From positions 62,001 to 126,000 of the forward strand of contig NZ_FOXM01000005.1 in assembly GCF_900115715.1 (NCBI RefSeq): a stretch of 64,000 nt of DNA. Reading direction: 5' to 3'. Under the pieces are notes generated by a model. It was given only the letters and a program-made list of their open reading frames with translations. It had not been told where the DNA came from and made no database searches. The position numbers and the translations under genes are program-made. Positions 1 to 64,000 of the stretch are shown in pieces. Source of the stretch: Geopseudomonas sagittaria. Its GTDB lineage: Bacteria > Pseudomonadota > Gammaproteobacteria > Pseudomonadales > Pseudomonadaceae. Position 1 is the stretch's first letter. The number at the start of each line of letters is the position of its first letter.

Positions 1-1237
<1,237 letters not shown>

Positions 1238-2023
1238 GGTGTCGGGTCTGTATGGGCACATGGATGGACAGTGTAACAGGCTGGCGTCCCGGTGCCGCCG
1301 CTGGCGGGTGGTCGGCGGCGCTTCTGTAATGCTCGTGGAAATCGCTGCAGGTTTTGTTGTTGCTAATATTTATGAAGATATTTTATTGGTGTTGGTGGGT
1401 GCGGTTTTTCAGTTGAGTAGTTGTTTGTGGGTTTGCTTGTTGTCGGTTGTCGGTTGTCGGTTGTCGGAGTGGGTTGCGAAGTTGCAATTAACCGATATCG
1501 CTGGTGAGTGGAGTTTGGCTCTTTCGGGCGAATTTATTATATCGGCTGGTATTGAATGGAGATTGTCCCCTTGAGTGCGGGGATCGCCGTGCTGCGGGCA
1601 TGATCGCCACTCCTTCAGGTTCATTCTGTCTTGTGGCCGCGCGCCGGAACCAGCCAGATCAGCGCGCAGCGAGGTCGGCGGTCAGCGTCAGTTCCGGGCG
1701 GGCCTCGGCAGCGGCTCGAGCCGCAGGCGCTTCGCATGGGCGGCCCGGTTGCCTGCGGGGGCGTTCGGGTGACCGTCTTGCTCCTCGGGCGGGAGATAGC
1801 GGGGCGCGTCCGCGCCTGCTGGCCCATCTTTGCCTGGCAATGCTCTAGGTCAGGCTTGCCGGGGCTAGGTATCGTTGAGGAATGGCCTGGCCGCGCCGAT
1901 CGGGAAGAGTTTTTTGGCGCTTCCTTGAGACTAAAGTCGGGGCTTTCTTTTTGTGGGGCCACTTTGTTAGATTCAATATGTGTGTTTCTTTCACCTGCAA
2001 TAAAAACAAAACGGAGAAAGGCG
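1238..2023. other. Long intergenic region with an AT-rich segment
   Basis: This 786-bp gap separates the divergent dbpA and DUF4212 genes. Positions about 1320-1570 are clearly richer in A and T than the surroundings, with runs such as ctaatatttatgaagatat, and contain four exact tandem copies of a 7-mer (annotated separately). I find no convincing protein: the open frames here lack family resemblance and a ribosome-binding site. The last 100 bp before 2024 should carry the promoter of the symporter operon; ttagattcaatatg near 1968-1981 is AT-rich enough to be a -10 region, but no clear -35 is seen. Confidence 0.6.
1440..1467. repeat. Four tandem copies of TTGTCGG
   Basis: TTGTCGG occurs four times head to tail without mismatch (1440-1446, 1447-1453, 1454-1460, 1461-1467), inside the AT-rich part of the dbpA/DUF4212 gap. 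The copy number could vary by slippage. No function can be assigned. Confidence 0.9.
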
Positions 2024-2284
2024 ATGGCAGACGATAAAGCGAATGCTGCTGCGTACTGGAAGGCTAACGTTAGCCTCATCACATGGAGCTTGGTGGTATG
2101 GGCTCTGGTCTCATTTGGTTTTGGCATCCTCTTGCGCCCGATGCTGATGAATATCTCAGTCGGTGGGGCGGACCTGGGCTTCTGGTTCGCTCAACAGGGC
2201 TCGATCATCACGTTCATTGCGATCATCTTCCACTACGCGTGGCGGCTGAACAAACTGGACAAGCAATTCGGCGTTGAGGAGTAA
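2024..2284 (+). CDS. DUF4212 small membrane subunit of a sodium:solute symporter
   Basis: An 86-residue protein with two hydrophobic segments (about 18-40 and 52-72). It matches the DUF4212 family, whose genes almost always sit directly before a VC_2705-type sodium:solute symporter, and is thought to be an accessory membrane subunit. The start ATG follows a ggag at 2013-2016 with good spacing. The stop lies 6 bp before the symporter start, so the two are surely cotranscribed and probably translationally coupled. Confidence 0.9.
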   Translation: MADDKANAAAYWKANVSLITWSLVVWALVSFGFGILLRPMLMNISVGGADLGFWFAQQGSIITFIAIIFHYAWRLNKLDKQFGVEE

Positions 2285-2290
2285 GCCAGC

Positions 2291-4060
2291 ATGAGCCAAT
2301 TTGTAATCAACATGTTATTCGTGGGGGCGTCCTTCGCTCTCTACTTCGGTATCGCAGTCTGGGCACGCGCCGGATCGACCAAGGAGTTCTACGTCGCCGG
2401 TGGCGGCGTGCACCCGGTAACCAACGGTATGGCCACTGCGGCCGACTGGATGTCCGCAGCGTCCTTCATCTCCATGGCTGGTCTGATCGCTGCCGGTGGC
2501 TACTCCACCTCCGTCTACCTGATGGGCTGGACCGGTGGTTATGTACTGCTGGCCATGCTGCTGGCGCCCTACCTGCGCAAGTTCGGCAAGTTCACCGTAC
2601 CGGACTTCATCGGTGACCGCTTCTACAGCCGTGGCGCGCGCCTGGCCGCGGTCATCTGCCTGCTGCTGATCTCCCTGACCTACGTAATCGGTCAGATGGC
2701 TGGTGCCGGTATTGCCTTCTCCCGCTTCCTCGAAGTGAGCAACTCGGCCGGCATCTGGATCGCCGCAGCAGTGGTGTTCGCCTACGCGGTATTCGGCGGC
2801 ATGAAGGGCATCACCTACACCCAGGTTGCCCAGTACGTGGTACTGATCATCGCCTACACCATCCCGGCGGTGTTCATCGCCTTCCAACTGACCGGCAACC
2901 CGATTCCGTCGCTGGGCATGATCGGTACCCACGTCGAATCCGGCGAGCCGCTGCTGGCCAAGCTGGATGCCGTGGTCACCGACCTGGGCTTCGCCGCCTA
3001 CACCGCCGACACCGACAACAAGCTGAACATGATCCTGTTCACCCTGTCGCTGATGATCGGTACCGCTGGTCTGCCGCACGTCATCATCCGCTTCTTCACC
3101 GTACCGAAGGTAGCTGATGCTCGCTGGTCCGCTGGCTGGACCCTGATCTTCATCGCCCTGCTGTACCTCACCGCTCCGGCCGTGGCCTCCATGGCGCGCC
3201 TGAACCTGATGACTACCGTGTACCCGCAGGGCACCGAGGCTGCGCCTCTGGCCTATGAAGAGCGTCCTGAGTGGGTGAAGACCTGGGAAGAAACCGGTCT
3301 GATCAAGTGGGAAGACAAGAACAGCGATGGCCGCGTGCAGTTCTACAACGACGCCAACGCCACCTTCAAGGCAACCGCTACCGAGCGTGGCTGGAACGGC
3401 AACGAACTGACCGTCAACAACGACATCATCGTGCTGGCCAACCCGGAAATCGCCAACCTGCCGGGCTGGGTCATCGGTCTGATCGCTGCGGGCGCCATCG
3501 CCGCTGCACTGTCCACCGCTGCCGGTCTGCTGCTGGCCATCTCCTCCGCTGTGAGTCATGACCTGATCAAGACCCTGATCAATCCGAAGATCAGCGAAGA
3601 GAGCGAAATGAAGGCCGCCCGGATCTCCATGGCGGTGGCGATCCTGCTGGCCACCTGGCTGGGCCTGAATCCTCCGGGCTTCGCGGCACAGGTAGTGGCT
3701 CTGGCCTTCGGTCTGGCGGCAGCGACCCTGTTCCCGGCACTGATGATGGGTATCTTCTCCAAGCGCGTGAACGACAAGGGCGCGATCGCAGGCATGGTTG
3801 TCGGCCTGGTGATCACCATCGTCTACATCTTCATGTACCTGGGCTGGTTCTTCATTCCGGGCACTGCGACCTTCGCCAACACTCCGGATAACTGGCTGTT
3901 CGGCATCTCCCCGCAGGCCTTCGGTTCCGTCGGTGCGATCATCAACTTCGCCGTGGCCTACGCCGTGTCGCTGGTTACCGATGCTCCGCCGAAGGCAGTG
4001 CAGGACCTGGTAGAGAGCGTGCGTACTCCGAAAGGCGCTGGCGCCGCTCTGGACCACTAA
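2291..4060 (+). CDS. Sodium:solute symporter, VC_2705/ActP-like family
   Basis: A 589-residue inner-membrane carrier of the SSS family, related to acetate permease ActP. It probably imports acetate or another small carboxylate with Na+. About 13 hydrophobic segments are visible. Between two late membrane helices (about residues 315-385) there is a polar insertion containing an EF-hand-like loop D342-K-N-S-D-G-R-V-Q-F-Y-N353. Codon use is noticeably optimised (many ctg, ggt, acc), suggesting high expression. It is the second gene of the DUF4212 operon and ends before a strong stem-loop. The substrate is inferred only. Confidence 0.88.
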   Translation: MSQFVINMLFVGASFALYFGIAVWARAGSTKEFYVAGGGVHPVTNGMATAADWMSAASFISMAGLIAAGGYSTSVYLMGWTGGYVLLAMLLAPYLRKFGKFTVPDFIGDRFYSRGARLAAVICLLLISLTYVIGQMAGAGIAFSRFLEVSNSAGIWIAAAVVFAYAVFGGMKGITYTQVAQYVVLIIAYTIPAVFIAFQLTGNPIPSLGMIGTHVESGEPLLAKLDAVVTDLGFAAYTADTDNKLNMILFTLSLMIGTAGLPHVIIRFFTVPKVADARWSAGWTLIFIALLYLTAPAVASMARLNLMTTVYPQGTEAAPLAYEERPEWVKTWEETGLIKWEDKNSDGRVQFYNDANATFKATATERGWNGNELTVNNDIIVLANPEIANLPGWVIGLIAAGAIAAALSTAAGLLLAISSAVSHDLIKTLINPKISEESEMKAARISMAVAILLATWLGLNPPGFAAQVVALAFGLAAATLFPALMMGIFSKRVNDKGAIAGMVVGLVITIVYIFMYLGWFFIPGTATFANTPDNWLFGISPQAFGSVGAIINFAVAYAVSLVTDAPPKAVQDLVESVRTPKGAGAALDH

Positions 4061-4114
4061 GTGATAATGAAACCAGAAGTCAGATTAATAATCTGAACCA
4101 CGGTTGAAACAGAT

Positions 4115-4146
4115 ATCGGGCTTCCAATTGGAAGCCCGATTCTTTT
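4115..4146 (+). terminator. Rho-independent terminator after the symporter
   Basis: A perfect 11-bp stem, atcgggcttcc (4115-4125) with ggaagcccgat (4130-4140), has a 4-base aatt loop and is followed by tctttt. It ends the DUF4212-symporter transcript. The next gene starts 14 bp further on, so some read-through is possible. Confidence 0.85.
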
Positions 4147-4159
4147 GAAGGAACTGAAT

Positions 4160-4699
4160 ATGATATGGCATCTGATTGCCGCAATCTGCGCTGCCCTGGC
4201 GGGTGCGGGGATCGCATTGATACTGCGCAGTCTGACGCGCCAGTGGCTGCCGAAGTGGATCATTCCGGCATTTGCCGGTCTGGGCATGCTCACCTATACC
4301 ATCCACTACGAATACACCTGGTTCGATACCAAGCAGGCGCAACTGCCGGCAGGCTCGCTGGTGGTGGCCAGCGAAACCGGCGACATGCTCTGGCGCCCCT
4401 GGACTGCCCTGTTCCCGATGCCGCTGGCCTATACGGTGCTTGATTCCGCCAATGCGCAGATCGAGGAAACCAGCCAGGGACGCATGGGGCGTTTCGTCTT
4501 GTACCGCTTTGAAAAGCATCATCTGATGTCCACCGTGAAAAGCGGCGCTCATCAATTGCTCTGTAGCGAGAAGGTGATGTTCAGCCTGAACGAGGCCGGA
4601 CAGGCCAAGTTCGAGACCCTGACCAAGCTGGATATCAATGCACCGCTCTACCGGGCCATCTGCGAGCCCAATGGTCTGCAGGCCTCCCCGGGCAACTGA
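4160..4699 (+). CDS. Uncharacterised membrane-anchored protein
   Basis: 179 residues. I do not recognise a named family. Two N-terminal hydrophobic stretches (about residues 3-24 and 33-50) are followed by a soluble part of about 125 residues with no cysteine cluster or catalytic motif that I can name. The ATG at 4160 is preceded by aagga at 4148-4152. A TTG at 4145 would extend the frame by five codons but would place the ribosome-binding site inside the gene. Its position just behind the symporter and before a cNMP/CBS protein suggests a role in that transport module, which is only inference. Confidence 0.7.
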   Translation: MIWHLIAAICAALAGAGIALILRSLTRQWLPKWIIPAFAGLGMLTYTIHYEYTWFDTKQAQLPAGSLVVASETGDMLWRPWTALFPMPLAYTVLDSANAQIEETSQGRMGRFVLYRFEKHHLMSTVKSGAHQLLCSEKVMFSLNEAGQAKFETLTKLDINAPLYRAICEPNGLQASPGN

Positions 4700-5095
4700 T
4701 CCGGCCGCACGATGCAATGGCGGTCGCCTGACCGCCAGCAGCCTTGGCAGCGCCGGCTGACGACAGCGCCCGGTGCGGGCGTTCAGCCGCTGTGCTGGCG
4801 CATGGGGCTCAGGGCTGCCGTCATGACCCTGTTGCTGCGAAGCGCCTGCTGCGCAGCCTGAAACTTCGCTGCATCCTCGCGCTGCGTCTCATCGGTCGAC
4901 TCCGGCGGGGCGCCTGAAGCGCTGTCCGCGACTGCCGGAAAGGCCGCCGCAGCGCTCGGCATTGATGCGTGACACCTCCCGCCTTTGTCGCTTTAATCAT
5001 GCTTATGCATCTGCTTGCCTGCAGGGGGCGAAGTTGGGCAGGCTTGCCGCTTCGAGTGGCGGACAGGAAACCATAATTAAAGCGGAGCGCTTGTC
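4700..5095. other. Intergenic region before the first cNMP/CBS gene
   Basis: A 396-bp gap. A short stem, ggcggtc (4719-4725) with gaccgcc (4730-4736), directly after the upstream gene may be its terminator, although no T-run follows. The region next to the downstream start contains AT-rich runs (tttaatcatgcttatgcat near 4991-5009 and cataattaaag near 5070-5080) that may hold a promoter. I see no gene here. Confidence 0.5.
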
Positions 5096-6937
5096 ATGTC
5101 TGATTCGTTCAAGATGGATAACCTGCCCTTCAGCCTGCTGGATGCGCGGGAGCAGGCCCTGGTGAACGATAACCTCGAGACCGCCTGCTTCCAGAAGGGC
5201 GAGGTCATCATCGAGGCAGGCAAGCCGCCGCAGGGCGTATTCATCATCTCCACAGGACGGGTCGCGGAAAGCGATGTGAGCGAGCCGGACCCGGATGGCC
5301 AGCCGCTGGCCAGCCATGTCTTCGTGCGTTACCAGGACGAGGATTATTTCGGCGGCTGGTCGGCGATCAATGGCGTGGCGATTCACAACTTCATCGCGGT
5401 CGAAGAAACCTGCGGCCATATCCTGCCGACCCGGGTGCTGCTGGAACTGATGGACAGCAACCCGCGGTTTGCCGACTACTTCCAGCAGAATCTGGCCGCC
5501 AAGCGGCAGATCGTTGCGCAGCATGGACAGGGCCAGGACATGGCCGAGTTCATGCTGGCGAGAATCAGCGATGGTCTGATCCGTGAGCCGTTGATCGTCG
5601 CCGAAGGCACCAGTCTGCATGAGGCGACCCGCCTCATGCGCGAGATGAAGTCGGATTGTCTGCTGGCGCAGAAAAGAAATCGCTATGGCATGGTTACCCG
5701 GACGGACCTGCTCGATGCCGTGGTGCTCAAAGGCCTGCCGCAGGAAACCGATGTCGCGGAAATCGCCAGCTACCGGCTGATCACCGCCGACCCGGAAGAC
5801 TACCTGTTCAATGCGCTGATCCTGATGACCCAGCATCAGATCGAGCGCGTGGTGGTCATGGGCGAAAACAGCCGGCTGGTCGGGCTGGTCGAGCTGACCG
5901 ATGTGCTCAGTCACTTCTCCAGTCACTCCCATGTCATCGGCCTGCGGGTCGAGCGCGCCAATACGCTCGAGGAACTGCGTGAGGCGGCGCTGGGGCTGAC
6001 CGACCTGATTCGGGCGCTGATCTCCACCGGGGTGAAAATCCGCTTCACCATGAAGCTGCTGGCCGCCATGAATGGCCGGATCATTTCCAAGCTGTTCGAT
6101 CTGATCATCCCCAGCGACATGCGTCCGCACGTCTGCCTGATCGTCATGGGTTCGGAAGGGCGCGGCGAGCAGATCATGAAGACCGACCAGGACAATGCGC
6201 TGCTGGTGCGCAACGGCCTGGAGTGGCCCGGGCTGATGGACACCATGCGCCACTTCAGCGAGACCCTGATCAGCTTCGGCTTCCCGCCCTGTCCGGGCAA
6301 CATCATGGTGTCGAATCCGGAGTGGGTGAACTCGATCGACGAGTGGGCGCGCAAGCTGACCCACTGGAGCCAGAACTGCGATGGCCAGTCGGTGATGAAC
6401 CTGGCGATTGCCGTGGACAGCAAGCCGATTGCCGGCAACATCGCCCTGTTCAAGGTGGCGAGAAATGCCTTCCTGCGCCGCGTGCACAGCAACGACATCT
6501 TCTTCTCGCACTTTGCCAAGGCCGCGCTGAGCTTCGATACCCCGCTGACCCTGTTCGGCAACCTGAGGGACAAGGAGCAGCTGGACGTCAAGAAGGGCGG
6601 GATCTTCCCCATCGTGCACGGGGTGCGGACCATGGCGCTGGAGCAGCGCATTCTGGAGACCAATACCTTCAAGCGCATCGAGGCGCTGGTCGAGATGGGC
6701 CGTATGGACAAGGCGATGGGTGACAACCTTGGCGAGGCGCTGTCGATCTTCATCCAGTTGCGCCTGAATCAGCAGATGCAGCGGGTCGAAGCCAGTGAAG
6801 AAGGTCTGGACAGGACGCCCAACGCCATCGACCTGCAGAAGCTCAACAAGCTGGAGCGTGACCTGCTGCGCGATGCCCTGCATATCGTCAAGGACTTCAA
6901 GAAGCTGTTCGCGATGCGCTACCACATCAGCAGCTGA
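5096..6937 (+). CDS. cNMP-binding / tandem CBS / DUF294 nucleotidyltransferase protein
   Basis: 613 residues in the order cyclic-nucleotide-binding-like domain (about 15-140), two CBS domains (about 160-280), a DUF294 putative nucleotidyltransferase (about 310-450) and the DUF294 C-terminal domain (about 470-610). The nucleotidyltransferase signature is G352-S-E-G-R-G-E-Q followed by T363-D-Q-D-N, so the acidic metal-binding pair is kept. Proteins of this layout are presumed cytoplasmic sensors. They often lie beside ActP-like symporters and DnaQ-like exonucleases, as here. The start is supported by ggag about 8 bp upstream. Substrate and partner are unknown. Confidence 0.88.
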   Translation: MSDSFKMDNLPFSLLDAREQALVNDNLETACFQKGEVIIEAGKPPQGVFIISTGRVAESDVSEPDPDGQPLASHVFVRYQDEDYFGGWSAINGVAIHNFIAVEETCGHILPTRVLLELMDSNPRFADYFQQNLAAKRQIVAQHGQGQDMAEFMLARISDGLIREPLIVAEGTSLHEATRLMREMKSDCLLAQKRNRYGMVTRTDLLDAVVLKGLPQETDVAEIASYRLITADPEDYLFNALILMTQHQIERVVVMGENSRLVGLVELTDVLSHFSSHSHVIGLRVERANTLEELREAALGLTDLIRALISTGVKIRFTMKLLAAMNGRIISKLFDLIIPSDMRPHVCLIVMGSEGRGEQIMKTDQDNALLVRNGLEWPGLMDTMRHFSETLISFGFPPCPGNIMVSNPEWVNSIDEWARKLTHWSQNCDGQSVMNLAIAVDSKPIAGNIALFKVARNAFLRRVHSNDIFFSHFAKAALSFDTPLTLFGNLRDKEQLDVKKGGIFPIVHGVRTMALEQRILETNTFKRIEALVEMGRMDKAMGDNLGEALSIFIQLRLNQQMQRVEASEEGLDRTPNAIDLQKLNKLERDLLRDALHIVKDFKKLFAMRYHISS

Positions 6938-6951
6938 GCGGCAGACACCAC

Positions 6952-7671
6952 TCAGATCGAGCCGAGCGCGGCCTGGCGGGCACGTTGCCAGTACCTGGCC
7001 CGCTGGGCCAGCTCCTCGACCCGCTCTATGCCCATGCGCTGGGCGCGGTTGAACAGGATCAGGGCGATCTCCGCGGTTGCCAGGGCATCCGCCGAGGCGT
7101 GATGGCGCTGGGCGATGTCGATGCCGAAGTAGTTCATCCAGTAATCCAGACTGCCACGCCGGGTCAGCACCTCCGGAAACAGCATCGGTGCCAGGTCGGC
7201 GACGTCGAGAAAGGGGTTTTCCAGGTTGTAACCCAGCTCGTTCTTCAGGGCGCGGGCCAGCATGCGCTGGTCGAAGGGCGCGTGGAAGGCCAGCATCACG
7301 CTGTCGGCGGCGAACTCCATGAAGCTGAGCAGGGCTTCGGCCGGCGGCTGGCCGGCGGCCAGCTCGCTGGGCGCGATGCCGTGGATCAGCACGGCCTCGT
7401 TGACCTTGACCTGGCGGCGCAGGGTGCATTCGAACTGCTGGGCCATGTCGATGGCGCCGTCCTCGATGGTCACCGCGCCGATCGAGATGACGATGTCGCG
7501 GTTGAGGTTCAGGCCGGTGGTTTCCAGGTCGAGCACCACGAAGCGCTGCTGGTGCAGCGGGGCATCCAGGCAGGGCGGCGGCGGCAGCGCCTTGAGGCGC
7601 TGGAGCTGCGCTTCGTCGAGGGCCAGACGGCGGCGCTGCAGGCGGGAGAGCAGGGCGCGGAATAGGTTCAT
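6952..7671 (-). CDS. DnaQ-like 3'-5' exonuclease
   Basis: 239 residues of the DEDDh exonuclease superfamily, related to the DNA polymerase III epsilon subunit. Visible motifs are ExoI D-L-E-T-T-G (about residues 48-53), ExoII F-H-A-P-F-D-Q (about 136-142) and ExoIII H-H-A-S-A-D (about 190-195). The N-terminal 40 residues are basic and not part of the catalytic fold. The start ATG overlaps the stop of the upstream cNMP/CBS gene by 4 bp (ATGA at 7668-7671), so the two are one operon with coupled translation. It is not the replicative epsilon subunit, judging from sequence and context. Confidence 0.88.
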   Translation of the reverse strand: MNLFRALLSRLQRRRLALDEAQLQRLKALPPPPCLDAPLHQQRFVVLDLETTGLNLNRDIVISIGAVTIEDGAIDMAQQFECTLRRQVKVNEAVLIHGIAPSELAAGQPPAEALLSFMEFAADSVMLAFHAPFDQRMLARALKNELGYNLENPFLDVADLAPMLFPEVLTRRGSLDYWMNYFGIDIAQRHHASADALATAEIALILFNRAQRMGIERVEELAQRARYWQRARQAALGSI

Positions 7672-9602
7672 AGCTGGTACCGCACGCCCAGGCTGGTCTG
7701 CAGGCGCTGGGCCTGGCGGAAGGACTCGCGCAGGATGCGCCGATCGAGCTGGTTCAGGGTGTCGGGGTCGAGACGGTTGCTCAGCGGCTGGCCGGCGCGT
7801 TTCTGACGCTGATGCAGCTGCATGCGGGTCATCTGGATGAAGTCGTAGGCCTCCTCGTAGGCGGCGGCAGCCTGGGGCTTCAGCACGCCCCGCGCGCCGA
7901 GCTGGCGCAGGCGTTCGAGGGTGTTGCACTCGCTGATGCCATGGGCCAGGGCGAGGATGCGTACCCCTTCGACGAAGGGCATCAGTCCTTCCACCTTGAG
8001 GTCCAGGGTGTCCTTGTCGGCGCCGCGGCTGGCGACGATGAAGTCGCGGAAGCGGCCGATGGGCGGCGGATGACGCAGGGCGTTGGCCGCCATCATGTGC
8101 TGGAACAGGCTGTTGCCTTCGACCATCTGCAGCAGCGCCTCGCTGAGCTGCCGGCAGCCTTCGCTCGGGCCCCAGACCGAGCGCAGATCGAAGAAGATCG
8201 ACGAGTGCATCAGGTTGTCGCGGGTCGGGTTCTGGATGATCCCCATGAAGCGGCGCAGCCACTCCTGGCGCGACAGGCACAGCTCCGGGTTGCTGGCCAT
8301 GATGTTGCCGTTGCACAGGGTGAAGCCGCAGCGATCCAGGGCCTCGTTGATCCTGCGCGCCAGGGGCAGCAGGCGCTGGCGGATCTGCTCGGCCTCTTCG
8401 GGACTGCCGGCCTCGAACAGCATGCCGTTGTCCTGGTCGGTGAGCAGGGCCTGCTCGCGGCGCCCCTCGCTGCCGAATACCAGCCAGGTGAAGGGCACGC
8501 CGGGGTCGCCGTGCTCCTCGATCATCAGCTCGATGACCCGCTCCACGGTGTGGTCGTTGAGCTGGGTGATGATGTGGGTCAGCTGCTCCGGGTTGGCGCC
8601 GTGGGCGAGCATGTTGTCGATCAGGTGGGCGATCTCCTCGCGCAGCTCGACCAGGGTGTCGATATGCGGGGCCGCGCTGATAGTGCGCGCCAGATGGACC
8701 AGATCGACCCGCTGCAGCGAGAACAGGTCGCGCTCGGACAACACGCCGACTAGGCGGCCCATCTCCACCACGCAGATGTGGGCGATCTGCTTGCGGGTCA
8801 TGGTCAGCGCGGCATCGAAGGCGGTGGCGGTCGGTGGCAGGTGGATGGGGTCGGGAGTCATCAGCTCGTCGAGCGGCTGCTGCAGGTCGCCGCTGCCGTC
8901 GGCGAGCACCCGGCGCAGGTCGCGCAGGGTGAAGATGCCGATCGGATAGTCGCTGTCGTCGACCATCACCAGGCTGCCGACGTGATGCTCGTGCATCAGC
9001 TTCACCGCCGCGCGCAGGCTGATGCCGCTGCGGCAGGTCACCGGGTTGGCGGAGGCGAGGATGTTCAGCCGGGTTTCCAGCGAATACCGGGCGCCGAGGG
9101 TTTCTGCGGCCTGCAGCTGCACCTGCTGGTGCACCTGGCCCACCAGGCTGCTGACCCCGCGCAGGGCGAAGTCGCGGAAGGCTTCCGACTGGTTGTAGGT
9201 GCGCACGAAGGCGGCGCGGCCGAGTTGCAGGCAGAAGGTGTCCTCGGCGGCGATGTAGTGGCTGCGGGTGGCCCGCTCGCTGACCATCGCCGCCACCGGG
9301 AAGCACTCGCCCGGGGCGATCTCCTGGGTGGTCTCCAGGCCATCGCCGCTCTGGGTCGGTCGCTGGCCCAGCACCAGGCCCTGCTTGACGATGTAGACAT
9401 CCTCGATCGTGCCGTCGCCGGGACCGACGATGGGATCGCCGGCGGCATAGAAGCGCAGCCGGCACTGCTCGACCATCTGCGCCAGATGGCTGAGTTCCAT
9501 CTGGTTGAACGGGGCATAGCGCAGCAGAAAGTGCATGGTGCCCTGGATGTTCTGCATCACGGCGGTCTTGCCGACCGCCGCGAAACCATCGTTCTTGCTC
9601 AT
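7668..9602 (-). CDS. Second cNMP-binding / CBS / DUF294 nucleotidyltransferase protein
   Basis: 644 residues with the same domain order as the protein at 5096-6937: cNMP-binding-like fold (about 30-150), CBS pair (about 180-300), nucleotidyltransferase with F-G-S-E-G-R-R-E-Q and T-D-Q-D-N, and the DUF294 C-terminal domain. It is a diverged paralogue of its convergent neighbour, not a recent duplicate, because only the motif cores agree. The ATG at 9602 follows ggag with 9-base spacing. The downstream exonuclease overlaps its stop by 4 bp. Likely a cytoplasmic sensor/transferase; its target is unknown. Confidence 0.88.
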   Translation of the reverse strand: MSKNDGFAAVGKTAVMQNIQGTMHFLLRYAPFNQMELSHLAQMVEQCRLRFYAAGDPIVGPGDGTIEDVYIVKQGLVLGQRPTQSGDGLETTQEIAPGECFPVAAMVSERATRSHYIAAEDTFCLQLGRAAFVRTYNQSEAFRDFALRGVSSLVGQVHQQVQLQAAETLGARYSLETRLNILASANPVTCRSGISLRAAVKLMHEHHVGSLVMVDDSDYPIGIFTLRDLRRVLADGSGDLQQPLDELMTPDPIHLPPTATAFDAALTMTRKQIAHICVVEMGRLVGVLSERDLFSLQRVDLVHLARTISAAPHIDTLVELREEIAHLIDNMLAHGANPEQLTHIITQLNDHTVERVIELMIEEHGDPGVPFTWLVFGSEGRREQALLTDQDNGMLFEAGSPEEAEQIRQRLLPLARRINEALDRCGFTLCNGNIMASNPELCLSRQEWLRRFMGIIQNPTRDNLMHSSIFFDLRSVWGPSEGCRQLSEALLQMVEGNSLFQHMMAANALRHPPPIGRFRDFIVASRGADKDTLDLKVEGLMPFVEGVRILALAHGISECNTLERLRQLGARGVLKPQAAAAYEEAYDFIQMTRMQLHQRQKRAGQPLSNRLDPDTLNQLDRRILRESFRQAQRLQTSLGVRYQL

Positions 9603-9644
9603 CTTGTTGTTCTCCGGGGGCGTCCGTTCATGGTTCGCCGTGAG

Positions 9645-9674
9645 CCCCGGCGCAGCCCCTGATCTGCGCCGGGG
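9645..9674 (-). terminator. Stem-loop after the peroxidase gene
   Basis: ccccggcgcag (9645-9655) pairs perfectly with ctgcgccgggg (9664-9674) across an 8-base loop. It lies 10 bp after the stop of the peroxidase gene on the minus strand. No T-run follows, so it may act as an RNA-stabilising hairpin rather than a full intrinsic terminator. Confidence 0.5.
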
Positions 9675-9683
9675 ACGCCGCGC

Positions 9684-10232
9684 TCAGGGCTGCGAGGCGA
9701 TGGCCTGTTCCACGGCCGCGAGCAGTTTGGCATCGTCCGGGCGGGTCATGCTGGAGAAGTGCGCCACCACCTTGCCCTGGCGGTCGACCACGTACTTGTA
9801 GAAGTTCCAGCGTGGCGCGCCGCTCTGCGCGGCGAGGTTGCGGAACAGCGGGATGGCCTCGCTGCCGGTGACCTTCTGCGCGGCGGCCATGCTGAAGGTG
9901 ACCCCGTAGTTGACGTAGCAGACGCTGGCGGTTTCCGCGCTGGCGTCGGCTTCCTGGTGAAAGTCGTCGGAGGGTACGCCGAGCACTTCCAGGCCCTGGT
10001 CCTTGTAGCGCTGGTAGAGCGCCTCGAGGCCCTTGAACTGGCCGGTGAAGCCGCAGTGGCTGGCGGTGTTGACCACCAGCAGCGGCTTGCCGGCGAAGCG
10101 GCAGAGGTCGATGCTCTGCTGGCCGCGCAGGGCGGGCAGGCTGCCTTGCAGCAGCGGACCGCAGTTGGCGGCCTGGGCAGCGCCGCCGCCGAGCAGCAGG
10201 GGCAGGCCGAGGAGAAAACGTAAGCGACGCAT
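9684..10232 (-). CDS. Exported glutathione-peroxidase-like protein
   Basis: 182 residues with a signal peptide (about 1-21, ending AQA/A), so probably periplasmic. The thioredoxin-fold core has the peroxidatic cysteine C60 in N-T-A-S-H-C-G-F-T, and [10 protein letters not shown] carries the conserved Trp. The usual N-Q-F that supplies the catalytic Gln reads D-D-F here (V-P-S-D-D-F-H-Q-E), so one tetrad residue differs from classical GPx. Two extra cysteines (C24, C44) precede the active site. It probably reduces peroxides, using thioredoxin rather than glutathione as in many bacterial homologues; the electron donor is inference. Confidence 0.85.
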
Positions 10233-10331
10233 GGCAGTCTCCGAATGGGGCTGTCAGGTACCCATGGCTCCACGCTAACCGCGCGTCGCGCGGCTGGCAA
10301 TCAGCCATTGGCAGGGCAGGCCCGCAAAGCA

Positions 10332-10366
10332 CAACGCGCCGGCTCCCGGAGGAGCGCGGCGCGTTG
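10332..10366 (-). terminator. Stem-loop after glcB
   Basis: caacgcgccg (10332-10341) pairs with cggcgcgttg (10357-10366). On the minus strand it is followed by tgctttgc. It is positioned to end the glcB transcript. The T-run is short, so strength is uncertain. Confidence 0.55.
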
Positions 10367-10419
10367 TGGGAGGGGAGCGCAGGGCGCTCCCGGGGTCGGC
10401 ATCCGTGCCGACGCGGTTA

Positions 10420-12597
10420 TTACAGGCCGTTCTTGGCCTTGAACTCGCGGCGACGGCGGTGCAGCACCGGCTCGGTGTAGCCGTTGGGCTGCTTGGTGCC
10501 CTCGACGCACAGCTCGACCGCCGCCTGGAAGGCGATGTTGTCGTCGAAGTTCGGCGCCATCGGGCGGTACAGCGGGTCTTCGGCGTTCTGGCGGTCAACC
10601 ACCAGCGCCATGCGCTTCATGGTCTCCATCACCTGCTCGACCGAGCACACGCCGTGGCGCAGCCAGTTGGCGATGTGCTGGCTGGAGATGCGCAGGGTGG
10701 CGCGGTCTTCCATCAGGCCGATGTCGTTGATGTCCGGCACCTTGGAGCAGCCGACACCCTGGTCGATCCAGCGCACCACGTAGCCGAGGATGCCCTGGGC
10801 GTTGTTGTCCAGCTCGTTCTGGATCTCTTCCGCGCTCCAGCTGATGCTCGGCGCCAGCGGGATGGTCAGGATGTCGTCCAGCGAGGCGCGCTCGCGCTTG
10901 GCCAGCTCCTGCTGGCGGGCGAACACGTCGACCTTGTGGTAGTGCAGGGCGTGCAGGGCGGCGGCGGTCGGCGACGGTACCCAGGCGGTGTTGGCGCCGG
11001 CCAGCGGGTGGGCGATCTTCTGCGCCAGCATGCCGGCCATCAGGTCGGGCATGGCCCACATGCCCTTGCCGATCTGCGCGCGGCCGGACAGGCCGGCCTT
11101 CAGGCCGATGTCGACGTTCCAGTTCTCGTAGGCGCTGATCCACTTGGCGCCCTTGATGTCGCCCTTGCGGATGAACGCGCCGGCTTCCATGGAGGTGTGC
11201 AGCTCGTCGCCGGTGCGGTCGAGGAAGCCGGTGTTGATGAACACCACGCGCTCCTTGGCGGCCTCGATGCAGGCCTTGAGGTTGACCGTGGTGCGGCGCT
11301 CCTCGTCCATGATGCCGACCTTGAGGGTGTTGCGGGGCAGGCCGAGGACGTCCTCGACGCGGCCGAACAGCTCGTTGGTGAAGGCGGCTTCTTCAGGGCC
11401 GTGCATCTTCGGCTTGACGATGTACACGCTGCCGGTGCGGGTGTTCTTGCGGCTGGTGTTGCCGTTGAGGTTGTGGATGGCGATCAGGCTGGTGACCAGG
11501 CCGTCCATGATGCCTTCCGGCACCTCGTTGCCGTCCTTGTCGAGGATCGCGTCGTTGGTCATCAGGTGACCGACGTTGCGCACGAACAGCAGGGAACGGC
11601 CGTGCAGGGTCAGCTCGCCGCCGTTCGCCGCGGTGTAGACGCGGTCCGGGTTCATGGTGCGGGTGAAGGTGCTGCCACCCTTGGCCACTTCCTCGGCCAG
11701 GTCGCCCTTCATCAGGCCCAGCCAGTTCTTGTAGGCGATGACCTTGTCGTCGGCATCGACCGCGGCGACCGAGTCTTCGCAGTCCATGATGGTGGTCAGC
11801 GCGGCTTCCATCAGCACGTCCTTCACGCCGGCCGCGTCGGTCTTGCCGATCTGGCTGCTCGGATCGATCTGGATCTCGAAGTGGATGCCGTTGTTCTTCA
11901 GCAGCACGGCCTGCGGCGCGCTGGCTTCGCCCTGGAAGCCGATCAGCTGGGCCGGGTTCTTCAGGCCGGTGCTGCTGCCGTTGGCCAGGCTGACCACCAG
12001 CTTGCCGGCTTCGATGCGGTAGCCGGTGGCGTCGACGTGGGAAGCGCCTTCCAGCGGCGCGGCCTCGTCGAGGAAGTCGCGGGCGAAGGCGATGACCTTG
12101 GCGCCGCGCACCGGGTTGTAGCCCTTGCCTTTCTCGGCGCCGTCTTCTTCGCTGATCGCGTCGGTGCCGTACAGGGCGTCGTACAGCGAACCCCAGCGGG
12201 CGTTGGCGGCGTTGAGGGCGAAGCGCGCGTTCATCACCGGCACCACCAGCTGCGGGCCGGCCATGCGGGCGATCTCGTCGTCGACGTTCTCGGTGCTGAT
12301 GGTGAAGTCCGCGGGTTCCGGCAGCAGGTAGCCGATTTCCTGCAGGAAGGCCTTGTAGGCAACGGCGTCGTGGGCCTGGCCGGCACGCGCCTGATGCCAG
12401 GCGTCGATCTGCGCCTGCAGGGCGTCGCGCTTGGCCAGCAGGGCCTTGTTCTTCGGGGCCAGGTCGTGAATCAGGGCGTCGGCACCCTGCCAGAACTGTT
12501 CGGCGCTGACGCCGGTGCCGGGAATGGCTTCGTTGGTGACGAAGTCGAACAGGACTTTGGCGACCTGCAGGCCACCGGCTTGAACGCGTTCAGTCAT
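10420..12597 (-). CDS. glcB: Malate synthase G
   Basis: 725 residues, the usual length of isoform G. It condenses glyoxylate with acetyl-CoA to malate in the glyoxylate shunt and glycolate use, in the cytoplasm. The family is recognisable along the whole protein: [19 protein letters not shown] at the start, the [11 protein letters not shown] segment mid-protein, and [16 protein letters not shown] in the catalytic barrel. I chose the ATG at 12597 because gagg lies 8-10 bases upstream and family members start there; a longer frame to 12627 lacks this support. It is monocistronic, and the DnaA-box array lies upstream of its promoter. Confidence 0.97.
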
Positions 12598-12759
12598 TGC
12601 TTGCCTCACTCTGCTTGGGAGCCGCATCGGACTGCGGCCCGCCGTTCGTGTAGTACCGATCGCAGGATACTACATGAAGCCGGATGAGAAATGTATGAAG
12701 GGCAGGCACCCCTTCGACAAAAGTCGTGGAGAACCGCGACCCAAGGCGGATGCGTGGGG
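12598..12759 (-). promoter_or_regulatory. glcB promoter and leader region
   Basis: About 160 bp between the glcB start and the first DnaA-box-like element. On the minus strand a plausible -10, tagtat (near 12671-12676), has tacatt 17 bp upstream as a weak -35. The assignment is tentative. Because the box array begins right behind this region, DnaA binding could in principle affect glcB. Confidence 0.35.
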
Positions 12760-13412
12760 TTGTGCACAGGCGCCGCAGGGCATGGGCGGGACACTTGTGC
12801 ACAGGGCTGCGCGATCGCCTCGGGCGGCCGCCGCGCGGTTGTCCACAGTTGTCCCCGTTTGGCGTGGATGGGGCTGTGGACAAGCCTTGGGCACAGTGCT
12901 GCGGCCTTAGTGCCCCGTGGCTTGCAGGGGATCGTACGATTTTTGTGCAGGGCCGCGAAGGTTATGCACTGCTGGGCTGTATGGGGTTGTGGATAACCTC
13001 TGGAGCCCTTGCTGCAGGCCTTGTGCGCCGTGCTCTGCAGGCCGCTGGTGGTTTTTTGCCCAGTTTTGCCGGCGGCAGTTGCTAACAGCTTGGCTGGATG
13101 GCCGCTCCACGCCGGTGGATAACCGCAGGATTGTCCACAATCGACGTGGGCCAGGCTGTGGACAAGCTGCGTGCACATTGCTGCAGGCCAGCGGTCACGG
13201 GGCCTGCGGCGCTATGGTCGAATTTTGTACAGGGCTGGGCGGGGCGATTTTTCCGCGACTTGTCCACGATTGCGGGGGACCAGCCTGTGGATAAGCTCGG
13301 GATGGATCGCCAGGCCCCGCCCTGTGCGGGCTCTGGCGGTGATCTGGCGGTTTTTTGCACAGCGGACTTGAGCCTGCTTGTGCACACCCGGCGGGGATCA
13401 GTGTGTGGATAA
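12760..13412. repeat. Array of five degenerate repeat units with paired DnaA-box-like 9-mers
   Basis: Non-coding array. Exact TTATCCACA (minus strand) is at 12988-12996, 13286-13294 and 13404-13412. Exact TTGTCCACA, the form common in GC-rich genomes, is at 12839 (+), 12875 (-), 13131 (+) and 13157 (-). One-mismatch forms are at 12962 (+, TTATGCACT), 13114 (-, TTATCCACC) and 13260 (+, TTGTCCACG). TTTTGCACA is at 13353, and TTGTGCACA at 12760, 12795 and 13378. In five units a forward element and a reverse TGTGGAYAA start exactly 26 bp apart (12849/12875, 12962/12988, 13131/13157, 13260/13286, 13378/13404). Each unit also carries a ctgcaggcc-like box and a ttttgnncag box. No AT-rich unwinding element is seen. 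Confidence 0.88.
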
Positions 13413-13422
13413 CCTTGGGGCA

Positions 13423-13461
13423 ATGCCCTGCAGGCCACGGCTGGCGTGGCCTGCAGGGCAT
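13423..13461. terminator. Perfect 17-bp inverted repeat at the end of the array
   Basis: The arms 13423-13439 and 13445-13461 (atgccctgcaggccacg and its complement) are perfectly complementary around a 5-base loop. It lies 15 bp after the rarD stop on the minus strand and probably ends or protects that transcript. There is no T-run. The arm contains the ctgcaggcc box that recurs in the adjacent repeat units, so it may have grown out of the array. Confidence 0.7.
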
Positions 13462-13475
13462 CGTGCAGAAAATGA

Positions 13476-14360
13476 TCAGCGGTGGCGGAGGACTCGCCAG
13501 ATGTCCAGGCTGTACACCAGCAGGGCCGCCCAGATGCAGGCGAAGGCCAGCAGGTTGGCCGGCGCCAGTGGCTCGTCGTAGAGGAACACCGCCAGCAGCA
13601 GCACCAGGGTCGGCGCCAGGTACTGCAGAAAGCCCAGGGTGGCGTAGGGCAGGTGGCGCGCGGCGGCGTTGAAGCAGATCAGCGGGATCAGCGTCACCGG
13701 TCCGGCCATGGCCAGCCACCAGCCCTGCGCGCTGCTCCAGAAGTCGGCCTGGCTGCTCGCCGCCGTCGGGTGCAGCCACAGCCAGCCGAGGGCGACCGGC
13801 AGCAGCAGCCAGGTTTCCACCGCCAGGCCGGGCAGCGCCGCCACCGGCGCCTGCTTGCGGATCAGCCCGTAGAAGGCGAAGGACAGCGCCAGCAGCAGCG
13901 ATACCCAGGGCAGGCTGCCGAGCTGCCAGACCTGCTGCGCCACGCCGCTGGCGGCCAGCGCCACGGCCAGCCACTGCAGGCGGCGCAGGCGCTCGCCGAG
14001 CAGCAGCATGCCGAGCAGCACGTTGACCAGCGGATTGATGTAGTAGCCGAGGCTGGCCTCGAGCATGTGGCCGTTGTTCACCGCCCACACGTAGAGCAGC
14101 CAGTTGCAGGCGATCAGCAGTCCGGACAGCGCCAGCATGGCCAGGCGCCGCGGGTGGGCGCGCAGCTCGCGCCACCAGCCAGGATGCTTCCACACCAGCA
14201 GCAACAGCACGGCGCCCAGGGCCGACCAGAGCACGCGGTGGACGACGATCTCGAGGGCGGGGATCTGCTCGAGGGCCTTGAAGTAGAGAGGAAACAGGCC
14301 CCAGATGACATAGGCGGTCAAACCGAGGATGTAGCCGCGGCGGGGATTGGGGGTGCTCAT
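13476..14360 (-). CDS. rarD: RarD-family permease (EamA/DMT superfamily)
   Basis: 294 residues with ten hydrophobic segments and the RarD hallmark start R-G-Y-I-L-G-L-T-A-Y-V-I-W-G-L-F-P-L-Y-F-K. Members are inner-membrane permeases; the E. coli gene is annotated as linked to chloramphenicol sensitivity but its real substrate is not settled. I chose the ATG at 14360 because ggag precedes it by 6-9 bases; an upstream ATG at 14402 would add an unlikely 14-residue extension. It appears monocistronic. Confidence 0.9.
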   Translation of the reverse strand: MSTPNPRRGYILGLTAYVIWGLFPLYFKALEQIPALEIVVHRVLWSALGAVLLLLVWKHPGWWRELRAHPRRLAMLALSGLLIACNWLLYVWAVNNGHMLEASLGYYINPLVNVLLGMLLLGERLRRLQWLAVALAASGVAQQVWQLGSLPWVSLLLALSFAFYGLIRKQAPVAALPGLAVETWLLLPVALGWLWLHPTAASSQADFWSSAQGWWLAMAGPVTLIPLICFNAAARHLPYATLGFLQYLAPTLVLLLAVFLYDEPLAPANLLAFACIWAALLVYSLDIWRVLRHR

Positions 14361-14432
14361 CGGCGCTCCAATATTTAGGAAGCTAAGTAAATGGTGCGCC
14401 ATTCTAGTGCATGGGTTTGGGACTGTCTGTGG

Positions 14433-14458
14433 CCGCCGCTGCGCAGGGGCAGCGGCGG
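14433..14458 (-). terminator. Stem-loop between srkA and rarD
   Basis: ccgccgctgc (14433-14442) pairs with gcagcggcgg (14449-14458) over a 6-base loop. It lies about 35 bp after the srkA stop on the minus strand. No clear T-run follows. Confidence 0.5.
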
Positions 14459-14493
14459 GCGCCGATAGCTGTAAGCCTTTCCTGACAGCGGGG

Positions 14494-15468
14494 TCAGAAC
14501 AGGCGCAGCGGCTCCTCGTCCAGCGCCGCCAGCTGCTCGCGCAGCATGAGGATCTGCTCGCCCCAGTAGCGCTCGCTGCCGAACCAGGGGAAGCTCATCG
14601 GGAATGCCGGATCGTCCCAGCGCCGCGCCAGCCAGGCGCTGTAGTGCATCAGGCGCAGGCTGCGCAGGCCCTCGATCAGCGCCAGCTCGCGGGGGGCGAA
14701 GTCGTGGAATTCCTGGTAGCCGTCGATCAGCTCGGCCAGCTGCAGCAGGCGCTCCTGGCGCTCGCCGGCCAGCAGCATCCACAGGTCCTGCACCGCCGGG
14801 CCCATGCGGCAGTCGTCGAGGTCGACGACGTGGAAGCGCTCGTCGCGGTACAGCAGGTTGCCCGGATGGCAGTCGCCGTGCAGGCGGATCGAGGTGTAGT
14901 CGATGCGCGCGAACAGCGCGTCGAGGCGCGCCAGCAGGTCGCGCGCCACCGACTCGTAGGCCGGCAGCAGGCTGCGCGGCACGAAGTCGCCTTCCAGCAG
15001 GGTGGCCAGCGACTCGTGGCCGAAGTTGTCCACCGTGAGCGCCTCGCGGTGGGCGAACGGCCGGCTGGCGCCGATGGCGTGCATGCGCCCGAGCAGCTGG
15101 CCGAAGCGGTACAGCTGGTCGAGGTCGCCCGGCTCCGGCGCGCGGCCGCCGCGGCGCGGGAACAGCGCGAAGCGAAAGCCGGCGTGCTCGAACAGGCTCT
15201 CGCCGTCCTGGAGGATCGGCGCCACCACCGGCACCTCGTGCTCGGCCAGCTCGAAGCTGAAGGCATGCTCCTCGCGGATCGCGGCATCGCTCCAGCGCGC
15301 CGGGCGGTAGAACTTGGCGATCAGCGGCGTTTCGCCCTCGATGCCCACCTGATACACGCGGTTCTCGTAGCTGTTCAGCGCCAGCACGCGGGCGTCACTG
15401 AGAAAGCCGAGGCTCTCCACGGCATCCAGCACCAGATCGGGGGTGAGGGTGGCAAAGGGATGGCTCAT
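14494..15468 (-). CDS. srkA: Stress response kinase SrkA (YihE/RdoA)
   Basis: 324 residues of the aminoglycoside-phosphotransferase-like Ser/Thr kinase fold. In E. coli the protein protects cells from envelope and redox stress by opposing the MazEF-linked death pathway. Diagnostic segments are N-S-Y-E-N-R-V-Y-Q-V-G near residues 32-42, the catalytic H-G-D-C-H-P-G-N-L-L-Y (about 195-205) and the metal-binding V-V-D-L-D-D-C-R-M-G-P (about 213-223). Length equals the family norm (about 328). It lies 48 bp downstream of the zinc-ribbon gene and may share a transcript with it. Confidence 0.93.
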   Translation of the reverse strand: MSHPFATLTPDLVLDAVESLGFLSDARVLALNSYENRVYQVGIEGETPLIAKFYRPARWSDAAIREEHAFSFELAEHEVPVVAPILQDGESLFEHAGFRFALFPRRGGRAPEPGDLDQLYRFGQLLGRMHAIGASRPFAHREALTVDNFGHESLATLLEGDFVPRSLLPAYESVARDLLARLDALFARIDYTSIRLHGDCHPGNLLYRDERFHVVDLDDCRMGPAVQDLWMLLAGERQERLLQLAELIDGYQEFHDFAPRELALIEGLRSLRLMHYSAWLARRWDDPAFPMSFPWFGSERYWGEQILMLREQLAALDEEPLRLF

Positions 15469-15516
15469 GGCAGGCTCCAGTCGATGGAGCTGGAGTGTAA
15501 CCCCGTACCGGCCGGT

Positions 15517-15702
15517 TTAGCCGCCGGAGCCGATGAAGTTGAACAGGGCGTACATGAGCGCGCCGAGAATCACGAAGAACAGGCAGTACTTTGCCAGCAG
15601 CAGCAGTTTGCCCTCGCCGGGGATCTCGGCGCCGCAGTGCGGGCAGATCCTGTCGTGGCGCTCGACATCCTTGTGGCACTCCCGGCAGTGGACGATGGTC
15701 AT
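15517..15702 (-). CDS. Small zinc-ribbon membrane protein
   Basis: 61 residues. The N-terminal half has two C-x2-C knuckles (C-R-E-C at about 7-10 and C-P-H-C at about 20-23) that should bind one zinc. The C-terminal half (about 36-57) is one transmembrane helix ending F-I-G-S-G-G. gaggt lies about 8 bases before the ATG at 15702, which decides the start. No function is known to me. The longer frame that runs to 16563 is only the comF region read out of frame. Confidence 0.78.
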   Translation of the reverse strand: MTIVHCRECHKDVERHDRICPHCGAEIPGEGKLLLLAKYCLFFVILGALMYALFNFIGSGG

Positions 15703-15806
15703 GGGCTTTACCTCGCTGGCGCCTGGCGCGGCGTCTTGTTGGGGCGTTGCAGTCGCTTGTCTGCAAGCGTAGTCGAGCCGGCAGGCCCGCGCGGGCCGAG
15801 CGTGGC

Positions 15807-16511
15807 TCAGTCCGGCGCCGGCGTGCGCGCCAGGCAGTAGACATCCACCCGCGCTGCGCCAGCCCGGCGCAGCAGGCGCGCCAGCGCCTCGGCGGTGGCG
15901 CCGGTGGTCAGCACGTCGTCGACCAGGGCCAGGTGGCGACCGGCCACCGCCGCCGGATCGGCGAGGGCGAAGGCGCGGCGCAGGTTGCCGCGCCGCGCCG
16001 CGGCGTCCAGCTGTTGCTGGGCGGCGGTGTCCTGCGGGCGCAGCAGCAGATCCTCGCGCCAGGGCAGCGCCAGCTCGGCGGCCAGCCAGTGCGCCAGCAG
16101 GCCGGCCTGATTGAAGCCGCGCCGGCGCAGGCGCGGCCGGGCCAGCGGCACCGGCAGCAGCAGCTCGGGACGCGGCAGACCGTCCAGCCAGGCATGGCGC
16201 AGATGCTCGGCCAGCAGGCCGGCGAGCAGGTGGCCGAGCGGCCAGGCACTGCGGTGCTTGAAGCGGGTGATCAGGGCATCGAGCGGGAAGGCATAGCGCC
16301 ACGGCGTCTCGACGTGCTGGAAGGCCGGCGCGCGGCGCAGGCAGCCGGCGCAGACCAGGCCGTCCGCCGGCAGCGGCACGGCGCACACCCGGCAGTGCGG
16401 GCCGAGCCAGGGCAGCTCGCGTTCGCAGTCGCTGCACAGCGGCAGGCGGGTATCGGTGGGCAGATCGCAGAGCAGGCAGTGTTGGCTGTTTTTTAACCAT
16501 TGGTAGACCAT
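15807..16511 (-). CDS. ComF-family amidophosphoribosyltransferase-like protein
   Basis: 234 residues. An N-terminal zinc-finger-like part has four C-x2-C pairs (starting C-L-L-C near residue 12, then C-S-D-C, C-R-V-C and C-A-G-C). The phosphoribosyltransferase domain carries the PRPP loop [10 protein letters not shown] (about 197-206). ComF proteins support DNA uptake or its recycling in naturally competent bacteria; the Pseudomonas protein has no proven role. The ATG at 16511 has gaggga 5-10 bases upstream. It runs divergently from bioB, with a short shared promoter region of about 110 bp. Confidence 0.88.
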
Positions 16512-16620
16512 GCATTCCCTCGCAGTTGACAGCGCCCGAGGCGGCCATAGAAGATGCGGCCATCCGTGCCGCCCCGGGATTCTACTGTGGGTGCGCTGCC
16601 CCCTAACAAGGAAACCGCCC

Positions 16621-17673
16621 ATGAGTGCCAACGCTTCCCTGCGCCACGACTGGACCCTCGCCGAGGTCCGCGCCCTGTACGAGCAGCCGTTCAACGACCT
16701 GCTGTTCCAGGCCCAGACCGTGCACCGCCAGCACTTCAATCCCAACCGCGTGCAGGTTTCCACCCTGCTGTCGATCAAGACCGGCGCCTGCCCGGAAGAC
16801 TGCAAGTACTGCCCGCAGTCCGGCCACTACAACACCGGCCTGGATAAAGAGAAGCTGATGGAGGTGCAGAAGGTCCTGCAGGCCGCCGCCGAGGCCAAGG
16901 CCATCGGCTCGACGCGCTTCTGCATGGGCGCGGCGTGGAAGCACCCGTCGGCCAAGGACATGCCCTACGTGCTGGAGATGGTCAAGGGCGTCAAGGCCAT
17001 GGGCCTGGAGACCTGCATGACCCTCGGCCGCCTCGACGCCGAGCAGACCAAGGCGCTGGCCGACGCCGGCCTCGACTACTACAACCACAACCTCGACACC
17101 TCGCCGGAGTTCTACGGCAACATCATCACCACCCGCACCTACGGCGAGCGTCTGCAGACCCTCAGCTACGTGCGCGAGGCGGGGATGAAGATCTGCTCCG
17201 GCGGCATCCTCGGCATGGGCGAGTCGCTGGACGACCGCATGGGCCTGCTGATCCAGCTGGCCAACCTGCCGGAACATCCCGAGAGCGTGCCGATCAACAT
17301 GCTGGTCAAGGTAGCCGGCACGCCGCTGGAGAAGGCCGACGACGTCGATCCGTTCGACTTCATCCGCACCCTCGCCGTCGCCCGCATCCTCATGCCCGAA
17401 TCCCACGTGCGCCTGTCCGCCGGCCGCGAGCAGATGAACGAGCAGATGCAGGCCCTGGCGTTCTTCGCCGGCGCCAACTCGATCTTCTACGGCGAGAAGC
17501 TGCTGACCACCGGCAACCCGGACGCCGACCGCGACATGCGCCTGTTCGCGCGCCTGGGCATCCAGCCGGAAGCCCGCGAGGAACACGCCGACGAGGTGCA
17601 CCAGGCCGCCATCGAGGAGGCGCTGATCGAGCAGCGCAACAGCGCACTGTTCCACGACGCTGCGGCGGTCTGA
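16621..17673 (+). CDS. bioB: Biotin synthase
   Basis: 350 residues. A radical-SAM enzyme that inserts sulfur into dethiobiotin, the last step of biotin synthesis. The [4Fe-4S]-SAM motif is C57-P-E-D-C61-K-Y-C64. Further family cysteines lie in C-M-G-A-A-W and in E-T-C-M-T-L-G. The ATG at 16621 follows aagga with good spacing; an extended frame upstream is unlikely. First gene of the bioBFHC run; a REP-like hairpin separates it from bioF, a place where transcripts may be processed. Confidence 0.98.
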
Positions 17674-17682
17674 TCTGTCCAT

Positions 17683-17716
17683 CCCCGTAGGGGCGAATGA
17701 ATTCGCCCCTACGGGG
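17683..17716. repeat. REP-like palindrome between bioB and bioF
   Basis: A perfect 16-bp inverted repeat: 17683-17698 and 17701-17716, with two bases between the arms. The core ggggcgaatgaattcgcccc recurs in a larger inverted repeat at 24261-24313, which marks a dispersed repeat family rather than a gene-specific site. It could fold in the bio mRNA and set the bioB:bioF ratio. Confidence 0.88.
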
Positions 17717-17743
17717 GCCCGCCTTACCCAGCATCGAGCCGCC

Positions 17744-18931
17744 ATGTCCTTCGACCTCGCCTCCCGTCTCGCCGCCCGCCGCGCCGACAACCTGTTCCGC
17801 CAGCGCCCGCTGCTGCAGAGCCCGCAGGGCCCGGAGGTGGTGGTCGACGGCCAGCCGCTGCTGGCCTTCTGCTCCAACGACTACCTGGGCCTGGCCAACC
17901 ATCCCGAGGTGATCCGCGCCCTGCAGCAGGGCGCGCAGCAATGGGGCGTCGGTGGCGGCGCCTCGCACCTGGTGATCGGCCACAGCCAGCCGCACCACGA
18001 GCTGGAGGAGGCGCTGGCCGAGTTCACCGGCCGCCCGCGCGCGCTGCTGTTCTCCACCGGCTACATGGCCAACCTGGCCGCGGTCACCGCGCTGGTGGGG
18101 CAGGGCGACAGCGTGCTGGAGGACCGCCTCAACCACGCCTCCCTGCTGGACGGCGGCCTGCTCAGCGGCGCGCGCTTTTCGCGCTACCTGCACAACGACG
18201 CCGACAGCCTGGCCAAGCGCCTGGACAAGGCCGAGGGCAACAGTCTGGTGGTCACCGACGGCGTGTTCAGCATGGACGGCGACCTCGCCGACCTGCCGGC
18301 GCTGTGTGCCGAAGCGAAAAAGCGTGGCGCCTGGCTGATGGTCGACGACGCCCACGGCTTCGGCCCGCTGGGCGCCAGCGGCGGCGGCATCGTCGAGCAC
18401 TTCGGCCTGGGGATCGACGAGGTGCCGGTGCTGGTCGGCACCCTCGGCAAGGCGTTCGGCACCGCCGGCGCCTTCGTCGCCGGCAGCGAGGAGCTGATCG
18501 AGACGCTGATCCAGTTCGCCCGTCCGTATATCTACACCACCAGCCAGCCGCCGGCCGTGGCCTGCGCCACACTGAAGAGCCTCGAGCTGCTGCGCAGCGA
18601 AGGCTGGCGCCGCGAGCATCTCAACCAGTTGATCGCCCGCTTCCGCGCCGGCGCCACCCAGCTCGGTCTCGAGCTGATGGACAGCCCGACGCCGATCCAG
18701 CCGATCCTGATCGGCGACAGCGCCCGTGCCGTCGAGTTTTCCCGCCTGCTGCGCGAGCGCGGCCTGCTGGTCGGCGCGATCCGCCCCCCGACCGTGCCGG
18801 CCGGCACCGCGCGCCTGCGGGTGACCCTGTCTGCCGCGCACAGCTTCGAGCAGGTCGAGCGCCTGCTGGCCGCGCTGGGCGAATGCCAGGCGCTGCTGCC
18901 CAGCGAGGAGGGCAACCAATGCACCGCCTGA
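17744..18931 (+). CDS. bioF: 8-amino-7-oxononanoate synthase
   Basis: 395 residues. A PLP enzyme that joins pimeloyl-ACP and alanine to form KAPA (8-amino-7-oxononanoate). The PLP lysine is K236 in [11 protein letters not shown], and D-D-A-H-G-F-G (201-207) holds the cofactor aspartate and histidine. Length is typical. The stop overlaps the bioH start by 13 bp, so bioH is probably translated by coupling. Confidence 0.97.
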
Positions 18932-19647
18932 TCCTGCTGCCCGGCTGGGGCCTCGGCCCGGCCGCGCTGCAACCGCTGGTCGATGCCCTCAACGGGCTGG
19001 GCCTGCCGACCGAGCTGGCCGAGCTGCCGGCGCTGACCTCGAGCGATCCCGAGGCCTGGCTGGACGAGCTGGACGCGCGCCTGCCGGCCGACTGCTGGCT
19101 GGGCGGCTGGTCGCTGGGCGGCATGCTCGCCGCGGCGCTGGCCGCGCGGCGCGGCGCGCGCTGCCGGGGCCTGCTGACCCTGGCCAGCAACGCCTGCTTC
19201 GTCGCCCGCGCCGGCTGGCCGAGCGCGATGGACGAAGAGACCTTCGCCGCCTTCCGCGCCGGCTGCGCCAGCGATGCCGCCGCCACCCTCAAGCGCTTTG
19301 CCATGCTCTGCGCCCAGGGCTGCCTTGATGCCCGCGCGCTCGGCCGCCAGCTGCAGCAGGGCCTGCCGGCGCAGGACGCCGCGCAGCTGCTCGCCGGCCT
19401 CGACGTGCTGGCCGCGCTGGACAACCGCGCGGCGCTGGCGAGCTTCGCCGGTCCGCAGCTGCACCTCTTGGCCGAGGGCGACGCCCTGGTCCCGTCCGCC
19501 GCCGCCGCCACCGCGGCCTTGCTGGCCCTGCTGCCGGCCGGCGAGGTCGACGTCCTGGAAGGCAGCGGCCACGCCCTGGTCCTCGAGCAGCCGCAGGCGC
19601 TGGCCGCGCTGCTCGCCGAGTTCATCCGCGAGGCCGGCGATGACTGA
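18919..19647 (+). CDS. bioH: Pimeloyl-ACP methyl ester esterase
   Basis: 242 residues of the alpha/beta-hydrolase fold. It removes the methyl ester that BioC adds, releasing pimeloyl-ACP for BioF. The nucleophile is S65 in G-W-S-L-G-G; the acid is the Asp in A-E-G-D-A-L-V-P and the base the His in G-S-G-H-A-L. The ATG at 18919 lies inside the end of bioF, and the stop overlaps the bioC start by 8 bp. This overlapping F-H-C order is a usual Pseudomonas arrangement. Confidence 0.95.
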
Positions 19648-20437
19648 GCTGTCCACCGGCACTCTGCCGGACAAGCGCCAGGTCGCCGCCTCCTTCTCGC
19701 GCGCCGCGGCCAGCTACGACAGCGTCGCCGAGCTGCAGCGCGCGGTGGGTGGCGAGCTGCTGGCGCGCCTGCCGGCCGACCTGCAGCCGCAGCGCTGGGT
19801 CGATCTGGGCAGCGGCACCGGGCACTTCAGCCGCGCGTTGGCCGAACGTTTTCCCGAGGGGCAGGGCACCGCCCTGGACATCGCCGAGGGCATGCTGCGC
19901 CACGCGCGGCCGCTGGGCGGCGCGACGCAGTTCGTCTGCGGCGACGCCGAGCACCTGCCGCTGGCCAGCGCTAGCCAGCAGCTGATCTTCTCCAGCCTGG
20001 CCCTGCAGTGGTGCGCCGATTTCGCCGCCGTGCTGGGCGAGGCGCGCCGCGTGCTGGCGCCGGGCGGGGTGTTCGCCTTCAGCAGCCTGTGCGTCGGCAC
20101 CCTGCAGGAACTGCGCGACAGCTGGCAGGCGGTGGACGGCTTCGTCCACGTCAACCGCTTTCGCCGCTTCGAGGACTACCAGACGCTGTGTGCCGCCAGC
20201 GGCCTCGAGGTGCTCGAGCTGCGCAGCGAGCGCCGCGTGCTGCACTACACCGATCTGCGTCAGCTGACCCACGAGCTCAAGGCGCTCGGCGCCCACAACC
20301 TCAACCCCGGCCGCCCCGGCGGCCTCACCGGCCGCGCGCGGGTGCTGGCGCTGGTCGAGGCCTACGAACGCTTCCGCGACCAGCAGGGCCTGCCGGCCAG
20401 CTGGCAGGTGGTGTACGGGGTGCTGCGTCGAAGCTGA
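19640..20437 (+). CDS. bioC: Malonyl-ACP O-methyltransferase
   Basis: 265 residues. SAM-dependent methyltransferase that starts pimelate synthesis by methylating malonyl-ACP. Motif I is V-D-L-G-S-G-T-G (about 53-60). The start M-T-E-L-S-T-G and the segment [16 protein letters not shown] match the family N-terminus. Translation probably depends on coupling to bioH, since the two genes overlap by 8 bp. It is the last gene before a REP cluster that separates bioD. Confidence 0.96.
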
Positions 20438-20447
20438 GTCACCGAAT

Positions 20448-20489
20448 GACTGGATGGCTCCCACGCGGTAGCGTGGGAACGATCCAGTC
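20448..20489. repeat. REP-type hairpin after bioC
   Basis: Nested inverted repeats: gactggat (20448-20455) with atccagtc (20482-20489) outside, and cccacgc (20460-20466) with gcgtggg (20471-20477) inside. This resembles a common Pseudomonas REP with a gcgtgggaacga core. A partial copy (ggagcgtgggcacgatc) lies near 20631-20647. Confidence 0.75.
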
Positions 20490-20493
20490 TGCG

Positions 20494-20580
20494 TTGTGGG
20501 AGGCGCGCCCTCGCGGCGAAGCTCTTGCTCTTATGGCGGGCCTGCGGCCCGCATCGCCCCGAGGTCGGGCCTCCCACAAG
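20494..20580. repeat. Second REP-type inverted repeat before bioD
   Basis: Arms ttgtgggaggc (20495-20505) and gcctcccacaag (about 20569-20580) face each other across about 63 bp that also contain the small palindrome gcgggcctgcggcccgc. Together with the neighbouring REP hairpin this makes a mosaic repeat cluster between bioC and bioD. Confidence 0.65.
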
Positions 20581-20671
20581 CAGCGCGCTTTACGCGGGCT
20601 TCCATGCTCCTCCGCCGGCGTGTCCGCGCGGGAGCGTGGGCACGATCAACGAGACACCGAGGAGCACCGCC

Positions 20672-21358
20672 GTGAGCAGCGCCTACTTCATCACCGGCAC
20701 CGACACTGAGATCGGCAAGACCACCGTCGCCGCCGGCCTGCTGCACGCCGCGCGCGCGCGCGGGCTGTCCACCGCGGCGGCCAAGCCGGTGGCCTCCGAC
20801 TGCGAGCTGACCACGGAAGGGCTGCGCAACGGCGATGCCCTGGCGCTGCTCGGCGAATGTTCGCTGGCGCTCGACTACGCCGAGGTCAACCCGTTCGCCT
20901 TCGCGCCGGCCATCGCTCCGCACCTGGCGGCGCGCGAGGTGGGCGTCGAGCTGACGGTGGCGGCGCTGCTGGCGCCGGTGCAGCGGGTGCTGGAGCGCGG
21001 CGCCGACTTCACCCTGGTGGAGGGCGCCGGCGGCTGGCGGGTGCCGCTGGCCGGGCGGGAAAGCCTGGCCGATCTCGCCGTGGCCCTGCAGCTGCCGGTG
21101 ATCCTGGTGGTCGGCGTGCGCCTGGGCTGCATCAACCACGCCGTGCTGACCGCCGAGGCGATCGCCCGCGACGGCCTCACGCTGGCCGGCTGGGTCGCCA
21201 ACGTGGTCGATCCGGCCACCTCGCGCCTCGACGACAACCTGGCGACCCTGGCCGAGCGCCTGGCGGCGCCCTGCCTCGGGCGCATCCCGCGTCTGCCGGC
21301 GGCGACCCCGGCCGTGGTGGCCGGCCATCTCGCTGTGGATGCGCTGCTGGCGGGGTAG
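20672..21358 (+). CDS. bioD: Dethiobiotin synthetase
   Basis: 228 residues. An ATP-dependent carboxylase that closes the ureido ring of dethiobiotin. The P-loop is G-T-D-T-E-I-G-K-T-T (about 8-17), and L-V-E-G-A-G-G-W (about 116-123) is the second signature. The start is a GTG at 20672 with gagg 10-13 bases upstream; the longer frame from 20525 consists of REP sequence and is not coding. Separated from bioC by about 230 bp of repeats, so it may need its own promoter or tolerate REP-dependent processing. Confidence 0.96.
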   Translation: MSSAYFITGTDTEIGKTTVAAGLLHAARARGLSTAAAKPVASDCELTTEGLRNGDALALLGECSLALDYAEVNPFAFAPAIAPHLAAREVGVELTVAALLAPVQRVLERGADFTLVEGAGGWRVPLAGRESLADLAVALQLPVILVVGVRLGCINHAVLTAEAIARDGLTLAGWVANVVDPATSRLDDNLATLAERLAAPCLGRIPRLPAATPAVVAGHLAVDALLAG

Positions 21359-22255
21359 TCACCGGCTGTCCTGCTGGCGCTGGATTTCCCGACGCTTCAT
21401 CTCCAGATAGCTGTCCAGCTCGGGTTCCTGCAGCTGCAGCGGGTAGCGACGCACGCCGGCGTGCCACAGCTGCAGGCGGTGTTCCGCCTGGCTGGCGGCA
21501 GGGGCCGGGAGGGCGTCGAGGAAGGCCTCGATCGCCAGGTAGTAGCGCATGACGTTGCGCTCGACCACGCCGCGCATGCCGCCGACGTGGAGCGGCTGGC
21601 CGTCGTCGCGCCGGCCGACGATGCTGAAGCCCACCTTGTCGCGACCGAGGGTCATCAGGTAGCCCTGCATGGCCAGGCGTGCGCGCAGGCCAAAGGCATG
21701 GGCGTAGGACAGGTGCAGGAAGCTGCGCCGGGCGTCGAGGGGGGCCAGTTCCAGCGTCATGCGGTAGGCGCTGGTGCCCAGCGGTCCGCGGTCGGCGTCC
21801 AGCGCCAGCTGCAGGTAGTCGGAGCGGGCGCTCACCATGCGAAAGCGGAAGGCGAACGGCTGGGTGTCGTCCAGCGGCTGCTCGAACTTGCGCCCGAGGT
21901 TGAGGTCGAGCAGGTCGCCCGGGCGTACCCGGCAACCCTTCACGTTGGGGTGCAGGATGAGGATGTCGCACCAGTGGCCGATCTCCTGCAGCGCCGCAGC
22001 GAGCACGGTGAAGGGCTGCTCGAAGCGGGCGTGGATGTCGCCCTGCAGGCTGCCTTCGCCGACCTGCGACGCGATGTGCAGCGGCCGCTGGAACGGGTTG
22101 CTGGCCAGCTGCTCGCGCAGGGCGGCGTGGCGGTCCTGCAGGCTAGCCGCATCCTGCGCCGCCGCCGGCGGTGCGAGCAGCAGGAGCAGACAGGCGAGCA
22201 GCAACACCCGCCAGCCGCCTTCTGCGCCGCCAAGAACCGTCCGGGCCAGATCCAT
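21359..22255 (-). CDS. Exported protein of unknown function
   Basis: 298 residues with an N-terminal signal (about 15-34, hydrophobic L-L-L-A-C-L-L-L-L-L-A-P ending AAA-Q). I do not recognise the fold. It contains few cysteines (W-C-D-I and K-G-C-R-V) and a charged C-terminus (E-M-K-R-R-E-I-Q-R-Q-Q). The stop directly abuts the convergent bioD stop. A homologous hypothetical gene sits between bioD and the acyl-CoA dehydrogenases in P. aeruginosa as far as I remember, so its place is conserved. Probably periplasmic. Confidence 0.8.
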   Translation of the reverse strand: MDLARTVLGGAEGGWRVLLLACLLLLLAPPAAAQDAASLQDRHAALREQLASNPFQRPLHIASQVGEGSLQGDIHARFEQPFTVLAAALQEIGHWCDILILHPNVKGCRVRPGDLLDLNLGRKFEQPLDDTQPFAFRFRMVSARSDYLQLALDADRGPLGTSAYRMTLELAPLDARRSFLHLSYAHAFGLRARLAMQGYLMTLGRDKVGFSIVGRRDDGQPLHVGGMRGVVERNVMRYYLAIEAFLDALPAPAASQAEHRLQLWHAGVRRYPLQLQEPELDSYLEMKRREIQRQQDSR

Positions 22256-22419
22256 CGCCGTTGCTCCCCGCTGCTGCGCACGCCGCGCCCGTGCGCTTCA
22301 GCCTGAAAGCATAGTGGCTGGCGCCGCGGCGGTGGCCGGCTGCGCCAAACGCCTTGCCGGCGCCGCCAATCGGCCATATGTTCCCTTGAACGACAAGACG
22401 GTTTCAGAGGACGACGACC

Positions 22420-24225
22420 ATGCCCGAGTACCAAGCCCCCCTGCGCGACCTGCGCTTCGTTCGCGACGAGCTGCTCGGCTATGCGCAGCACTACCAGAGC
22501 CTGCCCGGCTGCCAGGACGCCACCCCGGACGTGGTCGACGCCATCCTCGCGCAGAGCGCGCAGTTCTGCGAGGAGGTGCTGGCGCCGCTGAATCGGGTCG
22601 GCGACCTCGAGGGCTGCACCTGGAGCGCCGAGGGGGTGCAGACCCCGAGCGGCTTCAAGGAGGCCTACCGCCAGTACGTCGAGCTGGGCATGCCGAGCCT
22701 GAGCCACGAGCCCGAGCACGGCGGCCAGGGGCTGCCGGAGTCGCTGGGCCTGGTGATCAGCGAGCTGATCGGCGAGGCCAACTGGGCCTGGGGCATGTAC
22801 CCGGGGCTGGCCCACGGCGCGATGAACACCCTGTCGGCCCACGGCACCGCCGAGCAGAAGGCCACCTACCTGCCACGCTTGGTGAGCGGCGAGTGGACCG
22901 GCACCATGTGCCTGACCGAGCCGCAGTGCGGCTCCGACCTCGGCCTGCTGCGCACTCGCGCCGAGCCACAGGCCGACGGCAGCTACAGGATCAGCGGCAC
23001 CAAGATCTTCATCTCCGCCGGCGAGCACGATTTCGCCGACAACATCGTGCACATCGTCCTCGCCCGCCTGCCCGACGCGCCCGAGGGCACCAAGGGCATC
23101 TCGCTGTTCATCGTGCCCAAGTTCCTGCCCGCGACGGACGGCGGCGTCGGCGCGCGCAACGCGCTGTCCTGCGGCTCCATCGAGCACAAGATGGGCATCC
23201 ACGGCAACGCCACCTGCGTGATGAACTTCGACGGCGCCACCGGCTACCTGATAGGCCCGGCCAACGAAGGCCTCAAGTGCATGTTCACCTTCATGAACAC
23301 CGCGCGCATCGGTACCGCCCTGCAGGGCCTGGCGCATGCCGAGGTGGCCTTCCAGGGGGCGGTGAAGTACGCCCGCGAGCGCCTGCAGATGCGCGCCCTC
23401 AGCGGGCCGAAGGCGCCGGACAAGCCGGCCGACCCGATCATCGTCCACCCCGACGTGCGGCGCATGCTGCTGACCATCAAGGCCTTCGCCGAGGGCAACC
23501 GCGCGCTGATCTACTACGCCGCCAAGCTGGTCGACGTGGTGCGCTACAGCGCTGACGAGGCGGCGAAGCAGGAGGCCGACACCCTGCTGGCCTTCGTCAC
23601 CCCGATCGCCAAGGCGTTCGTCACCGAGACCGGCTTCGAGAGCGCCAGCCTCGGCATGCAGGTGTTCGGCGGCCACGGCTACATCGCCGAGTGGGGCATG
23701 GAACAGAACGCCCGCGACAGCCGCATCGCCATGCTCTACGAGGGCACCACCGGCATCCAGGCCCTCGACCTGCTGGGGCGCAAGGTGCTGATGAGCCAGG
23801 GCGAATCGCTCAAGGCCTTCACCCGGGTGGTGCACAGGTTCTGCAAGGCCCACGAGGGCGACGCGCAACTGGCCGAGTTCGTCGCCCCGCTGGCCCACCT
23901 GAACAAGGAGTGGGGCGAGCTGACCATGCAGATCGGAATGAAGGCCATGCAGGATCGCGAGGAGGTCGGCGCAGCGGCGGTGGACTACCTGATGTACTCC
24001 GGCTACGTCTGCCTGGCCTGGCTGTGGGCCGACATGGCGCGCCTGGCGCAGGAGAAGCTGGCGGCCGGCAGCGACGAGGCCGCCTTCTACCGCGCCAAGC
24101 TGCACACCGCGCGCTTCTACTTCCAGCGCATCCTGCCGCGCACCCGCAGCCACGTCGCCTGCATCCAGGCGGGCGCGGGCAGCCTGATGGCGATGGCCGA
24201 GGAGGAGTTCGATCTCGGCCATTGA
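22420..24225 (+). CDS. Acyl-CoA dehydrogenase, FadE type
   Basis: 601 residues. FAD enzyme for the first step of fatty-acid beta-oxidation. The order is an N-terminal extension starting MPEYQAPLRDLRF, the helical N-domain, the FAD/substrate beta-domain with M-C-L-T-E-P-Q-C-G-S-D (about 163-173), the C-domain with G-G-H-G-Y-I-A-E-W-G and the probable catalytic Glu in Y-E-G-T-T-G-I-Q, and the extra C-terminal domain typical of the 590-600-residue class. Upstream is cagaggacg as ribosome-binding site. It is a paralogue of the next gene; P. aeruginosa has a similar pair that divides chain lengths. Confidence 0.93.
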   Translation: MPEYQAPLRDLRFVRDELLGYAQHYQSLPGCQDATPDVVDAILAQSAQFCEEVLAPLNRVGDLEGCTWSAEGVQTPSGFKEAYRQYVELGMPSLSHEPEHGGQGLPESLGLVISELIGEANWAWGMYPGLAHGAMNTLSAHGTAEQKATYLPRLVSGEWTGTMCLTEPQCGSDLGLLRTRAEPQADGSYRISGTKIFISAGEHDFADNIVHIVLARLPDAPEGTKGISLFIVPKFLPATDGGVGARNALSCGSIEHKMGIHGNATCVMNFDGATGYLIGPANEGLKCMFTFMNTARIGTALQGLAHAEVAFQGAVKYARERLQMRALSGPKAPDKPADPIIVHPDVRRMLLTIKAFAEGNRALIYYAAKLVDVVRYSADEAAKQEADTLLAFVTPIAKAFVTETGFESASLGMQVFGGHGYIAEWGMEQNARDSRIAMLYEGTTGIQALDLLGRKVLMSQGESLKAFTRVVHRFCKAHEGDAQLAEFVAPLAHLNKEWGELTMQIGMKAMQDREEVGAAAVDYLMYSGYVCLAWLWADMARLAQEKLAAGSDEAAFYRAKLHTARFYFQRILPRTRSHVACIQAGAGSLMAMAEEEFDLGH

Positions 24226-24260
24226 GATGCACTGCGGCAGAGGGATAGGCCCGCCTGTGC

Positions 24261-24313
24261 AGGGGCGAATTCATTCGCCTGACCGGGCCGCGAAGGCGAA
24301 TGAATTCGCCCCT
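24261..24313. repeat. Perfect 19-bp inverted repeat between two acyl-CoA dehydrogenase genes
   Basis: aggggcgaattcattcgcc (24261-24279) and its exact complement (24295-24313) flank a 15-base loop. The arms share the gaatgaattcgccccta core with the palindrome at 17683-17716, so both belong to one dispersed family. The predicted RNA hairpin may uncouple expression of the two dehydrogenases. Confidence 0.9.
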
Positions 24314-24354
24314 ACCGATGGGAAAACCACAAGCATCAAGCGAGGAATGCACCG

Positions 24355-26133
<1,779 letters not shown>

Positions 26134-26146
26134 GCTGCCGGCATTG

Positions 26147-26164
26147 TGTAAGCGTAGGCTTACA
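26147..26164 (+). promoter_or_regulatory. GacA upstream activating sequence
   Basis: TGTAAG (26147-26152), six bases, CTTACA (26159-26164): an exact match to the GacA box TGTAAG-N6-CTTACA of rsm sRNA promoters, and it is flanked by further dyad symmetry (tg before, ca after). Its centre is about 66 bp upstream of the inferred sRNA start, the expected place. A weak -10 (taacct, 26209-26214) lies between. Confidence 0.92.
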
Positions 26165-26220
26165 CATCGTGGTGGCTAACCGCCCTAGGAATGCCAGGGG
26201 GGCACAACTAACCTAAGCAC

Positions 26221-26344
26221 ATCTGGACTTGGCGCAGGAAGCGCGAATCAGAACACGGATCACAGGGATCCCATCAGGATGGTGGGGCGATAAGGGATGT
26301 CAGGAACAGGTCTGCAAGAGCCCCGCTTCGGCGGGGTTTTTTTT
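26221..26344 (+). ncRNA. rsmY: RsmY-like RsmA/CsrA-sequestering small RNA
   Basis: About 124 nt. Seven GGA motifs (26225, 26237, 26257, 26266, 26277, 26295 and 26303) are spaced along the RNA; two sit in apical loops, gcgc-AGGA-agcgc (26233 on) and ccatc-AGGA-tgg (26271 on). It ends in an intrinsic terminator (ccccgc, ttcg, gcgggg, eight T). With a GacA box upstream, this is the GacS/GacA-controlled RNA that titrates RsmA-type translational repressors. The gcgcaggaagcgc hairpin near the 5' end, and the position after acyl-CoA dehydrogenase genes, favour RsmY over RsmZ or RsmX. The exact 5' end is inferred. Confidence 0.88.
26321..26344 (+). terminator. Intrinsic terminator of the rsm sRNA
   Basis: ccccgc (26321-26326), ttcg tetraloop, gcgggg (26331-26336), then eight T (26337-26344). 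Very strong. It also isolates the convergent feaR-like gene. Confidence 0.95.
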
Positions 26345-26462
26345 GTGCCCGATTTTTTTCCGGCGCCGTCTCCGCGCAGCGATCGCCGTCGCTGCAGGGT
26401 TGCCGGCCGGCACTGGACAGCGCGTTGGCCCCGTCCCAGCGATCGGGCGGTGGCGCAGCAAC

Positions 26463-27413
26463 TCAGTGCATCGACAGGCGCTGCAGGCGGTAATCCTTGG
26501 GCGACAGTTCGAGTTGCTTCTTGAACGCGCGGCTGAAGTGCGCCGAGTCCGAAAACCCCCACTTGAAGGCGATCTGGGTGATCGATTCGTGGCGCAGCTG
26601 CGGGTTGCCCAGGTCCTCGGCGCTGCGTTGCAGGCGCAGACGCTGGATGTAGCGGCAGACGCTGTCGCCGCTGTCCTCGAACAGCCGGTAGAGCTGGCGG
26701 ATGGAAATGTGCAGGCGCTCGGCCAGGTACTGCGGGGTCAGCTGCGGCTCCTGCAGCAGCTGGCCGATCAGGCGCTGCGCCTGATCGCGCAGCAGCGCGG
26801 CATGGGAGCCTTCGGCCAGGTCGGCGAGGGCGATGCTGCCGCCGCGCAGGGTGGGCAGCAGCAGTGCGATCAGCGCCTCCTGCAGGGCGCTGCCCTCCGC
26901 CTGGGTGCAGCTGTCGTCGGCATCGGCATGGATCTGCCCGGCCAGGCTGGCCAGCAGGCGCCCGCTGGTGGAGCCCAGCTCGAGCTTGCCGAACAGCCGC
27001 TGACGGGGCGCGAGATGGCGGCACAGCGCGGCGCGGTCGAGATGGAAGGACACATGGTCGATGGTGTCCGCCGGGAGAATCTCGCAGGCGCGGGTCGAGT
27101 CCATCAGCGCCATGTCGCCGGGAGCCAGGTGGATGCTCAGGTTGTCCTGACGCATCTCGGCATGGCCGCTGCGATTGACGATCAGGAAGCAGTGACGATC
27201 CTCGCCGTGGTCGCTGCTGCACACCTGGCGGGCAATGCGCCCGGCATTGGTGCGGATGTGCGCCAGCTCCAGGGCGCCGCGCTGCTGCAGGGCGATCTCG
27301 CCGATGAAGCGCTCGTCCTGTTCGGACGGCGCGGCATCGAAGTGCCCGCAGACGCGCTGCAGTTCTTGCTGCCAGTGGTGGAAGTTCTGGCTGATGGCGT
27401 GAAAGCTGGACAT
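26463..27413 (-). CDS. feaR: AraC-family regulator, FeaR-like
   Basis: 316 residues: an N-terminal AraC-binding-domain-like sensor (about 30-190) and two helix-turn-helix motifs at the C-terminus (about 215-312, with L-A-E-R-L-H-I-S-I-R-Q-L-Y-R-L-F and I-T-Q-I-A-F-K-W-G-F-S-D-S-A-H-F-S-R-A-F-K). The start M-S-S-F-H-A-I at 27413 has a near-perfect aggaggtg. FeaR in E. coli activates aromatic-amine oxidation genes. A FeaB-like dehydrogenase lies 13 kb away, and an amine oxidoreductase and permease are next door, so it probably controls amine catabolism. The symbol rests on similarity to FeaR-type proteins and is tentative. Confidence 0.78.
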   Translation of the reverse strand: MSSFHAISQNFHHWQQELQRVCGHFDAAPSEQDERFIGEIALQQRGALELAHIRTNAGRIARQVCSSDHGEDRHCFLIVNRSGHAEMRQDNLSIHLAPGDMALMDSTRACEILPADTIDHVSFHLDRAALCRHLAPRQRLFGKLELGSTSGRLLASLAGQIHADADDSCTQAEGSALQEALIALLLPTLRGGSIALADLAEGSHAALLRDQAQRLIGQLLQEPQLTPQYLAERLHISIRQLYRLFEDSGDSVCRYIQRLRLQRSAEDLGNPQLRHESITQIAFKWGFSDSAHFSRAFKKQLELSPKDYRLQRLSMH

Positions 27414-27579
27414 GCGACACCTCCTGCTTGCGGGGCAGAGACCCGTCTCTCGAGAGTGGGGGAGCGGTAACATTGTTAATATGTTAGCAATAATCGTGCC
27501 AGCCCCGATCTGCTCAGCAGCTCAATCCCGCCAACCCCCGCGCCATGCGCCCTGCAGCGATTTCGCGTTGGGCAGCGCA

Positions 27580-27608
27580 GAAAAAGCAAGGGCGCCACCT
27601 GGGCGCCC
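27580..27608 (-). terminator. Intrinsic terminator of the APC permease gene
   Basis: gggcgcc (27590-27596) pairs with ggcgccc (27602-27608). On the minus strand the stem is followed by ttgctttttct, a good T-rich tail. Confidence 0.8.
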
Positions 27609-27628
27609 CGGTAACACTTTGGCGGATT

Positions 27629-29050
27629 TCAGCCCTTGGGCATTTCCGCCTGGAACAGGCCGCGCTTCATTACCAGCTTGACCCACAGGGCGGCGATCAC
27701 GCCGATGATCAGCAGCACCACGCCGGTCAGGGTGTAGACGGTCTGGGTCATTTCCGGCGACGGCGAGTTGTTCAGCGCCACGTAGCCCATGCCGAGGATG
27801 CCGACCAGCTGCGGCAGCGGGTAGAACGGCGTGCGGAACGGTCGGGCCAGCTGCGGCTGGCTACGACGCAGGACGATCACGTCGAGGTGGGCGATGATGT
27901 AGGCCAGCAGCCAGCTGGTCGAGGCGGCGATCAGCAGGGTGATGATCGAGTCGATGCCCAGCAGCAGGAACGGCAGGGCGATGATCCCCGCCATGAACAG
28001 GATCGCCACCCAGGGCGTGTTGAAGCGCGGGTGCAGGCGCTTGAGCTGGGGGAACGACTGGCCGTTGACCGCCATGCCGTGGAGCATGCGCGGCACTGCG
28101 GCGAGCACGGTGTTGACCGTGCTGCAGGTGGCGGTCACCGCCATCACCGTGGCGACGATCAGCCCGGCCTTGCCGAACACCGCTTCGACATAGTCGAGGT
28201 AGGGCAGCGGCGAGGTGGTCAGGGTTTCCAGCGGCAGGTAGAGGCTGGCGCCCAGGCAGAACAGGAAGAAGATGGCGAAGATCAGGCACAGCGACAGCAT
28301 CATCGCCCGCGGCACGTTGCGCTCGGGGTTGCGCACGTCCTGGATCAGCGGGCAGATGAATTCGACGCCGACCAGCAGCCACATGGCCAGCGCCACCAGG
28401 CCTAGGAAGCCGCCGTCGAGGATGCCGTCCCAGTTCCATTCGATGGCACCGGTCAGCTCGACCGGCGCCGGGTTGGCGCTGCCGCTGACCGCGGTCAGAC
28501 CGACCAGCAGCAGGGCGCTGACCATGGCGAAGGTGAACACGTTCTGCATCCTGGCGAACACGTCGGTGCCGAGGATGTTCAGCACGGCCAGCACGCCGAG
28601 GATGCCCAGCGGCACCACCATCTCGGGGACCATCCCCGGGAACAGCTGGCCGATCACCGCATCGACCAGCATCAGCTCGGCCGACAGGCCGAACATCGCC
28701 ACCACCACGTAGCCGGCGTAGACCGCGACGATGGCGGGGAAGGGGCCGAGCGCCGCCTCGGTGTAGCTGCTGAGGGTACCGCCGGCGCGCGGGAACATCA
28801 GCGACAGCTCGGCGAAGCTCAGCGCGTTGCACTGGGCGAGCAGGAAGGCCACCACCGCGGCGGCGAGAAAGCCGGCACCGCCGAAGCCGATGCCCTGCAG
28901 GGCGCTGACCATGCTGCCCTGCACCACCACCACGCCGATACAGATGGCGATCATGGTGGCGAAGCCGATGGTCCGGCCCACGGAGCGGGTGCTGCTGGCC
29001 GAGGCGGGAAGGGGAGTGTCGGCCACGGCACTCGTTGTGCTCTTGTTCAT
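27629..29050 (-). CDS. APC-superfamily amino acid/amine permease
   Basis: 473 residues, 12 hydrophobic segments. The APC signature lies at the first helix (G-F-A-T-M-I-A-I-C-I-G-V-V-V-V-Q-G) and at F-P-R-A-G-G-T-L-S-S-Y. Inner-membrane importer. Divergent from a FAD amine oxidoreductase and convergent in sense with the FeaR-like gene, so the likely cargo is an amine or amino acid oxidised by that enzyme. The ATG at 29050 (MNKSTTS) is chosen over an ATG at 29083, which would add 11 residues. Confidence 0.85.
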   Translation of the reverse strand: MNKSTTSAVADTPLPASASSTRSVGRTIGFATMIAICIGVVVVQGSMVSALQGIGFGGAGFLAAAVVAFLLAQCNALSFAELSLMFPRAGGTLSSYTEAALGPFPAIVAVYAGYVVVAMFGLSAELMLVDAVIGQLFPGMVPEMVVPLGILGVLAVLNILGTDVFARMQNVFTFAMVSALLLVGLTAVSGSANPAPVELTGAIEWNWDGILDGGFLGLVALAMWLLVGVEFICPLIQDVRNPERNVPRAMMLSLCLIFAIFFLFCLGASLYLPLETLTTSPLPYLDYVEAVFGKAGLIVATVMAVTATCSTVNTVLAAVPRMLHGMAVNGQSFPQLKRLHPRFNTPWVAILFMAGIIALPFLLLGIDSIITLLIAASTSWLLAYIIAHLDVIVLRRSQPQLARPFRTPFYPLPQLVGILGMGYVALNNSPSPEMTQTVYTLTGVVLLIIGVIAALWVKLVMKRGLFQAEMPKG

Positions 29051-29400
29051 ACGCGTATCTCGTTGCGGATAAGGGGGTGGCACTACCGGTGCCGCTCATG
29101 CCGGCCGGCCGCGTTGCTGCAGGGGTGCAGTCTGCGTGGTCGGTCGAAGTCATCAGGATCATTGAGCATCGCCGAGCGGCGAGTCTTGCCTCTGCGTGCC
29201 GCGGTACTTGTCCGTGGTTGCCAAGCTGGGGCGCGGCGTGGTTCTGGCAGTGCTGGGCAAGAAATCTGGCAGGCAGGGACAAGACGGGGTGTCGGGCGGG
29301 GGGCCTAATTGAGGCCATGAAATGCGGCGGTAATCTGGCTGTGCGGGGAAGTCCCGGGCATGCCGGGCCGGTAACATCAACGTCCCCCCTGGGCTGCGCC
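29051..29400. promoter_or_regulatory. Divergent promoter region, permease / oxidoreductase
   Basis: A 350-bp gap holding the promoters of two divergent genes. Visible elements: ggcac-taccg-gtgcc near 29089-29103, and a 16-base sequence tcccgggcatgccggg (29352-29367) that occurs a second time, unchanged, at 45283-45298 between hpaC and hpaB. No convincing sigma-70 or sigma-54 hexamers were found. Confidence 0.5.
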
Positions 29401-30699
29401 ATGATCAATATAGAAACGCCTACCTACTACACGGCCACCAAGAAGTACGAGCTGAGCTTTCCCTCCCTGGAAGAGGACCTCGAAGCGGACGTCGTGGTGA
29501 TCGGCGGCGGCTTCTCCGGCATCAATACCGCGCTCGAGCTGGCCGAGAAGGGCATCACCAACATCGTCGTGCTGGAAGGCCGCTACATCGGCTTCGGCGG
29601 CTCCGGGCGCAACGGCGGCCAGGTGATGGCCGGCATCGGTCACGATCTGGAGGCGATCAAGGCGGACGTCGGCGAGGACGGCCTGCGCCGCATCTTCGAG
29701 ATCAGCGACCAGGGCGCGCAGATCATCAAGGCGCGCATCGACAAGTACGCCATCGACGCCGACTTTCGTCACGGCTACGGCTACATGGGCTTCAACGCCC
29801 GCCAGGAGAAGACCCTGCGCGCCTGGGAGAGCGAGTTCAAGAAGCTCGCCCCGCACCAGGAGATCGAGATGCTCACCGGCTCCGACGTCAAGCGCATCGT
29901 CGGCTCCGACACCTACAGCTGCGGTCTGCTGCACATGGGCGGCGGCCACGTGCACTCGCTCAACCTGCTGCTCGGCGAGGCCAAGGCGCTGGTCAGCCAT
30001 GGCGTGAAGATCTTCGAATACAGCCCGGCGCTCGAGGTCAGCTATGGCGAGCGGGTGACCGTGCGCACCGCCAAGGGCACGGTCAAGGCCAGCAAGCTGC
30101 TGTGGGCCTGCGACAGCTTCCTCAACAAGCTGGAGCCGGAGCTGCACAAGAGCACCATCAACACCTACGCCTTCCAGATCATGACCGAGCCGCTGTCCGA
30201 CGAGCTGATTCAGCGCATCAGTCCGATCCGCGGCGCCTACAGCGACATCCGCCCGGTGATCGACTACTACCGGGTGACCAACGAGAACCGCCTGCTGTTC
30301 GGCGCGGCGACGCCGCTGGTCGAGCACATTCCCAGCGACCTCAAGGCCTGGAACCGCAACCTGATGCTGAAGATCTTCCCCTACCTCAAGGACGTGAAGA
30401 TCGACCTGGCCTGGGGCGGGCCGATGGCCTGCAGCGCCAACCTGTTCCCGCAGATCGGCACCCTGCCGGGGCGGCCCAACGCCTTCTTCGTGCAGGGCTA
30501 CTCGGGCTTCGGCGTCACCCCCAGCCACATCGTCTGCAAGGTACTGGCCGAGGGCATGAGCGAAGGCTCGGCGCGCTACGACCTGATCAGCTCGGTACGC
30601 CGCGCGGTGATCCCCGGCAAGGACCAGTTCCGCGCCCTGCTGCTGACCGGCGGCAAGTGCTGGCACCAGGCGTCCGGTTACTGGACCGGTCGCCGCTAA
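29401..30699 (+). CDS. FAD-dependent amine/amino-acid oxidoreductase (DAO family)
   Basis: 432 residues. N-terminal dinucleotide-binding fold: V-V-V-I-G-G-G-F-S-G-I-N-T-A (31-44) with the acidic residue of V-V-L-E-G about 20 residues later. S-G-R-N-G-G-Q-V (about 70-77) is the flavin loop typical of PuuB-like enzymes (gamma-glutamylputrescine oxidoreductase). C-terminal V-Q-G-Y-S-G-F-G-V-T closes the FAD site. It probably deaminates an amine to an aldehyde, which a FeaB/PuuC-like dehydrogenase could then oxidise. ATG at 29401; no good Shine-Dalgarno is seen. A cupin follows 35 bp downstream. Confidence 0.85.
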   Translation: MINIETPTYYTATKKYELSFPSLEEDLEADVVVIGGGFSGINTALELAEKGITNIVVLEGRYIGFGGSGRNGGQVMAGIGHDLEAIKADVGEDGLRRIFEISDQGAQIIKARIDKYAIDADFRHGYGYMGFNARQEKTLRAWESEFKKLAPHQEIEMLTGSDVKRIVGSDTYSCGLLHMGGGHVHSLNLLLGEAKALVSHGVKIFEYSPALEVSYGERVTVRTAKGTVKASKLLWACDSFLNKLEPELHKSTINTYAFQIMTEPLSDELIQRISPIRGAYSDIRPVIDYYRVTNENRLLFGAATPLVEHIPSDLKAWNRNLMLKIFPYLKDVKIDLAWGGPMACSANLFPQIGTLPGRPNAFFVQGYSGFGVTPSHIVCKVLAEGMSEGSARYDLISSVRRAVIPGKDQFRALLLTGGKCWHQASGYWTGRR

Positions 30700-30734
30700 T
30701 CCTTCGAAACACGCATTTTCACGAGGAGCAACTG

Positions 30735-31094
30735 ATGTATCCGATCAAGCAAGGCACCACCATCGCCGAACTGGACGCCTGGGGCACCGTCGCCGATCTC
30801 GGCTCGGAGATTCTCGAGGGCGAGGGCAAGGCTTTCGGCAAGATGACCTTCGGCGCGCCGACCGACCCGGTCAGCTCCGCCTACTTCGGCGTGACCAAAA
30901 GCAAGTTCCGCATGGTCTACCCGTTCAACGAGCAGGCCACCGTGGTCAGTGGCGAAGTGACCCTGACCGACGAGTCCACCGGTCAGGCCACCACCTACCG
31001 GGCTGGCGACAGCTGGTTCGTCGAGAAGGGCACCGCGGTGCTCTGGGACGTCACCAGCGAGGCCTTCGTCAAGCACTACCTGGCGGTGGTCTGA
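30735..31094 (+). CDS. Cupin protein (DUF861, ethanolamine-utilisation-like)
   Basis: 119 residues with one cupin barrel: the centre reads E-Q-A-T-V-V-S-G-E-V-T-L-T-D-E, then Y-R-A-G-D-S-W-F-V-E-K-G-T. The metal-binding histidines of catalytic cupins are absent, as in other DUF861 members, so a sensing or binding role is likely. gaggag lies 9 bases before the ATG at 30735. It sits in an operon with the FAD oxidoreductase, a pairing common in amine-catabolic clusters. Confidence 0.85.
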   Translation: MYPIKQGTTIAELDAWGTVADLGSEILEGEGKAFGKMTFGAPTDPVSSAYFGVTKSKFRMVYPFNEQATVVSGEVTLTDESTGQATTYRAGDSWFVEKGTAVLWDVTSEAFVKHYLAVV

Positions 31095-31114
31095 ACCCTT
31101 CGGATGTGCTCGAG

Positions 31115-31147
31115 CGACGCCCCCGCCGGTCTTCCGGCGGGGCGTCG
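31115..31147 (+). terminator. Stem-loop after the cupin gene
   Basis: cgacgcccccgccgg (31115-31129) pairs with ccggcggggcgtcg (31134-31147), with one bulged C and a 4-base loop. Followed by tgctttcc. It probably ends the oxidoreductase-cupin transcript. Confidence 0.75.
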
Positions 31148-31387
31148 TGCTTTCCGGCTGCGGCATTATTCACGGTCACCGAGGTTCTGTCGTCAGAACA
31201 GCCTGGCACGCTCGGCCAAGTGTGATGGCAGACAGGGACAAGCCGGTTGATCGGTAACCATGGGTTAATTGTTCCGTGCAGGGAACACGCATTCCTGGCA
31301 CGCGGTGGTTAGAGGTCCATGCTTCGGGCCAGGAGAGGTAGCCGCTCGAGCACCGCGCGCCATCCAACAACAAGAACAGAGGTAAGC

Positions 31388-32716
31388 ATGATCATGGGCA
31401 AGGGCCTGCAAGGCTCGCTACTGGCCGCGGCGATCGCCATGGCGTCGGCCGGCGCGTCGGCCTACGAACTCCATTCCGCCGACGGCCTGACCGTCAATCT
31501 CAACGTCCAGGGCGCCCTCGGCGTGTTCCACAGCGACGAGAGCTACAACCAGGGCGGCCCCATCGAGCCGGGCTCGGTGAGCTGGCAGGAAGGCTTCCTG
31601 CGCTACGGCCTGAGCGGCGAGCAGCGTTTCGCCGGCGCTGCCGATTCCTCGCTGTACGGCGAGTTCAACGTGGTGAGCAACGCCACCTGGGGCGAGGGCG
31701 ATGCCGCCGGCTACACCGACGGCAGCGAGCGGCGCACCGCGGTGGACCGGGCCTATGCCGGCTGGCGCTCGGGCGACCTGTTCCCGGCGCTGGGCAAGGA
31801 CGGCATCGACTTCTCCGCCGGCAGCCAGAAGGTCAAGGTCGGCGACGGCTTCATCATCAACGGCGACGGCCTGAGCGTCGGCAAGAACTTCGGCGACGGC
31901 AGCCGCGATCGCGGCGGCGCCTACTACCTGACCGCGCGCAATGCCTTCGACCAGACTGCCTGGCTGCGCCTGGGCGGCAAGCAGGGCTGGCGCGGCGACC
32001 TCATCTGGATCAAGTCGGACAACGAGGTGAAGGCCAAGCCGGAGCTGGGCGTGGCGGTGCTCGAGCACGTCGCCGAGGCCGGCACCCTGGGCCTCACCTA
32101 CGTCAAGGGCCTGGACGTCGACGACAAGCTGGCCAACCCGTTCAGCGCCCAGCGCGACGGCCTGGAGGTGGTCAGCCTGCGCGGCCAGGGCAACGCCGGG
32201 GTCAAGGACCTGTTCCTCTCCGGCGAGTACGCCCGCCAGGACAAGCGCCTGGGCGACGAGAGCGCCTGGTACGTCGAGGGTGGCTGGACCTTCTCCGATG
32301 TCGCCTGGCAGCCGCGCGTCGGCTACCGCTACACGCGCTACTCGGAAGGCTACGACCCGCTGTTCAGCGGCTTCAGCCGCGGCTACGGCACCTGGTTCCA
32401 GGGAGAGGTGGCCGGCAACTACTCTGGTCCGTTCCAGCGCAACGCCGGCATCCACATGCTCAGCCTCGGCCTGACCCCGCGCCCTGACGTGGCCATGGGC
32501 GTGCTGTACTTCGACTTCGACACCCTCGACCGCAGCCAGGGCGACCTGCGCGGCAAGGAGCTGGACCTCTACCTGGACTGGACCGTCGGCCACTTCACCA
32601 TCAGCCCGCTGGTCGGCCTGTACCAGCCGGAGAAGAGCGACGCCGAGGGCGGTTCGCAGCAGGGCAGCGACGACCTTAACCTGTACAGCCAGGTGGTCGT
32701 GTCCTTCGGCTTCTGA
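31388..32716 (+). CDS. Outer-membrane beta-barrel protein (porin-like), copy A
   Basis: 442 residues. Signal peptide (about 1-25, cleavage after A-S-A before Y-E-L). The mature protein alternates short hydrophobic and polar strands rich in Gly, Tyr and Trp, and ends in V-V-V-S-F-G-F, a proper outer-membrane C-terminus with terminal Phe. It is a clear paralogue of the barrel at 36995-38341: both share G-S-E-R-R-T-A-V, W-R-S-G-D-L-F-P-A-L-G and R-G-Y-G-T-W-F-Q-G-E-V. agaggt precedes the start by 6 bases. The transported solute is unknown; the sulfatase next door suggests sulfated or aromatic compounds (inference). Confidence 0.82.
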   Translation: MIMGKGLQGSLLAAAIAMASAGASAYELHSADGLTVNLNVQGALGVFHSDESYNQGGPIEPGSVSWQEGFLRYGLSGEQRFAGAADSSLYGEFNVVSNATWGEGDAAGYTDGSERRTAVDRAYAGWRSGDLFPALGKDGIDFSAGSQKVKVGDGFIINGDGLSVGKNFGDGSRDRGGAYYLTARNAFDQTAWLRLGGKQGWRGDLIWIKSDNEVKAKPELGVAVLEHVAEAGTLGLTYVKGLDVDDKLANPFSAQRDGLEVVSLRGQGNAGVKDLFLSGEYARQDKRLGDESAWYVEGGWTFSDVAWQPRVGYRYTRYSEGYDPLFSGFSRGYGTWFQGEVAGNYSGPFQRNAGIHMLSLGLTPRPDVAMGVLYFDFDTLDRSQGDLRGKELDLYLDWTVGHFTISPLVGLYQPEKSDAEGGSQQGSDDLNLYSQVVVSFGF

Positions 32717-32796
32717 ACCCGCGCCGCCGGCAGATCTGCCGGCGGCATGCAGACCCTACATCCACAGTGCTCTTCCCATTTGCAGGAGACGCCACA

Positions 32797-34482
32797 ATGC
32801 GCAAACCACTGTCCGCCCTTTCGCTGGCCGTAGCGCTCGCCATACCCACGCTTTCGCTCAGCCTGTCCGCGCAGGCTGCTTCCACCGACCCCGCCCGTCC
32901 CAACATCCTGCTGATCGTCGCCGACGACATGGGCCAGGCCGACCTGGGCAGCTTCGGCGGCGAGATCGACACCCCCAACCTGGACTCCCTGGCCGCCTCG
33001 GGCGTGCGCATGAGCAACTTCCAGGCCGCGCCGGCCTGCTCGCCGACCCGCGCTGCGTTGCTCACCGGCGTCGATCCGCACCTGGCCGGGCTCGGCAACA
33101 TGGCCGAGGAGCTGGCACCCAATCAGGAAGGCAAGCCGGGCTACGAGGGGCACCTCAACGAGCGGGTGGTCACCGTCGCCTCGCTGCTCAGGGACGCCGG
33201 CTACAACACCTACCTGTCCGGCAAGTGGCACCTCGGCAAGAGCGAGGACACCGGCCCGGACGACCGCGGCTTCGAGCGCTCCTTCACCCTGCTCAGCGGC
33301 GGGGCCAGCCACTGGCCGGACATGCGTCCCGCCTACGCGCCAACCCCGGATGCCAAGGCGCCCTATGCCGAGGACGGCAAGCTGCTGGACAAGCTGCCCG
33401 AGCGCTTCAAGTACTCGTCGCAGTTCTACGCTGACCAGATGATCGACTACATCGCCGCCGACAAGGACGGCGGCAAGCCGTTCTTCGGCATGCTCAGCTT
33501 CACCGCGCCGCACTGGCCGCTGCAGGCGCCGGACGAGGCTATCGCCAAGTACCGCGGCCGCTACGACGCCGGCTTCGATGCTCTGTTCGCGCAGCGCCTG
33601 CAGAAACAGAAGGAACTGGGTCTGATTCCCACAGATGCCGAAGGCGCGGCGCGGCCGCCCAAGGGGCGGGCCTGGGACAGCCTGACGCCGGAGCAGAAGA
33701 AGGTCGAGGCGCGGGCGATGGAGGTCTACGCGGCGATGATCGACCAGATGGACGCGCATACCGGGCGGGTCTTCGACTATCTGAAGAAGAACGGCCTGTA
33801 CGACAACACCATCGTGCTGTTCATCTCCGACAACGGCGCGGAAGGCCACGACCTCGACGAGACCTGGCCGGCCGACCTGTTCCCGCAGATCCGCAAGGTG
33901 GTCGACGAGACCCACGACTTCAGCTACGCGCAGATGGGCCGCCCCGGCTCCTACACCCTGTACGGGCCGAACTGGGGACGGGTGTCGGCGCCGGCGCTCA
34001 GCCTGCACAAGGGATTCGCCACCGAGGGCGGCACCCGCACCGCCGGTATCCTGCGGATTCCCGGCGTGACCCGCAGCGGGCAGGTCGTCCGCGAGCTGGT
34101 CACCGTCAAGGACTTCACGCCCACCCTGCTCGAACTGGCCGGCGTCAAGCATCCGGGCAACAGCTACCAGGGGCGCGCGGTCGAGCCGATGTCGGGGATG
34201 TCCATCCTGCCGATCCTCAAGGGCGAGAAGGTCGCCGAGCGGGTGCACGGCGGCGAGCTGTTCGGCAAGCGCTTCGTCCGCCAAGGCGACTGGAAGCTGG
34301 TGCACATGCCCAAGCCGTGGGGGACCGGCGAGTGGCAGCTGTTCAACCTGCGCAGCGACCTGGCCGAGCGCCACGACCTGAGCGCCAAGCAGCCGGAAAA
34401 GGTGGCCGAGCTGCAGCAGTTGTGGACACAGTACGCCCGCGACAACAACGTGATCCTGCCCGACCAGGTCAGCGGTTACTGA
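32797..34482 (+). CDS. Exported arylsulfatase, AtsA family
   Basis: 561 residues with a signal peptide (about 1-27), so periplasmic or exported, which differs from the cytoplasmic AtsA of P. aeruginosa as I recall it. The formylglycine precursor is C81 in C-S-P-T-R-A-A-L-L-T-G, a perfect Cys-type motif. Metal ligands are V-A-D-D (41-44) and S-D-N-G-A-E-G, and K-W-H-L-G supplies a conserved Lys and His. The G-K-P-G-Y-E-G-H-L-N-E-R segment is AtsA-specific. It needs a formylglycine-generating enzyme, and none is in the window. The ATG at 32797 has caggag upstream; an ATG at 32767 would spoil the signal peptide. Confidence 0.92.
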   Translation: MRKPLSALSLAVALAIPTLSLSLSAQAASTDPARPNILLIVADDMGQADLGSFGGEIDTPNLDSLAASGVRMSNFQAAPACSPTRAALLTGVDPHLAGLGNMAEELAPNQEGKPGYEGHLNERVVTVASLLRDAGYNTYLSGKWHLGKSEDTGPDDRGFERSFTLLSGGASHWPDMRPAYAPTPDAKAPYAEDGKLLDKLPERFKYSSQFYADQMIDYIAADKDGGKPFFGMLSFTAPHWPLQAPDEAIAKYRGRYDAGFDALFAQRLQKQKELGLIPTDAEGAARPPKGRAWDSLTPEQKKVEARAMEVYAAMIDQMDAHTGRVFDYLKKNGLYDNTIVLFISDNGAEGHDLDETWPADLFPQIRKVVDETHDFSYAQMGRPGSYTLYGPNWGRVSAPALSLHKGFATEGGTRTAGILRIPGVTRSGQVVRELVTVKDFTPTLLELAGVKHPGNSYQGRAVEPMSGMSILPILKGEKVAERVHGGELFGKRFVRQGDWKLVHMPKPWGTGEWQLFNLRSDLAERHDLSAKQPEKVAELQQLWTQYARDNNVILPDQVSGY

Positions 34483-34544
34483 GGGCGACCAGCCGAGCGG
34501 GTCGGGTGCCGGCCCGCTCGGCTGCAGAACGAGAGAGACGAACG

Positions 34545-36869
34545 ATGCGCGTGCGGAAGAACACGAGCCGGTGGTGGCGGAACGAGTGGCTGGCCCTCTG
34601 GCTGCTGCTGTTGCCAATGCTGGCGCTGGCCGCGCCGCCGGCGCCGCAGCCTAAGCTAGCCGACGGCTATGTCGAGCAGACGCGCTGCAGCGGCTGCCAC
34701 GCCGCGGCCGCCGCGGCCTGGGCCGGCTCGCACCACAGCTGGTCGCTGCGCGCGGCCACGGCCGGCAACGTGCTCGGCGACTTCGCCGATGTCGAATACC
34801 GCGACGAGGCTGGGGTGAGCATGCGCTTCTTCCGTCGCGGCGAGCGCTTCTTCGTCCAGGCCGAGGGCGAGGACGGCCAGAGCGCCGACTTCCCCATCGC
34901 CTACACCTTCGGCTTTTTCCCGCTGCAGCAATACCTGATCGAGCGTCCCGGCGGCCGCTTGCAGAGCCTCACCGTGGCCTGGGACAGCCGCCCGCGCGAG
35001 GCCGGCGGGCAGCGCTGGTTCTCCCTCTACCCCGGCCAGCGCTTCACCCCCGACGACGCCCTGCACTGGACCGGGCGCTACCAGAACTGGAACGCCATGT
35101 GCGCCGACTGCCACTCCGGCAACCTCAGGAAGGGCTACGACCCCGCCAGCGACAGCTTCCGCACCACCTGGAGCGAGATGGCGGTCGGCTGCCAGAGCTG
35201 CCACGGGCCGGGCGAGCGACACGTCGCCTGGGCCGAACAGCGCGGCGCGCAGCCGCCGAGCGGCCTGAAGGCCGCCGACATGGGCCTGGCGGTCGACTTC
35301 CGCGGCGGCGGCCACGGCTACGAGGTGGAGCAGTGCGCGCGCTGCCACAGCCGTCGCGAGAGCCTGGGGGTCGGCAGCGCGCCGGGCCGGCCCCTGCTCG
35401 ACGCCATGCGTCCGACCGCGCTGTCCGCCGGCCTCTACCACGCCGACGGGCAGATCCTCGACGAGGTGTTCGAGTACGGCTCCTTCGTGCAGAGCAGGAT
35501 GTTCGCCATGGGCGTCACCTGCCGCGACTGTCACGAGCCGCACTCCACCTCCCTGCGTGCCGAGGGCAACGCGCTGTGCGCGGGTTGCCACAACCCGCAG
35601 GGCAATCCACGCTTCCCCAGCCTGCAGAAGAAGCGCTACGACGATCCGTCCCACCACTTCCACCCGGCCGGCAGTCCCGGCGCGCAGTGCGTCAACTGCC
35701 ACGCCCCGGCGCGCAACTACATGGTGGTGGACGCCCGTCGCGACCACGGCTTCCGCATCCCGCGCCCCGATCTGGCCGCCAGCAGCGCTGCGCCGGATGC
35801 CTGCACGGCCTGCCACCAGGGCCGAGAGCCGGCCTGGGCGGCGCAGGTGATCGAGGAGAAGCTCGGCCAGCCCCAGCGCCCGCCGCATTACGGCACGGTA
35901 CTCGCCGCCGCGCGCCGCCACGACCCGCAGGTGGTCGGCGAACTGGCCCGGCTGATCGAGGACCGCACCCGCCCGGCCATCGTCCGCGCCAGCGCCGCCG
36001 AGCTGGCCGCCGGCTACGGCGCGCCGCTGGTCGACGGCCTGCAGCGCGCGCTGGGCGACGCCGGCGCCCAGGTGCGCATGACGGCGCTGCGCGGCCTGGA
36101 GGGCCTGCCGGCCGAGCAGCGTCTGGCGCGTCTGGCGCCGCTGCTCGACGACCCCAGTCTGGCGGTGCGCGACCAGGCCGCCCGCGCGCTGGCCGACCTG
36201 CGCGGCGCGCCGCTGGGCGAGGATGTGCGCACGCGCCTGGACGCGCTGCTCGCCGAGCTGGAGCCGCGTCTGGCGGCCAATGCCGACCTGCCCGGCGCCC
36301 GCCTCAACCTGGCCGTGCTGCGCGAGCGGCTGGGGCGTCCGGCCGAGGCCGAAGCCGACTACCGCATGGCCCTGCGCCAGGACGCCCGCTTCGCCCCTGC
36401 GCGGGTCAACCTGGTGCAGCTGCTGGCCGGCCAGCAGCGCCTGGCGGAAGCCGAGCCGCTGCTGCGCGCCGGCCTGGCCCTGGCTCCGCAAGGCGACGCC
36501 CTGGCCGACCAGGCCTATGCCCTCGGCCTGCTGCTGGCGCAGCGCGGCGAGGACGCGGAGGCGGCTGACTGGCTGCGCCGCGCCGCCGATGCCGCGCCGC
36601 AGCGGGCGCGCGTCCACTACAACCTCGGCCTGCTGCTCGGCCGCCTGGGCCGCATCGACGAGGCCAGCGCCGCACTGCTGCGCGGGCTCGAACTGGCCAG
36701 CGAGGACCGCGACCTGCTCTACGCGCTGGCCCATCTCAACTACCGGGCAGGGCGCTATCCGCTGGCGCTCGGCTACAGCGAGCGGCTGCTGCGCCTGCAG
36801 CCGCAGGAGGCCGCCTACCGGCGCCTGCACCAGCGCATCCTGCGCGAGTCTCGACAGGCAGCACCATGA
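34545..36869 (+). CDS. Octaheme c-type cytochrome with HEAT and TPR repeats
   Basis: 774 residues. Signal peptide to about residue 30 (basic start, L-W-L-L-L-L-P-M-L-A-L-A-A). Eight C-x2-C-H haem sites start at C48, 186, 216, 264, 326, 345, 382 and 420. Extra histidines (A-G-S-H-H-S-W-S, S-H-H-F-H) may serve as distal ligands. Residues about 430-570 form alpha-helical HEAT-like repeats, and about 590-765 form TPR repeats. It is therefore a periplasmic electron-transfer or redox protein with a protein-docking tail. It follows the sulfatase by 62 bp with gagaga as ribosome-binding site, so it is probably cotranscribed. Substrate unknown. Confidence 0.85.
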   Translation: MRVRKNTSRWWRNEWLALWLLLLPMLALAAPPAPQPKLADGYVEQTRCSGCHAAAAAAWAGSHHSWSLRAATAGNVLGDFADVEYRDEAGVSMRFFRRGERFFVQAEGEDGQSADFPIAYTFGFFPLQQYLIERPGGRLQSLTVAWDSRPREAGGQRWFSLYPGQRFTPDDALHWTGRYQNWNAMCADCHSGNLRKGYDPASDSFRTTWSEMAVGCQSCHGPGERHVAWAEQRGAQPPSGLKAADMGLAVDFRGGGHGYEVEQCARCHSRRESLGVGSAPGRPLLDAMRPTALSAGLYHADGQILDEVFEYGSFVQSRMFAMGVTCRDCHEPHSTSLRAEGNALCAGCHNPQGNPRFPSLQKKRYDDPSHHFHPAGSPGAQCVNCHAPARNYMVVDARRDHGFRIPRPDLAASSAAPDACTACHQGREPAWAAQVIEEKLGQPQRPPHYGTVLAAARRHDPQVVGELARLIEDRTRPAIVRASAAELAAGYGAPLVDGLQRALGDAGAQVRMTALRGLEGLPAEQRLARLAPLLDDPSLAVRDQAARALADLRGAPLGEDVRTRLDALLAELEPRLAANADLPGARLNLAVLRERLGRPAEAEADYRMALRQDARFAPARVNLVQLLAGQQRLAEAEPLLRAGLALAPQGDALADQAYALGLLLAQRGEDAEAADWLRRAADAAPQRARVHYNLGLLLGRLGRIDEASAALLRGLELASEDRDLLYALAHLNYRAGRYPLALGYSERLLRLQPQEAAYRRLHQRILRESRQAAP

Positions 36870-36994
36870 GTTGGCAGTCAGGAGCAATTGCTTGGCAGTG
36901 AGACACAAGACCGGCGGCGGGCGTGGGATTAATGTCGCCGTAGCCGGCCGCCCGTAGCCGGCACCGACAATCAAGAACAGCGGAGTCTGCCCTC

Positions 36995-38341
36995 ATGATT
37001 TTTTCCACCCACGGCTTGCGTCGCGCGCCCCTGGCCCTGACGCTGGCCAGCGCCCTTGGCGCCGGTCTGGCCGCCGCACCGCTCCACGCCTACGAGCTGT
37101 ACAACCAGGACGACAGCGTGCTGAACGCCGACTTCGAGGCGGTATTCGGCGTGATGCACAGCCAGGAGAACTACGCCCAGTTCGGCAACCGCAGCGCGGG
37201 CAGCTCGAGCTGGCGCGAGGGCTACATCAAGTACGGCCTGAGCGGCAGCCAGGGCCTGGGCGGCGCCGGCAGCCTGTACGGCGCGGTCAACCTGCTCAGC
37301 TCCGGAACCTGGGGCGACGGCGATGCCGCCGGCTTCACCGAAGGCAGCGAGCGGCGCACCGCCGTGGAGGACGCCTACCTCGGCTGGCGTTCGGGCGACC
37401 TGTTCCCGGCGCTGGGCGAGAACGGTGTGGACATCTCCGGCGGCCGGCAGAAGGTGGTGATCGGCGACGGCTTCCTGATCAATGGCGACTCGCTGAACTT
37501 CGGCGACGTCGACCTGGGCGACGACTTCGACCGTGGCGGCGCCTACTACATCGCCGCGCGCAAGGCCTTCGACCAGACCGCGGTGCTGCGTCTGGGCGGC
37601 GAGCAGGGCTGGCGCGGCGACCTGATGTGGCTGAAATCCGACAACCGCGCCCAGGCCGAGACCGAGCTGGGCATCGCCACCCTCGAGCACGTCGCCGAGC
37701 CGGGCACCCTGGGGCTGACCTACATCCGCGGCCTCGACGTCAACGAGCGCTACTCTTCCCCGTTCCAGGCCGAGCGCGACGGTATGGATACCGTCAGCCT
37801 GCGCGGTGCCGGCGGTCTGGGCGTGGACAATCTCAACCTGGCCTTCGAGTACGCCAGCCAGGACAAGGACAGCGGCCGCGAGGACGCCTGGTATCTGGAG
37901 GGCAGCTGGACCTTCGCCGACGTGCCCTGGGTGCCGACCGCGACCTACCGCTACAGCCGCTTCTCCGAGGCCTTCGACCCGCTGTTCTACGGCTTCAACC
38001 GCGGCTACGGCACCTGGTTCCAGGGCGAGGTGGCGGCCAACTATGCCGGCCCGTTCAACAGCAACACCCAGGTCCACCACGTCGGCCTCAAGGCCACGCC
38101 CATGGAGAGCCTGACCGTCGGTGCGCTGTATTTCGACTTCGACACCCTCGATACCGACCTCGGCAACCTCGGCGGCCGCGAACTGGACCTGTACGCCGAG
38201 TGGATGGTCAACGACCACCTGATGATCAGCCCGGTGCTCGGCTTCTACCAGCCGGAGCGCAGCGCCGAAACCGGCGGTACCCAGCTTGGCGGCGACGGCA
38301 CCAATGTCTACAGTCAGCTGATGTTCGTCACCTTCTTCTGA
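36995..38341 (+). CDS. Outer-membrane beta-barrel protein (porin-like), copy B
   Basis: 448 residues. Signal peptide about 1-32, cleaved before Y-E-L-Y. Paralogue of the protein at 31388-32716 over its full length; the C-terminus Q-L-M-F-V-T-F-F again ends in Phe, as required for outer-membrane insertion. The two barrels bracket the sulfatase and octaheme genes, suggesting a four-gene uptake/processing module. ATG at 36995 is used; aacagcgga before it is only a weak ribosome-binding site. The gene ends before a dispersed repeat and a strong terminator. Confidence 0.82.
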   Translation: MIFSTHGLRRAPLALTLASALGAGLAAAPLHAYELYNQDDSVLNADFEAVFGVMHSQENYAQFGNRSAGSSSWREGYIKYGLSGSQGLGGAGSLYGAVNLLSSGTWGDGDAAGFTEGSERRTAVEDAYLGWRSGDLFPALGENGVDISGGRQKVVIGDGFLINGDSLNFGDVDLGDDFDRGGAYYIAARKAFDQTAVLRLGGEQGWRGDLMWLKSDNRAQAETELGIATLEHVAEPGTLGLTYIRGLDVNERYSSPFQAERDGMDTVSLRGAGGLGVDNLNLAFEYASQDKDSGREDAWYLEGSWTFADVPWVPTATYRYSRFSEAFDPLFYGFNRGYGTWFQGEVAANYAGPFNSNTQVHHVGLKATPMESLTVGALYFDFDTLDTDLGNLGGRELDLYAEWMVNDHLMISPVLGFYQPERSAETGGTQLGGDGTNVYSQLMFVTFF

Positions 38342-38345
38342 TCGC

Positions 38346-38540
38346 TCACGATCTGCTGCGCGTCGGCCATGCTGCGTTGAAACGCAGCGAAGCGGAGTAA
38401 CAGCCGCAGGCTGGCCCGCAGGGCGAGCGGAGCGAGCCAATCGGTTTCGGAATGCTCATTTGCAACCAGCAAACTCCGCTTCCTCAACCGATTCGCGGGG
38501 CCGCCAAGGCCTTGCCTGACCTTAGCTCGCGAGATCGTGA
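38346..38540. repeat. Repeat-like intergenic element bounded by 9-bp inverted ends
   Basis: tcacgatct (38346-38354) is the exact complement of agatcgtga (38532-38540). The 195-bp interior contains gcgttgaaacgc, gagcggagcgagc and cgattcgcggg, sequence types that I associate with dispersed Pseudomonas intergenic repeats. No open frame of note. It could be a MITE-like element; no target-site duplication is obvious. Confidence 0.5.
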
Positions 38541-38563
38541 ACAGGCTCTGACGGGTCACCTTC

Positions 38564-38606
38564 GGCCGGTCCTGCCCGCGGCAACGGGCGGACCGGTCTT
38601 TTTTTG
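38564..38606 (+). terminator. Intrinsic terminator after the porin-sulfatase-cytochrome cluster
   Basis: ccggtcctgcccg (38566-38578) pairs with cgggcggaccgg (38585-38596), one mismatch and one bulge, followed by tcttttttt. Strong. Confidence 0.88.
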
Positions 38607-38658
38607 TCCGCGCTTGCTCTGCTGCTAACCTTTGCCGTTTCCATCAAGGGAGATTCAC

Positions 38659-39351
38659 ATGCTCAATGTTCTGGTTGCTGGCGCCTCGCGCGGTATCGGT
38701 CTGGGTCTGGTGCGCGCCTGGCTCGAGCGCGGCGCACGGGTGTTCGCCGTGGCCCGCAATCCGGCCGCCTCCGCCGGCCTGGCGGCACTGCGCGCCGAGC
38801 ATGGCGAGCGCCTGCAGGTGATCGCCTGCGACCTCAATGCCGAGGCGGCCGGCACCGAGATTCTCGCTGCGCTGGGCGGGCAGCGTCTCGATCGCCTGCT
38901 GCTCAACGCCGGCGTCTACGGCCCGGCGGCGCAGGACGTAGCCACGGCCGGCGAGGCCGAGATCGGCCACCTGTTCCTCAGCAACGCCATCGCCCCGCTG
39001 CGCCTGGCCCGCGCCCTGCACCCGCAGCTCAACGCCGGCGCGGTGCTCGGCTGCACCAGCTCGGTGATGGCCAGCCTGCAGCTCAGTCCGGGCGCCGACA
39101 TGCCGCTGTACGCGGCGAGCAAGGCGGCGCTCAACAGCCTGCTGCTGAGCTGGGCGGCGCAGCTCGGCGAGTCGCGCGACTTCAGCCTGCTGGCCCTGCA
39201 CCCGGGCTGGGTGCAGACCGACATGGGCGGCGCGCAGGCGCCGCTGACGGTGGAGCAGAGCGTGGCGGGGCTGGTCGCGGTGGTCGAGGCGGCCGCCGGC
39301 ACGCGCGAGTGCCGCTTCGTTGACTACCAGGGCGCGACCCTGCCCTGGTAG
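38659..39351 (+). CDS. Short-chain dehydrogenase/reductase
   Basis: 230 residues. Rossmann motif V-A-G-A-S-R-G-I-G-L-G (6-16), N-A-G-V at about 88-91, catalytic S-S in C-T-S-S-V-M, then Y-A-A-S-K (about 153-157). Substrate not predictable; the closest style is the CsgA-like/C-factor group of small SDRs. The ATG at 38659 has aaggga about 9 bases upstream. It is flanked by a terminator upstream and a convergent gene downstream, so it is monocistronic. Confidence 0.88.
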   Translation: MLNVLVAGASRGIGLGLVRAWLERGARVFAVARNPAASAGLAALRAEHGERLQVIACDLNAEAAGTEILAALGGQRLDRLLLNAGVYGPAAQDVATAGEAEIGHLFLSNAIAPLRLARALHPQLNAGAVLGCTSSVMASLQLSPGADMPLYAASKAALNSLLLSWAAQLGESRDFSLLALHPGWVQTDMGGAQAPLTVEQSVAGLVAVVEAAAGTRECRFVDYQGATLPW

Positions 39352-39366
39352 CGAGATCCCGGCGCT

Positions 39367-40443
39367 TCAGCGCGTGGCGCTGGCCGGGTATTGGCGCAGC
39401 AGCTCCCAGCGGCGGTCCAGTTCGGCCTTGAGTTTCGGTGAGAGACTCTCGGCGATGTACAGCTGGCGGCGGATGCTCGGGTCCGGCAGCAGCTGCGGCT
39501 GTTGCCGCCCCAGCGCCTGCAACTCCGGGGTGGCGGGCTTGAGGCTGCTGTAGAACCAGCTGGCCTGCGAGTTGCGCACGGCGTTGTCCGGGCGCAGCAG
39601 GTAGTCGATGAAGCGGTAGGCCAGTTCGGGATGTTCGGCGTTGCTGGGAATCGCCAGGCTTTCGATGGTCAGCGGTGCGCCCTCGCTCGGGATGACGAAC
39701 TCCAATGCCTGGCTGCTCTGCGCCGCCGCGCTCAGGGCCAAGCCGGTCCAGGCGCTGGTCACGCACAGCTCGCCGGCTTGCAGTGCCTCTATGTGGCGGG
39801 TGTTGTCGAGCACTTTGGCCTCGCGGCGCAATGCCAGCAGCTGCTCGCCGGCACGGCCGACCTGGCGCTGGCCGCTGCGCGCCAGGCTGCGCCCCCGGTA
39901 GGTGAACAGCACCGAGAAGGTTTCCTCCGGGGCGTCCTGCAGGCCGATGCCACAGCCGGCCAGGCGCGCGCTCTGCTGCGGGTCGAACAACAGGCTCCAG
40001 CTGGTCGGCAGCGGCCCGCCCAGCGCCGCCTCGGCCTTGGGCCGGTTCACCGCGATGCCGAGCATGCCCCACAGGTAGGGCACCGCGTAGCGGTTGGCCG
40101 ACTCGAGGCCGGCGAGGGTGGCCTGCAGCTGCGGATCGACCGTGCCGAGCTGGCTGAGCCGCGCGGGCTCCAGCACGGTCAGACGCTGTTCGCGGATCAG
40201 CGCCGGCAGCTGGAAGTGCGACGGCACCACCACGTCGTAGCGCTCGCCGCGGCGCAGGGCGGCGTCCAGCTCGTCGGCGCTGGCGTGCACCTGGTAGTCG
40301 ATGCGCACGCCGGTCTCGCGCTGGAAGCCCTCGAGCACTTCGGGGGCGATGTAGTCGGGCCAGTTGGAGACGCGCAGCACCTCCTCGGCCTGGGCGGCGC
40401 AGGTGGTCAGGGCGAACGACAGCAGCAAGGGCAGATGCTTCAT
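39367..40443 (-). CDS. Periplasmic polyamine-type ABC substrate-binding protein
   Basis: 358 residues of the PotD/PotF/SpuD family. Signal peptide about 1-20 (ending A-Q-A-E). V-L-R-V-S-N-W-P-D-Y-I-A-P-E-V-L is the family start, and P-Y-L-W-G-M-L-G-I-A-V-N lies in the hinge. No permease or ATPase gene is adjacent, so it is an orphan receptor or works with a transporter elsewhere. ATG at 40443 is used; a GTG nine bases upstream is in frame. It is divergent from the FeaB-like aldehyde dehydrogenase, fitting a role in amine uptake. Confidence 0.85.
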   Translation of the reverse strand: MKHLPLLLSFALTTCAAQAEEVLRVSNWPDYIAPEVLEGFQRETGVRIDYQVHASADELDAALRRGERYDVVVPSHFQLPALIREQRLTVLEPARLSQLGTVDPQLQATLAGLESANRYAVPYLWGMLGIAVNRPKAEAALGGPLPTSWSLLFDPQQSARLAGCGIGLQDAPEETFSVLFTYRGRSLARSGQRQVGRAGEQLLALRREAKVLDNTRHIEALQAGELCVTSAWTGLALSAAAQSSQALEFVIPSEGAPLTIESLAIPSNAEHPELAYRFIDYLLRPDNAVRNSQASWFYSSLKPATPELQALGRQQPQLLPDPSIRRQLYIAESLSPKLKAELDRRWELLRQYPASATR

Positions 40444-40769
40444 GGATCCCACCGCAAGGGCAGACAGGTAGGTGGGCGGCCATTAGTGGCGCAAGCCTCG
40501 CCGCGGGTCTTGCACGGGGATGCCGGATGCTTGCCTGTGCGTGCCGTATTGCGCCGCCGGCGCGGCACTCGGCATGCACGGTCAACAGGTTGGCAGGCAC
40601 GGGCAAGGCAGGTTGCGGCCTGCCGACTATCATCGATGCATGCTTTGTGGTCGTGGCGCCGGTTGCCCCGGCGACCATTACCTTGCGGCGTCCTGCCAGG
40701 ACACCGGCGCGCCATGGCGCCCGGGCAGAGCAGGGCGCGGATTCCCCCGATCAGCCCGGAGTTACTGCC
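40444..40769. promoter_or_regulatory. Divergent promoter region, binding protein / aldehyde dehydrogenase
   Basis: A 326-bp gap between two divergent genes, so both promoters must be here. A stem ggcagg (40607-40612) with cctgcc (40619-40624) and several ggca/tgcc half-sites around 40570-40625 could be operator elements. I could not fix -35/-10 pairs. Confidence 0.45.
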
Positions 40770-42269
40770 ATGTCCACCGCCCCCCTCGAACCGCTCGCCC
40801 AGGTGACGGCCTTCCTCAATCGCCGGCACACCTCCTTCATCGACGGCCGCCCGATCGCCGAGCATGCCGGGGAGATCATCGATGTGTTCAACCCGGCCAG
40901 CGGCGCGCCGCTGGCGCAGCTGGTGATGGGCGGCGCGGAACAGGTCGAGCAGGCGGTGGTTTCGGCCCAGCGCGCCTTCCGTGGCGGCGTGTGGAGCGGC
41001 CTGCGTCCGGCCGACCGCGAGCGCATCCTGCTGCGCTTCGCCGAGGTGGTGGAGGCCCACGGCGAGGAACTGGCCCAGCTGGAAACCCTCAACCAGGGCA
41101 AGTCGATCCACATCGCCCGCGCCATCGAGGTCGGCGCCTCGGTCGAGTACATGCGCTACATGGCCGGCTGGGCCACCAAGCTCGAGGGGCAGACCCTCGA
41201 CGTGTCGATCCCGATCCCGCCCGGCACCCGCTACAACGCCTACACCCGCCGCGAGCCGGTGGGCGTGGTGGCCGGCATCGTGCCGTGGAACTTCCCGCTG
41301 ATGATCGCCATCTGGAAGATCATCCCGGCGCTGGCCGCCGGCTGCACCATCGTCATCAAGCCGGCCGACGAGACGCCGCTGACCGCCCTGCGCCTGGCCG
41401 AGCTGGCCATCGAGGCGGGCATTCCGCCGGGCGTGCTCAACGTGCTGGTCGGCCGCGGCGCCAGTGCCGGCGCGGCGTTGGTGGCCGATCCGCGGGTCGC
41501 CAAGGTGACCTTCACCGGCTCCACCCCGGTGGGCAAGCTGATCGGCACCGCGGCGCTGCAGAACATGACGCGCTTCTCCCTCGAACTGGGCGGCAAGAAC
41601 CCGATGCTGGTGCTGCCGGATGCCGACCTGGGCAAGGCGGTGGGCGGCGCGCTGATGGGCGGCCTGCTCAACCAGGGGCAGGTGTGCGCCGCGGCCTCGC
41701 GCATCTACGTGCAGCGCTCGCGCTACAGCGAATTCGTCGAGGCGCTGGCTGCCGGCGTCAAGGGCATGAGCATCGGTGCCGGCATGGACCCCAATGCGCA
41801 GATCAACCCGCTGGTGTCGCGTCGCCAGCAGAGCAGCGTGCTCGGCCATCTCGACAAGGCCCGCGCCCAGGGCGCGCAGGTGGTCACCGGCGGCGCGGCG
41901 CCGGAACTGCCGGGCTTCTTCGTGCAGCCGACGGTGCTGGCCGGGGTCGAGCAGAGCATGGCCGCGGCGCGCGAGGAGATCTTCGGCCCGGTGCTGTCGG
42001 TGCTGGCCTACGACAGCGTCGACGAGGCGCTGGCGCTGGTCAACGACAGCCAGTACGGCCTGGCCGCCAGCCTGTGGACCAACGACCTGACTCAGGCGAT
42101 GAACCTGATTCCGCAGATCGAGGCCGGCACCGTGTGGGTCAACACCCATGTGCCGCTGGACCCCAACCTGCCGTTCGGCGGTCACAAGCAGTCGGGCGTC
42201 GGCCGCGAGTTCGGCCGCGGCGCGGTGGAGGCGTTCACCGAGCTGAAGTCGGTGTGCATCGCCTATTGA
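40770..42269 (+). CDS. Aldehyde dehydrogenase, FeaB/phenylacetaldehyde-dehydrogenase-like
   Basis: 499 residues, the length of FeaB. NAD-dependent oxidation of an aldehyde to the acid. I-V-P-W-N-F-P-L (about 166-173) and F-T-G-S-T-P-V-G hold NAD; the general base is in L-E-L-G-G-K, and the catalytic Cys is in N-Q-G-Q-V-C-A-A-A-S. E-I-F-G-P-V-L near residue 405 is also typical. ATG at 40770 with cggag upstream. A FeaR-like regulator at 26.5-27.4 kb and an amine oxidoreductase support an amine-derived aldehyde as substrate, but gamma-glutamyl-aminobutyraldehyde is an alternative. Confidence 0.88.
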   Translation: MSTAPLEPLAQVTAFLNRRHTSFIDGRPIAEHAGEIIDVFNPASGAPLAQLVMGGAEQVEQAVVSAQRAFRGGVWSGLRPADRERILLRFAEVVEAHGEELAQLETLNQGKSIHIARAIEVGASVEYMRYMAGWATKLEGQTLDVSIPIPPGTRYNAYTRREPVGVVAGIVPWNFPLMIAIWKIIPALAAGCTIVIKPADETPLTALRLAELAIEAGIPPGVLNVLVGRGASAGAALVADPRVAKVTFTGSTPVGKLIGTAALQNMTRFSLELGGKNPMLVLPDADLGKAVGGALMGGLLNQGQVCAAASRIYVQRSRYSEFVEALAAGVKGMSIGAGMDPNAQINPLVSRRQQSSVLGHLDKARAQGAQVVTGGAAPELPGFFVQPTVLAGVEQSMAAAREEIFGPVLSVLAYDSVDEALALVNDSQYGLAASLWTNDLTQAMNLIPQIEAGTVWVNTHVPLDPNLPFGGHKQSGVGREFGRGAVEAFTELKSVCIAY

Positions 42270-42506
42270 GGCGAACTGGCGCGTGGGGTTCTGGCCCCGC
42301 GCAAGGAACTGGGAGCGGTAGACGGGGTACGGTGACGCCATGTTTTCGAGCCTGGCAGCCCGTGGCGGCACGGTGCTCCTGTCACCATGGAGGGTGGGTC
42401 GTTTGAGGTTCTCGTGACTTGAGCGAGAGTTGCCCGCAACACCCCGGCAGCGGTGTTGCGGGCTTTTTTATGCCTGCGTCCCGACGCGGCGCAGAGAGGA
42501 GCACGC
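42270..42506. other. Intergenic region with two hairpins, possible small transcript
   Basis: After the dehydrogenase stop comes a stem gcgcgtgggg with ccccgcgc (about 42281-42304), without a T-run. A further 128 bp precede a second, strong terminator (42432-42469). The stretch between could be trailer RNA or a separate small RNA: ggtgac near 42332 and gtcacc near 42379 could pair. No protein is recognisable. Confidence 0.4.
42432..42469 (+). terminator. Intrinsic terminator
   Basis: gcccgcaacacc (42432-42443) pairs perfectly with ggtgttgcgggc (42452-42463) over an 8-base loop, then six T. It ends the transcript from the aldehyde dehydrogenase or from a small RNA, and lies just before the next gene. 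Confidence 0.93.
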
Positions 42507-43049
42507 GTGAAAAAGATCCCCACCTTGTTCGGAGTACTGAGCCTGGTCCTAGCCAGCCTGAGCAGCCAGGCACAGCCGGAGGGCGACGACGCCTATCGCG
42601 AAGCGTTGCGCAAGGAACTCGACAACCGCGCCCTGGCAGGCCAGGTGGTCAGCGCCTTGGCCGAGCATCACCAAGGCACGCCGCAGGGGCGCTTCTGGGC
42701 GGCCTACGTGGCCCTCGAGCAGCACAACGCGCCGCGTTACCAGCCGGTGGCCGCCCGCCATGGCTTGGTCGGCGGCGGCTGGTGGATCGCCTTCAAGGCG
42801 CGCGGCTCGATCCTCTTCGCCAGGCTGTTCCCCGCACGTTTCCTCACCATGCTGGCCGCTGGCACGCAGAAGTACCTGGCCGGGCTGCGCGCGGTCGCGC
42901 CGCCCGCGGATGCCGGGGACGCCGCCTTCCTGCGCTACATGATCGAGCAGGAACGTGTGCAGGCCGGCGCGCTGGCGCACGCGGCCGCGCAGCGCTTCGA
43001 CGTGGCGGCCGGCGAGCTGGAAGGCTTCGTGGGAGGGGCGCAGCAATGA
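42507..43049 (+). CDS. Exported protein of unknown function
   Basis: 180 residues. Signal peptide M-K-K-I-P-T-L-F-G-V-L-S-L-V-L-A-S-L-S-S-Q-A (about 1-22). The rest is alpha-helical and alanine-rich, with W-W-I-A-F-K-A-R-G near the middle; no cysteine or known motif. Start is a GTG at 42507 with gagagga 7-13 bases upstream, which fixes it; the upstream frame overlaps the terminator. It converges on tyrS. I cannot suggest a function. Confidence 0.75.
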   Translation: MKKIPTLFGVLSLVLASLSSQAQPEGDDAYREALRKELDNRALAGQVVSALAEHHQGTPQGRFWAAYVALEQHNAPRYQPVAARHGLVGGGWWIAFKARGSILFARLFPARFLTMLAAGTQKYLAGLRAVAPPADAGDAAFLRYMIEQERVQAGALAHAAAQRFDVAAGELEGFVGGAQQ

Positions 43050-43105
43050 CCGTCGCTGTCTGACGCTGCGCCAAGCGCCCCCTGCGCGGGGCAGGGGCGC
43101 CCGAG

Positions 43106-44344
43106 CTACTCGCCCACAGCGATGCGCACGTGCTGCTTGCGCCCGGCCGACAGCCGCCACTCGTTGCCCTCGCCGGCCAGAGGCTGGTCGGCGTCATTCA
43201 CCGTCACGCCGTCCAGGCGCAGGCCGCCGCCGCTGGCCAGGCGGCGCGCGGCGCTGCGCGAGGTGGCCAGACCGGCTTCCACCGCCAGTTCGGCGAGGCT
43301 GAGCCCGGCGGCCAGGCGCGCGCGGCTGATCGGCAGGGTCGGCAGGCCCTCGGCGGCGCTGGCGCCGTCGAACACTCCGCGCGCGGCGTTCGCCGCTGCC
43401 TGCGCCGCCGCGTCGCCATGCGCCAGGCGGGTGGCCTCGTTGGCCAGCACGACCTTCGCCTCGTTGAGTTCGGCGCCCTGCAGGGCGCCGAGGCGGCGCA
43501 CCTCGTCCATCGGCAGTTCGCTGAACAGGGCGAGGAAGCGGCCGACGTCGCGGTCGTCGCAGTTGCGCCAGAACTGCCAGAAGTCGAACGGCGCCAGGCG
43601 CTCGGCGTTCAGCCACACCGCGCCCTGCGCCGACTTGCCCATCTTGCGGCCGTCGCTGGTGGCCAGCAGGGGCATGGTCAGGCCGTACAGCTGGGCGCCG
43701 CCTTGGCGGCGCGACAGTTCCACGCCGTTGATGATGTTGGCCCACTGGTCGGCGCCGCCGACCTGCAGGGTGCAGCCGTGGCGGCGCGCCAGCTCGGTGA
43801 AGTCGTAGGCCTGCAGCAGGGTGTAGCCGAACTCGAGGAACGACAGCGAATGCTCCAGGCGGCTGCGGATGGCGTCGTAGGTGAGCAGGCGGTTGACGCT
43901 GAAATGACGGCCGACCAGGTTGAGAAAGTCGAGGTAGCCGAGGCCATCCAGCCAGTCGGCGTTGTTCACCACGGCGGCGTCCTGCGCGCCGTCGCCCAGC
44001 TGCAGGTAGCGGCGGAAGGCGCTCTCGATGCCGGCGATGTTGGCGGTGATGGTCGCCTCGTCGAGCAGCGGCCGGCTGCTGTCGCGAAAGCTCGGGTCGC
44101 CGATACGCGTGGTGGCGCCGCCGATCAAGAGCAGCGGCCGGTGCCCGGCCTGCTGCAGCCAGCGCATCAGCATCAGGCCCTGCAGGTGGCCGACGTGCAG
44201 GCTGTCGGCGGTGGCGTCGAAGCCGAGGTAGGCGGTCAGCGGGCCGGCGGCCAGGGCGGCGCGCAGGCCGTCGGCGTCGGTGCTCTGGTGGACGAAGCCG
44301 CGATCTTCGAGCAGGGCCAGCAGGTCGGCATCGCGATGGGGCAT
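43106..44344 (-). CDS. tyrS: Tyrosyl-tRNA synthetase
   Basis: 412 residues. Class I synthetase that charges tRNA-Tyr. The HIGH motif is H50-V-G-H53 and the KMSKS motif is K234-M-G-K-S238. Tyrosine-pocket residues are in L-L-Q-A-Y-D-F and G-G-A-D-Q-W. An S4-like RNA-binding domain ends the protein (about 350-412). Start ATG at 44344, aaggag at spacing 6. Upstream lies a leader peptide with Tyr codons and a hairpin that covers the ribosome-binding site, so expression probably responds to tyrosyl-tRNA. Pseudomonas often has two TyrRS genes, and which one this is cannot be told here. Confidence 0.95.
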
Positions 44345-44346
44345 TG

Positions 44347-44385
44347 CAGTCTCCTTGGGGGATGGCGAAACGCCTGGGGAGACTG
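44347..44385 (-). promoter_or_regulatory. Hairpin sequestering the tyrS ribosome-binding site
   Basis: In the minus-strand RNA the segment at 44385-44378 (cagtctcc) is exactly complementary to 44354-44347 (ggagactg). The second arm contains the ggag that serves tyrS. The enclosed loop includes a nested ggcg-ttt-cgcc. In this fold tyrS translation would be off. Confidence 0.7.
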
Positions 44386-44393
44386 AGCTGACG

Positions 44394-44420
44394 ACCCGGT
44401 CCGCCTCAGGCGGATCGGGT
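44394..44420 (-). promoter_or_regulatory. Stable hairpin in the tyrS leader
   Basis: acccggtccgcc (44394-44405) pairs with ggcggatcgggt (44409-44420), 11 of 12 positions, over a 3-base loop. No U-run follows on the minus strand, so it does not look like a classical intrinsic terminator; it may be a pause or spacer hairpin between the leader peptide and tyrS. Confidence 0.6.
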
Positions 44421-44430
44421 GGCGCACACG

Positions 44431-44461
44431 CGCCTACCGCCTCGGTGAGGTGCGGTAGGCG
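44431..44461 (-). promoter_or_regulatory. Hairpin overlapping the leader-peptide Tyr codons
   Basis: cgcctaccgc (44431-44440) pairs with gcggtaggcg (44452-44461), ten bp. In RNA the 5' arm includes codons 13-15 of the leader peptide and ends at the second Tyr codon. A ribosome stalled on the Tyr codons would prevent this fold and free the 3' arm, which can also pair with the next segment (ggcgc/gcgcc). Confidence 0.65.
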
Positions 44462-44496
44462 TAATAGCGGGTGCGGGAAATCATTAACAGGTTCAT
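44434..44496 (-). CDS. Tyrosine-rich leader peptide upstream of tyrS
   Basis: A 20-codon frame, [20 protein letters not shown], followed by TAG, starts 152 bases before tyrS on the same strand. Codons 11, 12 and 14 are Tyr (UAU, UAC, UAC). A Tyr cluster in a short frame that overlaps a hairpin, just upstream of the tyrosyl-tRNA synthetase gene, is the layout of an amino-acid-sensing attenuator. gagtgg 5 bases before the ATG is a weak ribosome-binding site. A possible -10 (tagagt) lies only 7 bases before the ATG, so the mRNA may be nearly leaderless. Too short for most gene finders. Confidence 0.72.
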
Positions 44497-44553
44497 GGTG
44501 GCCACTCTAGCACGCTGAGCGAGGGGGAGGGCAAGCCTGCTCCCGTCGGGTGG

Positions 44554-44573
44554 ACGCGCCCCGAGCGGCGCGT
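44554..44573 (-). terminator. Stem-loop after hpaC
   Basis: acgcgcc (44554-44560) pairs with ggcgcgt (44567-44573). It lies 4 bp after the hpaC stop. There is no T-run, so it is a weak candidate. The tyrS leader starts about 60 bp further on. Confidence 0.4.
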
Positions 44574-44576
44574 GCC

Positions 44577-45083
44577 TCAGGCGGCGCGCTCGACGCGGCG
44601 GAATGCGCGGCTGAAGTACACCAGGCTGTCGCCCTCGTCACGCACGTGGATGTCGTCCAGCTCCACCAGCAGTACCGAGTGGGTGCCGATTTCCTGGGTC
44701 TCGACGATCCGCCCCTGCAGGTTGGCCAGCGCGCCCTCGAGTACCGGCAGGCCTTCGCTGCCGGTGGTCCAGGGGTCGAGGGCGAAGCGCTCGTCCATGG
44801 CCACGCCGGTCATCCCGGCGAAGTGCTTGGCGGCTTCTTCCTGGGCGCCGGACAGCACGTTGACGCACAGGCGGCCGTTGCTCTTGAACACCGCATTCAT
44901 CGCGCTGTTGCGGTTGACGCAGACCATCACGGTCGGCGGGGTATCGGTCACCGAGCACACGGCGGTGGCGGTGATGCCGCAACGACCGGCGTCGCCGTCG
45001 CTGGTGATGATGTTCACCGCCGCGCTCATGTGCGCCATGGCGTTACGGAAGGCGAGCTGCTTGGGATCGAGCTGCTGGGACAT
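44577..45083 (-). CDS. hpaC: Flavin reductase, HpaC type
   Basis: 168 residues of the flavin-reductase-like FMN-binding split-barrel family. It supplies FADH2 to the oxygenase HpaB using NADH. The core reads A-V-N-I-I-T-S-D-G-D-A-G-R-C-G-I-T-A-T-A-V-C-S-V-T, with N-V-L-S-G and H-F-A-G further on. The ATG at 45083 has aggag 9-13 bases upstream. It is in the same orientation as hpaB but 369 bp downstream of it, with a hairpin in between, so it is probably transcribed partly from its own promoter. Confidence 0.9.
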   Translation of the reverse strand: MSQQLDPKQLAFRNAMAHMSAAVNIITSDGDAGRCGITATAVCSVTDTPPTVMVCVNRNSAMNAVFKSNGRLCVNVLSGAQEEAAKHFAGMTGVAMDERFALDPWTTGSEGLPVLEGALANLQGRIVETQEIGTHSVLLVELDDIHVRDEGDSLVYFSRAFRRVERAA

Positions 45084-45452
45084 GTTTGGAACTCCTGGCG
45101 CAAGGTGTGAGGCCGGGGACGGATCCCGCGGCCGGCGGCATCGCTGGCGGATGCTGTCGAATGCGTGGCTGCCGCAGTGTACGGCAGATGACGATGGCTG
45201 AATCATGAACATCGAAATCAAGTTGCAGAATACCTTTTCCGCACTTTGCCTTGTACTTTTCATCGGGGCCGCTCGCCTGGGATCCCGGGCATGCCGGGTC
45301 GGGACTGGCGGTCTGCGGCTGCCCGCCGTTCGCCCGGCGCATCAAGGTGGTACTTCCCGCAAGGCGCCTGCGCGTCTCTCGAGCAGCCATTGCCGTTCGC
45401 CAGACGGCAAGAAGCCGGACCAGGTCCGGCTTCTTGGGTGGCGACAGGGCGA
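45084..45452. other. Gap between hpaB and hpaC
   Basis: 369 bp without a convincing gene. It holds a hairpin after hpaB (45409-45435), the 16-mer tcccgggcatgccggg (45283-45298) shared with the oxidoreductase promoter region at 29352, and an AT-rich stretch (about 45195-45260) close to hpaC that may be its promoter. Confidence 0.5.
45409..45435 (-). terminator. Stem-loop after hpaB
   Basis: aagaagccggac (45409-45420) and gtccggcttctt (45424-45435) are perfectly complementary with a 3-base loop. On the minus strand the stem itself ends in cttctt, but no long T-run follows. Confidence 0.65.
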
Positions 45453-46976
45453 TTACTTGAGGCCGGGGATGGTCCAGCCGTCGACGTCGTACTCGCTCAT
45501 GCACTTCTGCGACAGGGCGCGCATCTTGGCCATCTCGCCGGTGGCGCGGGCGCTGCCCAGGCACTGGATGCGGATGGCGTCGGCGGTGCCGGCGTAGTTC
45601 AGCTCGTACAGGTGGTGACGGCCGCCGAACTCGGTGCCGATGGCGTCCCACAGCAGCTTCATGATCTTGATCCGATCGGTGTGCTTGATGTCGCCCGAGC
45701 CGCGGCAGTAGCGGGCCAGGGCGGCGTTCAGCGCCGGGTTCTGCAGGTCGACGTTGCTGCCCGGCAGGTAGATCAGGCCGCTGGCCGCGGTGGTCTTGAC
45801 GATGTGGAAGATCTTGTCATAGGCCATCGGCGCGAAGGCGCGGTAGTTGAACGCCGACTCCACCGGCGGCAGGTAGGCGCCGTGCTTCCACTCGGTGGCG
45901 GCCAGGCACATGTGCTCGGTGATCGACCAGAACAGGTTGCGCCAGGCGACCACTTCACCCAGCTCGGCGGCCACGCCGCGGAACTCGACCGCGCCGGTGC
46001 ACTCCAGTGCCTGCTCGAGCAGGCCGGCGAGGAAGTCCAGCTTGACGGCGAAGCGGGTGCAGGCCTGCAGCGGGTACAGGCGGCCGAAGCCGGCCTCGAA
46101 GCCCCACTGCATCAGCTTCTGCTTGTCCTTGTAGATCAGCACGTCTTCCCACGGGATGAACACGTTTTCCAGGATCAGGATCGCGTCGTTCTCGTCGAAG
46201 CGCGAGGACAGCGGGTAGTCGAACGGCGAGGCGGTGTCGCTGGCGTTCTTCTCGTAGGACACGCGGGAGATCAGCTTGACCCCCTTGGCGTTCATCGGGG
46301 TGATGAACAGCAGGGCGAAGTCGGGATCGTCGCCGATGTCCTGCACGGCGGTCTGGCCGATGAAGTTGTAGTGGGTCAGCGCGGAGTTGGTGGCCACCAC
46401 CTTGGCGCCGTTGACGTAGATGCCTGCGTCGGTTTCGCGGGTGACGTGGACGTAGATGTCCTTGACCTCGTCGCTCGGCTTGTTGCGGTCGATCGGCGGG
46501 TTGACGATGGCGTGGTTGAGGTACAGGCAGTTTTCCTGGATGCGCTTGTACCAGGTCTTCGCGTTGCCCTCGAACTTGCCGTAGAACTCGGGGTTGGCGC
46601 CCAGCACGTCACCGAAGGCGGCCTTGTAGTCGGCGGTGCGGCCCATCCAGCCGTAGCTCATGCGCGCCCACTCGGCGATGGCGTCGCGCTGCTCCAGCAG
46701 TTCCTGCGGCGAGCGGGCGTAGCGGAAGAACTTGTGGGTGTAGCCGCCGTTGCCGGTGTCGGTCGCCCAGCACAGCTTGTCCTTGGTCTCCGGGGCATGC
46801 AGGGCGTCATAGAGAGAGGCCACGGTCTGTGCCGAGTTGCGGAACGCCGGGTGGGTGGTCACGTCCTCGACGCGCTCGCCGGCATAGTAGACCTCGCGGC
46901 CGTCGCGCAAACTGGCGAGGAACTCCTCGCCATTGAACGGACGACCGGATTGCTGGATGTGGCTTTCGGGTTTCAT
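45453..46976 (-). CDS. hpaB: 4-hydroxyphenylacetate 3-monooxygenase, oxygenase component
   Basis: 507 residues of the HpaB/PvcC family. It hydroxylates 4-hydroxyphenylacetate (and in several relatives tyrosine or other phenols) ortho to the OH group, using FADH2 from HpaC and O2. The segments S-Y-G-W-M-G-R-T-A-D-Y-K, L-Y-L-N-H-A-I-V-N-P-P-I-D-R and I-P-W-E-D-V-L-I-Y are typical. gagagag precedes the ATG at 46976. No ring-cleavage genes follow, so the product must be used by enzymes elsewhere or be an end product. Confidence 0.93.
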   Translation of the reverse strand: MKPESHIQQSGRPFNGEEFLASLRDGREVYYAGERVEDVTTHPAFRNSAQTVASLYDALHAPETKDKLCWATDTGNGGYTHKFFRYARSPQELLEQRDAIAEWARMSYGWMGRTADYKAAFGDVLGANPEFYGKFEGNAKTWYKRIQENCLYLNHAIVNPPIDRNKPSDEVKDIYVHVTRETDAGIYVNGAKVVATNSALTHYNFIGQTAVQDIGDDPDFALLFITPMNAKGVKLISRVSYEKNASDTASPFDYPLSSRFDENDAILILENVFIPWEDVLIYKDKQKLMQWGFEAGFGRLYPLQACTRFAVKLDFLAGLLEQALECTGAVEFRGVAAELGEVVAWRNLFWSITEHMCLAATEWKHGAYLPPVESAFNYRAFAPMAYDKIFHIVKTTAASGLIYLPGSNVDLQNPALNAALARYCRGSGDIKHTDRIKIMKLLWDAIGTEFGGRHHLYELNYAGTADAIRIQCLGSARATGEMAKMRALSQKCMSEYDVDGWTIPGLK

Positions 46977-47121
46977 TACGCAGGCTCTCTCTCGATTCTT
47001 GTAGTCGGTGCTACTACTGCTGAGGAGCCGAGGTTAAGGGAATCGAGCGCGGCGGCCTGTCACCTGAAAATGGGGACAGCTCGCCGGGCGCCGCAATCGA
47101 CCAACAGGACCAACCAGGCCG

Positions 47122-47859
47122 CTATTGGCACAGGGCGAACAGCTGCGCGCGGCTGGAGATGCCCAGCTTTTCGTAGGCGCGCTTGCGGTAGGTGACCACG
47201 CTGTTGAGGGTGACGCCGAGTTCGTCGGCGATCAGTTCGTTCTTCTTGCCCTGCAGCACCGCCTGGCAGACCTGCTGCTCGCGGTGCGACAGGAAGGCCA
47301 GCGGTCCCTGGGCGAGCATCTTCTGGTTGATCTGGTAGTGCTTGACGATCAGGCTGCTGAGCAGGCGGGCGGCGCTGGATTCGTCGTCCGCGTGCGCGAA
47401 CACCTCACCGAAGCTGCCGGCGCGCCGGTACAGATTGAGGTAGTAGCTGCCCGAGGCATGGCCGCGGATGATCGACAGCTTGTCCCGGAAGCCGGGTTCG
47501 TCGAAGAAGCGCCGGCGATAGTTGGGGCCCATTTCCGTGCCGAGGTGGTCCAGGTGCAGGACATGCAGCTGCCCCGGCGCGCATTGCTTGAGCAGGGCGA
47601 AGTTGGGGTCCTGCATGTAGCGGCGCTCGCTGATGTAGGAGTGGGCCAGGGCGCGGGCGGATTCGTCCTTGGCGAAGTCCTTGTAGAGCAGGGTGGAGAC
47701 GGTCTTGTCGGCGGCGCAGAAGAACAGCATGCACTGGTCCGCGCCCAGCGCTGCGTTGATCCAGTCGAGGAAGCGATCGAGGAAGTCGTCTTCGCCGAGG
47801 GTGTCGAGAAGGCTCAGGAGGGCCGCGGAGGGCAGCCAGGCGCTGGGGGATGCGGTCAT
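47122..47859 (-). CDS. LuxR-type transcriptional regulator
   Basis: 245 residues. The N-terminal about 180 residues form an unassigned sensor-like domain, without a clear acyl-homoserine-lactone pocket. The C-terminal HTH (about 183-240) reads L-S-H-R-E-Q-Q-V-C-Q-A-V-L-Q-G-K-K-N-E-L-I-A-D-E-L and continues with V-T-Y-R-K-R-A-Y-E-K-L-G-I, the LuxR/GerE signature. ATG at 47859 has gagtgga upstream. It is 145 bp upstream of hpaB on the same strand and may control hpaB/hpaC. Confidence 0.85.
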   Translation of the reverse strand: MTASPSAWLPSAALLSLLDTLGEDDFLDRFLDWINAALGADQCMLFFCAADKTVSTLLYKDFAKDESARALAHSYISERRYMQDPNFALLKQCAPGQLHVLHLDHLGTEMGPNYRRRFFDEPGFRDKLSIIRGHASGSYYLNLYRRAGSFGEVFAHADDESSAARLLSSLIVKHYQINQKMLAQGPLAFLSHREQQVCQAVLQGKKNELIADELGVTLNSVVTYRKRAYEKLGISSRAQLFALCQ

Positions 47860-48186
47860 GTATCCACTCGTGTTCGACAACGTGATCCGGGATGCAGGCA
47901 AGTGTAATCGCCGGGGCGCCTGAATGCGCCTCGTGGCAGTGCCGGGTCCTGTGTGTTGGTGCCGGGGAGGGGCGCTCCGAAACAAGGGTGGTCAGCCGTC
48001 CGCGCCGCCGGTGGCCGACAAGGTAGGCTTGGCCCATCGCTCGGACTGGCGGCAGTTCCGCGGAAACGTTAAGATGTTAAATATCTGCCGCCGCCCGGCG
48101 CTTTCGACCACTCGAAACCACCCGGGCGGCGACGTTCCAATTTCCCCGATGCAGCCAGACGTGGCCCGCCCGCCACAGGAGGCGCC
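47860..48186. promoter_or_regulatory. Divergent promoter region, LuxR-type gene / MFS gene
   Basis: A 327-bp gap. The striking element is an inverted repeat ggcggcag (48048-48055) with ctgccgcc (48085-48092) enclosing the palindrome ttccgcggaa (48056-48065) and an AT-rich stretch (gttaagatgttaaatat). It could be an operator plus -10 of the MFS gene. Nothing else stands out. Confidence 0.45.
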
Positions 48187-49446
48187 GTGAATCCTTCCGC
48201 CGATCGCCAGTGGCCCGCCGCCGTCCGCGCGCTGCAGTTCGCCAACTTCCGGCTGTATTTCGCCGGGCAGGCGGTGTCGATCCTCGGTAGCTGGATCCAG
48301 CAGGTCGCGCTGTCCTGGCTGATCTATCGCCTCACCGGCTCGGTGGCGCTGCTCGGCGTGACCACCTTCGCCGCCCTGCTGCCGCAGCTGATCGTCGGCC
48401 CGCTGGCCGGCGCCTGGACCGACCGTCATGACAAGCGCCGCCTGCTGATCGTCGTGCAGGGCATCCTCGCCCTGCAGGCGCTGGCCCTGGCCGCGCTGAC
48501 CGCGCTGGAGTGGATCGGTCCGGCGCTGATCGTCGGCATGTCGCTGCTGCTCGGCGTGCTCAACGCCTTCGACACGCCGCTGCGCCAGTCGCTGATCGGC
48601 AGCTTCGTCGGCAGCCGCGACGACCTGCCCAATGCCCTGGCGCTCAACGCCATGCTGTTCAACGCCGGGCGCTTCATCGGTCCGCCGCTGGCCGGCCTGT
48701 TGCTGGCGCTGACCAGCGAGGCGATGTGCTTCGCGCTCAACGGCCTGTCGTTCCTCGCCCTGCTGATCGGCCTGCTGCTGATCCGCGTCGAGGCGCCGGC
48801 CAGGGCCAAGGGCTCGATGGGCACGGTGTTCCGCGAGGGGCTGGACTACGTCTGGCACAACTACCCGATCCGCCTGCTGATCCTCGCCCTGGCGATGGTC
48901 AACCTGACCGCCTCCAGCTACGCGGTGCTGCTGCCGGTGTTCGCCCGCGACATCTTCGGCGGCGATGCGCAGACCCTCGGCTGGCTGTGGGGCGCCGCCG
49001 GTTGCGGCGCATTCCTTTCCACCCTGTTTCTCGCCACCCGCCAGGCGCTGCCCGGGCTGGTGCGCATCGTCCTGCTCGGCGCGCTGCTGAGCGGCGCGGC
49101 GCTGCTGGCCTTCGCCGCCAGCACGGCGGTGGCGTGGGCGCTGCTGGCCATGGCGGTGCTCGGCTTCGCCATCTCGGTCGGCAACGTCGGCATCAACATG
49201 CTGCTGCAGAGCCTGGCGCCGGAGCACCTGCGCGGCCGCGTGGTGTCGTTCTTCACCTCGACCCGCTTCGGCTTCGACGCCATCGGCGGGCTGCTCGCCG
49301 GCCTGCTCGCCGCGCGCATCGGCGCGCCGCTGACCCTGGCTATCGAGGGCGGCGTGCTGCTGCTGTTCTGTGTGTGGTTGCTGGCCCGGCGCCGGGTGCT
49401 GCGTGAACAAGTGCGCGACGACCTGCAGGAGCAGGCCGGGCGCTGA
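48187..49446 (+). CDS. MFS transporter (MFS_3, EntS-like group)
   Basis: 419 residues, 12 membrane segments. Start W-P-A-A-V-R-A-L-Q-F-A-N-F-R-L-Y-F-A-G-Q-A-V-S is typical of the MFS_3 exporters, and the loop between helices 2 and 3 reads G-P-L-A-G-A-W-T-D-R-H-D-K-R-R. Probably a proton-driven exporter; substrate unknown. GTG start at 48187 with aggaggc 6-10 bases upstream. Monocistronic, with its own promoter region and a strong terminator. Confidence 0.87.
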   Translation: MNPSADRQWPAAVRALQFANFRLYFAGQAVSILGSWIQQVALSWLIYRLTGSVALLGVTTFAALLPQLIVGPLAGAWTDRHDKRRLLIVVQGILALQALALAALTALEWIGPALIVGMSLLLGVLNAFDTPLRQSLIGSFVGSRDDLPNALALNAMLFNAGRFIGPPLAGLLLALTSEAMCFALNGLSFLALLIGLLLIRVEAPARAKGSMGTVFREGLDYVWHNYPIRLLILALAMVNLTASSYAVLLPVFARDIFGGDAQTLGWLWGAAGCGAFLSTLFLATRQALPGLVRIVLLGALLSGAALLAFAASTAVAWALLAMAVLGFAISVGNVGINMLLQSLAPEHLRGRVVSFFTSTRFGFDAIGGLLAGLLAARIGAPLTLAIEGGVLLLFCVWLLARRRVLREQVRDDLQEQAGR

Positions 49447-49518
49447 ACGAATCGGGGGTGCGACCCGTAGGCGAAGGAATCAGGCTCGGTAGCCCCGGCT
49501 GATGTCCCGCCAATCCTT

Positions 49519-49555
49519 GCCCCGGCTGGCCTTGTGCCTGCCGGGGCTTTTTTTT
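49519..49555 (+). terminator. Intrinsic terminator between MFS gene and ntrC
   Basis: gccccggc (49519-49526) pairs with gccggggc (49540-49547) over 13 bases, followed by eight T. It ends the MFS transcript on the plus strand. Confidence 0.92.
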
Positions 49556-49582
49556 GCCTGCTGTTTATCTGCGCGGCAGGGC

Positions 49583-51009
<1,427 letters not shown>

Positions 51010-51013
<4 letters not shown>

Positions 51014-52104
51014 GGGGTTGATGCTCCTTGTTCAAGCGGCAGAAACAGCGAGAAGACCGTGCGTCCGGGCTGGCTCTCGCACTCGATCAGCCCCTGATGC
51101 TGGTTGAGGATGTTCTGCGCGATGGCCAGGCCCAGGCCGGTACCGTCGGCGCGGCCACTGACCATGGGATAGAAGAGGGTGTCCTGCAGCGCCGGGTCGA
51201 TGCCCGGGCCGTTGTCGATCACCTCGATGCGGCACACCAGGCGGTGGCGCTGGTGGCCGATGGTGAACTGGCGCAGGGTGCGGGTGCGCAGCAGGATGCG
51301 CCCGGGCGGATGCGGCTGCTTCTGCTCGATGATCGCCTGCATGGCGTTGCGCACGATGTTGAGCAGCGCCTGGATCAGCTGCTCGCGATCGGCGAGCAGC
51401 TCGGGAATGCTCGGGTCGTAGTCGCGCTCCAGGGCCAGCTTGCCCTGGGTCTCCGCCTCGACCAGGCTGCACACCCGCTCGAGCACCTCGTGGATGTTGG
51501 TCGGCGTCAGCTGCGGCAGCTTGTTGGAGCCGAGCATGCGGTCGACCAGGTTACGCAGGCGGTCGGCCTCCTCGATGATCACGTTGGTGTAATCCTTGAG
51601 GCCCTCGTTGGGCAGCTCGCGGGCCAGCAGCTGCGCGGCGCCACGGATGCCGCCCAGCGGGTTCTTGATCTCGTGGGCCAGGCCGCGCACCAGCAGGCGG
51701 GTGGTTTCCTGCTTGGCCAGCTGGGCTTCCTCCTTGGTGATGCGCAGCAGGCGGTCGCGCGGATGCAGCTCGAGCAGCAGCAGGAAGCTGCTCAGGCCGG
51801 GAATCGGCGTGGCGGCGTAGTCCACCGCCAGCTGCTGGCCGCTGGCGGTGATCAGCTGGGCCTCGCGCTTGGTGAACGGATTGCCGCTGGCCACCGCCTG
51901 GCGCAGGGCCGGCAGGCCGTCCGGGCTCTCGTTGCACAGCTCGCTGATGAACTGGCCCTGGCTGCGCTGGCCGCTGACGCCCAGCAGCATCTCGGCCGCC
52001 GGGTTCATGTATTCCAGGCGCAGTTCGGCATTGAGCAGCAGCACGGCGGTGGTGAGGTTGTCGAGCAGCAGGCGCTGCAGTGAGTCGTAGGCCATGGCAA
52101 GCAT
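51010..52104 (-). CDS. ntrB: Nitrogen sensor kinase NtrB (NR(II))
   Basis: 364 residues. PAS domain (about 10-115), H-box with H144 in G-L-A-H-E-I-K-N-P-L, N-box N-A-M-Q-A-I, and G-boxes D-N-G-P-G-I and D-G-T-G-L-G-L. It phosphorylates NtrC when PII signals nitrogen shortage. I set the start at 52104 (M-L-A-M-A-Y-D) because aggag lies 5 bases upstream; the ATG at 52095, three codons later, would leave a 14-base gap. ntrB and ntrC overlap by 4 bp and form one operon. Confidence 0.96.
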
Positions 52105-52341
52105 GCGCTCCTGTGAGTGCACCGATTCTGCAAAAAACGCGCCAGCGACTGGCGGTACAGATGTGGGCATGCCTCTGCCGCTTTTTTGTGCATGGCCGCA
52201 GCGTGCGCCGGCTGCCCTCGCGGGGCGCGCGAAGGCCCGTCGTGCAAGGCCTGTCGTCCACTCGTGGCGGGCCCGGCAGGGCGTACCGCAACTCGCCGGA
52301 AGACGCCCGGCCGGGCGCGGGGCGGATGCCCGGCGTGAGTC

Positions 52342-52384
52342 AGTATAGGTCGTGGGGCATATTGGCGCACCAATGTGGTGCGCC
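52342..52384 (-). promoter_or_regulatory. ntrB promoter with an NtrC-like palindrome at the -35
   Basis: ggcgcacca (52364-52372) and tggtgcgcc (52376-52384) form a perfect palindrome containing gcacc-N5-ggtgc, the core of NtrC sites. On the minus strand a good -10, tatact (52347-52342), would have its -35 at 52370-52365, inside this palindrome. Such overlap suggests that NtrC represses its own operon, as at E. coli glnLp. The inferred leader is about 230 nt. Confidence 0.6.
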
Positions 52385-52388
52385 GTGC

Positions 52389-53003
52389 TCAGGGCAGGGG
52401 CACGCCGAGGAAGCGTCGCGGTTCGGCTGGCTTGTCGCTCAGCGGGCACTCCGGGCGCACGCCGTAGTCGCCGCGCTGGCAGGGGTTGACCCGGCGCTTG
52501 TCGGCCAGGGTGGTGCGCTTGAGGTGGAACGGCTGGCTCGGCGTGCGCTCGACGATGCGCCCCTCGGCGTCGACGATCTCGGCGGCCAGCTGGTGGCTGC
52601 CGCGGTCGAGGTTGTCGAGGGCGAACACCGGGCTGCGTGCCGGCGCGCCGTGCACCTGGCCGTCCAGCAGCAGACGGTAGCTGTGGCCGTCGAGCAGGCC
52701 GGGGTCGCTCTCCAGGGTGACGATCAGGCCGCCGCTGTTGTCGCGGATGGTGGCGTCCGGTTCCGGCAGGGTGATGCGCAGCAGCTGGTAGGCCGGCAGC
52801 AGGGCGGTGGGCAGCGCCGGCGGCGCGCTGGGCGGCGGCGCCGGCAGGTCGGCGCTGTTGGTCGGCGCCAGCTCGATGCGCTGGGCATTGGCGCTGCGCG
52901 GCTTGTCGGTGAACACCCGGTTGCCGTCGGCGTCGAGGTAGGTGTACACGCCGGCGAAGGCCGGCAGGCTGGTCAGCAGGAGGAGGCAGAGCAGGACGTG
53001 CAT
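52389..53003 (-). CDS. DUF4124-domain exported protein
   Basis: 204 residues. Signal peptide about 1-17 (L-L-C-L-L-L-L-T-S-L-P-A-F-A). The DUF4124 part follows (V-Y-T-Y-L-D-A-D-G-N-R-V-F-T-D-K-P, about 19-35), then a proline-rich linker and a beta-rich domain. Likely periplasmic; function unknown. It starts 4 bp after the stop of a paralogue at 53008-53556. The pair between glnA and ntrB is a familiar Pseudomonas arrangement. Confidence 0.87.
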   Translation of the reverse strand: MHVLLCLLLLTSLPAFAGVYTYLDADGNRVFTDKPRSANAQRIELAPTNSADLPAPPPSAPPALPTALLPAYQLLRITLPEPDATIRDNSGGLIVTLESDPGLLDGHSYRLLLDGQVHGAPARSPVFALDNLDRGSHQLAAEIVDAEGRIVERTPSQPFHLKRTTLADKRRVNPCQRGDYGVRPECPLSDKPAEPRRFLGVPLP

Positions 53004-53007
53004 GGGG

Positions 53008-53556
53008 TCAGTTGGCCGGTCGTGGTTGCGGGCGGGGCAGGGCGGGACTGCCGATGTGCACGCGCTGCACGGTGAAGCTCACGCTGGCGCTGCTCTGCAG
53101 CGGCTCGCCGTCGCGCAGGATCACCGCCTGCAGGCTGTGGGTGCCGCGGTCGACCTGGCCGAGCTGGAAGCTGGTTTGGGTGCCCGGGGCGCTCAGCGGC
53201 TGGCCGTCGAGCAGCACTTGCAGCAGGTCGCCCTCGTGCAGGCTCGGCTCCAGGCTGACCGCGAAGGTGAAGTTGCCGGCATTGGCACGCAGGGTGGCGT
53301 CGTCATCCGGCACCCCGGTGATCTCCAGGCGGCTGTAGTTGCCCGGTCCGGCGTCATCCTGGCTTGGCGCGCCACTGCCCGTGGCCGCCGGTGCGGCGAC
53401 CGTGTTGGTCGGTCCCAGCCGGACGCTCTCGCTGGCCACGCCCTGCGGCGGCTGGTTGGTGTAGACCGGGTTGCCGCGTGCGTCGGTGTAGCGATAGATC
53501 TCGGCGCTGGCCGGCAGGGCCAGGGCGAGCAGCAGGCAGGCGCAGATCGGGCGCAT
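53008..53556 (-). CDS. DUF4124-domain exported protein (paralogue)
   Basis: 182 residues. Signal peptide about 1-18 (C-L-L-L-A-L-A-L-P-A-S-A), then I-Y-R-Y-T-D-A-R-G-N-P-V-Y-T-N-Q-P, the DUF4124 signature, and a C-terminal beta-sandwich-like part (L-D-G-Q-P-L, R-G-T-H-S-L-Q-A) that matches its downstream neighbour. The start at 53556 has gaagga upstream. Tandem duplication is evident but old. Periplasmic role unknown. Confidence 0.87.
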   Translation of the reverse strand: MRPICACLLLALALPASAEIYRYTDARGNPVYTNQPPQGVASESVRLGPTNTVAAPAATGSGAPSQDDAGPGNYSRLEITGVPDDDATLRANAGNFTFAVSLEPSLHEGDLLQVLLDGQPLSAPGTQTSFQLGQVDRGTHSLQAVILRDGEPLQSSASVSFTVQRVHIGSPALPRPQPRPAN

Positions 53557-53680
53557 GGGCGAATCCTTCCGGAAGCAGCGATGATGGAGCAAGCGTTGCA
53601 CTGTCGCGGCACCCTGGCAAGTGTCGGTGCGGCGGGCTGTGCGGCCGGGCGCAATCGGGTGGTTTTTCCACCACACAAAG

Positions 53681-53710
53681 CACAAAGGCCTCCCGAGGGA
53701 GGCCTTTGTG
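53681..53710 (-). terminator. Terminator after glnA
   Basis: cacaaaggcctccc (53681-53694) and gggaggcctttgtg (53697-53710) are perfectly complementary. On the minus strand cctttgtgctttgtg follows. It ends the glnA transcript before the DUF4124 genes. Confidence 0.85.
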
Positions 53711-53755
53711 ACAATGCCGCTGCAGGGCCGGGCCTATGCAGTCCCGGCGACTGGC

Positions 53756-55162
53756 TTAGCAGCTGTAGTACAGATCGTATTCCAGCGGGTGCACGAAGGT
53801 GCGCACCTTGATTTCCTCGGCGGCCTTCAGCTCGACGTAGGAGTCGAGGAAGTCCTTGGTGAACACGCCGCCCTTGAGCAGGAACTCGTGGTCGGCTTCC
53901 AGGGCTTCCAGGGCTTCCTTCAGGCTGCCGCAAACCTGCGGGATGTGGGCAGCTTCTTCCGGCGGCAGGTCGTACAGGTTCTTGTCGGCGGCATCGCCGG
54001 GGTGGATCTTGTTCTGGATGCCGTCCAGGCCGGCCATCAGCAGGGCGGCGAAGGCCAGGTACGGGTTGGCCGCCGGATCCGGGAAGCGCGCCTCGATGCG
54101 GCGGCCCTTCGGGCTGGCCACGTACGGGATGCGGATGGAAGCGGAACGGTTGCGGGCGGAGTAGGCCAGCATCACCGGGGCTTCGAAGCCCGGGACCAGG
54201 CGCTTGTAGGAGTTGGTCGCCGGGTTGGTCAGGGCGTTCAGCGCCTTGCCGTGCTTGATGATGCCGCCGATGAAGTACAGGGCGGTGTCGGACAGGCCGG
54301 CATAGCCTTCGCCAGCGAAGGTGTTCTTGCCGTCTTTGGCGATCGACATGTGCACGTGCATGCCCGAGCCGTTGTCGCCGTACAGCGGCTTCGGCATGAA
54401 GGTCACGGTCTTGCCGTAGGCTTCGGCGACGTTGTGCACGCAGTACTTCAGGGTCTGCACTTCGTCGGCCTTGGCGACCAGGGTGTTGAACTTCACACCG
54501 ATCTCGTTCTGGCCACCGGCCACTTCGTGGTGGTGCACTTCGACGATCTGGCCCATTTCTTCCAGGGCGTTGCACATGGCGGTGCGGATCTCGTGATCCG
54601 GGTCGCTCGGCGGGGTCGGCAGGTAGCCGCCCTTCACCGCGATGCGGTGGCCGTTGTTGCCCTGGCGGCCGTCGACGTCGGCGTCGCTGTTCCAGGCAGC
54701 CTGCTCGGAGAAGATCTTGAACATCGAGCCGGACATGTCCGACTTGAACTTCACGGCGTCGAAGATGAAGAACTCCGGCTCCGGACCGGCGAACACGGTG
54801 TCACCGATACCGGTGGTCTTCAGGTATTCCTCGGCGCGCTTGGCGATGGCGCGCGGGTCGCGCTCGTAGCCCTGCATGGTGGACGGCTCGATCACGTCGC
54901 AGACCAGGATCAGGGTCGGCTCTTCGGTGAACGGGTCCATCACGGCGGTGCTGTCGTCCGGCAGCAGGATCATGTCGGAGGCTTCGATGCCCTTCCAGCC
55001 TTCGATGGAGGAGCCGTCGAACATCTTGCCGACTTCGAAGAAGTCGTCATCGGCGTCGCGTGCCGGCATGGTGATGTGGTGCTGACGGCCCTTCGGGTCG
55101 GTGAAGCGCAGGTCAATCCACTTCGCGTCGTGTTGTTGAATCAGTTCAAGCGCCTTCGACAT
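53756..55162 (-). CDS. glnA: Glutamine synthetase type I
   Basis: 468 residues, type I-beta. It makes glutamine from glutamate, ammonia and ATP as a dodecamer. The adenylylation site is Y397 in K-N-L-Y-D-L-P. Metal and substrate motifs include [27 protein letters not shown] and [13 protein letters not shown] at 55162 with ggagg 4-8 bases upstream. The upstream region carries a good sigma-54 promoter with two NtrC-like sites, so it is nitrogen-controlled. Confidence 0.99.
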
Positions 55163-55258
55163 GCTGTCCTCCAGGGTGTAGACGTGGGCGATGGGGCGCC
55201 CGCTATTCGATTTTTCTTCGGGCATCAGGCCCGCCGGAAAATTTGACCCGTTTCCAAA

Positions 55259-55274
55259 AGCAAGTTGCGTGCCA
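55259..55274 (-). promoter_or_regulatory. Sigma-54 promoter of glnA
   Basis: Minus strand: TGGCAC (55274-55269), five bases, TTGCT (55263-55259). This fits the -24/-12 consensus TGGCAC-N5-TTGCW. Transcription would start near 55248, about 85 bases before the glnA start codon. Confidence 0.88.
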
Positions 55275-55347
55275 TTCCTCGCGTGCAGGCGCGAGGCGCG
55301 GAAAATGCGGCTTTTCCGTGCGTCGGCAACGAATTGGGCAAGGATCG

Positions 55348-55395
55348 TGCACCAAGGTCGTGCTTTCAAGTATCGGAGTGAAACATTTTGGTGCA
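55348..55395 (-). promoter_or_regulatory. Two NtrC-like enhancer sites upstream of glnA
   Basis: Site 1, 55348-55364, is tgcaccaaggtcgtgct; site 2, 55379-55395, is tgaaacattttggtgca. Each carries one strong half of the TGCACC-N5-GGTGCA palindrome and a diverged second half. Their starts are 31 bp apart, about three helical turns, and they lie roughly 75-135 bp upstream of the sigma-54 promoter, the usual enhancer range. Confidence 0.65.
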
Positions 55396-55417
55396 AGAAG
55401 GCGCCTTGCGGATTTCT

Positions 55418-55447
55418 GCTCAAAGCTTGAGCAATTTCCGCTATAAT
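55418..55447 (+). promoter_or_regulatory. Probable thiI promoter
   Basis: A perfect TATAAT (55442-55447) lies 45 bp before the thiI start. No good -35 stands at 16-18 bp spacing. A dyad, gctcaa (55418-55423) and ttgagc (55427-55432), covers the place where the -35 should be and could be an operator. It is divergent from the glnA regulatory region. Confidence 0.55.
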
Positions 55448-55491
55448 CCGCGCCCGTCTTTTTTCCAGCTGTCGCCCTTGCCTGTTCGCCC

Positions 55492-56946
55492 ATGAAACTC
55501 ATCGTCAAACCCTTCGCGGAAATCACCATCAAGAGCCGGCCGGTGCGCAAGCAGTTCATCCGCCAGCTCGGCAAGAACATCCGCACCGTGCTCCGGGACC
55601 TCGATCCCGCGCTGGAGGTTGCCGGTGAGTGGGACAACATCGAGCTGCAGACCGCGGTCAGCGATCCGCACCTGCTCGGCGAGATGCTCGAGCGCCTGCG
55701 CTGCACGCCGGGCATCGCGCACTTCCTCGAGGTGCACGAGTACCCGCTGGGCGACTTCGACGACGTCCTCGACAAGTGCAAGACCCATTTTGGTGCGCAG
55801 CTGGCCGGCAAGATCTTCGCCGTGCGCTGCAAGCGCTCCGGCACCCACGCGTTTTCCTCGGTCGAGCTGGCGACCTACGTCGGCAGCCGCCTGCGCCGCG
55901 AGTGCGGTGCCGCCGGCATCGACCTCAAGCATCCCGAGGTCGAGGTGCGCTTCGAGGCGCGCTACGACCGCCTGTACATCATCCATGCCCAGCACGACGG
56001 CATGGGCGGCTACCCGCTGGGCTCCATCGAGCAGACCCTGGTGCTGATGTCCGGCGGCTTCGACTCCACCGTGGCCTCCTACCAGATGATGCGCCGCGGC
56101 CTGCTCACCCACTTCTGCTTCTTCAATCTCGGCGGGCGCGCCCACGAGCTGGGGGTGATGGAAGTCGCCCACTACCTGTGGGAGAAGTTCGGCCGCTCGC
56201 ACCGCGTGCTGTTCATCAGCGTGCCGTTCGAGGAAGTGGTCGGCGAGATCCTCGACAAGGTCGACAACAGCCACATGGGCGTGGTGCTCAAGCGCATGAT
56301 GCTGCGCGCCGCCTCGCGGCTCGCCGAGGAGCTGCACATCGACGCGCTGGTCACCGGCGAGGCGATCTCCCAGGTGTCCAGCCAGACCCTGCCCAACCTC
56401 TCGGTGATCGACGCGGTGACCGACACCCTGGTGCTGCGTCCGCTGATCGCTGCCCACAAGCAGGACATCATCGACACCGCGACGGCGATCGGCACCGCCG
56501 AGTTCGCCAAGAACATGCCCGAGTACTGCGGGGTGATCTCGGTCAACCCGACCACCCGCGCCAAGCGCGGGCGCGTCGAGCACGAGGAAAAGCACTTCGA
56601 CATGGCCATCCTCGAGCGCGCCCTCGAGCGCGTGCGCAAGGTGACCATCGACAAGGTGATCGACGAACTGGGCCAGGATATCCAGGTCGAAGAGGTGCGC
56701 GAGGCGCTGTCGGGGCAGATCGTCCTCGACATCCGCCACCCGGATGCCGCCGAGGACGCCCCGCTGGTGCTGCCCGGCATCGAGGTGCAGGCCCTGCCGT
56801 TCTACGCGATCAACAACCGTTTCAAGGAACTGGATGCCAATCGCCAGTACCTGCTGTACTGCGACAAGGGTGTAATGAGCCGCCTGCATGCCCACCACCT
56901 GCTCAACGAGGGGTATGCCAATGTGCGCGTTTATCGTCCGGCCTAA
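55492..56946 (+). CDS. thiI: tRNA 4-thiouridine synthase ThiI with rhodanese domain
   Basis: 484 residues. N-terminal ferredoxin-like and THUMP region (about 1-165), PP-loop ATPase with S-G-G-F-D-S (about 186-191), and a C-terminal rhodanese domain with catalytic Cys457 in Y-C-D-K-G. It makes s4U8 in tRNA and can donate sulfur for thiamine. The second sulfur-relay Cys lies in Y-C-G-V-I. ATG at 55492; no strong ribosome-binding site is seen. Divergent from glnA and followed by typA after 141 bp. Confidence 0.97.
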
Positions 56947-56987
56947 ACAGCCGGGCCTGCTGGGCGGCAGTATCCGTCACCGCCCTC

Positions 56988-57032
56988 CCGACTGCCGGCT
57001 GTCGCGTTAATCAAGTTGTCGCCGGCAGTCGG
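56988..57032. repeat. Perfect 12-bp inverted repeat between thiI and typA
   Basis: ccgactgccggc (56988-56999) and gccggcagtcgg (57021-57032), 21 bases apart. No T-run follows. It may be a terminator-like or regulatory hairpin in the typA leader. Confidence 0.7.
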
Positions 57033-57087
57033 GGAGAATCCCCTCCGGCATCCGAATTCCAGCGTTATCTATCGAGAAGACCCACAA

Positions 57088-58908
57088 GTGATCGAAAATC
57101 TGCGCAATATCGCCATCATCGCCCACGTCGACCATGGCAAGACCACCCTCGTCGACAAGCTCCTGCGCCTGTCCGGCACCCTGGACCGCAAGGAACTGGA
57201 AAACGAGCGCGTGATGGACTCCAACGACCAGGAAAAGGAACGCGGCATCACCATCCTGGCCAAGAACACCGCGCTGAAGTGGGGCGACTACAACATCAAC
57301 ATCGTCGACACCCCCGGCCACGCCGACTTCGGCGGTGAAGTCGAGCGCGTGATGTCGATGGTCGACTCCGTGCTGCTGGTGGTCGACGCCCAGGACGGCC
57401 CGATGCCGCAGACCCGCTTCGTGACCCAGAAGGCGTTCAAGGCCGGCCTGCGTCCGATCGTCGTGGTCAACAAGATCGACCGTCCGGGCGCCCGTCCGGA
57501 CTGGGTCATCGACCAGATCTTCGACCTGTTCGACAACCTCGGCGCCACCGACGAGCAGCTCGACTTCCCGATCGTCTACGCCAGTGCCCTGAACGGCATC
57601 GCCGGCATGGACCACGAGAAGATGGACGACAACATGGACGCGCTGTTCCAGGCGATCATCGACCACGTGCCGGCCCCCAAGGTCGACACCACCGGTCCGT
57701 TCCAGATGCAGATCTCCCAGCTGGACTACAACAGCTTCCTCGGCGTGATCGGCATCGGCCGTATCGCCCGCGGCACCGTGAAGACCAACACCCCGGTGGT
57801 GGCCATCGGCGCCGACGGCAAGAAGCGCAACGGCCGCATCCTGAAGATCATGGGCCACTCCGGCCTGCAGCGCGTCGAGGTGGCCGAAGCCACCGCCGGC
57901 GACATCGTCTGCGTATCGGGCATGGACGAGCTGTACATCTCCGACACCCTGTGCGACCCGCAGAACGTCGAGGCGCTGCCGCCGCTGACCGTCGACCAGC
58001 CGACCGTGAGCATGACCTTCCAGGTCAACGACTCGCCGTTCGCCGGCAAGGAAGGCAAGTTCGTCACCAGCCGCAACATCAAGGACCGTCTGGACAAGGA
58101 GCTGCTGCACAACGTGGCGCTGCGCGTCGAGCAGGGCGATTCCCCGGAGAAGTTCAAGGTTTCCGGCCGTGGCGAGCTGCATCTGTCGGTGCTGATCGAG
58201 ACCATGCGTCGTGAAGGCTTCGAGCTGGCCGTGGGCCGCCCGGAAGTGGTGATCATCGAGAACGAGGCCGGCGAGAAGCAGGAACCGTACGAGAACGTCA
58301 CCATCGACATCGAGGAACAGCACCAGGGTCCGGTGATGGAACAGATGGGCCTGCGCAAGGGCGATCTGACCAACATGATCCCGGACGGCAAGGGCCGTGT
58401 ACGTCTCGAGTACACCATCCCGGCGCGCGGCCTGATCGGCTTCCGCAACAACTTCCTGACCCTGACCTCGGGCACCGGCATCCTGACCTCGACCTTCAGC
58501 CACTACGGCCCGATCAAGGCCGGCGAAGTCACCAACCGCCAGAACGGCGTGCTGGTCTCGATGGCCACCGGCACCGCGCTGACCTACTCGCTGGAAACCC
58601 TGCAGGCCCGCGGCAAGCTGTTCCTCGAGCCGGGCCAGGACATCTACGAAGGCCAGCTGGCCGGCATCAACAGCCGCGACAACGACCTGGTGATCAACCC
58701 CACCAAGGGCAAGAAGCTCGACAACATGCGCGCTTCCGGCAAGGACGAGGTCATCGCCCTGGTGCCGCCGATCAAGTTCACCCTCGAGCAGGCGCTGGAA
58801 TTCATCGCCGACGACGAGCTGGTGGAAGTGACGCCGAAGTCGATCCGCCTGCGCAAGAAGTACCTGAACGAGAACGACCGCAAGCGTTACGAGCGCAGCA
58901 AGGTCTGA
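57088..58908 (+). CDS. typA: Ribosome-associated GTPase TypA/BipA
   Basis: 606 residues, the family norm. Translational GTPase related to EF-G; it assists 50S assembly and stress or low-temperature growth. G1 is H-V-D-H-G-K-T-T (about 11-18), G3 is D-T-P-G-H-A-D-F and G4 is N-K-I-D. Start is the GTG at 57088 ([13 protein letters not shown]), where relatives begin; gagaag is about 9 bases upstream. The frame from 57016 is an untranslated extension. Codon use is optimised, suggesting high expression. Confidence 0.98.
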
Positions 58909-58935
58909 TTCGCGTCCAGTGAGCTGAACCGAAAA

Positions 58936-58968
58936 AGCCCCGCCAGAGCGATCTGGCGGGGCTTTTTT
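58936..58968 (+). terminator. Intrinsic terminator after typA
   Basis: agccccgccaga (58936-58947) and tctggcggggct (58952-58963) pair perfectly over a 4-base loop and continue into a T-run to 58968. An A-run precedes it, so it can work in both directions. Confidence 0.95.
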
Positions 58969-59127
58969 CTTTGCTGCACTCGAAAGGGGGCGATTGTTGC
59001 GTCTCACGTAAAACAGGCTTCTCCACTTCGGCATTTTTCCCGCCGGAGGACCGGCGGAAAATACGCACATGCCCGATGGCGAACCAGCCGCCGGGTGCTG
59101 CTTTCCACCCAAGAGGTCGAGTTGCTC

Positions 59128-59382
59128 ATGAAATCCAAAGCCCTGTTCCTGACCGTCATGCTGGCCTCTACCGGGGCCTTCGCCGCCGAGGCCTCGGCTG
59201 GCAACGACGTGCAGGCAACCCAGTACACCTATGGCATGGATCTGGATGTCGCCGAGGTGATTTCCATCCAGGAAGCGCCCCACGCGCGTTGCGACCTGGT
59301 GCCGACCGAGATGACCTACCGTGATTCGCAGGGTCAGGTGAAGTCCGTCAGCTACACCAAGCAGGACATGTACTGCGAGTAA
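59128..59382 (+). CDS. DUF2790 small exported protein
   Basis: 84 residues. Signal peptide about 1-19 (L-F-L-T-V-M-L-A-S-T-G-A-F-A). The mature part matches DUF2790: Y-T-Y-G-M-D-L-D-V-A-E-V-I-S-I, a central C in R-C-D-L-V-P, and a C-terminal Y-T-K-Q-D-M-Y-C-E. Two cysteines may form a disulfide. Family members are small periplasmic Pseudomonas proteins, several of them metal-responsive; function unsettled. agaggtcga lies before the ATG at 59128. Confidence 0.85.
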   Translation: MKSKALFLTVMLASTGAFAAEASAGNDVQATQYTYGMDLDVAEVISIQEAPHARCDLVPTEMTYRDSQGQVKSVSYTKQDMYCE

Positions 59383-59465
59383 GTTGGTTTCTGTAGTCCG
59401 CTTTTGTTTCCAGTTTCTCCACGGAGTGCCCCGCGAAGTTTTTGACTTCTCAACGCTCCATTTTC

Positions 59466-59496
59466 AGGCAGGCTCTTCGAGTCTGCCTTTTTTTAT
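59466..59496 (+). terminator. Intrinsic terminator after the DUF2790 gene
   Basis: aggcaggctc (59466-59475) pairs with gagtctgcct (59479-59488), one mismatch, followed by ttttttt. About 80 bp after the stop. Confidence 0.85.
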
Positions 59497-59654
59497 TTCA
59501 GCTTCAGGGAAGAACCGTCCGGGACAGGGATGAGCGTCACGGCCCAGCCATGTCCGGCGCGCCGGTCTGCGCGGGAGCCGCTGCGCTATGCTGGCGCGGC
59601 AGATCCGCCAGGCCGGGGATCGGTCCCACTCATGTTGCGGAGGTGGTTTTTTCC

Positions 59655-60590
59655 ATGGATATCCTGCAGGCCATGCGCGTGTTCACCCGGGTCACCGACA
59701 GCGGCAGTTTCACCGCCGCCGCCCAGGCCCTCGAGCTGTCCACCGCCCAGGTGTCGCGGCTGGTCTCCGAGCTGGAGGCCAGCCTGCAGGCGCGTCTGCT
59801 CTATCGCACCACCCGTCGTCTGCGCCTGACCGAGGCGGGCGAGCGCTATCTGGAGCGCTGCCGGCAGATTCTCGCCCAGGTCGACGAGGCCGCCGCCGAG
59901 GCCAGCGGCGCGCACCTCACACCGCGGGGCAGCCTGCGCGTGCATGCCTTCACCGGGCTGGGCAGCCAGTACCTTGTGCCGCTGGTGGCGCGCTACACCG
60001 AGCTGTACCCGCAGGTCGACGTCGACCTCACCCTGTCGCAGCGCACCCCCGACCTGCTCGAGGAAGGCCACGACGTGCTGATCACCCACTCCCGCGATCT
60101 GCCCGATTCCGACCTGGTCGCCCAGCGCCTGGGCAGCATCTACAGCGTGGTGTGCGCCGCGCCGGCCTACCTGCGCCAGCACGGCGTGGCGCAGAGTCCG
60201 GAGGAGCTGCGCGAGCACCGCTGCCTGCGTCTGCTCGATCCGGTGTATCCGGGCGACTGGGTCTTCGAGCGGCTGGGCGAGATGCAGGTGATCAGCCCGG
60301 GGCGGACCTTCCAGGTCAATGTCTCCGAGGCGATGGTGCAGGCCGCGGTGGCCGGCATGGGCGTGTGCCTGCTGCCCAGCTTCGTGGCCGCCAAGGCGCT
60401 GCGCGAAGGCGGCGTGGTGCGCCTGCTGCCGGAGTGGCAGTTGCACGAGCGCAGTCTCTACGCGCTGTATTCCTCGCGGCGCTTCCTCGATGCCAAGATC
60501 AAGACCTGGGTCGAGTTCCTCAAGGCCGAGCTGCCGCGCCTGCTGGCGCGCGACAGTGCGGATCTCGACAATCCCGTCTACTGGGCCTGA
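59655..60590 (+). CDS. LysR-family transcriptional regulator
   Basis: 311 residues. N-terminal winged HTH (about 1-60, S-F-T-A-A-A-Q-A-L-E-L-S-T-A-Q-V-S-R-L-V-S-E-L-E), then a periplasmic-binding-protein-like effector domain (about 90-300). Of the AaeR/DsdC-like group that starts M-D-I-L-Q-A-M-R-V-F. gcggaggtgg lies upstream of the ATG at 59655. It converges on the efflux operon and overlaps the aaeA-like gene by 13 bp at their 3' ends; it may regulate that operon. Confidence 0.9.
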   Translation: MDILQAMRVFTRVTDSGSFTAAAQALELSTAQVSRLVSELEASLQARLLYRTTRRLRLTEAGERYLERCRQILAQVDEAAAEASGAHLTPRGSLRVHAFTGLGSQYLVPLVARYTELYPQVDVDLTLSQRTPDLLEEGHDVLITHSRDLPDSDLVAQRLGSIYSVVCAAPAYLRQHGVAQSPEELREHRCLRLLDPVYPGDWVFERLGEMQVISPGRTFQVNVSEAMVQAAVAGMGVCLLPSFVAAKALREGGVVRLLPEWQLHERSLYALYSSRRFLDAKIKTWVEFLKAELPRLLARDSADLDNPVYWA

Positions 60591-61477
60591 GCCGCTGCGC
60601 CGGCGGCGTCCGTGGCGCGCGGCTTGACGACCACCGTGCAGGTGATCCCGGCGGCCAGCAGCACGCCGTCGGGCACCCGGTCGATGCTGATGCGCACCGG
60701 CACGCGCTGGGCCAGGCGCACCCAGTTGAAGGTCGGGTTGACGTCGGCGATCAGCTCGCGGCTCTGCGGATTGTCGCGGTCGTAGATGGCGCGGGCGATG
60801 CTTTCGATGCGGCCTTCGAGTAGCTGGCCGCTCATCAGCTGCATCTCCACCGCGTCGCCGACCTTGAGCAGCGGCAGCTTGGTTTCCTCGAAGTAGCCGT
60901 AGACCCAGTAGGAGTGGCGGTCGACCACCGCCAGCTGGGCTTCGCCGGCGTGCGCGTAGTCGCCGGGATAGACGCTGAGGTTGGTCACGTAGCCGTCCAC
61001 CGGGGCCAGCACGCGGGTGCGGCGCAGGTTCAGTTCGGCGACTTCCAGCAAGGCCTGCGCCTGCTGGTATTCGGCGCGGGCCCGGGCGGCGGCGTTGCTG
61101 GCGTCGTCGCGGTCCTCGCGGGAGACCACCTGCTCGTCCAGCGCCAGGCGGCGCTTGGCGTTCAGCTCGCGCATCGCCAGGCTGGCCTGGCGTGCGGCGA
61201 GCAGGGCGCGGGCTTCCTGCACGGCCAGCTCGAAGCGCGCCGGGTCGATGCGCAGCAGCAGGTCGCCCTTCTTCACCGCCTGGTTGTCGCGCACCGGCAC
61301 CTCCAGCACCAGGCCGGCGACGTCCGGCGCCACGGTGACCACCTCGGCGCGCACGCGGCCGTCGCGGGTCCACGGCGATTCCATGTAGTTGACCCACAGG
61401 CTGCGGCCGAGCCAGAGGGCGGCGAGCACCACGCTGAGGGTGGCGAGAAAGCTGATGATCGATTGGCGGGACAACAT
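60578..61477 (-). CDS. aaeA: Efflux periplasmic adaptor, AaeA/HlyD family
   Basis: 299 residues. One N-terminal membrane anchor (about 7-28), lipoyl/barrel halves (E-V-V-T-V-A-P-D-V-A-G-L-V and A-P-V-D-G-Y-V-T-N-L) and a coiled-coil hairpin between them (about 80-150). It bridges the inner-membrane FUSC pump and an outer-membrane factor. E. coli AaeAB exports aromatic carboxylates such as p-hydroxybenzoate. It is the last gene of the efflux operon. Confidence 0.88.
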   Translation of the reverse strand: MLSRQSIISFLATLSVVLAALWLGRSLWVNYMESPWTRDGRVRAEVVTVAPDVAGLVLEVPVRDNQAVKKGDLLLRIDPARFELAVQEARALLAARQASLAMRELNAKRRLALDEQVVSREDRDDASNAAARARAEYQQAQALLEVAELNLRRTRVLAPVDGYVTNLSVYPGDYAHAGEAQLAVVDRHSYWVYGYFEETKLPLLKVGDAVEMQLMSGQLLEGRIESIARAIYDRDNPQSRELIADVNPTFNWVRLAQRVPVRISIDRVPDGVLLAAGITCTVVVKPRATDAAGAAAQAQ

Positions 61478-61491
61478 GGGCGGTCTCGGGC

Positions 61492-61707
61492 TCAGGGGTG
61501 GACGGTCAGGGCGAGGCCGGCGAACACGCAGGCGAACAGGCTGATGCGCAGCAGGATCGGGTGCCAGACGTGGCGGTAGACGCCGCTGCCGGCGAGCAGG
61601 CGGTCGAGGCCCCAGCTCAGCAGCATGGCGAGCAGGAACAGCGCGGCGACGGTGGGCAGCAGCACGCCGTGGAAGGCGATCTCGCGCGGCAGGGGATCAG
61701 GCAGCAT
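61492..61707 (-). CDS. aaeX: DUF1656 small membrane protein, AaeX-like
   Basis: 71 residues with two transmembrane helices (about 12-33 and 48-68) and the family start P-R-E-I-A-F-H-G-V-L-L-P. DUF1656 proteins are encoded between FUSC pumps and their adaptors, as here; their role is unknown. The start overlaps the end of the aaeB-like gene by 11 bp. Confidence 0.9.
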   Translation of the reverse strand: MLPDPLPREIAFHGVLLPTVAALFLLAMLLSWGLDRLLAGSGVYRHVWHPILLRISLFACVFAGLALTVHP

Positions 61708-63856
61708 GGGCGGCTCCGGGGCAGGGCAGGTACTCGGCCAGCGGCGAGTGCGGGTCGAGCAGGGCGGTGCGGATGAAGTGCAGGTAGCTTTCCAGGCGGC
61801 GCAGCGGCGAGCTGTCGAAGTGCGGCGCGCGCGCCTCGGGGGTGCGCCGCACGGCGTCGATGGCCCGCTCGACCTGGGCCAGCGCCTGGCTCAGGTGCGC
61901 CGGGCTGGGCTTGGAGAACAGCCGCACCAGTGCCGCGGCCAGGGCGTCGAAGGCGCGCCGCCAGGCGGTACCCTGGGCATAGCTGGACTCGTCGGGCAGC
62001 CGGGCCTTCTCCTGGCGCAGCTCGATCACCGCGTGGCCGATCTCCAGCACCAGGGTCATCCAGCGCAGCAGGTCGCGCTGCACCGCCGGGTGGCCGGCGG
62101 CGAGGTCGTGGGCCTGGCTCAGCAGGTCGCGGGTCGAGCTGTCGAAGGCGGCGGCCACTCCCTGGAGCGGTGCGCGCACCGCGTGCACTACCCGGCGGCG
62201 CAGGTCGCGCTCCAGATGCCGCCACAGCCAGGGACGGTTGGGCGGCAGCACGCAGGCCATCACCACCGCCACCAGCAGCTGCGAGAGCACCAGGGCGATG
62301 TAGTTGTTGAGCAGGGTCGCGGGGTCGTGGACGGTGAGGTTGGCCGGCAGGGTGCCGAAGCCGAACAGAATCAGCAGGCCGAGGCCGTAGCCGGCCCAGC
62401 GCGGGCGGGTGGCCAGGTACAGGCCGAACAGGAACACCGGGGTCACCGCCAGGGCGAGCATCGGGAAACCGCTGATCCGCGGGAACACCAGGAAGCTCTC
62501 GACGAAGCCCAGCAGCGCGGCGAGGCAGGTGCCGCCAGCCATCTGCAGGCCCATGCGCGCCGGGTTGGCGGTGGTCGAGGCCAGCGCGCCGATGATCACC
62601 GCGGTGATCAGGAACATGTTGCCGCTGGGCCAGGCGGTGTGGATCCACAAGGCGCTGCCCAGACCGGTCAGCAGCAGCATGCGCAGGCCGACGACGGCGA
62701 CGGCGAGGCGGTTGGCGCGCGGCGCGAAGCTGGCGCTCCAGCGCTCGCGGTGGTGGCGGGTCGGCGCCAACGAAGCGTGGGTCAGCGCGTAGTCATGCAG
62801 ATCGTCGGCGAGGCGGTAGAGCAGTTCGGCGGCGGTGTCGAAGTCCAGGCGCAGCGGGCTGTCCGCGGGCAGCTCGCCCAGGGCCTGGCGGCTCGCGCGG
62901 ATCAGCGGCATCAGCTGCGCGCGGTAGTCCTCCAGCTGCGCGGCCAGCTGCGCCGCGCCGCGCTCGTCCAGCGCGCCGTGCTGCCAGGGGGCGAGCAGGG
63001 CGCTCAGGCTGTCCAGGCAGGGGGCGAAGGCGTCCAGGGCCAGGCTGTCGCCCTGCTCAGGCAGGCGCTCGAGCAGCTGCTGCAGGGAGTGGAAGCGGCT
63101 GGTCATGGCCATGAAGTCGTGGTTCAGGCGGGTCAGCCGGCCCATGCGCAGGTTGAGCTGCGGGTCGTCGTAGCCGCTCATGCTGCGCAGGGTCTCCAGG
63201 CGCACGGTGTGCGCGGCGAGGCGCGCCTGGGCGTCCTCGAAGGCGCGGCGATCGCCGCCGTGCAGGTGCGTCACGACCACCGCGGCGAAGTCGCCGAAGC
63301 GCCGGGCGACGGCCTGGCGCATGGCGGCGCCGGTGGTCTGCGGCAGGATCGCGGCGCTGAACACCGAGCAGCACAGCACGCCGAGGCCGATCTCCAGGAC
63401 CCGCCACAGCGCCTGGATGAAGGCGGTCTGCGGGTTCTGGATGGCGGTGAGGCTGACCAGCGTGGCGGTGTAGCCGGCCAGCACGCAGCTATAGCTGCGC
63501 AGGTCGCGGTAGCGCGCGGCGCCGGCGGTGCACAGGGCGACCCAGACGGCCATGCCGGCGAGGAACAGCACCGGCTCCTGGTTGAACAGGGCGATCAGCG
63601 GCAGCATGGCCAGCATGCCGATGACGCTGCCGAGCAGGCGGTGCAGGCCCTTGGCGATCACCTGGCCGCTCTGCGGCTGCATGACGATGAACACCGCCAT
63701 CACCGCGGTGCTCGGCTGCGGCATGTCGAGGCGCATGGTCAGCCACAGGGTGGTCAGCGCCGCCGCCAGCATCTTGAATATGAAGATCCAGCTAAGCCCC
63801 TCGCTGCGCGCCCACACGCTCAGGTCGTGGCGCAGGCCGGAGGCGATGGTGCTCAT
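61697..63856 (-). CDS. aaeB: FUSC-family aromatic acid efflux pump, AaeB-like
   Basis: 719 residues. Two blocks of about 5-6 hydrophobic segments (about 25-170 and 385-535), each followed by a long cytosolic helical domain, the FUSC layout. P-Q-P-S-T-A-V-M-A-V-F-I-V-M-Q-P-Q-S-G begins the first block and the second block repeats it loosely (P-S-G-N-M-F-L-I-T-A-V-I-I). It exports aromatic or other weak acids. Its ATG overlaps the stop of the outer-membrane factor gene by 4 bp. Confidence 0.9.
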   Translation of the reverse strand: MSTIASGLRHDLSVWARSEGLSWIFIFKMLAAALTTLWLTMRLDMPQPSTAVMAVFIVMQPQSGQVIAKGLHRLLGSVIGMLAMLPLIALFNQEPVLFLAGMAVWVALCTAGAARYRDLRSYSCVLAGYTATLVSLTAIQNPQTAFIQALWRVLEIGLGVLCCSVFSAAILPQTTGAAMRQAVARRFGDFAAVVVTHLHGGDRRAFEDAQARLAAHTVRLETLRSMSGYDDPQLNLRMGRLTRLNHDFMAMTSRFHSLQQLLERLPEQGDSLALDAFAPCLDSLSALLAPWQHGALDERGAAQLAAQLEDYRAQLMPLIRASRQALGELPADSPLRLDFDTAAELLYRLADDLHDYALTHASLAPTRHHRERWSASFAPRANRLAVAVVGLRMLLLTGLGSALWIHTAWPSGNMFLITAVIIGALASTTANPARMGLQMAGGTCLAALLGFVESFLVFPRISGFPMLALAVTPVFLFGLYLATRPRWAGYGLGLLILFGFGTLPANLTVHDPATLLNNYIALVLSQLLVAVVMACVLPPNRPWLWRHLERDLRRRVVHAVRAPLQGVAAAFDSSTRDLLSQAHDLAAGHPAVQRDLLRWMTLVLEIGHAVIELRQEKARLPDESSYAQGTAWRRAFDALAAALVRLFSKPSPAHLSQALAQVERAIDAVRRTPEARAPHFDSSPLRRLESYLHFIRTALLDPHSPLAEYLPCPGAAHAA

Positions 63857-64000
63857 TGCGGCGCCGCTCCGCCATGGGCGACCGGCACGCGGCGCGGTTC
63901 GAGCAGGTGCTCGGCGGGGCTGCGCTGCGGGTCGAGCAGGCCGCCACCGAGGGCGGCCATCAGCTCGGCGTGGGCGGCCAGGCGCGCCGCCCAGACCTGC
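63853..64000 (-). CDS. Outer-membrane efflux factor (NodT/OprM type), C-terminal fragment
   Basis: Only the last 48 residues are in the window. The A-E-L-M-A-A-L-G-G-G-L segment is the usual C-terminal helix of RND/FUSC-linked outer-membrane factors. It is first in the efflux operon and overlaps the pump start by 4 bp (ATGA). With the pump, DUF1656 protein and adaptor it completes a tripartite exporter. Confidence 0.75.
   Translation of the reverse strand, partial: QVWAARLAAHAELMAALGGGLLDPQRSPAEHLLEPRRVPVAHGGAAPQ

Follow-up and report, generated by a model that had tools for sequence, protein, structure and literature searches.

A putative five-fold array of DARS-like DnaA-binding modules next to rarD in Geopseudomonas sagittaria

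The non-coding DNA between glcB and rarD of Geopseudomonas sagittaria probably harbors a five-fold array of DARS-like modules for DnaA binding, of the type that reactivates DnaA, a reading that rests on the arrangement of predicted binding sites. The window analyzed (a stretch of 64,000 nucleotides on contig C26 of a 4.61 Mb assembly in 44 contigs, all of which was scanned) carries both flanking genes on its reverse strand: glcB, encoding malate synthase G (10420-12627, Pfam malate synthase domains), and, at 13476-14402, a gene that Pfam assigns to the EamA-type transporters, which we presume to be rarD, as named in the original prediction, and which served as the synteny anchor. These assignments agree with the location given in that prediction, and its count of seven exact TTRTCCACA sites within 574 bp is confirmed: four copies of TTGTCCACA and three of TTATCCACA lie at 12839-13412 and are the only ones in the window, for which 0.31 would be expected. 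The near-matches, given there as about seven, turned out to be five (12 sites with at most one mismatch in 12700-13480, minus the seven exact ones). With the relaxed pattern TTRTNCACA, all ten exact sites of the window fall here too, in 653 bp.

A chance cluster was rejected, as none of 100 dinucleotide shuffles of the window reached seven TTRTCCACA sites and the locus is the densest 600 bp of the assembly. In the latter the pattern occurs 59 times, compared to 13 for the reversed pattern used as a control, and the top 600-bp window is the rarD-glcB array with its seven sites. The runners-up outside it contain five each and both lie on C27, the contig that carries dnaA (C27:35786), so that the genome holds no second cluster of equal density. 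The region upstream of glcB (12628-12760), including CGACAAAAGTCG, forms a well conserved block in the eight aligned genomes of the genus (8/8), and perhaps represents control sequences of glcB that are distinct from the array.

The order of the boxes, overlooked in the original prediction, is that of five direct copies of one 35-bp module with fixed internal spacing. Repeat finding recovered a 43-nt element in five copies, which share 60-72% identity with the one taken as reference and are spaced by 113, 169, 129, and 118 bp. Each module consists of box I on the plus strand, 5 bp, a degenerate box II on the minus strand, 3 bp, and box III on the minus strand (9-5-9-3-9); in every unit the outer plus-strand and minus-strand boxes start exactly 26 bp apart, and the weaker third 9-mer, box II, sits between them. 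Box I has 0-2 mismatches in the five units and box II has 3-4. Given as boxes I, II (-), and III (-), the plus-strand cores are TTGTCCCCG (2 mismatches), CCATCCACG, and TTGTCCACA in unit 1 (12849-12883); TTATGCACT, CCATACAGC, and TTATCCACA in unit 2 (12962-12996); TTGTCCACA, TGGCCCACG, and TTGTCCACA in unit 3 (13131-13165); TTGTCCACG, TGGTCCCCC, and TTATCCACA in unit 4 (13260-13294); and TTGTGCACA, TGATCCCCG, and TTATCCACA in unit 5 (13378-13412). Outside the five cores there are extra plus-strand DnaA boxes at 12760-12768 and 12795-12803 (both TTGTGCACA) and, immediately before unit 1, at 12839-12847 (TTGTCCACA), plus a minus-strand near-box before unit 3 (13114-13122, TTATCCACC). A perfect 17-bp inverted repeat (13423-13461) lies between the core and the putative Fis site of unit 5. 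Inverted repeats of the CTGCAGG or CTGCAGGCC type were also seen between core and Fis site at 13011-13041 and 13181-13210, as well as at 13423-13461, and those of the CTGCAGGCC type occur in other Pseudomonas too.

Scoring for Fis used the degenerate consensus GNNYRNNWNNYRNNC. The window has nine 15-mers that match it with an AT-rich center, and three of them lie in the array, each exactly 50 bp after box III. Candidate Fis sites occupy +50 or +51 in all five units, three of them exact and two with one mismatch: 12934-12948 (unit 1, +50, no mismatches), 13047-13061 (unit 2, +50, one mismatch), 13216-13230 (unit 3, +50, no mismatches), 13346-13360 (unit 4, +51, one mismatch), and 13463-13477 (unit 5, +50, no mismatches, with 2 bp lying inside the end of rarD), all on the plus strand.

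The same offset recurs beyond the window. Among 78 distinct cores with a weak box II, a set that includes orthologues and hence cores that are not independent, a Fis match was found at +50 in 54, at +38 in 3, and at no other downstream offset; among 43 cores with a strong box II, equally non-independent and including both E. coli ones, 16 carry it, 13 of them at +51 and the other 3 at +50. An exact match at +50/+51 is thus absent from 24/78 and 27/43 cores, respectively. The published consensus GnnYAnnnnnTRnnC matched exactly at +50/+51 in 12/78 weak-box-II and 17/43 strong-box-II cores, and at one mismatch in 58 and 35 of them, with a mean of 0.1 (78 weak) and 0.03 (43 strong) exact matches at other offsets. 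A second group of Fis matches was seen upstream, most often at 62-63 bp ahead of the point where box III ends (19 matches among the 78 weak-box-II cores).

As for IHF, 43 matches with 0-1 mismatch were counted over the 43 strong-box-II cores, and 18 of these matches fall at +84 to +86. None was found from 60 bp before to 140 bp after the cores of the window, where the best candidate has 2 mismatches. At 17 of the 18 rarD loci of other species that carry the module, the IHF consensus is matched with 0-1 mismatch at a place that runs into the beginning of box I; this is partly so by construction, as three of the nine positions specified for IHF belong to box I. The genome encodes a Fis homolog (64% identity with the E. 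coli protein over residues 24-96) and, on C25, a short gene of the DnaA family that we take to be hda.

A single scanner found the identical 9-5-9-3-9 layout in E. coli DARS1 (NC_000913.3, 813107), in DARS2 (2969135), and in all five units. According to the reviews PMC5742627 and PMC10380432, box I of the DARS core is opposed to boxes II and III with equal spacing in both loci, and the latter source reports the head-to-head pair of boxes I and II as essential; Fis is described as an accessory protein of DARS2 in PMC4245941. The array shares with DARS2, which lies upstream of mutH, the core layout (box order, orientation, and spacing), a putative accessory role for Fis, and an intergenic position, but DARS2 has one core and an IHF site, whereas the array has five tandem modules, other neighbors, no IHF match with 0-1 mismatch at its cores, a weak box II with a strong box III, and Fis candidates in a position different from the Fis sites of DARS2. 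DARS1, between bioD and uvrB, shares the core geometry with the units but is a single core with a strong box II and no Fis-consensus match with an AT-rich center in the following 160 bp. Box II has 0-1 mismatches in DARS1 and DARS2 compared to 3-4 in the units, and both E. coli loci lack the match at +50 that characterizes the latter (+50/+51), making the fixed Fis offset a trait of this bacterial family. DARS1 sits beside the bio operon, and ORFs that we read as bioB and bioF, located in 16510-19000 of the window, begin about 3 kb from the array, which could be chance or old synteny. The array is best read as a new DARS variant; we do not class it as a proven DARS because box II is weak and no good IHF site was found at the cores of the window.

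Of the two E. coli precedents named in the original prediction, DARS is thus favored by the three-box geometry and the fixed Fis offset, and datA is not. The array shares with datA a dense intergenic cluster of DnaA boxes remote from oriC. The essential boxes of datA, however, all face in one direction and require an IHF site (PMC5742627), whereas the array is built of head-to-head pairs, and the search for IHF gave no match with 0-1 mismatch at the cores of the window. A datA-type site was rejected on both grounds.

The boxes are conserved in relatives. In 8/8 genomes of the genus there are five units whose Fis candidate at +50/+51 has no more than one mismatch, and these genomes align across the array region with many indels, as expected for non-coding DNA; in G001 the scan gave six entries, two of which are one place read on both strands, and box II of the last unit has 5 mismatches. 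A blastn search with the array region matched 12/56 genomes, its own included, at E <= 0.001, and found no match in the E. coli genomes searched, so that conservation beyond the genus rests on geometry and not on overall similarity. Synteny was analyzed in the first 30 (L051-L080) of 80 GlcB loci, 26 of which have rarD beside glcB. The strict module was found in 18 of these 26, twice over in L071 and L075, and a Fis match at +50 accompanies it in all 18. It lies 67-72 bp beyond the final codon of rarD in 17/18 (120 bp in L077), and its distance from glcB ranges from 0.9 to 1.7 kb (2.9 kb in L056). As the latter varies while the former stays at about 70 bp, the module tracks rarD and not glcB. 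Three more loci (L060, L064, and L068) retain box III and the Fis match at +50 but have a degraded box I or II, and five (L054, L063, L065, L067, and L072) have no module. In L051, from Azotobacter chroococcum, whose GlcB is 87% identical to that of the window, one exact box and no array were seen at glcB, and no rarD match lies within the fetched 6-kb glcB flanks.

The spacing itself emerged from an open search for any inverted pair of boxes with gaps of 3-32 bp across 59 genomes of the family. Of 58 places found, 29 have a gap of 5 bp and 17 a gap of 17 bp, with the other 28 lengths accounting for 12 together, so that 46/58 fall on the distances between boxes I and II and boxes I and III of DARS; leaving out the four genomes of the genus among the 59 gave 40/47, and the reversed control of the search gave 2 places. 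At 19 of the 5-bp-gap places (one per genome), a third box located 3 bp away, taken on whichever side scored better, shows no more than one mismatch in 12/19 and no more than two in 17/19. The 17-bp-gap pair is present in 8/8 genomes of the genus, and there only at the rarD-glcB array locus, whereas a slightly wider pair pattern was found in 154/298 genomes of the family and is not confined to the neighborhood of rarD; its reversed control gave no hits among the matches listed for the family genomes.

Conservation of box II was assessed in 63 distinct 35-mers from loci L001-L080, chosen by their outer boxes alone. A box-like 9-mer (at most 3 mismatches) occupies the DARS box II place in 36% of them, both orientations pooled, compared to at most 2% at the other inner places, with nine inner places compared in all. 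Box II is therefore conserved among these cores, but as a weak box. Some 17-bp-gap pairs have no recognizable box II, as is the case in L064 at 11786; this locus has two inverted pairs with a 17-bp gap beyond glcB (11786 and 11958), with no clear box II (4 mismatches).

Three cores of the 9-5-9-3-9 layout are found elsewhere in the genome (G000), differing from the array units in being single-copy and in having a strong box II: site A (L168, C38:86842), which comes just after an FKBP-like gene, as judged by a domain scan in the relative L137, and precedes a small ORF; site B (L167, C20:59670), upstream of rmuC; and site C (L169, C29:104194), on the 3' side of a LonB-like gene. Sites A and B have a Fis match at +51 and an IHF consensus at +85, and site C has neither match. 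A and B are present in 8/8 genomes of the genus and C in 6/8. In three one-contig genomes of the genus the distance from dnaA is 30.4, 29.7, and 38.5% of the genome for site A, 18.9, 18.6, and 21.0% for site B, and 10.4, 13.5, and 19.1% for the array; in E. coli, DARS1 and DARS2 lie at about 33% and 21% from oriC, as computed from their positions. E. coli DARS1 and DARS2 seem to have their nearest equivalents in sites A and B. Elsewhere in this genome (C40:112856-112934 and 116981-117010), opposite-strand pairs of TTATCCACA, 21 bp from start to start, were seen about 4 kb apart.

Across the family, cores built in this way adjoin unrelated genes (rmuC, FKBP, LonB-like, FMN-dependent dehydrogenase, and DUF808). 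In seven weak-box-II loci examined away from rarD, the Fis match lies at +50 in L050 and L021 and at +38 in L035 and L045, and is absent from L039, L040, and L020. A second weak-box-II module was seen in L035, L045, and L036, in L035 beside the FMN-dependent dehydrogenase gene, and lies 39.7-42.4% of the genome from dnaA, on the terminus side (G286, G289, and G292).

The main rival to the DARS-type reading is a DnaA sink, in which the array, replicated fairly early, would titrate DnaA or promote ATP hydrolysis in a datA-like manner and so delay initiation, and to which we attach roughly a one-in-five chance. The ten exact TTRTNCACA sites and the top TTRTCCACA count per 600 bp of the assembly speak in its favor, as does the weak middle box flanked by strong ones, which suits holding better than exchange; so does the position of the array, whose distance from dnaA amounts to 7.0-13.5% of the genome in six genomes (19.1% in G001). 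In this set, the rarD neighborhood of G289 was deduced from its 35-mer, which L046 has in identical form. However, titration needs no 35-bp geometry, no conserved weak middle box, and no constant Fis offset, and all three are kept, whereas the unidirectional boxes and the IHF site that datA requires, according to PMC5742627, are not seen in the array. An exchange array of the DARS type is preferred over a sink or a promoter precisely because the three-box geometry and the Fis offset are kept, and not merely many boxes.

The array could also be a region through which DnaA and Fis control transcription of glcB or read-through from rarD, as its place upstream of glcB and the control of transcription by DnaA in E. 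coli (PMC11317965) would allow, but this is improbable given that the module elsewhere lies about 70 bp past rarD at 0.9-1.7 kb from glcB, and that similarly built cores occur beside unrelated genes. The glcB promoter suggested in the original prediction was rejected, the module staying by rarD even where, in L056, glcB is about 2.9 kb away. More doubtful still is a family of RNA or DNA hairpin repeats with incidental boxes: the outer boxes are inverted repeats and a perfect one lies beside unit 5, but just 25/78 cores allow base pairing at position 5 of the outer arms and 17/78 at all nine positions, and each arm retains the DnaA-box consensus. This candidate was rejected on the poor arm pairing and on Rfam, whose two matches in 12400-13700, both to miRNAs, fall well short of the respective gathering scores. 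The least probable of all is that the locus serves as a second, cryptic origin of replication; a dense cluster of DnaA boxes with Fis-like sites would suit it, but dnaA lies on another contig (C27) with box clusters of its own, the order of the boxes is that of DARS, and the origin was rejected on the position of dnaA, in keeping with the earlier statement that the locus is not a normal oriC.

Under the DARS-type reading, ADP-DnaA would bind the strong boxes I and III, and the protomer on box III would recruit a second DnaA onto the neighboring weak box II, 3 bp away and in the same direction. The box II protomer would then meet that of box I head-to-head, loosening the ADP, and apo-DnaA would leave and reload with ATP. 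Fis may shape the DNA for this exchange, perhaps together with IHF at box I in most of the other Pseudomonas examined. A weak box II would make a single module poor, for which five copies and the extra boxes may compensate; the array may also hold a share of the free DnaA. The predicted outcome is a rise in ATP-DnaA before initiation, against inactivation of the Hda type. It is possible, and we propose it only tentatively, that the Pseudomonadaceae have a distinct class of DnaA-recharging sites in which Fis locked at 50 bp replaces a strong box II, with the five-copy array of the genus as the main exchange station beside single sites like DARS1 and DARS2.

In the literature found, the biology of DARS is worked out in E. 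coli and near relatives, and no paper describing DARS in Pseudomonas was found by titles and abstract openings. The founding DARS study, Fujimitsu 2009, is cited in PMC10380432 as the source for sequences of this kind across many proteobacteria, and may therefore already include single DARS-like sites from Pseudomonas. The 35-bp module with Fis at a fixed distance provides a defined DNA for tests with purified DnaA and loci that can be deleted in Pseudomonas, and the natural occurrence of strong- and weak-box-II versions in one genome could show which box or accessory protein drives ADP release. The array thereby suggests how Pseudomonas-like bacteria may time the replication of their DNA.
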